Assembly: GCA_903813345.2 (NCBI GenBank) | Contig: CAIIXF020000011.1 | Location: 24,608,166 to 24,672,165 of the forward strand | Source: Owenia fusiformis | Lineage: Eukaryota; Annelida; Polychaeta; Sabellida; Oweniidae | Length of the DNA stretch: 64,000 nt | Direction: 5' to 3' | Shown: positions 1-64,000 of the stretch, piece by piece | Layout: each line of letters opens with the position of its first letter | Numbering within the stretch: the first letter of the stretch is position 1 | The notes under the pieces: model-generated | The model's database searches: none | What the model saw: the letters and a program-made list of their open reading frames with translations, nothing else | Told to the model about the DNA's origin: nothing | Made by a program: the position numbers and the translations under genes

Positions 1-237
1 CAAAAACAAATGCGTTTGTTTGGCCAATATGTTATCTTCAATAAGGGGCAATAGAATGAAAGTAAAGTCGAACGGATTATCTCTTAAGCTGTCATTAATC
101 CACCCATCATCACCAATTTTCCGCAATTATGAGTCAATTTTTACCAAAAATGCAACATTTTATTCCAATTTTTACGACTAAATTGAAATGTACTATAAGT
201 CATGATTTACCTCTGAAAGGAAAGGTGAGTCCCCTTG

Positions 238-662
238 GGATCCACGCGGTCCTAACTTCGACCGTTAATTTGAATTTTTGACCTACCGGATGTTTGAAAA
301 TCAAGGATTACGAGTCTCATACTGCACCGTTTTTCTTCAAACTTGTTCCATTCAAAGCATAACAAAAATCCCTTTCTGATGGTACATTATTCTCTTAAAC
401 AGAGTCCCTACTTCCAGCGGCATTTTGGTCCCCAGCTGTAAGAAGGCCTTCTAACAGCTGGGGACCAAAACGCTGCTAGAACGAGAAACTCTTTACAATA
501 AAGTAATGCACCGACAGAAAGGCGAATTTGTTTTGCTTTTAATGGTATAACTTTGAAGAAAAACGGTGCAGTATGAGACTGGCAATCCTTGATTTACAAG
601 CATCTGGTAGGTCAAAAAATTTAATTAACGGTCGTAGTTAGGACCGCGTGAGATCGGGATAA
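238..662. mobile_element. Foldback (long inverted repeat) element
   Basis: Two arms of about 210 bp are imperfect reverse complements of each other. The left arm contains CACGCGGTCCTAACTTCGAC near 245 and CTCATACTGCACCGTTTTTC near 317; both recur inverted near 645 and 570. The arms meet at a perfect hairpin centre near 430-475 (GGTCCCCAGCTGT against ACAGCTGGGGACC). There is no coding capacity, so it is a MITE or foldback type element. No clear target-site duplication was seen. Confidence 0.75.
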
Positions 663-2537
663 TCCGGAAACAATGGAAAATTGACGTCAAATATCTTGCG
701 TAAAAGCAACATTTTTTTATATGGTTAATGTACAAAAAGATTGGGGGGTGTTACATAATTGATCTCCAAAAAGAAAAAAATAACAAAATAAGAAAGGGAT
801 TATCTCAAAATCCATTTGTTATGATCCATTATATCTCATAAACCATGCTATTTGTTTCTGTGGTCAAATAATTATTAGAACATAAGTAAGACCTATCTAA
901 AAAAGCTTGCAATAACGTATCTGACCCCTTACATATATTCATAATCATTAAGTAGGCTGCCAAATGATCAAGTTTCAAAAATATTACTTCTGTTTTCATC
1001 AAATATTCTTTTATCCCTTACACTGAGTTATTTCATGTTTGACTCGGCATAACTTTTGGACACCCTGTAGACGCGATAGAATGTACACCTTTGACCAAAT
1101 CAAACACTAATTGTTATTTTAATATCTCCTCACGTATTTTCGAAGCATAATTGTTTTTGCCTAAATAAGATTGATTCTAAGCTTTCGGATGGTATCGTTG
1201 ATTAAACTATTCCATTGTCAGGTCTCCCTGAAGATATGTGGATTTGCGGTTCTCCATTCGCTTCTTGCCCGTTCTGATCTACTCCATTCCCTTTAACCGT
1301 TCGTGCAAGTAGGTAGTATGTACGATGAATACGCTACCCGCTTTGGGCTAATCTGCCCTATGGTTTTTGTATCCTAGATGTATGGTTAGAATCAATTGTT
1401 TGTCATATTCTATCATTCAATACACTAAATATGCAAAATCATTCATTTCGATAGCATTGTCAATATTCCAGAAGGGCAACAAAACAGCAAATAAGTATAT
1501 CAACTTTCAGAAAATCAAGGATGCACTGAAAATAATTAGTAGCAAAGAGAAACACAAACATAGATGTGTGCGATGTCCGTTTCATAATTGAATCCCTTGG
1601 TGTAGCATTAATTCTTCGTGATAGACTTAATAATATTATTTAGCCAAATTACGGAGCATTACATTTAAAGGTATTGTCAACAGCGCTTAATATCTGCGTC
1701 AGAGGAAATAGTAGTTCATACAAGAAAATTCCAGAGATAAAGCTGAATAAACCTGATGCGCTTGTGCGGTCGATAAAATAATACTTAGTTTCGATTATTA
1801 CGCTGACAAGATTAGCGCCCTCTTTACATTCTAAAATGACAAATTAGAAAATACCTCTTTTGAGGAAATATCAAACTGAAATACTGTCATGAAATGCACC
1901 GTTTCTCTTCATAAAACTACTTACAAAGACACTGGACATCGCTTCTTGATATTCGAATCACCATTCATGAAACTATAAAACAAAAGATCTTGACAATTTG
2001 AGAAAATCAGCGTCGATCATACCGTTCATTAGAAACTTTTAAAAGTCTGAAATCATTCTAACTTGTTCTTTACAAATTATAGGAGTAGCTTTTGGGAACA
2101 GCTTGCATAAACAATGGCTTTTTCCATCACTTAAGATCAATTATTCATAGCATAGCCATAAAGAGAGTTTAAGGTAACAAAGTAGTTGCAAAATACATTT
2201 TCGCAACATTTATCTGTCTCATATCTAAAAACACATCGTTCGTTGCAAAAGTGGAGAGATATAATGGATATCAGTATGACAAATTGATACGGTTCATTAT
2301 CTTTAAGAGTACAGAAGCAATGAGGGTAAAAAAATTCAATATGAATGGAGTCCTAATGGACTCAATTCTGATCAATTCCATCAATTGTGCTGATGATTTC
2401 ATTATTAAGTAAGTACTGTAAGCTGCCACTAAGGCGTGACCAATCCAAACTACTTGAGGCTACTAAGGTGTGGCCAATATATGAGATCCATCACGTTCAA
2501 CTAGTGCAATGCATTCCTTCAGCCATTACCCTGAGAC
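663..2537. other. Intergenic, no gene recognised
   Basis: AT-rich DNA with only short open frames that lack codon structure or recognisable motifs. The one item seen is a lone mariner-type end (ACTTTTGGACACCCTG followed by TA) at about 1052-1068, with no partner end nearby. Confidence 0.5.
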
Positions 2538-2877
2538 CCGGTGTGAAAGAAATTATGGTCCCTGGGGATTATGGTCCCCTTTCTTAACAGCCCTTACTTG
2601 CCCTGATTGTGTGTAAGATATAGACGTAAGGGGTATTTAGGTCACCATATAAATCAATGGAGAGTAGGACCATAATTTGATAGGACCTCCTACCCTTTTA
2701 CACCGGTGTGAAAGAAATTATGGTCCCCTGGGGATTATGGTCCCCTTTCTAAAGGGCCCTTACTGGCCCTGATTGTGTATAAGATAACAGATGTAAGGGA
2801 AAGAGTTGTATTTAGGTCACCATATAAATCAATGGAGAGTAGGACCATAATTTGATAGGACCTCCTACCCTTTTACG
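2538..2877. mobile_element. Tandemly duplicated short inverted-repeat element
   Basis: Two direct copies of about 165-170 bp abut (starting at 2538 and 2703). Each begins CCGGTGTGAAAG and ends with the approximate inverse (CCTTTTACACCGG for unit 1, degenerate for unit 2), so the two copies share the middle terminal repeat. Ends of the same family occur singly near 5757-5815 and 57478-57531. No coding sequence. Confidence 0.65.
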
Positions 2878-3380
2878 CCTGGCTAGTAGCAATACTTATT
2901 GAGGTGGCTCTCTCCTGAGCAAATTTAAAATCAAACAGTATACAGGTATAAAACCTGACTAATTCAAACGACTCTAAGACTGGCCAAAAGTGTTCGTATT
3001 GCAGGTGTTCACATTTTAAGGCTTTTAAAGGGTGACGCATACCGTTTAGCAAATCGAACGCTCGTTTCTGGTGTTGCTCACCGTTTAGTATAAAAGGCCC
3101 GATCCCGGAATGATACTCAAGGGTTCACAGGTTCGAGGTCGTTGTATCAACACCTCTAACTGTTATATAGCATATTATATTATAGATCGTCACACATTTA
3201 TAAAAGGTGATTTTTATTTTGACAAATCAATTCCACATTTATGGGTGAAGTTTCAGGATCTTCTATTTGTGTATAATAAGGAAAAATTGGCATCTAAATT
3301 TCCCCATAACGTAATAGCACACATCTTGGCATATGAAATATCCTACAAATGAAACAAAGCAAGACAAACCGGTTTCTAAA

Positions 3381-4215
3381 ACACCCTATGCAGACAGAGC
3401 CTGTGGGAAATATTGGGTGCGGAGCAAATGAGCGGAGGGTGCGGAGCTAACGGTCATTTTTGAATTTAAATTTGGGATATTTCTGAAACTAAACCGTTTT
3501 GGGACTTCAAATATACCAAGATATGTGTATTTGACACCAAATATCAATACAATTGTGAAAATAGTAGCGCAATGTGCCTTAAACCTTTCCCAGACCTATA
3601 TATTTTGAAACTATCCTTTTAATACTGAGTCCGCAGCATTCATAAAAAAATGGTGTTCAAGGTACACTATCTATACAAATTATTTTTGCATCTTGGAAGC
3701 CAGGCAGTATCTGTGTGATTTTATAAAAATTCGGAAATGTTTTTCAGATATGAGCCCCCTCTAAATATTGGGTGCGGAGGAGCTCCATAAACGTACCTCC
3801 GCACCCAATATTTAGAGGGGGCTCATATCTGAAGAACATTTCCGAATTTTTATAAAATCACACAGATACTGCCTGGCTTCCAAGATGCAAAAATAATTTA
3901 CATGGGTAGTGTATCTTGAACACCATTTTTTATGAATGCTGGGGACGCAGTATTAAAAGGATAGTCTCAAAATATATAGGTCTGGGAAATGTTAAAGGCA
4001 TACTGCGTCGCTATAAAATGAATTGCAAGTACTATTTTCACAATTTTATTGATATTTGGTGTCAAATACACATATCTTGGTATATTTGAAGTCCCAAAAC
4101 GGCTTAGTTTCAGAAATATCCCAATTTTAAATTCAAAAATGACCGTTAGCTCCGCACCCTCCGCTCATTTGCGCCGCACCCAATATTTCCCACAGGCTCT
4201 GTCTACATAGGGTGT
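3381..4215. mobile_element. Large foldback element with ~395-bp arms
   Basis: The left arm starts ACACCCTATGCAGACAGAGC and the right arm ends with its near-perfect inverse (GCTCTGTCTACATAGGGTGT). Almost the whole element is self-complementary, and the central turn is at about 3775-3820, where CTCTAAATATTGGGTGCGG is followed by its inverse. The arms contain no transposase reading frame. The high arm-to-arm similarity suggests a relatively young foldback or hairpin MITE. Confidence 0.8.
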
Positions 4216-6083
4216 AATACAAGGATTTATATTGGCTGTTGTACATGTATTCTTTGAACTCAATCACTCTTTGGATAACGTTTTCAAAATCATTATAAAC
4301 GGATTACTTTACATCTACATCTCAAAGACAATTTCAATAAACTGGATTTTACAGAACTCCCCTTATTTCTTAAAAATGGACTGATCCAGTTGATTCGCCT
4401 GGAGCCGCCATATTGTTTTTATACGGGATGCTAATCGGAACCCTTTAATATAGAGGCTGATGGGAGGTTTTGGGACCGAGAAAGAATGTACACATTGAGA
4501 GGTGTTCGAATATATACATATTTCACTGTATTGGAAAGTAATGAAATGCATTTGTGGATCACAATGAGTGGAATCTTGCTCAATCGATGTATTTTTAACT
4601 TTTGATTGTAATTTTGTTTTAACAATTGTAAAATCATATTTGTATATACAGGCCCGTAGCCAGGATTTTTCAAGTGGGGTTCTACTTTTTGAAAATTTTG
4701 TGTGAATTTTGGGGCGCACGCGCGGCGCACACTTCCATTTTCACTTCAAATATTCCATGCTTTGATTTTGCCTCTTAAGGTGTATGAAGTTACATAAAAA
4801 AAAGCTTAGTTTGTTATAAATTTTACTTAACCTTCTACTAAAAAATATACCAGCACTAATATAAGTGTATACACAAAAATGTAAACAACTTTCTCCAGTT
4901 TAGAGATTCATATTTGACATATGTATGTCAAAGTAACTGAAAAAGATTCATGCACCACTTTTCATCATCTGACAGATTAGCTAGCTTAGTGTCCTTTTCC
5001 TCATTTGACAGATTTCTAGAAAGAAGCTGTACAATGTCATTTATCACTACGTTTCTTTCTGCACAAGGGATTGGATTGGGTGTTTGTAATATATTATATT
5101 TAATATTATGAGTTTTAAGTACATTCCCGTTTGTTTCACAAACTCTGTGAATATAGTAAGTTCGACACACTCACGTATTTAAGTGAATGCCAATACAAAC
5201 TCAAAAATCAGCAGTACATACTGACATATCAACGAACCCAGTCATGTCTCAAAATCAATCACTATCGCCTCAAAGCTTGTCGAAAGTAAGAATCAAACGT
5301 TACCATAGTTACACGATGGTAACGTGTTATCACAACAACCTCTGTTATATCGCCGTTGCCCTCTTACAAGGGATACTAATTTAATGGTATGACATTAATT
5401 TAATTGTATAATAGTAAAAGGGAAACCAAGAACGCTCGTCTTCATCCTGGGAAACGTACAGAAAAATTGAAGATTACCCACAAAATCAACATATTATTTT
5501 ACCAGAATGAAATTATGAAACATTTATACCTTTGAAAGTAAATGCAAAGTCAACTAATTAACGCAATCTGCAAAGATAAAAACAAAGAGGCTACTTTCTC
5601 CAAGGATGAAATTTGAGTCTAAATTGTCAATAGACCGACCGTCACAATGGATTGTTCACCTATTATCCAATAATCCCAACTTCAGTATGTAGTATATGAT
5701 TACTTTATACAAGGCAAATAATGATTACTGTGACGAATCCGTAAGAGGTCTCTTGCAGCCGGTGTAAAAGAAAGTAAAGACCCCTGGGGGAATATTGTCC
5801 CTTTCTAAGTAGCTTCTAGTGACGTAGTTGTAATAAGTTCGCGTTATGAACTTATAAAAGGGACATTCCTTACAAATGACACATCTTCTAATTCTGATTG
5901 AGTATTCTGATTGGGTGAGACATTATCACAAAATACAATTAAGTTAATGAAAATGTATCCGACTACTTCTGCTTTTGCAAAACTTGATTGGGAAGAATAT
6001 GAACTTGATGCAAGACTATCCCAAGACTATATTGTTCATGACGAATCTAAAATCAGAAGCAATACATCACCCCATGGAAACAG
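4216..6083. other. Intergenic; scattered element ends
   Basis: No gene recognised. A hAT-like end (CAGGCCCGTAGCCAGG) lies near 4651-4666 and a CCGGTGTAAAAGAAA element end near 5759. The minus-strand frame at 4928-5170 is treated as a finding only. Confidence 0.4.
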
Positions 6084-6240
6084 ATCGCCTAAAATTACAT
6101 ACGTATGATGCAAGACTCGACATTCAACAGGAAACTAGAAACATTTTGTCACCAATGTAGCAAATTATTTTTTACTTTTACTGCTTAATAAGTATGCGAA
6201 TAGCATGAAGTTCTGATATTTAAGAAATATAGACCGAAAA

Positions 6241-6376
6241 GCAGGGGTAATATCGTCGAATACAACCCGCAGGGCTAGGCACAAACGTGTTCTGTACCCT
6301 GAACGACCGAAGGGAGTGAGGGGTTCGAAAGTTTTGTGCTTAGCCCTAAGGAGTGTATTCGACGATATTGCCCCTG
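6241..6376. repeat. Hairpin repeat nested in the 6.1-7.4 kb element
   Basis: The first 20 or so bases (GCAGGGGTAATATCGTCGAA) recur inverted at the right end (near 6354-6376), with a second paired block around the AGGGCTAGGCACAAA / TTTTGTGCTTAGCCCT segments. This is a near-complete palindrome of about 136 bp. Confidence 0.65.
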
Positions 6377-6583
6377 CTCTGAGGTCTACATTACGATTCG
6401 AACATGAAAACTCACCAAAATGTTTCGAAAATCCATTATGGTCCGCCATTACTACGGCCCGCCGTTATGACGTCACACAATACAAGTATTACCAGGGGTA
6501 TTCTTCGCGAATATACCCCGGGTGAAATGTTGACTTTGTTTACAGTTTATAGAAGGCGTGCATACAGTCATGTTCGAATTACT

Positions 6584-6991
6584 CAGATGCGAGTAGGTAG
6601 TTACCAGTTTAGCCACCAGGTGGCTGATTCGGGGGAAATAACATGGCAGGGTATTACAGAATTGAATATGCATCAATTTTAGTGGTTCACTTTTCATATT
6701 GCCCTTATGTATGTGATAGTAAAATATGTCTAGTAAAAGAAAATATTATCTGCCAACACAAGAAAAGATATTCCACTTTTTGTAGTTTTACAAAATGGGG
6801 TCTATGGCCCGGAATCTCCCTGACCTAGAAGTTACATTTTCAAAGAAAATTAAATTTTTAAAGTTGATAAACTCTTTTCAAAACCACATTTTTAGATGTA
6901 ATGTTATATGTGTAGATTCCAAATATGACACCAGTTTGACTGAATTGTGAATTTTTAATGACGTAAATCAAGATTAGTTCTACTCGCATCT
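6584..6991 (+). mobile_element. MITE family with CAGATGCGAGTA ends, copy 1
   Basis: About 408 bp bounded by CAGATGCGAGTA and its inverse TACTCGCATCT. Two further copies in this window (10555-10977, and 50887-51288 in reverse) match along their length, including the ACCAGGTGGCTGATTCGGG segment near one end. No reading frame is conserved between copies, so it is non-autonomous. Confidence 0.75.
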
Positions 6992-7359
6992 AGGATATTC
7001 AAGGTAACTCATTAGAAAGTGATGACGGTGATTGAAATTGCGATGTACAGATAAAACCACAACGAAATATTTGTAGATTTCTTTGAAAAACTAAGAAATG
7101 TCGTTCATACATATATTGACTTTTTCAAAACAGATAGTACGGCCTGCAGGTCCAATTCCCCCTGGTAGCATTGGTCTCGTATATGTCATAAAATTAATAT
7201 TTGAAACACAACTACATGTATTATTCGAACTTATGATCGGACATAAGTATGATGTGTACTTCAAGGTAATTAAGTAACATCATACTTATGTCCGATCATA
7301 TACAAATGTTTCCCCTTGAATGTCGAGTCTCGCATCATACGAATGTAATTTTAGGCGAT

Positions 7360-10300
7360 ATATGTGTATATGTGATATAAAAATACGTTGACGCGGTATT
7401 AATAACTAACAGTGGGTTGCGATGCATTGCTGTCACCTGCATTGCTCTCAATTACATAATAAAGAGGGTCAATCGCCTGGGTTTAATAGAAAATTACAAT
7501 AAGAGGAATCTCGAAATCGTCAAAATTAAACACAACAATGAGAATGTAATATGAAATTTAGATATTACATCTCGGAATTATATTTTTTCACAGTGCTGTT
7601 AATTCGTATATGATCCGTAATTACTTGCATGATATGTATATAGCTCAGGGGCGTAGCCAGCTTTCAGTCGGGGGGGGGGGGGTGCTATCGCCAATATTTT
7701 TTGGGAGTTTTCAGTCAGGGGGGTGTTTTGATTTGTTTTGGATTTTAAAAAAAATTGATACAACTTCCTTCAATATTGAGCTAGAAGCTTCAAATAAAAA
7801 GCATTTTCAAGTTCTTTTCTTCTTCTATCTACTACTTCTCTTTCCACGCCTGGAGTACACACCGATACGCATATGGAATATTTTTCAATTGGTTCATTCG
7901 ATTTCGGTGAGATCTCGTGATTTAATAAATGGAGATTGTTCAAATAATTTTTCAGTTTAGTCAAGAGAAATGAACTAAATTTACAACATTTTTCATTTCC
8001 TGGATGAATATTCCGATAAAAGATGGTACTGAAATAGGTGTAATCGTGCTTTTATCAAATGATGATCAAACTTGATGCCTCGTTATCAGCTTGCTAAGTG
8101 TAATTTCTAATTTGGTTGGAAATATACAGATCGACAATATTAGCGCCAGTTTTCGAGATTGACTGATTGAAATTGACAAGAAAATACAATAATTGTCCAT
8201 GGCAGTATATTGTGATTGTTTGAATTTCGAATTCCCCTTAAAGAAATCCTCTGTTAAAATACAATAATGCTCCTTTTGCGTGTTTGTTATATATTGACAA
8301 TTTATTAGATTAATAAAAAATTATTAACCGTTGTATTGGTGTTATCATTCAGAATAATTCATCATATCTTTGCATGCGACGCTTTTATTTCCCAATTAAT
8401 AGTAGAATTGGGTATTCAGCCTTGCCCAGGTCAGTATTATCTTTTATTTATCTTTATTTTCAATTAAAATTGTGAAAATAAAATCAGAAAATAAAAAGAC
8501 ACCGACTTGGCGAGATATTCAGGTACAGAATTATACATGTATATATATTCATGACAAAAATTAGATGAAAACTTGGGCTTTGCAATTACAGTATGACAAA
8601 GAAACAAAAATGCCTGATTGGAATGTTTTATGTTGTCTATTATATACTGATCTGATCTGATTTGATTTGATTTGATTTGATTTGATTTGATCCAGTCGTT
8701 GCTCCTAGACCATGGAAACGTGAACAATTACAACCTATTGTATGTTGAGGAAGTAGATAGGAAGGAGGAGGTCAACAGCATTGAAGCAGGACTAGATTTG
8801 ATCTAATTAGATCACTATTGTTTTTTTCAATATTATTTTATCAATTTTGCTTTATTGTTCATCGTATAATTGCTCAGATGAATTGAAATGTCGAGGAAAT
8901 TATATAAAAGCACTAAAAAGCAATTCACAGAAGTCTACTCCTGTTTTGGTATAACAAATTATATTTGGATGAGCTAAAACAATATAATAGGCAAAAAGGA
9001 GTTATATCTTAATAAATAGTACCATGAATACTGGGCTCTCACGGAGAAAATGCTGAAACCTGATTTTTTGAAATTAAAATGACTGCCATTTTGAACGAGG
9101 CGAGGCGACCTTTTGAGATGCCACTTATGGGAGATTTGAACACTTTATATCAACACATTTGGAAAGTGAATCTATTTGAATTTATCGCTAACACATTAGA
9201 TTGAATGAGAACTTCATGAATCAGTCTGTATTATTTAGTACAAACCAAAAATTTCAAAAAGTTGCCTTAATTGAGCTTTAATATCCTGTTTAAGATCCTC
9301 TACTTCTAAACTATTTAAAATGGATTCTAGCATTCTATCCCACATGAATGTACTTGTTGAAATTCGATGAACTTGAGTTCTTCCGTTAGTATGATGATTT
9401 CAGCAAAGAGTGCATTGACTTAACCTGGTGATATGCATGGTGGTATCCCGTTGCTCGGTCAAGTCAAGTAACTTAGTCAACATTCGATATTCATATGTTC
9501 ATCAATATTTACTAAGAATGGTGTCACGCTTAGTAAACCTCTGTTTAATTATTTTCAATACACCTATCAGCAACCGTGTAAATGATAATTTTGATGTTCT
9601 GTTACATATTGGTGAAGCAATCTTGGGGATATGGCCTTCTGAATTTCCACTCTGTCCCTGTATACCCCTATACTACTTCAAAAGATGTATGTTATTTGTC
9701 ATTTTTAATTATGAATCAACCATAAATGTATTTTTTCTTGTTTACATAGAGAATGAACTTTCTGTTTTCAAATATTGAAAGATGGTACTGCATTTATTCT
9801 TTCATGATATGGAGCAAACAAATGTGTGTCAATTTACACTGTTATATCCCACATACTTATATTTCAAGGGTAGTTTTGAAGAATAATCAAGAAAATCCAT
9901 GTTTTCAAATGAATACATCCTTGTTAAAGAACGTAAATAAGGATATGCGGTTTGAAAAACTAACAACATGTTTTAAGTTCTTACAATTCTTGGTTAAAAC
10001 AAATAATTCGAAAAGTTGTGGTTTCGAATGTAATATCCAACTCAATGAAATTTGTTGATATTTTTGAATTTTTTCTTTCGGAATGCACACTGCGGGATAA
10101 CAGAACCTTGCCTTGTTCGAGATGCACGAAAATTGTATTGTTAATACTTGACGTCTTTCGCATATTTGGATGTGATTGACGTTTTCGTTAATCTCCAACC
10201 AGTGTAACTTCCAATTTAATTTTTGAAAGCCAACTATGATAGTCACGAATTGATATTTAAGTCACACGTTGATGCATACATCATGTGTGTGCATTAACTG

Positions 10301-10522
10301 TCGAATACATGCCGACTCACATTTATATAAATATCCACAGTTAACTCAAATCATCAATTCTCGAAACGGTTTATCATATAACCTAGTGAGTTTAATGTTT
10401 CATTTTAATTTATGATTATGGTATCGGATTTGAGTATGATATTATTCGAGGCTTAAACAAAGCAATGAAATTGCGTGGAACCTTTTGTGAAAATTCGAAC
10501 GATTTTTCAAGAATCCTCCTTC
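7360..10522. other. Intergenic, no gene recognised
   Basis: Apart from a poly-G tract after a hAT-like end (CAGGGGCGTAGCCAG, near 7645-7683) and a (TTTGA)n microsatellite at 8650-8691, I see only non-coding AT-rich DNA. Frames of 100-116 codons at 9428-10246 overlap on both strands and show no motif. Confidence 0.5.
8650..8691. repeat. (TTTGA)n microsatellite
   Basis: Eight to nine tandem copies of a TTTGA/TCTGA pentamer. Confidence 0.9.
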
Positions 10523-10554
10523 ACGCCCAGGCTCAATAAAACCGTGCAATAACG

Positions 10555-10977
10555 CAGATGCGATTAAGTAGTTTCCAGTTTTACCACCAGGTGGCTCGTT
10601 CGGGTCAGATAGCATGGCGGGTATAGTAGAAAGTTCTCTTTAACTTAAATTACATCTATTTTAGTGGTTCAATTTCATATAACCCTTATGTGTCTAATTG
10701 TTATGTATATTAAAATATGTCCAGTAAAAGAAAATGTTATCTGTCCAATACAAGAAAAGATATTTCACTTTTTGTGATTTTGTAACATGGGGTCTATGGG
10801 GAATCAACCCGAACTAGAAGTCACATTTTCAAAAAAAAAGAAATTTCAAAGTTGATAAACAATTTTCGAAACCATATCTTTAGATGTACTTTTACATGTA
10901 GATTTCAAATATGACATCACTTTTACTGAATTTTGAATATTAAATGACGTAAATCAAGATTATTTCTACTCGCATCT
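10555..10977 (+). mobile_element. CAGATGCGAGTA MITE family, copy 2
   Basis: Same orientation and structure as the copy at 6584-6991: it starts CAGATGCGATTA and ends CTACTCGCATCT. It lies directly inside a 28-bp sequence (10523-10550) that recurs inverted at 19546-19573. Confidence 0.75.
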
Positions 10978-12250
10978 AGTCTATTGATGTCGCCCGAAGA
11001 TTTAAATACTGTATCAGCATGTAAGAAAGATACCAACGGTTTTTGCTATTCAGCAGGAACAATATCTATCAGAAAAAGTGAAAAAAGCTTGGATTTGCCT
11101 TTGTATTTAAAAAAAGTTCTTGCTTGAATATGGTGTTTTGAAACATTCGATACTGTCGCTTTTTTTGAATTTGACCTTATACGTGTTTTTATTAATCTTT
11201 TTCCATGAAGTCCTTGGCCAAGCATGAAAAAGTTTTATCCTATTTATTACTAAAAATCATTCAAGCACTATTTTTCTCATGAAAAATTGGTAAACAATTT
11301 TTTTCAGTGAGTTACAGTCCTGTCGCCACTTTCATTAAAAAATGACATCCCTACATTACACATCAATTTAGCAATGATCAATACATAACTGTCTTATCTG
11401 AAAATAATAACCCATCAGCGTTCCTTTTTTTTACAAAAATAGCAAACATTTGATAACACAAAAACGTTGACACCACTGCCCAAAAAGCATTTTGCATTTC
11501 AATTTTCCATACGTATGGATAAGAAGAAACATACGTTATTGGGTTGTAGCTTAATATTAGTAAGTGTGTAACAATCGTGAATGCACGCATATGATCCCTT
11601 ATACATTGTTGTTATCTATATTAATGATAATACAAAGTCATGACATTTTAAACGATAATAAAGAATATAAATGTTCTTAAAAGAAACATACGTTGTAGAA
11701 ACATTCGTTACAAAGGTATATGAAAATAGCAGTTTGAACCTTGCAAGTACCTTTTTGCTAAGCTGTAACAATAATTGTGAACGTCAGGAACTAAAAACGG
11801 GGCGCACTTCGAGTGATCCGTCCTAATCCAAAATAGGTAGGGTCCACTTCAATTTTACATTATGTTAACAAATGTCAATGAGTGCATTCAAATTTTGTCA
11901 GCATGTTTATTAATACTAAACTTCTAAGAATAGAAAACGACAATTATGTATGATGTCTGATGATTCAGCTATATTTTATCAGGTAGGAAACATACGCTAC
12001 CATATGTAACATATGTTTCAGAAATTCTCTGTGTGATAAATGGACTGTTTCCAACACTAAATAGGATCGCAAGTAATACAAAATTGTTGAGATAGAACAA
12101 AAAAAAGAAAACTGGAAGCATATCCAGCGTAATATATTCAGTTGATGATTATGTTGCTACCATTTATTTTTACGTAGGGCGTTCATAAAGATTCTGTAAG
12201 TAGATGGCAAAGAAAATCACTGCTACTGTGCTCTTCAAACTAGTTACCAC
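10978..12250. other. Intergenic, no gene recognised
   Basis: AT-rich DNA with several loosely related AAACATACGTTA-like segments (e.g. near 11686, 11990 and 12811) but no gene or complete element identified. Confidence 0.4.
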
Positions 12251-12594
12251 GGATCCGTTTCGGTAAAAAATGTAGGAACCCCCGGGGGTGGGAACCTCGA
12301 AGTAACAACTTTTATTTTTTCCTTATTTTTAAATTTAGATAGATTTTCCATGGAACGGGTAAAAATTACAGATCTTAACCTTTTTTGATGTTCAGTTTAC
12401 GTAACAAAAGTGAGGTATATCGATGACTCTCTGTTTTTTTAACTATTTGTTCGCAAACATTTAGATTTTCCTAAAGATATACTACTGACACATGTTTATG
12501 ATAAAAAAATGTCGGAGGATTCTGCCTACAACTCATGAAATAAGGAAAAAAGCGTAACGTCGAGGTTCCGACATTTTGTTGCCGAAATGGATCC
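12251..12594. mobile_element. Short inverted-repeat element (GGATCCGTTTCGG ends)
   Basis: The left end GGATCCGTTTCGG and a following TGTAGGAACC block are matched by the inverse at the right end (GGTTCCGACATT ... CCGAAATGGATCC). A diverged relative occupies about 53828-54170. No coding capacity. Confidence 0.65.
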
Positions 12595-13264
12595 TAGTTA
12601 TATGAGTAAAGTACCAGAGACAATAAAGTTGAAGTTTAATGCATGCTGCAAAAGAAAAATATGTTGCATTTGCAAACTACAGATGATATTCTCGGCGTTC
12701 AACATGATAATGCTGTGTTAGATTGACGAACCTGTCCTGTCCGGCAAGTTTGCAGGGATGTATGGTTTAGACAAGTATGATATGGAAAATATAGAACAGA
12801 TCTTTATGTAAATGAAACATACATAACAAAGATATTTTGTAAGCTACAGTTAAGTGATGAATGCAACTTTGAGAATCTTTCAGAATAAAAAGCGTTGTTT
12901 GACTTTATACCGATCCAAATAGACATTTGTACAGAAAGACGTTTTATAGATCTGACACAAAGACTCTTTTTACAAGAATGATAAGATCAAAAAAAATTCT
13001 CATGAAAATGAAACATACATCAGCAAAGACGTGTTGAAAGCGCGATGTTGTGAATGCAATTTTGAGTACATATAAAATTATACTTGAACAGAAAGCTTCG
13101 TTTGACTATCTCCTAAACAATGTAGACATATATGAGATGTTATATATATAACTAGACTTTGGAAATTGAACGAAGTTCAATTTCAGACTCCAGATCTAGA
13201 CTTTTTTAAGGCCAGTCATCTAAAATAAGCCGAGTCATCCAGAATAAGCTGAGTCATCCAGAAT

Positions 13265-13495
13265 AAGATGGATGGATAAAATTGGAAGGTAGGATAGGAT
13301 AGAAGGGAAGGAACGATAGGATAGAATAAGAAAGAAGGATAGGATAGAACAGAATAGGAAGAAAGGATATGATGGGAGAGGATAGGAAGGATAGGAAAGA
13401 AAGGATACGAAGGAAGGATAGGAAAGAAAGGATACGAAGGAAGGATAGATAGGAAGGATAGGATAGGATAGGATCAGATAGGAAGGATGGATGAA
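13265..13495. repeat. GGATA/GGAA purine-rich simple repeat
   Basis: About 230 bp made of imperfect copies of GGATAGGAAGGATAGGAAAG-type units; plus-strand purine-rich throughout. Confidence 0.9.
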
Positions 13496-13499
13496 TTTT

Positions 13500-16400
13500 T
13501 CAATATTTTCTTCTTTACTCTTGACTTTCTATCAGGAAACCATCAGATCGATTTTCCGAAATTTCAAAACGCCATTACTTCCGAACTGGAAGTCGGATCT
13601 AAATTTGATTAAAAGATTCGGATACCTGACAAAATTCTACCCCTAATTCATAACTAATATGTTAAATTTGGCGAATTTTTCTTTTGACCTACTTTTTGGA
13701 CACGCCATAACTTCGGAACCGGAAGTCGGATCGAAATTTGGTTTGCAGATTCGGATTCCTGACAAAATTCTACCTCTAATTCATAACTCATACGTTAAAT
13801 TTGTAAACTTTTTATTTTGACCTACTTTTCGGACACGCCATAACTTCCGAACCGGCAGTCAGATTCAAATTTGAATTGCAGATTCAGATTCCTGACAAAA
13901 TTCTACACCTAATTCATAACTCATACGTTAAATTTGGAGAACTTTTTATTTTGACCTACTTTTCGGACACCATATCTCAAAAGTAGGTCAAAATACTTTC
14001 TGACGGCAAAAGGCTAACACTATTAGCACTCTCTTGGCTACATGTATACACAATTTCAAAGAATATAATTGAAGTGTAGTGTCAGAATCGCAAAAATAAG
14101 GAAAACCTTTGAATTTGACCTAGATTTTGACCTAGGAATTTTGGTGTCCAAATTCTGAAGCTAGATGGCTTTTGAGGTCCCCTTCTTTTGAAGGCTTTCA
14201 TTAAATTAAGCTGAACTCAGTCTATATTTCGTATTTTTCACTTCAAAAAATATCTTTTTCCCATTGACTTAACATGGGCACAAAATTTAGCGATTTTTGA
14301 GTTTCCAAAACGCCATAACTTCCGAACCAGAAGTCGGATCGAACTTTGGTTTGTAGATTCCGATTCCTGACAAAATTCTACTCCTAAGTCATAACTCATA
14401 CATTGAATTTGGAGCACTTTTTGGTGTGACCTACTTTCTGGACGCCATATCTCAAAATCGGTTTGAGATATCAAAAAACTAAATCGACCCTAGATTTCCT
14501 ACTTTTTTATGAGGAACACAATGAAAAAAACCCGGATCAAAAATATTGAAGGACGACCGAGAAAATCGAAAAAAGTGACAAAGTACTGGATTTGACCTAA
14601 TTCTTGACCTTTGACCTAGATAAAAATTTGACCCAATTTCCCACCAACTAGATACTGAACCTAAATGAACTGTATAATGGTCTTTACTGGATACCTTATA
14701 GTTATTGAAAAAACTCTTAAAGAAAAATAATAATAATAACTAGACATGTAAATTGAACAAGTTCAATTTAAGACTCCAGATTTCACTTTTTTTTTAAGCT
14801 GAGTCATCCAGAACTTGTAAGCTGAGTCATTCAGAATAAGCTGAGTCAGCTAGAATATAGACATTTAGACAACTTTTAAGAAGGCTATCTTCGACTCTAT
14901 TAGCTTAACATGGGGATATCATCATATCGACTTTTCGAGACTTCAAACCGCTATAACTATCTAACCAGAAGTTAGATCGAAATTTGGTTTAAAGATTCCG
15001 ATTCCTGAGAAAATTCTACCCTTAATTCATAACTCATACGTTAAATTTGGATAATTTTTTATTTTGACCTACATTTCGGACACCATATCTCAAAAGTGGG
15101 TCAAAAAACTTTCTGACGGCAGAAGGCTAACACTATAAGCACACTCTTTGCTACCTGTATACAAAATTTTGAAGCAAATCCTTAAAGTGTAATGTCAGAA
15201 TCGCAAAAATAAGGAAAAACTATGAATTTGACCTAGATTTTGACCAAGGCATTTTTGCGTCCAAATTTTAAAGCTAGATAGCCTTCGAGGTCCCCTCCTT
15301 TTATAGGCTTTCAGAATATTAAGCTGTACTCAGTCTTTATCTGGTATTTTACACTTCAAAAAATCCTTTTTCTCATTGACATAACATGGGGCACCAAATT
15401 TAGCGAATTTTGAGCTTTCAAAACCCCATAACTTTCGAACCGGAAGTCGGATCGTAATTTGGTTTGCAGATTTGGATTCCTGACGAAATTCTACCCCTAA
15501 TTCATAAATCATACGTTAAATTTGGAATTTTTTTATTTTGACCTACTTTTTGGACACGCCATAACTTCCGAACCGGTAGTCGGATCGAAATTTGGTTTGC
15601 AGATTCGGATTCCTGAGAAGATTCTACCCTTAATTCATAACTCATACGTTGAATCTGGAGAACTTTTTATTTTGACCTACTTTTCGGACACCATATCTCA
15701 AAAGTGGGTCAAAATACTTTCTGACGGCAAAAGGCTAACACTATTAGCACACTCTTTGCTACCTGTTTACAAAATTTTGAAGCAAATTATTAAAGTGTAG
15801 TGTCAGAATCGTAAAAATGAGGAAAAACTATGAATTTGACCTAGATTTTGACCTAGGCATTTTGGTGTCCAAATTTTGAAGCTATGTAGCTTTTGAGGTC
15901 CCCTTCTTTTCTAGGCATTCATTATGTTAAGCTGTACTCAGTCTATATCTTGTATTTTACACTTCGAAAAAGTCTTTTTTCCCATTGGCTTAACATGGGC
16001 ACCAAATTTAGCGATTTTTGAGATTTCAAAACGCAATAACTTCCGAACCGGAAGTCGGATCGAAATTTTGTTTGCAGATTCGGATTCCTGAGATAATTCT
16101 ACACTTATATGATGATTCACACGTTGAATTTGGAGAACTTTTTATGTTCTGACCTACTTTTCGGACACCATATCTCAAAATCGGTAAGAGTAATCAAAAA
16201 ACGGTTTACCATTCGTAATAAGCTTTTTCTAAGGAACATGATGAAAAAAACCCGGAGTGAAAATACCGAAGGACGACTGAGAAAACTTGTAAAATAGTGA
16301 AAAACCACGATTTGACCTAGTTCTTGACCTTTGACCTAGATAAAAAGTTGACCTAATTTCCCAGAAACTAGGCCTCATTACCTAGTTGACTGTGTTAGCA

Positions 16401-18520
16401 GATTTAAGTAAGTCCTTCTAGTTACCGAGAAAACGTGACAAGAGAGAAAGAATAATAATAACTAGACATGTAAATTGAACAAGTTCAATTTAAGACTCCA
16501 GATTTAAACCTTTTTTCAAGCTGAGTCATCCAATTGTAAGCTGAGTCATTCAGAATAAGCTGAGTCAGCTAGAATATAGACATTTAGACAACTTTTAAGA
16601 ATGTTATCTTCGACTCCATTGGCTTAACATGGGGATATCATCATATCGACTTTCCGAGACTTCAAACTGCTATAACTATCTAATCAGAAGGTGGATCAAA
16701 ATTTGGTTTAAAGATTTGGATTCCTGAGACATTTCTACTTTTAATTCATAACTCATACGTTAAATATGGAGAACTTTTTACTTTGACCTACTTTTCGGAC
16801 ACAAATATCTCAAAAGTGGGTCAAAATACTTTCTGACGGCAAAAGGCTAACACTATAAGCACACTCTTTGCTACCTGTATACAAAATTTTGAAGCAAATC
16901 ATATTAGTGTAATGTCAGAAACGCAAAAATAAGGAAAAACTATGAATTTGACCTAGATTTTGACCTGGGCATTTTGGTGTCCAAATTTTAAAGCTAGATA
17001 GCCTTCGAGGTCCCCTTCTTTTATAGGCTTTCAGAATAATAAGCTGTACTCGGTCAATATCTCGTATATCAAAAAAATATTTTTTCTAATTGACATAACA
17101 TGGGGCACCATATTCAGCGATTTTTGAGCTTTCAAAACGCCATAACTTTCGGACCGAGGGTCGGATTGAAATTTGGTTTGCAGATTCGGATTCCTGAGAA
17201 AATTCTACTCTCAGTTCACAAGTCATGCGTTGAATTTGGAGAACTTTTTGTGTTGACCTACTTTCCGGACGCCATATCTCAAAAGTGGGTCAAAATACTT
17301 TCTGACGGCAAAAGGCTAACACTATTAGCACACTTTTTGCTACCTGTATACAAAATTTTGAAGCAAATTATTAAAGTGTAGTGTCAGAATCGTAAAAATA
17401 AGGAAAAACTATGAATTTGACCTAGATTTTGACCTAGGCATTTTGGTGTCCAAATTTTGAAGCTATGTAGCTTTTGAGGTCCCCTTCTTTAATAATAGTT
17501 CATTATGTTGAGCTTTACCCAGTCTATATCTTGTATTTTACACTTCAAAAAAGTATTTTTTCCCATTGACTTAACATGGTGCACCAAATTGAGCGATTTT
17601 TGAGATTTCAAAACGCTTTAACTTCCGAACCGGCAGTCGGATCGAAATTTAGTTTGCAGATTCAGATTCCTGAGAAAATTCTACTCTTATTTCATAGCTC
17701 ATATGTTAAATTTGGAGAACTTTTTATTTTGACCTACATTTCGGACACCATATCTCAAAAGTGGGTCAAAATACTTTCTGACGGCAAAAGGCTAACACTA
17801 TTAGCACACTCTTTGCTACCTGTTTACAAAATTTTGAAGCAAATTATTAAAGTGTAGTGTCAGAATCGTAAAAATGAGGAAAAACTATGAATTTGACCTA
17901 GATTTTGACCTAGGCATTTTGGTGTCCAAATTTTGAAGCTATGTAGCTTTTGAGGTCCCCTTCTTTTCTAGGCATTCATTATGTTAAGCTGTACTCAGTC
18001 TATATCTTGTATTTTACACTTCGAAAAAGTCTTTTTTCCCATTGGCTTAACATGGGCACCAAATTTAGCGATTTTTGAGATTTCAAAACGCAATAACTTC
18101 CGAACCGGAAGTCGGATCGAAATTTTGTTTGCAGATTCGGATTCCTGAGATAATTCTACACTTATATGATGATTCACACGTTGAATTTGGAGAACTTTTT
18201 ATGTTCTGACCTACTTTTCGGACACCATATCTCAAAATCGGTAAGAGTAATCAAAAAACGGTTTACCATTCGTAATAAGCTTTTTCTAAGGAACATGATG
18301 AAAAAAACCCGGAGTGAAAATACCGAAGGACGACTGAGAAAACTTGTAAAATAGTGAAAAACCACGATTTGACCTAGTTCTTGACCTTTGACCTAGATAA
18401 AAAGTTGACCTAATTTCCCAGAAACTAGGCCTCATTACCTAGTTGACTGTGTTAGCAGATTTAAGTAAGTCCTTCTAGTTACCGAGAAAACGTGACAAGA
18501 GAGAAAGAATAATAATAATA
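13500..18520. repeat. Compound tandem repeat block with TGACCT half-sites
   Basis: A 5-kb block of interleaved direct repeats. One recurring module reads CTTCCGAACCGGAAGTCGGA (at least nine occurrences, e.g. near 13710, 15558, 16035, 17625 and 18092). A second carries CTTTCTGACGGCAAAAGGCT (14001, 15113, 15720, 16835, 17300, 17776). A third starts with the palindrome AAATTGAACAAGTTCAATTT followed by GCTGAGTCATCCAG modules (13150, 14745 and 16460). Coordinates 15669-16460 and 17726-18517 are essentially identical, offset 2057 bp. Short frames of about 60-93 codons recur in the units but carry no recognisable domain; I read the block as non-coding satellite-like DNA. Confidence 0.8.
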
Positions 18521-18542
18521 AGAAGAAAACCGGCAAAAGCAA

Positions 18543-18622
18543 TAGACTCCAGATTTTCAATCTGGAGTCTAATAAGAAAACCGGCAAAAGCAATAGACTC
18601 CAGATTTTCAATCTGGAGTCTA
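18543..18622. repeat. Duplicated perfect hairpin
   Basis: A 29-base hairpin (stem TAGACTCCAGATT, 3-base loop) occurs twice with a 51-bp offset (18543-18571 and 18594-18622), at the right edge of the compound repeat block. The same ACTCCAGATT word follows the palindromes at 13190, 14775 and 16495. Confidence 0.85.
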
Positions 18623-19794
18623 ATAATAAGAGCTGTTTGATCACGGTTCACAAAATGTAACATACGTTATCTAGATTTTTTGTTTAATTCGGAGGAGAAT
18701 GAATATTTTTGTTGATACCAGCCTATTTCCTTGTTTTGAAATGATATGTATCCATGATCGAAATACAATAAAAATACGTAGCTAGACTGGAAAGTAATTA
18801 TTATGTATCATGATGACAACAAAATAAGGACAATTTTAATGAAGTCGGTACTAAGAATAAAAGTTCATATTTTTGAAGAAAAATGTCTTCATTATTTTCC
18901 AGACGGGTAAAGTTTATGCAATATGTGTCTGAAATGTTAAATCAAGGCAAAGTTGATCGTTGAATTTCTATTTCTAAATCCGTGTATATATGTTCCACTT
19001 TCTTGAAACATTCGTTACATTTGACATGCCTCCAAAAATTTAAATAATCAAAAAAACTAACCCGATATTTCAGAAAGAGTAAACATTTTTGTGACACATT
19101 TATCAATTAAAGTCATTGCATTTCTAAATTTCCAGAGAATGTATATAGCCAGCTTTCCAGGAACACTTTTCTTTTTCAAGTTTTGTTGCTTGTGCATATT
19201 AATTTCTTTCTTTTGCTGAAGTTATATTAAATAGATTACCAAAAGTTTTCGTTTGGTCAAACAGAGTAACATTTTCTCCATCATTTGCAAGTCGGAGTTT
19301 CTTCCACACATCAAAGTGTCATTCGCAAAAGAGAGAAATTGAATGATAACCTTTTAGTAACGGATGTTTTTTTGCCCAAAATTAGACAAAGAAAGATAAA
19401 ATTCAATTAACCATAACTTTTTTAAATTAATTAAAAGTTAACTTGAAACAATTTTGAGATTGCATACTACATTCATATTGTTACATTACCAACCGGAACT
19501 TAAACTCTTTGAAGGAAGTTTATTTTTATCAAATTCCAAAGGCTAATTGCACGGTTTTATTGAGCCTGGGCGTTCAAAGTGTTACCACAGTGCTCCCCGG
19601 GAGTGGAAATTTCGTCTTGTGTAATCAAAGTAATAGCGGGTGGTTTGAATTTTTGTTTGAGTTTATAGCTCAGCATCTATAAATTTTAAAAATCGCCTCA
19701 TTGAGAGGTACATGCAGATTTTGGCGATCTATCATAATAAAAGGCTAACTTTTGTGCAAAAACAGGAGTTGACACGCTTACATTTGGAATTGAA
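18623..19794. other. Intergenic, no gene recognised
   Basis: AT-rich DNA. It includes the right copy (19546-19573) of the 28-bp inverted sequence also found at 10523-10550. Confidence 0.4.
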
Positions 19795-20085
19795 AGGAGC
19801 AGGGAAAGTATCGCAACAGACTTTTGATAATTTATACAGTTGATAATTTTTTTGTGAGTAGTTTCTGGCTGTAAAAAGTAAATGCTTGGGAAAGGCGAAT
19901 CTATAATCTTCAAGAAAAGTTCAAAGAATAGTTTCCAGATCAATTGGATTATCTTATGATCCATGTTTAATCCACCCATCATCAAGCTTTTTCAAAATAC
20001 ATTCGTCATTTTCACCATCGTCCCTCATTTTTTTTACAATTTTTCATGCAAAGTTACATTGTACTTGAACACATGTTTCATCAAA
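19795..20085 (+). repeat. Dispersed repeat, plus-orientation copy
   Basis: About 290 bp that recur in reverse orientation at 22975-23275. Shared words include GTGTTCAAGTACAATGTAAC and GATGGGTGGATTAAAC, read on opposite strands. A shorter related fragment (ATTAATCCACCCATCATCA) lies near 92-112. Confidence 0.65.
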
Positions 20086-21403
20086 CTCCATGAAGTTTGT
20101 TTTTGAGTTGTTTTTTTTTAAAATGAACCTCTTAAAATGCATGTTTACAAAAATAATTTAGGAGTGATGTAAAAGATGGCAATGTTTTTCAATAATAACA
20201 TGCATAGGTGAGTGAATTACTCATGTGTGTTGTGTTTTAATCCTGCATTCACTGACTGAGTTAGCCTATTGAAAAATCATAGAGATTAATAATACAAACA
20301 GTAATACTATGAAAACTTCTACTTCAAGCTCAAATAGCGCTTTCAGGGTCCTGTGTTGAAAAACTAGATCACCTTATGTGCATGAATTTTCAAGAGAAAC
20401 CATCAGTGCAAGCAATTAAATGAATGCATCATCCGAACATCACTTGAAAAGTACTAAAGTGGTGAAAAATTGCAGGATGTTGACAGAAAATGTGCCTAGG
20501 GGAGAGGGTCGTCTCTCAACCCCCCTCCTCCCCCTCCCTGGTCACGGGACTAATACATGTGATATGGCAAAGTCCAATTCATATATTAAGTTTCCCTTGC
20601 AGTCTTGTTGGCATTTTTATTAGAGTTCATGTTTTGTTTATGTTAATGGGTGAGTGGAAGACCCTTGGGTGGGAATCAAATATAAAATGTTTTCTTAAAT
20701 ATATATTTGAAATACTTTGTGTATGAACAGTCACAAACTCTAGGCAACATTAACTAGTAATGGGGCAACACCCCAACTCAACTGAGTGAATGTGTAAACC
20801 ATATAAGGAACAAAAAACATTACATAAAACAAACTCAGCATGCAGACATGTAAAACTGGCATGGCAAAACAATAGATTGTGAAACTGAATAATAAAAGCA
20901 CATACGACTAGAAAACAAGGGATTAAAGACCTGTTAAAATGACATGAATGGGGATTGGTCAATATGAATAGTAGAAATATGAAAAATGTGAAAACTTTAC
21001 ATTTAGTATTGATCATGAACATTAGAGAGGTTAAGTACACAGACTCGTAGGCAGGTAGAGGGGGAGAGATTAAGGGAGCTGCTGCTCCCCCAAGAGATTC
21101 TTTCAAAATGATGCAGTTTCTCACCAATCTGAGCACTTCGCATGATTTTTTTTTAGCCCAAACTGTCAAAAAGTTCATCCCTAGGCAAAAGCTTTGCCCT
21201 TGGTAAAACTGCTCCTACCCCTTGGTAAAAGCTGGCTACAGACTGTGCAAAACACTTGTGTGAGAACTTGAACATGAACGAGTACTGTTATGACCCCCAG
21301 TAATGTTGTCCATCTCTCAACTGTTTTAACTGGGGACCATTACACCAATTGGCATTATATCAATCAGGCAAAAAGAGGCCAGTGATGTGAAAATAGTCAA
21401 TAG
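20086..21403. other. Intergenic, no gene recognised
   Basis: No gene found. The minus-strand 142-codon frame at 20750-21178 overlaps a degenerate hAT-like repeat segment (CTCCCCCAAGAGATTCTTTC, similar to part of 30504-30702), so I do not call it. Confidence 0.4.
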
Positions 21404-21911
21404 CACGGTGTTATAGCATGACGGTTACGCCACCTCTGAAAACGAGGTTGGACAGCTACGTTCACTGATTTATCCAATAAAATGGCCGCGATGGAAGAGA
21501 AAACTAAGGTTGGCGCATTATTTTCTACTTCTGTGTATCAATGAAAGGATGAACGATTTATGTAAGAATCGCATTCGGTGATACTTTCAGTAATGTATAT
21601 TTTGAACGTAGCCTTTGCAAATTGATGCCCGGGGATAACATGAAATAAGAGAAAAACTTTGATATCTCAGTCGGTAGGTTTACAGATTATATTCTGTTTC
21701 TTGTAGACCACCTGGCAGATTTGACCCAGTCTTTATAACCAGCCATATATATGTCACCGAATGGAACTAGTTTAAAAGGAAATCTTATCTGTGAATATTG
21801 CCTACAGGTGAGAAAGAGGACATGCTGCCTTTCCCATCCGCCATTTTTTGTTATCGTTACCGCAAAATTTTGCAAATCGCCTTGACGTAACCGTCATGCT
21901 ATAACACCGTG
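21404..21911. mobile_element. Inverted-repeat MITE with CACGGTGTTATAGCATGACG ends
   Basis: About 508 bp bounded by a near-perfect 26-bp terminal repeat starting CACGGTGTTATAGCATGACG. The flanks both read AATAG, a possible 5-bp target duplication. An inverted partial copy (GGCCATTTTATTGGATAAAT onward to CACCGTG) is present at about 49703-49788, inside RPS4 intron 5. No transposase frame. Confidence 0.7.
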
Positions 21912-22284
21912 AATAGGGGACCATAAGTTTACACATTCCATGTGTACGTTCATCAAAAGAGTGCGATCTTAACCTCCCTAATAACTGAAATTGTTGACTC
22001 AACCAATAGAATCATTCTATGTTTGTTTATATTTGTTCACATTAATATGGAAGAAAATTGGACATTTCGCTAAAAAGATGTTATTGTTAAATCTTAGAAA
22101 TAATGATAAAGGTAGTATACACCACACACTCAATGGTATTGATTGTGGTTTTCAGAGACTCTCAATAGGGACTTTAAGCTTGCAATGTTTTTCACAACCT
22201 AAATGTGAATGGAAAATATTTAGCGATGCATGTGTATGGGCGATTGGTCATAGGTTGGCGTTTCGATTTTATATGCAAGCTTAA

Positions 22285-22974
22285 TCTCCCTAATGTTAAC
22301 ATTAAGGTAAGAGTGTATGTTACTCATAACATTTTCTTAGGATAACATTTCTTGAATTGATGAATATGCAAAAATTATTCTTAGCATATCATCCTTCATT
22401 TCATTATTTGAATAATCAATCTGGAGATAACACATCATCATATAGAAACATGTTCAATGTTTTTTCAGAAGCTGGATCAAAATATTTGTCTTACTAAAAT
22501 TATTGGCAAAGGTATTATGTACTAAATTCTTGTACTGTATTTATGATTTTAATAGCACTGTACCTCGTGAATCATTACTGATAAACAAGATACAGAAAAC
22601 TTGTTCAAAGTAAATGCTATAATAAGGCATCATAGAAATTATCATAAAGAGAGGTATTTAGAATTTCTTAGCAACTTACATACACACACAGGTTTAACTG
22701 CACTCAAACATTAAACAGTCAACTTGACAGGTATTCAGAATTTTTTGGGAAATGCTGCGGTTATGCTCCATTGATTAAACAGGGGATCAAACAGCAGGGG
22801 ATCAAACAAGTCCAACCATTCATTTATGAAAACATTTTGAACTAACTTTATGGCACACTAATGACATCTTATATGAGTGTGCTGTACTAAAAGCATAGCC
22901 TCATTGGATCCCCTTATATTGGATTATCATAATCCTAATCCACGAGGAGTTCCTTATATATTTTAAGTGATGAA
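22285..22974. other. Intergenic, no gene recognised
   Basis: AT-rich DNA without coding signals or repeats that I could define. Confidence 0.4.
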
Positions 22975-23275
22975 ACATGTGTTCAAGTACAATGTAACTT
23001 TGCATGAAAATTGTAAAAAAAAATGAGGGACGATGGTGAAAATGACGATTGTATTTTGAAAAAAAGCTTGTTGATGGGTGGATTAAACATGGCTTATGAG
23101 ATAATCCAATTGATCTTGAAACCATTCTTTGAATTTTTCTTAAAGATTATACATTGGCCTTTCATATGCATTCATTTTTGTACAGCCAGAAACTACTAGA
23201 AAAAAATTATTTACTGTCAAAAATCTGTTGCGATACTTTCCCTCGCTCTTTCCTACATAATTGTCGACTCATGTT
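22975..23275 (-). repeat. Dispersed repeat, inverted copy
   Basis: Reverse-orientation partner of 19795-20085; the pair could fold over a 2.9-kb spacer. Confidence 0.65.
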
Positions 23276-23764
23276 TAAAAGTCATGAAAACAAGGTTGAA
23301 AACAAAACAATGACCCAGTTACTGTCTATTTAGCGTGGGATCACTAAGGGAAATATTATTAATGACTTAAATCGTTTACGGTTAAGTTGTATTCCAAGAA
23401 ACTTATCAATTTAGAAATGCAAAATGTTCAATTTTGTTTTTCAATTATAAAAAATGTCACCTGAGAACAACGTTTACAAATTATTTAAAACGGAGATATT
23501 TACTTATGTAACATTAGTTGGCATGTGTCAGGGAGTAAATAAGAATAATATGCATTTGATTCTATATCTTGTTCCCAAAGGAGTTTGTTAAGGAGCGGTA
23601 TATCTTAACGTACTTTTATCATCCCGAACTCAAATATTTCGAATACTTATTTCGAGAACGCTTTGTTGAGAATGGATTGGAGATGTACTCAAAATAAATA
23701 CGTTAAAATGCGTATTATCATCTTAATAACCACCTCACAAAGTATTTTGGAAATCAAAGATGTA

Positions 23765-25407
23765 CTGACAACGGTAAAGTCAGATACCGTTGTCACAAAA
23801 TGGCAGACACCCGGGGGGTTCACTATATATAAACCTTGACGGGGATCCTCGGCGCATGTGGGGTACCTTTTTCAACGTTTGGTATGGCAATGGACCCATA
23901 TTTTAGGATTTGGTATGGGAATGCCCGGAAATTTCTGACTTCTGAGGTATGGCAATGGTCGGACTTTTGCTCTTCTGGTATGGGAATGGTCGTTGTAGTA
24001 GATACGTTACCTAACATTCGTGGTATGGCATTGGTCCAGTAGTTGCAAATTTGAAGTTGTTTTGGATCGTTTCCCGAAGTATCTTCTTTTCCAGGGCCTT
24101 CTTCAACTTTTGAATTTTAGCACTTTTCCCGGGAAATGAGGACCAATCATAGGCTTTGATGAAGTATCGCGAGATTTTTCGTGATTTCAATACAAAACTT
24201 GCCGCCAAGAAAAATGGACGCTCGATCATTGAAATTGGGCCAAAGATAAGAGTAAGATGTTAAAATAAAATATATTTAACTGCATCCGAACATTTTATGT
24301 GATCGCTATGAGTAAAAGTGTGAGTCGTGTTATTTTGGTCATTTATGACCCTAACCAAACCCGTCTGGCCCAGTTATCTACTCGCGACCTCGTAGATCTG
24401 GGCCAGACTAGCTCCAATGCAACAAAGGGGGTATTTACTCCGGAAAAAACACACTGGTTTTTCAATGCATTGAGGTAGGTATCTTAAGTGTAAGGGGCGT
24501 AGATAATTCTCCCAAGTTGTAATCGTACAGGCAAATGAATGCGATCAGTGCAGGACTATAGTCCGGGAACGGGATAAGTTATTATGACCGCCCCAACTAC
24601 AGTATGGCATTTGACCTTGATTTGAGGTATGGCGATTGGTCCTGTATTTGCACATGTGTATGACATTGATCCTAAATTTCATTTTCTTTGAATTAAGGTG
24701 TGGCATTGGTCCCATATTTGGACATTTGGTATGACATTGGTCCTACATTTTGACATTTGGTATGGCATTGGTCCCATAATTGGGCATTTGGTATGGCATT
24801 GGTCCTATATTTGGACATTTGGTATGGCCTTTGTGTGTTATTTTGGTTGGTATGGGAACATATTGAAATTTAACAGATTGGTATGGGAACATATTGATAT
24901 TTGAGGCTTTAGCCTAGGACCCCCGTCTAGTTTTATATACAGTGAACCCCCCGGGGGCAGACATAACAGTCGCTTCAACTGTTTAATCACTTGGTCCTCA
25001 TTTCATGGGATTTTATCGTCGCTAATTATGTGCATGTATTAAGCTCTTGTGATAATGTATCGTATGAAATCCCATTTTCTATCAAATTTGGTCGTGAATC
25101 GCCACAACATATATATAGCGTCTTCGATATTATTAATGACAACGGAATCTGAATTTGAGTAATTTAGAAAGATAACGGCATATGGTCCGTTGTCCCGTAT
25201 CTCATTTTGACCTGTTAAATTAAAAACTTAATTTCGATGGTAGAACATTATTAACTGTACAATGAGTAGTAAGAGACTTTGATTGATTGTTATTCCAAAG
25301 AAATTTAGTCTAGGTGCTCCATTAAACATACAGTTCATGAAAATCTAATCTAAGCTACGGTTATGTCCGCCATTTGTGACAACAGTATCTGACTTTACCG
25401 TTGTCAG
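23765..25407. mobile_element. Inverted-repeat element carrying a nested element
   Basis: The outer ends are a 40-bp terminal repeat (left starts CTGACAACGGTAAAGTCAGA, right ends with its inverse at 25370-25407). A solitary copy of the same end lies at about 29321-29359. The interior is largely another inverted-repeat element (23808-24957). No transposase is visible, so both are non-autonomous. Confidence 0.65.
23808..24957. mobile_element. Nested element with CCCGGGGGGTTCACT ends and GGTATGG minisatellite
   Basis: The terminal repeats run about 45 bp (CCCGGGGGGTTCACTATATA on the left, its inverse on the right). The interior contains GGTATGG-containing tandem units (23880-24020 and 24620-24900), with a typical unit TTTGGTATGGCATTGGTCC. 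Short frames crossing it are artefacts of the repeat. Confidence 0.6.
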
Positions 25408-28361
25408 GCTATTCCGGGGTGTTACTCTTGGGACCTGTATTAATCATTTTGGAGAGGGTAAAGTATACATTAATATGATTAATGGTACGTAGATCAGTTG
25501 ATTGAAAATATTTCTTGCAACTCTGGCACCCCTTTATGTGAAGCTAGTAAGAGCTTCAAGTTATAGTAAATAAATATACAATTACTATATATTGTTGTTT
25601 ATTTTGCTAGAACATTATGAAATGAAACATTCTTTACACCTTACTAATATGTGTATATTTTGTAAATTGGCAACAGAGACTAGAGAGCGTGTTTATTGGA
25701 AGTGAACTTTTCAAAAATATGCAAATGCGTCCCTTTTGCAATCCTAATTTGATATAGGCCTATATTGAAAAAAGAATCGAGATAAATATAGAAGTTGATA
25801 AAACCTTGAGATGCAAAAATGTCCATACTCAAATGAATTTAACACAACCTTAATAAGGCATAAACATGCAAATTGTCATCACCTGCCAGACGCCAACCAT
25901 CGAACGCCGAACACAAACCGCCATCCACAAAAAGCGATCATCTCTGGTCTTTGCTGCCACTTTCAAGTTAGTTTGACGATGATAAAGATACTTACTTACC
26001 CGTGTTGAATACTGTTGCAGGATGAGCACAATATTAATTATTCCAGTTTAAGTGTTTTATCTACATGTATGCAATTAACAGGCTCGAAATTCAAACCAGC
26101 CCTAGATTAAACAAGATAGCTCGTGTCTCACAGTCTCGTGTCCAAATCATATACCCGAGATAGAATATCTCACACCCCGCAATTTACACCGTTGTGTATC
26201 GATTTCATCGATCGTCAAGCTTGACAAAATATAGGCGGGAATTTTAAAAATCACAATAATGCAAAATAAATATCTGAGTACATTTCTCAAAGTGATATTG
26301 CATTTAGGTCAAGTATAAGTGACATGCATATGGAGACCACGGGGGGGGGGGCATACATGAATTTACTAATATTTGAAAGCCTAATTATAAAAATGAGCAT
26401 TTGTTCCATGTTATATCATGAGCATCCAGCGATTTCCCTACATTTGACAAATGATCGTAAATCCTCGATTCCTAAATTTATCGTATTGATACCATCCACC
26501 ACCTTCATTAATACGCCTTTGTTTGTACTCAAAACAAATTAATTTTCATATACAATACATACAACAATTGCAATATAATGAGATAAGGGTAACGATGTGC
26601 GTATACAGCCTCAGCATCAATAATTTGAAACAGTATACGACATGTTAACAAGGAATTGCGATGACGTCAATGGAGCGTATAATTTCAAAGCTGGACACTC
26701 TTAGAACTTTCATCTTACGTGCCTAGCTTTTGAACTAGATGTAAACAAGTAAATATATAGGGTGGTTCAGTAAACTGAGAACACCTTTACATTTATCATC
26801 TCTTTCTAACCATTCCAATATATTGATAGTACATGATGTACCTTCCCGTAGGATAATTTCCCCTTGTAAGGTTTGAAAATATGTTTTTTCATTTACTAAG
26901 TTATTTTCTGAGAAAGAGAAATTGAAAAAAGTTGTCAGCTTTTCATTTCTCAAACTGTCAGATATACTCGTCCTTTTTCAAATAAAATTTGAATTTTTAA
27001 CCATCAAATAAAAGTTATTTATTCTGAGATTAAAAAAAAGTTTCACATATTACATTTTGATAACATTGGGCAAGACTACGCTAAAGTGGTTTAAACTTTA
27101 TATAAGGGCTTTAAATAAATATTTAAGTACTAAATCTTTAAGCAATTCTTGTATCCATTGATATACCATGTGTTAGCAATACTATAAGTCTTAAAGAGAG
27201 AATCAGATAAAGCAAGCAGCCTAACAAAAAATTGTTTCAACCTTAGAATATTTCTGGCTTATGTCATTCCTTTTCATGTCTAAAAATCCCCCAAAATATT
27301 TTTACAATAACGTAGTATTTTTCTATAATATTATTTAGGAGAATTTAAACATTTTCACCCATTTTTGCACTTATGAATCCATTATAACTTCACCAATCTA
27401 TAACATATTGTGAATCTTTTTGGAGATATTTTTTTGAGATTGTAAAGAATAGACTGGTTGGCCAACTATACATGTTGCTTGTAATTATGTCACCCCCATA
27501 GATCTGATTGCCTTTAGTCCTATGTGAGAGTACTCATTTTTGAAACACCCTACATGTGTCATACAATCTATCGGTAAATGACTAAACGTGTATATATGCA
27601 AATATTCTAGTGTTACCTTTCAAGGTGATCACTCTGTCAACAGGTCAATTCTGATTCATATTTCATCTAAAAGAACTCCAAATGCGCTGCTTCTAGAGCA
27701 TTTTCTTTCAAAGCCAGACACTTCAGACAGGTCAGATCCCTAAAGGTTCATATTTAGAACTCGCATCATCCGATCTTTCTAATGGAACGTTCATCTATTC
27801 GAAAGACCCTTGAAAACAGATATCCAATATTGTCACCATGGCGATGGAGATACTGTCACCATGAGACCATTGTGTCACCATCGAGATAAATCCTCTTATT
27901 GTGGATACCCTGTGCGTGTGTAACGGACCTGAAGTGCCACTGAGTGTCCGATGATAAAACTGATTAACACCTACGGCCAAAAGGCGGCCTTTCATTAGGA
28001 ACAATAAAAATGTTGTATATGTAGTCATGTCACGTTGTTGTTATGTCTTTCCTCAATTTTCTCTCCGATCTTGGAACGTCAACATTTTGGTTTCTCGTCA
28101 CTAGCTAAACAATATACAATAACCTGTCGCTGTCGTTGAAACATTAACCTACATGTACTGATGACGATGACTCTTTAACGATTTCCGGACTATCTGATAC
28201 ACATTAACGCCATGTTTTAGATCACCATTAAGTATATTATCGAGATCTGTCTGCAATACAAAAACAAAATTGCGCCAGACGATGATTTATAGGAAATGTC
28301 AGATTAGAATACAACAGGTGTACTTAATTTACAAACAATTAAGCAAACCTGCTGCTAAGCC
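25408..28361. other. Intergenic, no gene recognised
   Basis: About 3 kb of AT-rich DNA with a poly-G tract at 26341-26351. I see no coding exons or inverted-repeat elements. Confidence 0.45.
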
Positions 28362-29215
28362 CAGTAAAATTGCATTAATAAGTATTGCATGGTGGAATTG
28401 CATTAATAAGTATTGCATTGTGAAATTGTATTAATTAGTATTGCCTTGTGGAATTGCATTAATAACTATTGCATTAATAAGTATTGCATTGTGAAAGTGC
28501 ATTAATAAGTATTGCATTGTGAAATTGCATTAATCAATTTTGCGTTGTGAAATTGCATTGATAAGTGTTGCACTGTGAAATTGCATTAGTAAATATTGCT
28601 TTGTGAAATTGCATTAATAAGTATTGCATTGTGAAATTGCATTAATACGTATTACATTTTGAAATTACATTGATAAGTATTGCATTGTGTAATTGCATAA
28701 ATACGTAAATCATGCATAAAAATCTACATTGATACGCGTTGCATCGTGAAATTGCATTTATAAGAATTGCATTGTGAAATTGCATTTACAAGTATTGCAT
28801 TGTAAAATTGCATTAATACGTATTGCATGGGAAATTTCACTAATACGTATTATTTTGTGAAATTGCATTAATAAGCATCGCATGAATTGTGAAATTGCAT
28901 TAAAAAGTATTGCACTGTGAAATTACATTAATAAGTATTGCACTGTGAAATTGCATATATAAGTATTGAATTGTAAAATTGCATTTGTAAGTATATATCG
29001 AATTGCTTTAATAAGCACTGCATTGTAAAATTGCATTAAAAAGTATTGCACTGTGAAATTACATCAAGTTTTGAATTGTGAAATTGTAGTATTAAGTATA
29101 GCATTGTCATATTTCATAAAAAGTATTGTATTGTGAAATTACACTAATAAGTATTGCATTGAGAATTGCATTTGTAAATTGTGAAATTGCGCATTAATGT
29201 GTATTGCATTGTCAT
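28362..29215. repeat. 28-bp-period minisatellite
   Basis: About 30 imperfect copies of ATTAATAAGTATTGCATTGT + GAAATTGC, with frequent substitutions and occasional shortened units. Confidence 0.9.
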
Positions 29216-29835
29216 TAAAATATTTCTCCTAAATTATAAGAGATTCGTGTAAGGACAGGATTTTTACAGTACCATGAAATGAGAAAAATGTAATTAAGAG
29301 TTAATGCGACGGTATCGTTTGCCATTTGTGACAACAATATCTGACTTTACCGTTGTTAGGGTGTTCCGGTATGAATTCTGAAGGACTTTGACACACGTCG
29401 ATTTCCTGACGTTTATGAAAGATCGTGGTGGGTCGTTATCAGATCTAATCTTTTTTAGTAGGATGGTGTATTGATGGACGAGATAAGACTATTTGAGAAC
29501 TATTTTTTGGTAAAGGATGTCATTTCTCATTCCGAACCTTCGCATAATCTCCATCAACAATTATTTACCTTACTCCTGGATAATTGCACAGGAATTACAT
29601 TAACCCATACCTTTGTTAAATAAATAACATTAAAAGCACTAATGGGAGCTAAATGTTATTTTCGATGACATATTAGTAAGTATAAGCACCTAGGCTTTGA
29701 GGATACGGCTGGTGGAGAGTCATCGCTAGTAGACGCTATGTACATGTTTATTGGATAAGTGGAATAAACCATAGAATGAATCATGATCCAATGAAAAATA
29801 CTGAACACGAAATGTTTTGCTGAATAATAGATTAT

Positions 29836-29841
29836 TTTATT
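29836..29841 (-). terminator. Polyadenylation signal (minus strand)
   Basis: AATAAA on the minus strand about 71 bases past the stop codon of the LITAF-like frame; it supports that frame being a real 3'-terminal exon. Confidence 0.5.
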
Positions 29842-29911
29842 TTACATTTCAACAATCCAAAGTAAATAAATAATTTGCATTTCACATAACAGTTAATCAA
29901 TCCATTTCACA

Positions 29912-30193
29912 TTAAGCTTTTTTCTTTTTTTTACTAACAATCCATTTTACGGTTGTTCTTGTTATAAATTCATGGCACTCATCGCAAAAGCTTTCTTTTA
30001 TTTTGAGCAAAATAAGAACAGGACCAGTTAAAGGAATACAAGACAGTGTGAAATAAAGGAACACACCAATTAGTACAATAAGGAGGATGAGCCTCGCAAT
30101 ACTTCTGAACAGTTGTGCTGTAAAAACTGGATGTTCGCAAAACCTGCATTTCTTCTCTCGTTTCCTCACGTTCATTATTTTCTTCTTTTTCAA
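29912..30193 (-). CDS. Small LITAF-like membrane protein (tentative)
   Basis: This 93-codon frame has the architecture of a LITAF/CDIP1 domain: a C-x2-C pair (C16, C19) followed by a Thr, a hydrophobic stretch at about 28-63 with an internal CIP motif (C52), and a second C-x2-C (C70, C73). In known LITAF proteins the two Cys pairs bind one zinc and the hydrophobic part inserts monotopically into endosomal membranes. The usual HxCP before the second pair is absent, so the match is degenerate. The C-terminus is a lysine run (KKKKKA) from an A-rich tract. I use the first Met; Met7 is an alternative, and an upstream exon could supply a longer N-terminus. A polyadenylation signal follows. It could still be a chance frame or pseudogene. 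Confidence 0.4.
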   Translation of the reverse strand: MKKKKIMNVRKREKKCRFCEHPVFTAQLFRSIARLILLIVLIGVFLYFTLSCIPLTGPVLILLKIKESFCDECHEFITRTTVKWIVSKKKKKA

Positions 30194-30503
30194 ATTTGTT
30201 ATTAAGCGTCGACAAAATTGTATCTCATATGATTAAAAGTCATAAATTTAAATTGGTATTATTAAGAATTGATATATACATCTGTCTAGTTGATTGAATA
30301 TTGAGCTGTCTTATGTCAATCAAAAAGTACTGATGATTTAAAAAGACAAGTGGGAAATATTGAATTGCATTATTTTTTGTCTACCACCAATGAAGATGAA
30401 CAATACTCCATGGGTATATCCCGTATATGTGCGATCATAATTTACAAACAATTGTGAAACAATCCTGAAAGACACACACAGAAAACTCTCCTCGAAGGAG
30501 TGT

Positions 30504-30702
30504 CAGGCCAGTAGCCAGGGTTCGCAGGGTTCGGGCGAACCCCCCCCCCCCGGCCAAAAATTCTTTCAAAATCATGCAGTTTTTCACCATTTCACCAAGT
30601 GAATTTAGCCATATTTGGGCCAAAATTGTCAAATGTGAACCCCCCTGGAATTTTTGAAAACTGAACCCCCCCCCCCCTTGGCATATCCTGGCTACGGGCC
30701 TG
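30504..30702. mobile_element. hAT-like short element (GTAGCCAGG ends)
   Basis: Bounded by CAGGCCAGTAGCCAGG and its inverse CCTGGCTACGGGCCTG, flanked by AGTGT on both sides. Internal poly-C tracts pair as an extended inverted repeat. Similar single ends lie near 4651 and 7645. The terminal motif is common in invertebrate non-autonomous hAT elements (family knowledge, not searched). Confidence 0.6.
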
Positions 30703-31107
30703 AGTGTTGTGTTCTTTTAAGTGCATTCATACAAAGGCATACAAGTACACACCACAGCCTCTTTACGAGTCGTGGACAACTCAGTCAAACACCCTGAAGT
30801 ATTTTACACAAGCAATGCCTGAACCGGTGGTCCAATCCATATGCATAAATGGCACATGTTCTACCGCTGAGCGGGTGGGCTATAAATAAAGGAATACAAC
30901 ATACTTGGAAAAAAGAATGCAAGACAAGTGGAAATTAAAGGAACTCAAGACAAGTTAGAAACAAAAATTTACAAGACACATGAGGAATAAAGTGACTAAT
31001 CATAGTTATTTGATGGCCTATATATATGCTGCAGTTTATACTATGGCACCTTTCAAGCATGTATGTTCAAAGCAAAATGGGAAATATCAAACTTTATGAT
31101 TGCCTGG

Positions 31108-31205
31108 GTCACATTTGCTCCGATTCATTGCACGAGCCCGGCGATTGAGTATTTTGTTCAAAACTGAATACAATTTTGAAGAAACGCCAGCCGAGCAAAT
31201 GTGAC
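31108..31205. mobile_element. Short hairpin MITE, copy 1
   Basis: 98 bp with ends GTCACATTTGCTC and inverse. The core GAGTATTTTGTTCAAAACTG and a following inverse block fold as a hairpin. It is related to 34138-34269. Confidence 0.6.
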
Positions 31206-31394
31206 TCGGACATAAACATGGATCATTAAGTCATTCTAGTATCATGTTTCCGCACAAATACAAAAAATTAAAGCATTGGAAATTAAGCATTTGCATGGAT
31301 TTTACAAGGCATTAACATGCAAAATATCACCACCTGCCCTTTGTTGGAGACCATAACAATATGTCAACACTTTTTGCAGTGACATAATAATAAT

Positions 31395-43213
<11,819 letters not shown>

Positions 43214-43442
43214 AAATTTTTTACACAGAATATTTCTCAGACCCCTGAAATAATAATTGTAATAACCTTTTTGTAATTACAAAGTAAAGCACAGTTATGC
43301 TTGGGTATAACGGACATACTGAGCTACCGAAGGTGTTGTTCCATATAACATACGTCCAAATTACCCGAAGAGCTCTTTGGTGTTTATTTACAGTGATTTA
43401 GTAATGATGAAGTGAACGATTTTATCCAAGGGGTCTTCCTTG

Positions 43443-43496
43443 CCGGAAGTTGCTCTGGTGCATTGTGGGATCGACCTTTTTCCGAGTCCATCCAAA
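43443..43496 (+). promoter_or_regulatory. RPS4 core promoter and 5' TOP start region
   Basis: Within 55 bases of the ATG are an ETS/GABP consensus CCGGAAGT (43443-43450), a sequence whose reverse complement TCCCACAATGCA resembles a ZNF143-type site (43459-43470), and a pyrimidine tract CCTTTTTCC (43475-43483) suited to be the 5' TOP transcription start. This would give a leader of only about 22 nt, normal for ribosomal protein genes. The sites are read by eye; no TSS data. The region is also the upstream side of the divergent MTF1 gene. Confidence 0.6.
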
Positions 43497-46400
43497 ATGG
43501 TGGGTAAATATTTCAAGAACCTCAAAAAATCCAGCCAAATCTGGCGTATTCTAATAAGTTAAACAATTAATCTTGTCATTTTAGTTCACTTGGGTTTATT
43601 TTCCATGTTTTCCAAATCAAGTTGATACCGATTATCGTCTAAATCATCATGTTTTGCTCTGTGAAAAGTGCACACTATTTTTTTAATCCACGGAATATTT
43701 ACATGCTAGTACCACATTGGATCGACGTTTGTCAGATAACATTCTCGTTCACTTATGTTACACCTTACACTAGTGTATAACGAGTTCATACTGTTCATAA
43801 CATACTACGATGAGTAAGAGTTTCGTTGAGTAAGGCAACAAATATGAAAAAGTTTGCGATTTTTAAAAATCATCTCATGTCTTTCATTCAATGAATCAAT
43901 CTGAATCTCTGTTAGACTATTCAAAATTTAATTTAGACCTATTTTGTCAATCTCATGTATACCATTTTCTTTATAGCCGCGTGGACCACGTAAACATTTA
44001 AAGCGCCTCAATGCGCCCAAGCATTGGATGTTGGACAAACTTGGGGGAGTATTTGTAAGTACCGATTTTTTCCTAGAACATTAGCCTAAAAGTATTCTAA
44101 CTTATACATCAAGAAGATATGAAACAGAAGTCTTAAATATCCACGAGTGTTTAGTCTCAAAATACAGTTTGTAAAAGAAAATATAACTAATAAGATGCAA
44201 ATTATGATGATATATCCTGGTCCGTGTTTCTGACAATACTGATGTTGCAGGTTCTGAAATTTGCACAAGTTATGTTTCAAAGAACATATTTTATTACAGG
44301 AATTCTATCTTTAAATGAGGCTAATGTCAATTTATCAAAATATTTCAGGCCCCCAAGCCAAGCTGTGGCCCTCACAAGACCAGGGAGTGTCTACCACTCA
44401 TGGTATTCTTGCGTAATCGCTTGAAGTATGCTCTGACATATGATGAGTGCAAGCGAATTGTCAACCAGCGTCTTATCAAGGTCGACGGCAAAGTCAAAAC
44501 TGACAAAACCTACCCCTGTGGATTCATGGGTAAGCTATACTTTAGTTGATCTGTCTGCAGTTTTAAATTTTTACAGTCTGAATTGTATGACCAATATTTT
44601 TGTTAAAAGTTGAAGTTGATTGCAAATCAATGATGATATATCCTGGTCCGTGTTTCTGAATTTACTGATGTTACAGGTTCTGAGACTTGCAATCAAGATT
44701 TCTACAAGAATATAATATACATCAGGGTTCTCACTAGGAAATTTTTAGACCCCAGATTCTTCCCTTTCTAAAGGGTTTCTGACTTACTATTCCCTGTTTG
44801 TATCCAGTTTTATGTATTTTCTCCACAAATTATTTTTACCTCAAATAATGTGACAAAAATGTAAAATTCTACTCCTGAAAAGCTATTACACCCCATGCAG
44901 ACAGATCGCCTTAAAGTACATTCATATGATGCGAGACTCGATATTCTCCAGGAAACTAGAAACATTTTGCCACCAATGAAGTAAATTAATTTTTTGCTGC
45001 TTAATAAATGGTGAATGACAGTCACATTGAGTTCTATAAGTATGAGAATAGCCCATCCTCTTGATATTCCAAGGTAACTCATTTGAATAGTGATTGCAGA
45101 GATTGAAATTAAGATGTAAAAATAAAACCGCAACAAAAAATTTGTAGATTTCTATGAAATAAATACCTCATATCGAAAAAAACATATATAAATACTAAAG
45201 CCTGCAGGTCAGATTCCCCCTGGTAGCATTAACATTGGTCTCGTTTATGTCATACAATTAATATTTGAAACACAACTATTAATCAAACTTATGATCGGAC
45301 ATAAGTATGTGTACTTCAAGGTAATAAAGTAATTATATCATACTAATCGGACATGCAGGCCTTATTATTTATACATGTTTTTTCTGTTTTGGAAAATTTG
45401 ATATGTGAAACATATTTTTTAGTTTTTCAAAAAGTCAAATAAGCCAATCAGATCGGCAATACCCTATTTGGAAACTGTGTTATTTTATTGGTAGTGTGAC
45501 TCTGTAGAATTGAATGAACTCATGTTATAAAAGATGTCTCTGTGATATTTTCGACCAATAGGCTTACAGAGATGCACATAATATTAATGAGCTCCATTAT
45601 GACATATCCATTTCTGAAATTTGGTTTCACCATCTCGTCTCTAAAATCTAACATAAGAGATTAATCGTGCTTGAATTATTAGCAGTTCACTTAAAGAACA
45701 GTTTACACTTAAAGAAACTTAAAATTAACCTCAAGGATTTTTGTGTGAACTAACTATCCAGGGTTACAAGTAATCAATTTTCAATTACCTCCATTGAAAT
45801 TTAGGGAGACAGACTACTTTCTATATCAAACAGTTAAACGGGGTTGCTGATTTTAAAATTTAATTGTAATTTATCTACTGTTTAGAAATCATTTCTCTTC
45901 ATATCTCAGTTTAAGTGACCTGAAGTCAAATGCAATTAATTCATAGGCTTGAAATGATGATGATATACTTTCGCTCTTCTGTAATTCCCATGAAGACTTT
46001 AGTTCAGAATCGCACTGATCAAGCCTCTAAAACACTATCAGTATATTTCCCCGAGTTGTTATATCACGACCCTCAGTTTGCGCAATAAATAAATGCGTAG
46101 TCCATTTTTTAACATATTCTCGAAGAAAATTGTACATTTTACATTATGTGTTCTCTCATCCACTGATGTATGGCCTCATGGAAATTTTCTAATTTTTAAT
46201 ACAGCTCTTTTGTATTTCAGATGTTATCACCATTGAGAAAACTGGAGAGAACTTCCGACTGATCTATGATGTAAAAGGAAGATTTACTGTTCATCGTATT
46301 AAGCCTGAGGAAGCCGCAGTAAGTATGAAACCAAACTCTGCTTCTAATACCTGATCACAAGTTCTGTTCAGTGTTTGGTGATAACAAAACTATAACCATG

Positions 46401-49400
46401 TGCTCTGGCCTGTTTTTCTGAATGTTACATGTACATGTTGTCTCAGCTTTTCAAGTACTCCGATTATTGATACTTCAGCCTCAAGGTTTTAAAATAGAAA
46501 GTTCTCAACTCTTTTATTTGCCATTTGTTAGGTTGTCTTTAATATATTAAACAGGCAATGCGCCTATTTTTGAAGGAAAAAGGACAAAATATTATTTGAG
46601 ACATGTCACTCACACAGTCAATCAAATATGATAAAAACTTTTATTTGGGATAATACTGATGTGAAAAAAAAATTACTTGCATAGAAAACAGCATTTGAAA
46701 TTCAGAGATTGAAAAAAGTGAATTACCACTTTTCACTAAGTGTATGTTTTAAATAACTCTTGGATTAAAAGATGGCGTATGCTTGAAAATCCTATCAAAA
46801 ATGAATGGATAATTAATGCAAACAACAATGCCATCTTTCTATCGCATTGCTAAAAACTTGACATATAAAAATTGATAGGTCAAAAATATTTTTTCATGAT
46901 CTAGTGTCAATTCTGATGTGGTCTGTTTGAGCTGTTTTTGGTGTCAAATGAAAGATCAGGTACTTATTTATCCATTGGAAATACTATGAAGATTTAAAGT
47001 GAGACTTCATTTACGCACCTTATCCCTTTAAAAGAGGAGGCATAGTTCCAAGGCATTCATAGTATAATATGATAAGAATTCAAATTCTAGAAGTATTCCT
47101 TCTCTTTTCCAGCAACTCGGACATGTACCATTATTATTGCACAATATGTTTGGTTATTCCGATTGAATTTGTAATAATATATTGTTGCTTTTCAGTACAA
47201 ACTGTGCAAGGTAAAGAAGGTGTCAGTTGGGCCCAAGGGTGTGCCATATATTGTAACCCATGATGGTCGTACAATCCGCTACCCAGATCCCCTTGTCAAA
47301 GTCAATGACTCCATACAGTTGGATATCGCATCTGGAAAGATGAAGGATTTCATCAAATTCGATTCTGGTAAGTTTGCCTTTATTTAGATTCTCTGGTATG
47401 TGTGGGACTGCAAGGTTTGAACAATCTATAAAAAAGCATGCGGAGTATATCATTTTATAATGAAATTAGTGCCTTACGGTAATGCCGGATTGTCGGCAGC
47501 GGCAGTAGATACTCTCAATTGCCGGTAATAAAATCCATTGCCGATAATCGCCATGCTGCTGCAACATGATGATTGGCATTGCGATCCATTGTCAAATTTA
47601 CGAAACAATGTTCGTTTAAGAATATTTTATCAATCATGTATATTTCAATCTCCACATTTGAAGAGCTAATCTGTCAATCAACTGCAAAGCATTCGTAAAA
47701 GGCGGGAGGAAAAGCAAAACCCCACCCACTTCTGTCAATCATCTCCCATGCCGCGAGATTAACAAATCACGTGACGTGATATTTGGGTGAAGTAAAAACA
47801 AACACAAATAATTTGATCAATTTTGATCGAATTCACTCTATATTATCATTCAAAGACTTCCTAACAATACACAATCACACACGAGATACACGATGATACA
47901 ATATGTCCACTGTAGTTGATGTGAGCGGGAAATCAAGCTGAGAAATCGGCTTCGTTAAGGATTTTTCCAAATATTTTTTTAGTTTCACTTTCAGGTTTTT
48001 CCCCGGGATTTTAGGAACATTATCAGTATCAACGATTATCGGTAACGGTAAGGTAATGGAGGTGAAATTTACCGGCAGTGAGATCCATTACCGTTGCAAG
48101 CACTAAATGAAATCCAAAACTTTTTTATAGTTCATTTTCAAAATTATATATATGTTGAGAATCTGTTGTCATTTTTTGTGTTCACCATCTCCCAGCAAAC
48201 TCTTTCATGTAATAAACATGAGATAATTGTGATTGCAAAAATAATTCAAATGAGGAGAAATAAAGAATTGCTATTGTGCAGCCTGCTTGAGTTTGGGGCT
48301 TTTATAGAGCATGTTAATGATTTACTTGACAACACATTAATTACAAGATTGGCAATGATCGAAGCTGGACTTGACAAATCCCATGTCAAACTCAGTCAAA
48401 ACAATGCCAACATTAAAAATCCATATAGGTCGCTTGGCAGATTTGTGCTGCTTGGGCATTACCCAATGGAATGACATACATGTAATTAAAGCCTCGGACA
48501 CATTTGCTGTTTGGGCATTACCCAATGGAATGACATACATGTAATTAAAGCCTCGGACACATTTGCTGTTTGGGCATTACCCAATGGAATGACATACATG
48601 TAATTAAAGCCTCGGACACATTTGCTGTTTGGGCATTACCCAATGGAATGACATACATGTAATTAAAGCCTCAGACACATTTGCTGTTTGGGCATTACCC
48701 AATGGAATGACATACATGTAATTAAAGCCTCGGACACATTTGCTCAGTGGTGGTCATATGGCAGCTGTAGTTTTACAAAATCAATAGAAAATCTTTACCT
48801 TATATTTAATGTTGCATATTTCTCTTAATTTTTGGAAGCTACGGCGTAGGTTAATGTAGATTAAATGTGACTGTGGCATAAGTTTATTTATAATACTCTT
48901 GAGCAACATAGATAAGGGAAGTGCAAGTGAACAAGGGTTTGGCTGGGACAAATAACTATGTTTTTGTGCATCTTTTACATTAGGATATATAGAGCCAGGT
49001 TTTCCAATAAAAAAATGTTTAACAGCATTCTACATGAGTTATTGATAAAGGCGTTTGCCAAAAAACATTTTGACCCTGCCACATGGAGTGTAAAATGTAA
49101 GCAGTCATCTCAAAAGACCATGTCAATGTTTGTCACTAAATCCTTTAAAAAAGGAATATTAACTTTTCCCATTTAACCTTTAAAAAGGTTAAAGTAAATT
49201 CAAATGATTTGATCATTTGTTTGGATTTGCTACTTTCACGCCCGGTGATCGGAAGAATTGGATGGAGGGGGATTAGCTGATTTTCGGTAGAAAATTCAAG
49301 AAATCTTGGAGATTTGATTTTTTAACATAAAGTTTACTATTGAATTGCTAAATGAATAGGCGCAGTGCACGGGGAAATATGTTAGGTCTTTTACGTTTTT

Positions 49401-52400
49401 TTTGATTGACTTCTAAGATAAAAGATCTATTAAAAAAGGAGCAGCGTCGCCAACGTGCAAATTCCAATGTTTTGGCAAAAACTAAAGCGACAGGAGTCTA
49501 CACGACCTGTAATAAATACTTGTAAGTGAAGTTATTATCAATAAACTATTGTCATCGTTGGTTTTGTAAAACACGTTACTATACGTTATATAAAAAATAA
49601 TCTAAAATAATTAAAACGGGATGGAGGGGGGATTAAAACAAAGGCTAATTAATCCCCCCTCCATTCGATCCCCCCCCTCCATCCCATTTTAATTATTTTC
49701 GCGGCCATTTTATTGGATAAATCAGTGAACGTAGCCGTCCAACCTCGTTTTCAGAGGTGGCGTAACTGTCATGCTACAACACCGTGTTTACCTCCATTGA
49801 AATTTAGAGAGACAGAATACTTTCTATATCAAACAGTTCAACGGGGATGTTGATTAAAAAACTTAATTGTAATTTATCTACTGTTTAGAAATAATTTATC
49901 TTCCTATCTCAGTTTAAGTGATCTGAAGTCAAATGCAATGAATTCATAGGCTTGAAATGATGATGATATACTTTCGCTCTTCTGTAATTCCCGTGAAGAC
50001 TTTAGTTCAGAATCGCACTGATCAAGCCTCTAAAACACTATCAGTATATTTCCCCAATTTGTTATATCAAGACTTTCAGTTATTTATAAAAACTTCACTT
50101 ACAAGTATTTATTACAGGTCGTGTAGACCCCTGTTGCTTTAGTTATAGCCAAAACATTCGCATTTGTACATTGGCGACGCTGCGCTTTTTTAATAGATCT
50201 TTTACCTTAGAAGTCAATCAGTTCAAAAAATCGTAGAAGACCTAACATATTTCCCCGTGCACTGCGCCTATTCATTTAGCAATTCAATAGTAAAATTTCT
50301 GTTAAAAAATTAATTTCCAAGATTTCTTGAATTTTCTACCGGAAATCAGCTTATCCTCCCCTCCATCCGATTCTTCCGATTTCTTCCAATCATCTGGCGT
50401 GACTTTGGTGTCCATTTTTGTAACTAATGATTTGGTCACAAGTCATTGTGTCAAAAAACAGGGTTCGAAATTAGCGTTGCGGAAGTAACGATTCATTCCT
50501 TCATTTTCCAAAATCGTTACCTAGCAACATGCCAAAGTAACGAAAATAGTTACCTGCTTCATGGGAAGAACTCTAAATGATCGTCATCTCAACTTCTCAA
50601 ATGAAAATATGCCGACATTGCCGTGATCAAATGTTTTTGATTTTTTTTCTTTGACACTTTTCATCCTTTTTCACTTTAGCTGAAAGCTGTAACTTCTCAA
50701 AACATAAGATAAAGTGTTCACTTACCATACAGATTCTTATTTTCCTAAAATAAAGTCTTAAAAACCGGCAATTTTGAGGTAAAATCACCGTATTGTTAAG
50801 AAACATTCTGAAGTTGCTAGCCTAACTTCCTGTATGAAAAAGGGAGACATCTATTGAGAAAAATATTAGTCTTGTACTAAATATCCCAGATGCGAGTAAA
50901 AAATTCACAATTCAGTCAAACTGATATCATATTTGTAATCTACATGTAAAATTACATTTAGAAATGTGGTTTTGAAAAGAGTTTATCAACTTAAAAAATT
51001 TAATTTTCTTTGAAAATGTGACTTCTAGGTCGGGGAGATTCCCCATAGACCCCATGTTGTAAAACCACAAAAAGTGAAATATCTTTTCTTGTGTTGGGCA
51101 GATAATATTTTCTTTTACTGGACATATTTTTATTTGTATAACTATCAGATACATAAAGGTAATATGAAAAATGAACCACTAAAACTAATGCATATTCAAG
51201 TTTAAGGGAATTTTGTAATACCCTGCGATGTTAATTCCCCCGAATCAGCCACCTGGTGGCGAAACTGTTAACTACCTACTCGCATCTGAGTAATTGCTTT
51301 CACCCCCTTCAATAAAATTTGCAATTCCCATTTTACCATGCAGATTTGAAATAAGAAAAATAAAATCTTGGGGAGGGAAAGTCGAAAAGACAACAGCTAT
51401 TTGCATAAATTATCAACCTGACCTTTTCACTTAGGAATGTTTATAGTGGGAAATTTGAATTTGAATGTTTATACCACATGATTGGTCTATTATAGTTTGA
51501 TCTGATCACATGACTAATCATCACCATCATCAAGTTTAGAAGGGGTGGAGGCTTTATAGCCTGTAATGTTCTCCCATTTGATCTATTAAAATTAAAACTG
51601 AATTTAGGGTAGGGAACTTTCGAATGTTATCATGAAACAAAATTGATAATAGATCAACAGATCAATAGACTTGTTTAATGGATATAGTGTCAAGGAAAAC
51701 TTTGTTTTATCGCGATAATAACAATTTCAAGCGGTAATAACAACTACCTTACTTTGGTATTTAGTTACCTAGAAAAAATCTCAGGTAACTATTTTCAATA
51801 CCAGGCTAGAAAGTTAAGTTCGAACCCTGAAAAAGAGACTTTTTCTCGGAATCGTAAGTTATTATCCTACCAAAAAAAATTCCCTGGTTGCTGTTTTTCT
51901 AGTCTCGGTATAATACAATGTATGTTTGAATGTTACAGGCAACCTGTGCATGATCACTGGAGGGCATAACTTGGGGCGAGTAGGAACTGTCATCAACAGA
52001 GAACGTCACCCTGGATCATTTGACATTGTGCACATTAAAGATGCTTTAGGACACACATTTGCCACCAGGTTAGTTTACTGTACATGTGTAAAAGGTGAAT
52101 CATATACTTGTAGTCTATTGGTTCAGTTGCCGAGTTAAGTGCCGAGAATTGTTTTATTTTTTTAATTATTTTATTTATTTTAAAAGTGAAAATTTTCCTC
52201 ATTTTTGCAACAAAAACAACCAATTAATTTCTGGATTATCATATCTGGGTTACTAACACCTGAGAAAACTTCATTTACAATTCAAAGTGCAAATCCCATC
52301 AAGATTTTTGAAAATTTTGATATAAACTATATTCTGATCTATCATTTTCATTTCTTATTCAGAATCGGCACGTCAGAAATTTGATTGTAAAAGAGATCCT

Positions 52401-53132
52401 AATTTTCATTATTTTACTTAGAATGGCAATGATCGAAGCTGGACTTGTCAAATCCCATGTCAAACTCAGTCAAAACAATGCCGACATAAAAAATCCATAT
52501 TGGTCGCTTGGCAGATTTGTGCTGTTTGGGCATTACCCAATGGAATGACAAATATTTTATGAAAGCCTTGGACGTAGATACTCACAGTATCCTACTTATG
52601 ATACTTCAAAACAGCATCTTGGTTGGTAATTTTGGACTTGGACCACAACAGCTTTTTGATGTTAAAAGATGTTAGAGAAACTTGGTGCTCCACCCAGCGT
52701 TAAAGCCAAATGGGTGCATCACCCACCTGAGATTTTAATGAATTTGCATCTACTTGGAATTGAGAAATATCATGAAAAAATGTATATTTTGACTAATTTT
52801 TGTTTGAATTGTATAAATGCAAATTTTTCACCCACATGAGAAAAAATCCTGTAGATAATACTGCACCTTTCGAAAGAATGAAATGTTGACATACTTTAGC
52901 CTTTAACAGGCAAAATCATTACTATTCGCCTTGTTAAGAAAAAACTCGGGAGATCACTGTATTTTTAATATATCGGGAAGCTGTCAATATAAACACTTTG
53001 TTGTCTTTTTCCAGGTTAATGTATGTGTTCATCATAGGCAAAGGCAACAAGCCATACGTCTCACTCCCCAAGGGCAAAGGTGTAAAATTGACCATTGCTG
53101 AAGAGAGAGATAGGAGACTGCAGATGAAATAG
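43497..53132 (+). CDS. RPS4: 40S ribosomal protein S4 (eS4)
   Basis: Seven coding exons: 43497-43499, 43977-44054, 44349-44529, 46221-46318, 47196-47367, 51939-52068, 53015-53132; 259 codons plus stop (human RPS4X is 263). Exon 1 carries only the ATG, then GTGGGT; this is the only phase that yields [11 protein letters not shown]. The protein shows the S4e N-terminal segment with [12 protein letters not shown], an S4 RNA-binding segment ([22 protein letters not shown]), a central domain with [12 protein letters not shown], and a KOW-type region with [16 protein letters not shown] and [10 protein letters not shown]. It is a structural component of the 40S ribosomal subunit. Key blocks match known eS4 proteins throughout, with no frameshift. 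The introns hold several snoRNAs, as is typical of TOP-class ribosomal protein genes. It lies head-to-head with MTF1. Confidence 0.98.
44196..44265 (+). ncRNA. Box C/D snoRNA, family 1 copy 1 (RPS4 intron 2)
   Basis: 70 nt closed by a 7-bp terminal stem (TGCAAAT 44196-44202 with ATTTGCA 44259-44265). Box C is ATGATGA (44204-44210), box D' is CTGA (44230-44233), box C' is TGATGTT (44240-44246) and box D is CTGA (44254-44257). The guide upstream of D' (TGGTCCGTGTTT) is a 12-nt complement of the conserved 28S rRNA segment AAACACGGACCA. It ends 83 nt before the 3' splice site of intron 2, close to the spacing favoured for splicing-coupled C/D snoRNA processing. The D guide (TTGCAGGTT) was not assigned a target. 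Confidence 0.87.
44616..44696 (+). ncRNA. Box C/D snoRNA, family 1 copy 2 (RPS4 intron 3)
   Basis: A paralogue of the intron 2 snoRNA with identical box C context and identical 28S-complementary D' guide. Terminal stem TTGATTGCAA (44616-44625) pairs with TTGCAATCAA (44687-44696). Box C is ATGATGA (44630-44636), D' CTGA (44656-44659), C' TGATGTT (near 44666) and D CTGA (44680-44683). The D guide differs by one base (TTACAGGTT). The terminal stems differ between copies yet both pair, which is compensatory evidence for function. It lies near the 5' end of intron 3. Confidence 0.85.
44889..45360. repeat. Repeat related to the 6.1-7.4 kb element (RPS4 intron 3)
   Basis: It matches 6070-6205 joined directly to 7000-7310, i.e. 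a version without the nested insertions. It includes the CTGCAGGTC ... CCCCCTGGTAGCATT block and the ACTTATGATCGGACATAAGT palindrome. Confidence 0.65.
45945..46026 (+). ncRNA. Box C/D snoRNA, family 2 copy 1 (RPS4 intron 3)
   Basis: 82 nt with a perfect 8-bp terminal stem (AGGCTTGA 45945-45952 with TCAAGCCT 46019-46026), box C ATGATGA (45954-45960) and box D CTGA (46015-46018). A D'-like CTGT follows a guide TACTTTCGCTCTT that complements AAGAGCGAAAGT, which resembles but does not exactly equal a conserved 18S rRNA stretch (AAGAACGAAAGT); the D guide is unassigned. It lies 194 nt upstream of exon 4. Unrelated in sequence to family 1. Confidence 0.72.
46319..47195 (+). other. RPS4 intron 4, with a decayed snoRNA-like segment
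   Basis: The segment 46379-46447 resembles the family 1 snoRNAs (GCTCTGGCCTGTTTTTCTGA against TCCTGGTCCGTGTTTCTGA). A C box is weak (GTGATAA), the final D box is missing and no terminal stem pairs, so it is probably a relic. The rest of the intron holds nothing I recognise. Confidence 0.35.
47465..48108. mobile_element. Inverted-repeat element in RPS4 intron 5
   Basis: The ends match as inverses (TTAGTGCCTTACGGTAATG on the left, CATTACCGTTGCAAGCACTAA on the right), with further GGTAATG/CATTACC pairs inside. About 640 bp, no coding capacity. A CACGTGACGTGA segment near 47769 is the only notable internal motif. Confidence 0.55.
48351..48479 (+). ncRNA. Candidate H/ACA snoRNA, copy A (RPS4 intron 5)
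   Basis: The 5' hairpin has a basal pair GGCA (48351-48354) with TGCC, an apical stem TTGACA (48371-48376) with TGTCAA (48384-48389) and a wide internal loop between them. Hinge with an ANANNA-type H box ACATTA (48410-48415). The 3' hairpin is closed by TCCAT and CCCAATGGA, with an inner TGGCA/TGCTG pair; ACA (48474-48476) is exactly 3 nt past the stem. That spacing and the hairpin-hinge-hairpin-tail order fit H/ACA pseudouridylation guides, but I have not folded it by computer and name no target. The open frame crossing it is incidental. Confidence 0.5.
48454..48747. repeat. 59-bp tandem repeat, five units (RPS4 intron 5)
   Basis: Unit starts at 48454, 48513, 48572, 48631 and 48690; each begins GGGCATTACCCAATGGAATG and includes the ACA tail of the H/ACA candidate plus about 36 bp of its downstream flank. 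The units are nearly identical. Confidence 0.95.
49236..50404. mobile_element. Foldback element with ~300-bp arms (RPS4 intron 5)
   Basis: The left arm (49236-49533) and right arm (50091-50404) are inverses; e.g. GGAAGAATTGGATGGAGGGG pairs with CCCTCCATCCGATTCTTCC. Between the arms are a GC-rich inner hairpin (GGATGGAGGGGGGATT and inverse, 49620-49686), a fragment of the 21.4-kb MITE family (49703-49788), and a 285-bp piece copied from RPS4 intron 3 that includes a C/D snoRNA. No transposase frame. Confidence 0.75.
49948..50029 (+). ncRNA. Box C/D snoRNA, family 2 copy 2 (RPS4 intron 5, in foldback)
   Basis: A near-identical copy (one substitution, CCCGTG for CCCATG) of 45945-46026 with the terminal stem AGGCTTGA/TCAAGCCT, box C ATGATGA (49957-49963) and box D CTGA (50018-50021) intact. 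The copied block runs at least 49788-50075, matching 45786-46073, so flanks came along. The snoRNA part is better conserved than the flanks. It lies between the arms of the foldback element at 49236-50404. Confidence 0.65.
50459..51829. mobile_element. hAT-like element with CAGGGTTCGAA ends (RPS4 intron 5)
   Basis: The left end CAGGGTTCGAAATTAGCG and right end inverse (TTAAGTTCGAACCCTG) bound about 1.37 kb. A second inner inverse pair (GAAAATAGTTACCTG and CAGGTAACTATTTTC) supports the call. A CAGATGCGAGTA MITE is nested at 50887-51288. No transposase frame. Confidence 0.6.
50887..51288 (-). mobile_element. CAGATGCGAGTA MITE family, copy 3
   Basis: Reverse-orientation copy of the family at 6584-6991 and 10555-10977, with both ends (CAGATGCGAGTA and TACTCGCATCTG) intact. 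Confidence 0.75.
52425..52553 (+). ncRNA. Candidate H/ACA snoRNA, copy B (RPS4 intron 6)
   Basis: Same architecture as copy A: basal GGCA..TGCC (52425; 52479-52482), H box ACATAA (52484-52489), 3' stem strand CCAATGGA (52537-52544), then ATG and ACA (52548-52550). A few substitutions distinguish the copies; the apical 5' stem has one mismatch here (TTGTCA against TGTCAA). It lies 465 nt before exon 7. The similarity extends downstream into a diverged, single version of the 59-bp unit. Confidence 0.5.
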
Positions 53133-53176
53133 ACTAAAAGGGACTTTAACATGCAAAGACACTATGAATCTTCTGT

Positions 53177-53196
53177 AATAAAAAAATATTAATAAA
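53177..53196 (+). terminator. RPS4 polyadenylation signals
   Basis: Two AATAAA hexamers (53177-53182 and 53191-53196) lie 45-64 bases past the RPS4 stop, implying a short 3' UTR typical of ribosomal protein mRNAs. Confidence 0.85.
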
Positions 53197-53199
53197 GCC

Positions 53200-54290
53200 C
53201 TTTTAAAAGTGGAAACAAGCTATTTTGTGATTGGAGTATTTGAAATAAATATGCAAGCTCATGTGCTAATGAAGGAATGACAAGAGTATTATGAAATCAG
53301 ACGGAGATTTTGAGCCTTATAAACACAGAAGAAACCATTTTATTGGGTACTACTGTATTATCATTCCATAAAAAGAATTCAGATGGAGATTTTGAGCCTT
53401 ATTAACCCTGTAGAAGAAACCATTTTATTGGCTACTACTGTATTCTCATTCCAGAAAAGAAATGTTACACGTATGTTACATTCTAAGGGTTAATACGGTT
53501 TGGAATGCTTTACCTGTCTGTTTAAGGACCCATACATGTTTGAACTGATGATGGATGAGGTCCTCACTATAAAAAAAATTAGGTCTCCCAATTGGCCCTC
53601 AGATTTCCCAAATCACTTGCAGAAGACCAATCACAAGAGATAAATTCCACAATTCAAATTAAGTTCTGCATCTTATCTGTCTGCCTGTTGAAGAACAGAA
53701 TTAATGTTTTGATCAACTATAAACGGACCTTATTTTTTCATTGTGCAAGTGTCAGTAGCCCTTCATGCTTCTGAATGACCAGATTCAATTCGTTTATATT
53801 CACTTCAAGTAGACTCACAAGTACTGTACGTCCGTTTCGTTAAAAAGATGTTGGATCCTGAAGTTCAGATTTTTCCTTATTTCATGAGTTGTAGGCATTT
53901 CTTTAAAAAAATCTAAACGTTTGCGAACAAATAGTTCAGAAGATGATAGAAAAGTGAATTTAGGGATCGAAATATTACACGCTCACGTAGATGTTCACTT
54001 CACTTAAAAACGTCACTTTATCTCCCTAGCCACCACATTGATGATTCTGTTGTCATCTGAACTATTTGTTTGCAAAAGTATTATTTTCTAACATATGATG
54101 CTGACACGTTTGGATAAAATGTGGAGATATTCCTTACAACCTTCAAGGTTCCGACATCTTACGGATACGTTGTGTTTACGGAACTAGATTGAAGAATGCA
54201 GTTCCTTTGACTATGGAAACTGAACTAACCATTATGTTTACTCAAAATTGTTTACAATTAAATGTGCGCTAATCCTGGCATCTACAGCGC
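53200..54290. other. Intergenic; two direct repeats and a diverged MITE
   Basis: A direct repeat of about 75 bp (AGACGGAGATTTTGAGCCTT near 53299, diverged copy near 53381), and a diverged relative of the 12.25-kb element at about 53828-54170. No gene recognised. Confidence 0.5.
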
Positions 54291-54309
54291 AGCCACATGA
54301 AGGGAAAAC

Positions 54310-55175
54310 CTGGTATCTGAATCTCACAATCAAATGTAGGCAATAACTTGACATCCGAACCTCACAATCAAATGTAAGCAGTAACCTGGCATCTGAACCT
54401 CACAATCAAATGTACACGTAGGCAATAACCTGGCATTAAACCTCTCCACACAATCAAAAATTGGCAATATCGTAACCTGACATCTGAACAACAAAATCAA
54501 ATGTAGGCAATAACCTGGCATCTCCACCATACAATCAAACGTAAGCAATAACCTGGCATCTCCACCACACGACCAAGTGTAGGCAATAATTTGACATCTG
54601 AACTACAAAATCAAATGTAAGCAATAACCTGGCATCTCCACCATACAATCAAACGTAAGCAATAACCTGGCATCTCCACCACACGACCAAGTGTAGGCAA
54701 TAATTTGACATCTGAACCTCACAATCAAATGTAAGCAATAACCTGGCATCTCCACCACACGACCAAGTGTAGGCAATAACTTGACATCTGAACTACAAAA
54801 TCAAATGTAGGCAATAACCTGGCATCTCCACCATACAATCAAATGTAAGCAAAAACCTGGCATCTCCACCATACAATCAAACGTAAGCAATAACCTGGCA
54901 TCTCCACCATACAATCAAATGTAAGTGATAACCTGGCATCTCCACCATACAATCAAATGTAGGCAATAACCTGGCATCTCCACCATACAATCAAATGTAG
55001 GCAATAACCTGGCATCTCCACCATACAATCAAATGTAAGCAATAATCTGGCTTCTCCACCATGCAATCAAATGTAAGCAATAACCTGGCATCTCCACCAT
55101 ACAATCAAATGTAAGCAATAACCTGGCATCTCCACCATACAATCAAATGTAAGCAATAACCTGGCACTACTCAAT
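54310..55175. repeat. 38-bp-period minisatellite
   Basis: More than 20 copies of a unit containing AATAACCTGGCATCTCCACC followed by ATACAATCAAATGTAAGC. The first copies are diverged (CTGAACCTCACAATC variants) and the later ones homogeneous. Frames across it are artefacts. Confidence 0.95.
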
Positions 55176-55736
55176 AAAATGAAGGTAATTAGATGGCATC
55201 TCCACTACATAGAAATAATTTAGCGTGCATTTATTTTTATTTAGTCATCCGTATCGCGATTTTCGAAGTCAAATAAAACTAACGGGTATTTTAATCAATG
55301 TAATTGACTTATTTGTTTCACAATCTAATCGTAAAGATCGGATAACATCTGTTCAGTTTACATGATATTAACTTCGTGTACAAAAAATACTATTCCAAAT
55401 TTAAAATGACAAACTATCGAGGTAAGTGTAACGTACGAATTGAAAGCACCGTTATGATTCTAACTCTGCATTAGGGAATTTAAAAATGAAAATAAAAAAT
55501 AATTGTATAAGATATTTCATATACATGATGTCCTTTTGGAGTTTGCGCCAGTGCATAATATTGTATCATTTCAATCACCCAACATTTCTGGTGGAAATGG
55601 ACTGTCAAATATTTTTAACTGGCAACACATTGAGTGGAAATTCAAAACATTTTAAATCATGGCCATTGTTCGGTCTTTACCAATCAAAATCAAAAAGGGG
55701 TTATCTTTGTCATAAATCGTTATATTTATTTCAGGT

Positions 55737-56861
55737 ATGACGTTTCTCCTGTGCGCATTGGTAGTTATAATGATACTACTAGCTGACTCGTATTTACCAG
55801 TGCCACCAAGAGATCTAGAAAACAATGAGAAGTTAGAGTCTCAATCTGGTGATATGAACAAAGATGGTTCATTAATCCTTGAAGCTTTGAACCGTATTGA
55901 AAACAATCTAGATACAGTATTGACCAACCTGGAGAGAAGTAATCTAGATTACGATTTTAACAATATGCTGAACCTCGAAAAAATCAACACTGATAACGAT
56001 CCAAACAACAAAGATGCCATTCATAGCAACAGTCGTAAAACAAAAATAGAAAGTCCAGTTACACGTGTTGACACTACCGCTAAAGTTGATGACTTACAAT
56101 TTGAATGTCACGCAGTCAAACTCAAAGGGATCTTTGACAGTCCATTCCCTTTGTGTACATATACAGCTGAAGAGGATAAATGGGTGTCCGGGGAATTCCT
56201 TAAAAACAGCTATTGGGAAAGGTCTATTGTAAAAGCCATAATGAACCAGCTGTCGGATAACCCTGACTGGGGATTTGTTGATGTTGGTGCTAACATTGGC
56301 ACATACACCATCCCTGCTTTAAAACTTGGAGCCAAGGTTATCGCCATTGAAGCAATGCAAGGAAATGTTGATAGAATATCTCGTTCTGTTCAACTCAATG
56401 ACCTGCATGAGAATCTTACACTTCTGCATAACGCAGTATATGATGTCCACACGGAATTTACTTTCAGGCTAGATTCTGCAAATGTTGGAGGGACATCTGT
56501 TGTCAAATTAAAAACAAAAGAAGGAAGGGGTCAGACAAAACATGCAAACGAGACTGTGTTCTCTGTATTCCTCGACGAAATACATCCGTTTGTAGATTTC
56601 AAAGAAGCAATTATGAAAATTGATATAGAAGGTTCAGAACTGCATGCTTTTGAAAAAGCAGGTGATTTGTTAGACAAAGTACGATTTAATGAAATATACA
56701 TGGAATGGATGCTTATTAAAACCTCAAATGGTTCAGGAGAATTTGTAGAGAGCATGTTACAAAGAGGTTACAGCGTCTATGACGTGAATAAACCGTACAA
56801 AAAATTGACATTAACAGAATTGCAAAATTACACGAAGGACATTATATGGAAATTGTGTTAA
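55737..56861 (+). CDS. FkbM-family methyltransferase, membrane-anchored
   Basis: 374 codons in one exon. A strong acceptor (TTATTTCAG, ending 55734) sits two bases before the ATG, so a 5' UTR exon probably lies upstream. Residues 2-17 are hydrophobic (signal anchor or signal peptide), then an Asn-rich stem to about 120, and a catalytic domain from about 122. It shows SAM-binding motif I VDVGANIG (181-188), the acidic end of strand 2 (E205), and the FkbM hallmark MKIDIEGSELHAFEKA (293-308). The family transfers methyl groups from SAM, typically to sugar or hydroxyl oxygen; the substrate here is unknown. The anchor suggests a Golgi/secretory location acting on glycans (inference). The family is often expanded in marine invertebrates. 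NxS/T sites are present (e.g. N226, N271). Confidence 0.85.
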   Translation: MTFLLCALVVIMILLADSYLPVPPRDLENNEKLESQSGDMNKDGSLILEALNRIENNLDTVLTNLERSNLDYDFNNMLNLEKINTDNDPNNKDAIHSNSRKTKIESPVTRVDTTAKVDDLQFECHAVKLKGIFDSPFPLCTYTAEEDKWVSGEFLKNSYWERSIVKAIMNQLSDNPDWGFVDVGANIGTYTIPALKLGAKVIAIEAMQGNVDRISRSVQLNDLHENLTLLHNAVYDVHTEFTFRLDSANVGGTSVVKLKTKEGRGQTKHANETVFSVFLDEIHPFVDFKEAIMKIDIEGSELHAFEKAGDLLDKVRFNEIYMEWMLIKTSNGSGEFVESMLQRGYSVYDVNKPYKKLTLTELQNYTKDIIWKLC

Positions 56862-58843
56862 ATACTTTCTAGAATAGAACCAATCTGTTCCGTGATTTTA
56901 TGGAATAGCGCCAGCGTGCTGTAAATCATCATTAATAACAGATCCCTTGCCTGAAATCCTTTTGTAATCGCCAACAACAGCCTTTGTCGAGTTAAAACCA
57001 TTTAGCAATTGTCATCTTTGTTACAACTCCAGGATCATTTTCTAATGCAATTTCACTGGGAATTGAATAATTACTCGCCCTTTGACGCAGTGAGACTATT
57101 ATGGCATTGATTACAATATTCTCCATATGCGAGATAGGTTTAGGATGATGGAATTATCTGTTTCCAAGCAAATGGTTTCTGATTGATTTCCTTTTCAATT
57201 TATTTTAAATGAGGATTAAACTTTTGGTGTAAGGTAATATGGTAACCTACTAAGGTTCATAAATTGATTTTTAGTTAAACAAATACATTTCTTAAAAAGA
57301 CGTGCATAACATGAAAGCTATTTGGCGCCTTGATATTTTCAGAACCGAACTTAGGCCTTTAGATACACGTCTACAAATTTAACGTTTGAGGTATCAAGAT
57401 TATGAAAAAATTTCATAGGATTCCGAATCTGATATCGGAATTGAAATCCAACTTCCGATTCAGATTTTACGGGGGCCGTAAGGAAAGGGGACCATAATCC
57501 CCAGGGCACCATAATTTCTTTTACACCGGCTTTAAGAATAGATAATGAAAATATTGATTTTTAGGTGAGATAAACATGATAACATTTTATTTCTCTAACA
57601 TGATATGTAATTGATTCCTAATGTGTGATTGATTCTTTATTTATGAGATTCCTTGCCTTTGGATTGGTTTGTTTTGTTCTCATCGCTAGCTTTTTGTAGG
57701 CTACTGGAAGTAACGATTTAATGAAGGAATTAGTTTAAATAATTTAGACATATTCCCTAGAATTTTCATATGAAAGCAGTGGGTGGATCATTCAATGAAA
57801 AACAGAAATTGTTTATTGTTATTAGCAAACTCTGTTTCAGATCAGGTTGATGTTTTTTGTTTCATAGTACGGTCATTCCACATATAAGGAGACATTTAAG
57901 GTTCCAAACTTTTGAAAAATGAACTTCGTTTCATTGCATTCATTTTCAGATTTTGATTTTGTTTTATGTATCCTCTATAAAATCCCCAAGTTTTGGCATT
58001 TTAACTTTTATATATCAAAAGTTACACTATTTTGAAAATAAGAGGTGTAAAATTATAAAAAGCGTATAGTTTAAGATTCGTTCTCGATACCTCTTTTATT
58101 CTATGGAGATTTTAGCTAACTTGATATGCGATGTCTTCCTCTGGTAATCTCTATTCTATAGGTCACTAAGAAACAAAAACTATAAATTGCATTTGGGAAA
58201 TCACTAAGCATTTTAATCAAGAAATAACATAAAAGTACGTTGTAATGCATAAATGCAGTCGCTTCTCAAAAAAATTGTTTTGCAAAACGCAACACTGTCA
58301 TGTTTTCTCATGATGTTTAACACAACATGTGAGAAGTTATTTTGGGCACACAATGAAACTGTGGGATTTCGCTTTCAAATCATCCTATATTTGTATGTGG
58401 CAAAGACATCTAGTAATAATCAGAAATAAGTTAAACTTGTCAGTGCAAAACAACGTCGCTTAAAGTAAAAATTGACGCAATTGTTAATCCAACGAATCTT
58501 TCTCGTATATATCCAAAGTCTTAAAACACAAGCTCCTGTCCATTGTATTGTCACCATAAACCATTTTATATCTTTTAATAGAGATACAAAATTACTTTGA
58601 AAATAATAACGTATCTTAATATCATTATCAAAACATTTTAACTCGATCAATATCATTTACTTATTTGTTTAGAAGAATATAAACTCGTGATATGACCAAC
58701 TACAAACAATAACAACTTCTTAAACAACAAAACAACAAAACATAAAATGCTTCATAGTAGAGGCAAATGAAAGAGAACGTCGCTTAAATCTAAGACATTT
58801 CGTTCCTTTACAAATGTCAAATGTCTACTTCACTGGAATAAGC
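56862..58843. other. Intergenic, no gene recognised
   Basis: Downstream of the methyltransferase. It contains a CCGGTGTAAAAGAAA-type element end in reverse (about 57478-57531, with GGACCATAATCCCC) and otherwise AT-rich DNA with no coding signals. Confidence 0.45.
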
Positions 58844-59349
58844 TTAAAGTCCCCGATAAATCGGGCTACGTATACCGCCGTGTTTACATTAGGGGATTAG
58901 AAGAGTTTATTTTTTATTTAGGAATGCAAGCTACGTATATCAATATTAGGCCTTCCATGTACTCGTGTGCATGTAATCAGCATGCCCTTCAATATTATGT
59001 AAACCAGGCTATTCAAGTACTGTATAATGTACACTATTTATGTGTGTACTACATACAATACAATTCCCTGGGAAACAAAACACAAATACTTTTTATATGT
59101 TCAAAATGAGCCATTTGATTGATGCAAACACTAAATAGCTTCATAAATAACATCTACAAAGTATATCTAATAGTAATTTTCAATTTCAATGGTGAAACTT
59201 CCCTGGTTACGATTATATGGGAAATCATCACGAGACGAAGATCGTTCGCCTTCCTGGCTTACCTCTGAATCGTGTACCTGGTAATCTCTTTATATAGTTT
59301 AGCGAGAGCGGCGCGCCTGCGCAGTTTTAAACTTTGGCGCACACTTTAA
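58844..59349. mobile_element. piggyBac-like MITE, copy B
   Basis: TTAA on both sides, ends TTAAAGT/ACTTTAA, and full-length similarity to 35364-35864. The right end is only 22 bp from the TA of the mariner-like element. Confidence 0.65.
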
Positions 59350-59372
59350 GATTTTACCCAACGTTTTCACTA

Positions 59373-60358
59373 CAGTGTGTCTCAAAAAATGTTACACTTG
59401 CAAAAAGTTCAATATCTTTCATGATTTTGACTTTTTCCCCAAAATATACTTATATGCCGAAAGACCAATCTTTCTCGAATAAATTCACACCATCAGATTC
59501 AAAATCCGTCCATGATTGACTGCACAGGACAGATTTTATAGACTCATGTGCAATCTGATTTGCGTCAATTTCTCAGTGGTTGGATATGTGGTGATCAATT
59601 CTTTTTTGGTGTGGATGCTTGATATGATCAATGATCCAGTTGTTTCTTTTCTGGATAAAAATACAAGATTTCATTGTCAGAGTGTTCAATTTTGTTATGA
59701 TGGCAACAGGATGGTACAAAAGCTTGTGGCAGATTGTTTGGTAGAACTCTTTGGAAATCAGAAGATAGCATTGAATTACAAAATGGATTGGCCCCCAGGG
59801 TCACCCCACTTAACACCCTTTATTTTTTGAAGGGCCTCTGAAAGCGCTTTACATCATCGCAAACTGACCTTATGAACTTCTGCAAAAACAATTGATAGAA
59901 TCAGTGTGATATTACAATGCATGTGCGCATGAGCAAGGGTATCTCAGATTTGCTTTGGAGAACATGCATGTTGAGGGGACCTCAACATGTTCATGTTTCT
60001 TCATCATGTTTATGTGGATAGACCCAATGATCATATGTAAGACAAATAGGAAAATTACAGAATGACTCAGGTAAAGGTCAAGCTTCTACTCAGAAGAAAG
60101 TTAAATGTTAAAGAAACTGTTCCTCCTTTGTCATTTGGTCCATCCAATCACTTAGAAGTTGGCGCAAGTCAGGTTTGACCATGGTACATTAAAAGCTGTC
60201 CCCAGGAGCCAATCAAGGACAGATTTTGAATCTGATGGTGTCAAATTATTTGAGAAAGATTTGTCTTTTGGTATCAAAAGTACATTTAAGGGGAAAAGTC
60301 AAAATTATGAAAGATATTGAACTTTTTGTAAGTGTAACATTTCTTTTGAGACACACTG
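59373..60358. mobile_element. Decayed mariner-like transposon with ~145-bp terminal repeats
   Basis: 986 bp, flanked by TA, starting CAGTGTGTCTCAAAA and ending with the inverse. The inverted repeats extend about 145 bp (59373-59516 and 60218-60358), including CAAAAAGTTCAATATCTTTC and inverse. Long terminal repeats, a TA target and the internal transposase fragment place it in the IS630-Tc1-mariner superfamily. Confidence 0.85.
59516..60000 (+). pseudogene. Mariner-like transposase fragment
   Basis: The frame at 59516-59830 ends with DWPPGSPHLTPFIF and a stop; live relatives usually read WPxxSPDLTPxDFF here, so the last catalytic acid region is altered (SPHLTP, no Asp after the Pro) and the stop truncates the C-terminus. 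Further upstream the FLDKNTRFHCQSV and GNRMVQK parts fit the DDE core only loosely. Less than half the ~340-residue protein fits between the terminal repeats, so the element is inactive. Confidence 0.6.
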
Positions 60359-61965
60359 TAGATGTGCTCCACTTTTGCAAGATCAATTGCATGTCACTGG
60401 CGGCGATTTTCATCATCATATTATTTCAATTGTTTTCCATCTTCTTCTGATACGTTCCTTTTCAAGGTATTTTTGTCCCTCGATTCTTTTCTTTCTTTCT
60501 CTATAATTCTTTAGAATTTCTGCTTTAGTTTTGGCCATATTCTGCAACAAATTGTGAATTCCCGGGTTAGTTACCACTATTAAGACAGAAATAAAACAAG
60601 TATTAAGCGACGTTATCAAAAGCAACGTACCTTAATTGATGTAAAACTCAAGTCGTATGTGATTTGGGAAAAAAGTTGACATCATTTTTTAACAATGACC
60701 AATTAAGTTGTTTATTTATAATATCTTTCAACCGAATCGGGATATCCTAGATCTCTGATTAACCAGCTTTGCTTAGGCAAAAGATACAGGTGTTGTACTT
60801 ACGCGATTGCTGTATTATTTAGGGATTATTAGGATGAAATCCCATTTCCTTTGACTGCAAATAAAGTATGGCGTATCATTGGGATCACGGGATGATCTCC
60901 TCCACTGAGTTACCAGCATTTATTGCTGAGGTAATCAACTTATTTCGCACTTTCCGTAACGTACCTTATTGCAACGTACATGAGGAAAACTCATTACATG
61001 TTCCAATAAAGCAATATAACAGAGCGAACAAAGGTAATGAGCACATTATATTGAATGTCCGCCTTGTCATATTCAAGAATTTATTTACTAATTCCATCAA
61101 ACTTTTACAAAATGTTGGGAAATGTTGTAACGTACCTTAAAATCCTTATCTTTTGAATTGAAAAATGACACCTTTATGACCTATAACTTTTGTTCTGGAT
61201 AGAATACAGTTTTGAAACTTTGCATGCATTTTGATAAATCATTTTCTGATAAAATATCACTTCGGGTTAAACATTTCAGTGATTCGTGCATTCTCCAGAA
61301 ATTAAAATATCTAAAGTGGTATTTTAGAAAAAAACTGGCGACATGGGTTCCGGGCATCTGATTATTAGGTTAGAAAGGGTTAAATTACTCGAAATGTTAG
61401 TAAAATACAGTATACACCCACAGGTATCTTTTCAAGAAGTTTGAATGTGTTCTGAAATCTATAACTACTTCAGTTATGCTTATAAAACATCACTATGCAC
61501 TCTGGCGACATAACGTACCTGAGGAATTTGTCATCAAATTAAGTTAGAAAAAATTCTCACTTACTACCAAACAATTAAAATTTGCTGTTTAGTGATTATA
61601 CAAGTGGGTATTGGTCCTAAGTAGATGTTCTTAAAAAGTTTCTATATATATCTCTTAACGCTCGAGAAAAAACCCTTGGCGACACGAATGTCTACTTATA
61701 TGTGGAATGACCGAGTAATGCTGTCCAAACGAGAGCGGGAAATAGGGAGATTGATAGGGGTGATGAGAAATCGATAATTAGGCATAATGCACTAAATGCA
61801 ATTGATGGAAGTTGATGGTCAAAGGTATGGGGAAAGTTCAATGGATCAGCTATAGATATTACTGGAACATATAATTGTGAATAGTACTAGTAATTATTTC
61901 ATATTTCATTCTAAATAAGGTTGTTGTCTAGGTACATACATGTATTCTGGAAAACTGTATGCGCA
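60359..61965. other. Intergenic, no gene recognised
   Basis: No gene or complete element identified. Frames of 69-90 codons at 60416-61140 lack motifs. It probably includes the promoter and leader of the GPCR gene; a possible acceptor (TTGTCTAG) ends at 61931. Confidence 0.4.
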
Positions 61966-63087
61966 ATGGAACCAGTCACAGGATGTAACCCGAATAGTAG
62001 CTTCCAAGAAGACGTACGGAGCTTGCCAAATGCGACCAACTCATCGTCTTTTAATTATTCAACATTTGCGAGTAACAATAGTTCAAACACAAAAACTATA
62101 GAAATCTTTGTAGAATGCATGTTAGGAATCATCATATGTTTCGGCAATGGACTTGTCATCGTCTCCTATATCAAGTTCAAGACATTGAGGATTGTCGCAA
62201 ATTTTTTCATTGTTAACTTGGCGATCGCTGATTTCGGAGTTGGTATTATGATGCCTTTACACATAGCGATGTACATTTTCCCAGATATGATGGCCTCGTC
62301 GGTATATGTTTGTCTCCTGAGGTATATGGTCGTTATGATCACGGTATGTGCGTCCATGCTCAGCCTCTTTGGTATAACGGTGGACCGCTATATAGCCATT
62401 ATTGTACCCCTTCGATACAACGCCATCATGACGAGACGAAACGCCTATCTCCTTGCTGGAATGATTTGGGGATTTCCGTTTGTATATACGATCATTATAC
62501 CACTGTTTTTTCATCATAGATACGAGGAGTTCACCAATCTATTTGAGGATCGACATTGCAATTTTGTTCAAGTGTTCAAATTAACGTATTTGAGAGTGTT
62601 ATGCACAGGCATATTCTGTCTCCTATTAGGCACAATGATCGTAATGTATGTTCTCATATTTTATGACGTAAATAGATCTTTAAATGCATCCGTGAGCCCC
62701 CGAATTCCAGTCATAATTGATGAAACAAATGGGAAAACGACGTCAAAGCAAACGACTCCGTATCATATCAAATTATTGAGAACAACAATCATTGTATTAG
62801 GATGCTTCATTGCCTCTTGGTTCCCATTTCTTATATCCCTCCACGCTCAGATCTACTTCGACAAAAAGACGGACCCAAGCTGGAACTCCGCGAGAGAATA
62901 TAGTACGTTTATTGGACTGCTCAACAGCGCAATCAATCCGGTCATTTATGCCTTCAGACTGAAAGACTTTAAGATTGCTTTCAAGGCGGTATTGTGCAGA
63001 AGAGTACACAGACACCAGGCGTCATTTTATCGCCAAGAAATTGCAACTATAGAAAACAAAGAAGACAGGCAAACGGGGAATCTGTGA
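61966..63087 (+). CDS. Class A (rhodopsin-like) GPCR, orphan, adenosine/MECA-like
   Basis: 373 codons, intronless. I start at ATG 61966 because the upstream in-frame extension has no ATG. A glycosylation-rich N-terminus (e.g. N10, N22, N25, N29, N37) precedes seven hydrophobic segments. Hallmarks: N61 (TM1), LAIAD with D89 (TM2), C116 and ECL2 C198 for the disulfide, DRY at 140-142, W168 (TM4), SWFP with W285/P287 (TM6), NPVIY at 324-328, and C344 as a possible palmitoylation site. TM3 lacks the aminergic Asp (position 3.32 is Val), which argues against amine receptors. Overall it resembles adenosine-type receptors (IPLRY-like VPLRY after DRY), but the Asn of TM6 and the His of TM7 that bind adenosine are absent, so the ligand is unknown. 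It acts at the plasma membrane via G proteins. Confidence 0.9.
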   Translation: MEPVTGCNPNSSFQEDVRSLPNATNSSSFNYSTFASNNSSNTKTIEIFVECMLGIIICFGNGLVIVSYIKFKTLRIVANFFIVNLAIADFGVGIMMPLHIAMYIFPDMMASSVYVCLLRYMVVMITVCASMLSLFGITVDRYIAIIVPLRYNAIMTRRNAYLLAGMIWGFPFVYTIIIPLFFHHRYEEFTNLFEDRHCNFVQVFKLTYLRVLCTGIFCLLLGTMIVMYVLIFYDVNRSLNASVSPRIPVIIDETNGKTTSKQTTPYHIKLLRTTIIVLGCFIASWFPFLISLHAQIYFDKKTDPSWNSAREYSTFIGLLNSAINPVIYAFRLKDFKIAFKAVLCRRVHRHQASFYRQEIATIENKEDRQTGNL

Positions 63088-64000
63088 ATATCTTTAAATC
63101 ATGGGCTCTCGTTTAATGAATATACCTAAAGATGTACCAGTGTAACATTTTTTACTAAATTATCCCATTTATGTAACCTTGTTCCGGTCTTATTGGCCCG
63201 TGCCCATAGAGACAAACCTGTATAAATCTTAAGTTTTATCATTTATTTTAATGAATGCAAAAGTAATGCAAAAACCGTTACTAGTACATGGCCAGGGATG
63301 GTGGTAAATAAAATTTCTTCATTCTATCTGCGACAACAAAATTTGAGGTATGTACGTTCAATATTTCAAAATTTAATTTCGCTGTAAATTGTATGCGACT
63401 ATAGATGGTTAAAATAAAATGATAATTATAAGGCAAAGATGAAAATATCAAGAACCTACGGGTTGCAATTATCCATATTCAATTATAAAACGACCCCAAT
63501 CGCCCACAACACAGCAATTATCAAACACAATAAACCTATATACAAAAGCAATGCAGACTTTAGATGTACTATTCTCAAATTGAAAATACGTATCCAAATG
63601 TAAAAGTACATTTATTTTATAAAATATGTCACTGCTTTGTAAACAGGTGAAACCATTCATAACAGTTAGGGTAACTGCATAAACACTATTAAACAGAGGT
63701 CATTTTAGGTTACTATGAATTTTCATCAGTGAAGAATACCTAGCGAGGGACGTGTCAAAATGTGAGTTTAAAGTGATCTAACTCTCAATGAGCAGTCTGA
63801 ATGCTTTAGAATTGCAATTGCTCAGCACTCATGGATACGACAAAATACTACAATCAGAGGACAGCATATTTATAAAAAATTAAAATGAGGTAAGCATGTT
63901 GAATTGTATTTGTATATAGTATGTGTACAGTATAATAATTGAGGTTAAACAGTGAGATGATTCCAGCACTGTATTGCATATAAATGTTTGCCTACCTTAA
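63088..64000. other. Downstream of the GPCR; nothing recognised
   Basis: AT-rich DNA with candidate AATAAA hexamers (e.g. near 63306) but no further gene or repeat that I can define. Confidence 0.4.

Follow-up and report, generated by a model that had tools for sequence, protein, structure and literature searches.

Does the gene for ribosomal protein eS4 (RPS4) of Owenia fusiformis serve as host for small nucleolar RNAs of both classes, and if so, how did the copies arise and could each of them act as a guide? The gene was analysed within a window of 64,000 nucleotides, which is the whole stretch of DNA under study and to which positions refer unless otherwise given. The identity of the host is clear: its product contains the Pfam domains S4, Ribosomal_S4e and KOW and is eS4, with phmmer matches to eS4 chains (best E-value 1.5e-141, to chain 4v6w_AE). 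A TOP-like tract, CCTTTTTCC, lies at 43475-43483, and the first coding exon probably consists of the ATG at 43497-43499 alone, followed by the donor gtgggt. The layout of the gene is as follows.

43497-53132, plus strand: coding exons and introns of RPS4, from exon frames and intron edges
44055-44348: intron 2
44530-46220: intron 3
46319-47195: intron 4
47368-51938: intron 5
52069-53014: intron 6

Downstream of RPS4, a 38-nt minisatellite of 22 copies occupies positions 54307-55166.

Six snoRNA-like elements were found on the sense strand of RPS4, in introns 2, 3, 3, 5, 5 and 6. They are of three types, each in two copies: a U18 type of 63 nt, a U59 type of 82 nt and an H/ACA type of about 134-136 nt. 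A preliminary description of the locus had claimed four box C/D RNAs in introns 2, 3 (two) and 5, and two H/ACA-like copies in introns 5 and 6. All four C/D RNAs were found about where it had placed them, as were both H/ACA copies, all on the strand of RPS4, and the element coordinates bear out two guides each for introns 3 and 5. The picture of RPS4 as a multi-snoRNA host with two C/D families and an H/ACA pair is supported by these six elements. The check with Rfam covariance models divided the set: two of the four C/D RNAs, the SNORD18 pair, exceeded the cut-off, whereas the U59-type pair and both H/ACA copies stayed below it.

The SNORD18 (U18) pair is made up of the following features.

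44199-44261, plus strand: SNORD18 copy 1, intron 2; RF00093 45.7 bits (cut-off 41), 8-bp terminal stem
44219-44233, plus strand: D' guide and D' box of copy 1, GGTCCGTGTTT + CTGA, complementary to 28S AAACACGGACC
44625-44687, plus strand: SNORD18 copy 2, intron 3; RF00093 47.5 bits (cut-off 41)
44645-44659, plus strand: D' guide and D' box of copy 2, letters identical to those of copy 1

Membership of SNORD18 was judged by an RF00093 score of at least 41 bits and by a D' guide complementary to 28S AAACACGGACC with A opposite its fifth base, and both copies show both features. The copies agree at 54 of 63 nucleotides in an ungapped alignment, and their guides are identical. The 28S target was found in the rDNA contig C501, with the A opposite the fifth base of the guide, and the complementarity value was reached by 3 of 100 shuffles. 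The same rDNA (L021/L022) carries telomere-like CCCTAA arrays in the spacer upstream of an 18S gene. We take the target A to be at the place of human A1313. On our reading of the family's guide, it would also be the 28S place targeted by chicken U18, 28S-A-1263 (PMC2653536). The genome search gave at least five SNORD18 matches, all above the cut-off (60 of 106,442 first-look candidates scored), two of them in RPS4 and three on contig C7. The C7 host gene is RPL4, as indicated by its reading frames and by Pfam Ribosomal_L4, which was over the cut-off in one of three pieces and below it in two. Since the RPS4 and RPL4 copies are unlike one another beyond the guide, the RPS4 pair was taken not to be a recent copy; it seems to have branched off from the RPL4-hosted copies long ago.

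The second C/D pair is of the U59/Z159 type, and each copy lies within a larger duplicated block.

45945-46026, plus strand: U59/Z159-type copy 1, intron 3; RF00611 37.5 bits (cut-off 46), RF00160 31.9 bits (cut-off 39)
45966-45978, plus strand: D' guide of copy 1, TACTTTCGCTCTT
49948-50029, plus strand: U59/Z159-type copy 2, intron 5; RF00611 37.4 bits and RF00160 30.4 bits, both below the cut-offs
49969-49981, plus strand: D' guide of copy 2
45785-46078, plus strand: duplicated block of 294 nt around copy 1
49788-50081, plus strand: duplicated block of 294 nt around copy 2; 19 of 294 positions differ between the blocks (94% identity)

Although neither copy reaches the 39 bits of RF00160, both carry the complement to the 18S A1031 site that marks SNORD59/Z159 (clan CL00065). 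SNORD111 (RF00611) gave the top score for this family and was rejected as its identity: the guide letters are misaligned to that model, and those of Z159 align. The D' guide forms 12 perfect pairs with the 18S rRNA of the same genome at the homologue of the human A1031 site, a value matched by 3 of 100 shuffled guides; taken singly, the guide-complement results for U18 and U59 are of moderate weight. In human 18S rRNA, Am1031 is the U59 site (PMC3511168). The 18S base is a G here, and the fifth guide base from the box is a C where the Z159 model has U; this matching C is present in all seven close copies of the type. The corresponding column of the Rfam SSU consensus is in lower case and thus varies among eukaryotes, so that the G need not be lineage-specific.

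These seven copies were the matches of a DNA search of the genome (all six candidates scored), two in RPS4 and five within 11.4 kb on contig C10, where two further, diverged relatives also lie. Among the seven, the C box, the D box and both guides are invariant, the flanks differ and the D' box is variable at its final position. The terminal stem of eight pairs is paired in 54 of 56 cells, with two of the eight pairs changed on both sides, which 36 of 500 shuffles equalled. For the second invariant guide, TTTAGTTCAGAATCGCA, before box D, no target was found in the visible rRNA, which 41 of 100 shuffles matched equally well and in which much of 28S is unreadable. Within RPS4, the two copies differ at 1 of 82 positions in the snoRNA and at 18 of 212 in the flank (Fisher p 0.03), which argues for constraint on the pair.

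The C10 host gene contains a UBA-like piece (GIP1_N, 20.3 bits, cut-off 26.4) and long Q/S/T-rich exons, and a PDB search with a C10 exon gave no match. In these features the gene would resemble UBAP2. Because UBAP2L has been traced only to the vertebrate ancestor (PMC3511168), the name UBAP2-like is used tentatively. This gene (L013 and L014; G000:C10:23129000-23148800) holds ten C/D-like RNAs, namely the five close and two diverged U59-type copies and three of another family. The latter have their C boxes at L013:2116, L013:3040 and L014:1639, share CTTTCCCTCGTCTTACTG, and yielded a single weak match to SNORD87, with 24.8 of 50 bits.

The third pair is of the H/ACA class.

48346-48481, plus strand: H/ACA copy 1 (SNORA16/psi28S-3327 type), intron 5; RF00544 23.3 bits (cut-off 70)
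48358-48364 and 48396-48403, plus strand: 5' pocket of copy 1
52420-52555, plus strand: H/ACA copy 2, intron 6; RF00190 19.4 bits (cut-off 35), 5' pocket as in copy 1, stems weaker
48446-48744, plus strand: tandem repeat of 59 nt, five copies, which repeats no part of H/ACA copy 1 other than its 3' end, together with the flank

The two copies differ at 8 of 134 nucleotides. Their minimum-energy folds both show the order that defines the class, two hairpins with an H box (ACAUUA and ACAUAA, respectively) between them and ACA located 3 nt before the end. By fold energy, copy 1 had a z of -1.31, with 21 of 200 shuffles as good; copy 2, at z +0.84, folded no better than shuffles, and its first hairpin has lost pairs at the base and in the upper stem. 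As to family, RF00544 (psi28S-3327, which we take to be a Drosophila snoRNA) was the best match of copy 1 scanned alone, and its clan number is common with SNORA16; the scores of the pair with RF00190 (SNORA16), 18.3 and 19.4 of 35 bits, also lie below the cut-off, and what the pair does show of the SNORA16/psi28S-3327 clan (CL00021) is the pairing of the 5' pocket. The pocket letters UCGAAG and UCAAAA are common to the psi28S-3327 model and form 6 + 7 pairs with 28S UUUUGA-U-CCUUCGAU, a score reached by 2 of 500 shuffled pockets. The 28S stretch used here comes from a diverged rDNA-like copy on C10, and its target letters are those of the Rfam LSU consensus. The candidate target is therefore the conserved 28S uridine of UUUUGAUCCUUCGAU, near the peptidyl-transferase centre. 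By position, we take it to be yeast Psi2865, guided by snR46. One of the RNAs that direct pseudouridylation in the peptidyl-transferase centre is snR46 (PMC1766470). For the 3' pocket, several weak candidate targets were seen.

In the diverged rDNA-like stretch on C10 (L023:3201-3300, L024:590-700; G000:C10:25637773-25643588), the 28S sequence is interrupted near CTCTTAA/GTAGCCAAATGCC by about 5.8 kb, an insert that is retroelement-like at its ends by eye. The interrupted place is presumably the classic R2 site.

A DNA search of the genome found no full H/ACA copy outside RPS4 (six matches, both candidates scored; the rest were partial 3' copies in the tandem repeat). Searches with the Rfam models left the known RPS4 copies themselves unlisted and say nothing on absence. 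Among the matches listed, RF00190 had a single one below the cut-off, at 28.3 bits on C11 and above the scores of the RPS4 copies (43 of 46,827 candidates scored; sub-cut-off matches in 3 of 14 control genomes), and RF00273 had two, at 29.9 and 28.0 bits, likewise below the cut-off (60 of 149,123 scored; 8 of 14 control genomes). RF00544 gave none among the 43 of 38,132 candidates scored and sub-cut-off matches in 1 of 14 control genomes.

Taken with the sequences, boxes, guide complementarity and copies described above, it is very probable that the RPS4 transcript carries six intronic guides of three known types which are released from the spliced introns, and that their copies arose by duplication inside RPS4 together with an exchange of the U59 type with the UBAP2-like host. 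We infer that these RNAs are expressed and processed and that they modify rRNA. After splicing, the introns would be trimmed until only the snoRNP cores are left, and the guides would direct fibrillarin or dyskerin to three rRNA sites: the U18 pair to 2'-O-methylation of the 28S A, the U59-type pair to 2'-O-methylation of the 18S G that corresponds to human A1031, and the H/ACA pair to pseudouridylation of the 28S uridine close to the peptidyl-transferase centre. Trimming by exonucleases would not by itself separate the two RNAs of intron 3 or those of intron 5, so that either an endonuclease cut or the use of only one RNA would be needed. In vertebrates, a distance of roughly 70-90 nt from the 3' splice site favours processing. 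Four of the six copies lie 459-3,457 nt from it and one lies at 194 nt; these five are thus farther away than the vertebrate-favoured distance, which would count against the proposed release, whereas the U18 copy of intron 2, with 87 nt between the element and the intron end, is near it.

It is quite possible, if something less than probable, that only some of the copies work, with the U18 pair and one U59-type RNA acting; the U59-type copy of intron 5 and one member of the H/ACA pair would then be recent passengers of duplication. The lost stem pairs and shuffle-like folding of H/ACA copy 2 point this way, as does the position of the intron-5 block, 1.9 kb from the splice site and bounded by repeats; it is also general knowledge that two RNAs in one intron impede simple exonucleolytic release. 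However, no copy in either C/D pair has lost its guides or its C and D boxes, both H/ACA copies retain the 5' pocket, and the excess of differences in the flank over the U59-type snoRNA argues that this pair has been under constraint.

The reading of six guides includes an exchange between hosts, and this is suggested by the C10 copy at L013:4138, which shares about 85 nt upstream with the U59-type copies of RPS4 and has the same end, shortly beyond the terminal stem. The U59 type thus appears to have been exchanged between RPS4 and the UBAP2-like gene, in one direction or the other. The intron-5 block is flanked by copies of a repeat element.

49236-49700, plus strand: repeat-element copy on the left side of the intron-5 block, oriented opposite to the right copy
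50082-50380, minus strand: repeat-element copy whose start is no more than about 2 nt from where the intron-5 block ends

The stretch 49699-49786, left of the block, matches positions 21404-21491 of the window at 97%, and a genome search with the repeat arm gave at least 44 matches (40 of 2,373 candidates scored). A palindrome at about 49602-49702 in the flanking repeat gave sub-cut-off miRNA matches in Rfam; the miRNA-family matches at 49610-49693 and 42106-42225 were dropped, as these positions lie on inverted repeats. The arrangement of the intron-5 block fits a DNA-level rearrangement beside repeats, and the repeats could be later arrivals.

That the copies spread by retroposition of snoRNAs (snoRTs), or were carried along by a transposable element, is improbable. 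It would account for the repeat that starts about 2 nt from the end of the intron-5 block, for the other repeat on its left and for the short A run behind the snoRNA in the C10 relative, but the shared stretch extends past the RNA on its upstream side, by about 85 nt for C10 or 160 nt for intron 5. Moreover, the repeat arm has its many matches across the genome while the snoRNA was found at only two loci by DNA search. For the C10 copy, retroposition was rejected: the A run is present, but a clear target-site duplication is absent by eye.

Both strands of the window were scanned for the combination of C box, D box and terminal stem with 6 or more Watson-Crick pairs. This gave three matches on the plus strand, all among the four C/D RNAs reported here, and none on the minus strand; 50 Markov-1 random sequences per strand gave means of 0.06 and 0.04 matches. 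The fourth, the RNA at 44625, was missed because its stem is mismatched near the boxes, and it is still over the Rfam cut-off. The folds of the four are unremarkable (z +0.62 to -1.56); C/D RNAs need no outstanding fold energy. The remaining sub-cut-off Rfam matches of the window were dropped. That the six elements are a chance resemblance, with boxes and stems of ordinary intron sequence, could be argued from the four of six below the Rfam cut-offs, but it is most improbable given the expectation of about 0.06 C/D matches per 64 kb, the two copies over the cut-off and the guides kept invariant in copies at unlinked loci, and for the C/D RNAs it is already refuted.

Collectively, RPS4 appears from these comparisons to be a mixed multi-snoRNA host, with duplicates made within the gene and at least one exchange with another host. 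A wider reading is put forward only tentatively: in this lineage, RPS4 may have become a mixed snoRNA hub by DNA-level exchange of intron segments among broadly expressed hosts (UBAP2-like, RPL4 and RPS4), with repeats at the junctions of one copy; the U59-type family, with seven close copies at two loci, would have followed the methylated 18S base as it changed from A to G, and two guides each would be released from intron 3 and intron 5.

H/ACA RNAs reportedly form intronic clusters in the fly, going by the title of a paper on them. In the same animal, 27 ribosomal-protein genes host snoRNAs (PMC2246290). In the part of the literature covered, no published account of snoRNAs in RPS4 introns was found. 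To call repeated duplication within a single host gene unusual, as the earlier description did, was an overstatement. Intragenic duplication is the common mode for C/D RNAs of vertebrates (PMC2653536, PMC8178906), and almost all chicken snoRNA paralogues arose by it (PMC2653536). Duplicated H/ACA RNAs in one host are rarer: this is so for 7.3% of such families in human (PMC8178906), and about 90% of chicken H/ACA RNAs are singletons (PMC2653536).

The significance of the RPS4 set is threefold. It is a clean and checkable example of snoRNAs moving between hosts with their guides fixed, as the constrained-drift model proposed for snoRNAs would have it (PMC3511168). The pairing of guide C with rRNA G at the methylated 18S position, preserved in copies at two unlinked loci, offers a way to study how guide families keep up with their targets. 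For annotation, the gain is six likely guides in RPS4 and thirteen further C/D-like RNAs in two other genes.

Compared with known systems, the snoRNA set of RPS4 is a local arrangement of known parts and not a new kind of system. The closest parallel is chicken RPL4, likewise a ribosomal-protein gene with U18 copies in different introns, which hosts U18 three times (U18a/b/c) together with U16 (PMC2653536, Table 1); the RPL4 region of the present genome also has at least three. RPS4 differs from it in mixing three families of both classes and in holding two RNAs each in introns 3 and 5. With SNORD59/snR54/snoZ159 (CL00065), the U59-type copies share the 18S site and the position of the D' guide, but they have C for U at the methylated position, matching the 18S G, stay below the cut-off and carry an extra invariant guide before box D. 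The H/ACA pair has the 5' pocket letters and the target in common with psi28S-3327/SNORA16 (CL00021), but it scores far below the cut-off overall and occurs as paired copies in RPS4. Finally, UBAP2L is described as the donor of SNORA58, which spread into MRPL3 and NDC1 (PMC3511168), and UBAP2 and UBAP2L host snoRNAs in chicken (PMC2653536). In both cases a snoRNA is common to a UBAP2-like gene and a second gene, with traces of transfer in the sequence, but in the present case the RNA is a U59-type C/D RNA and the other host is RPS4.
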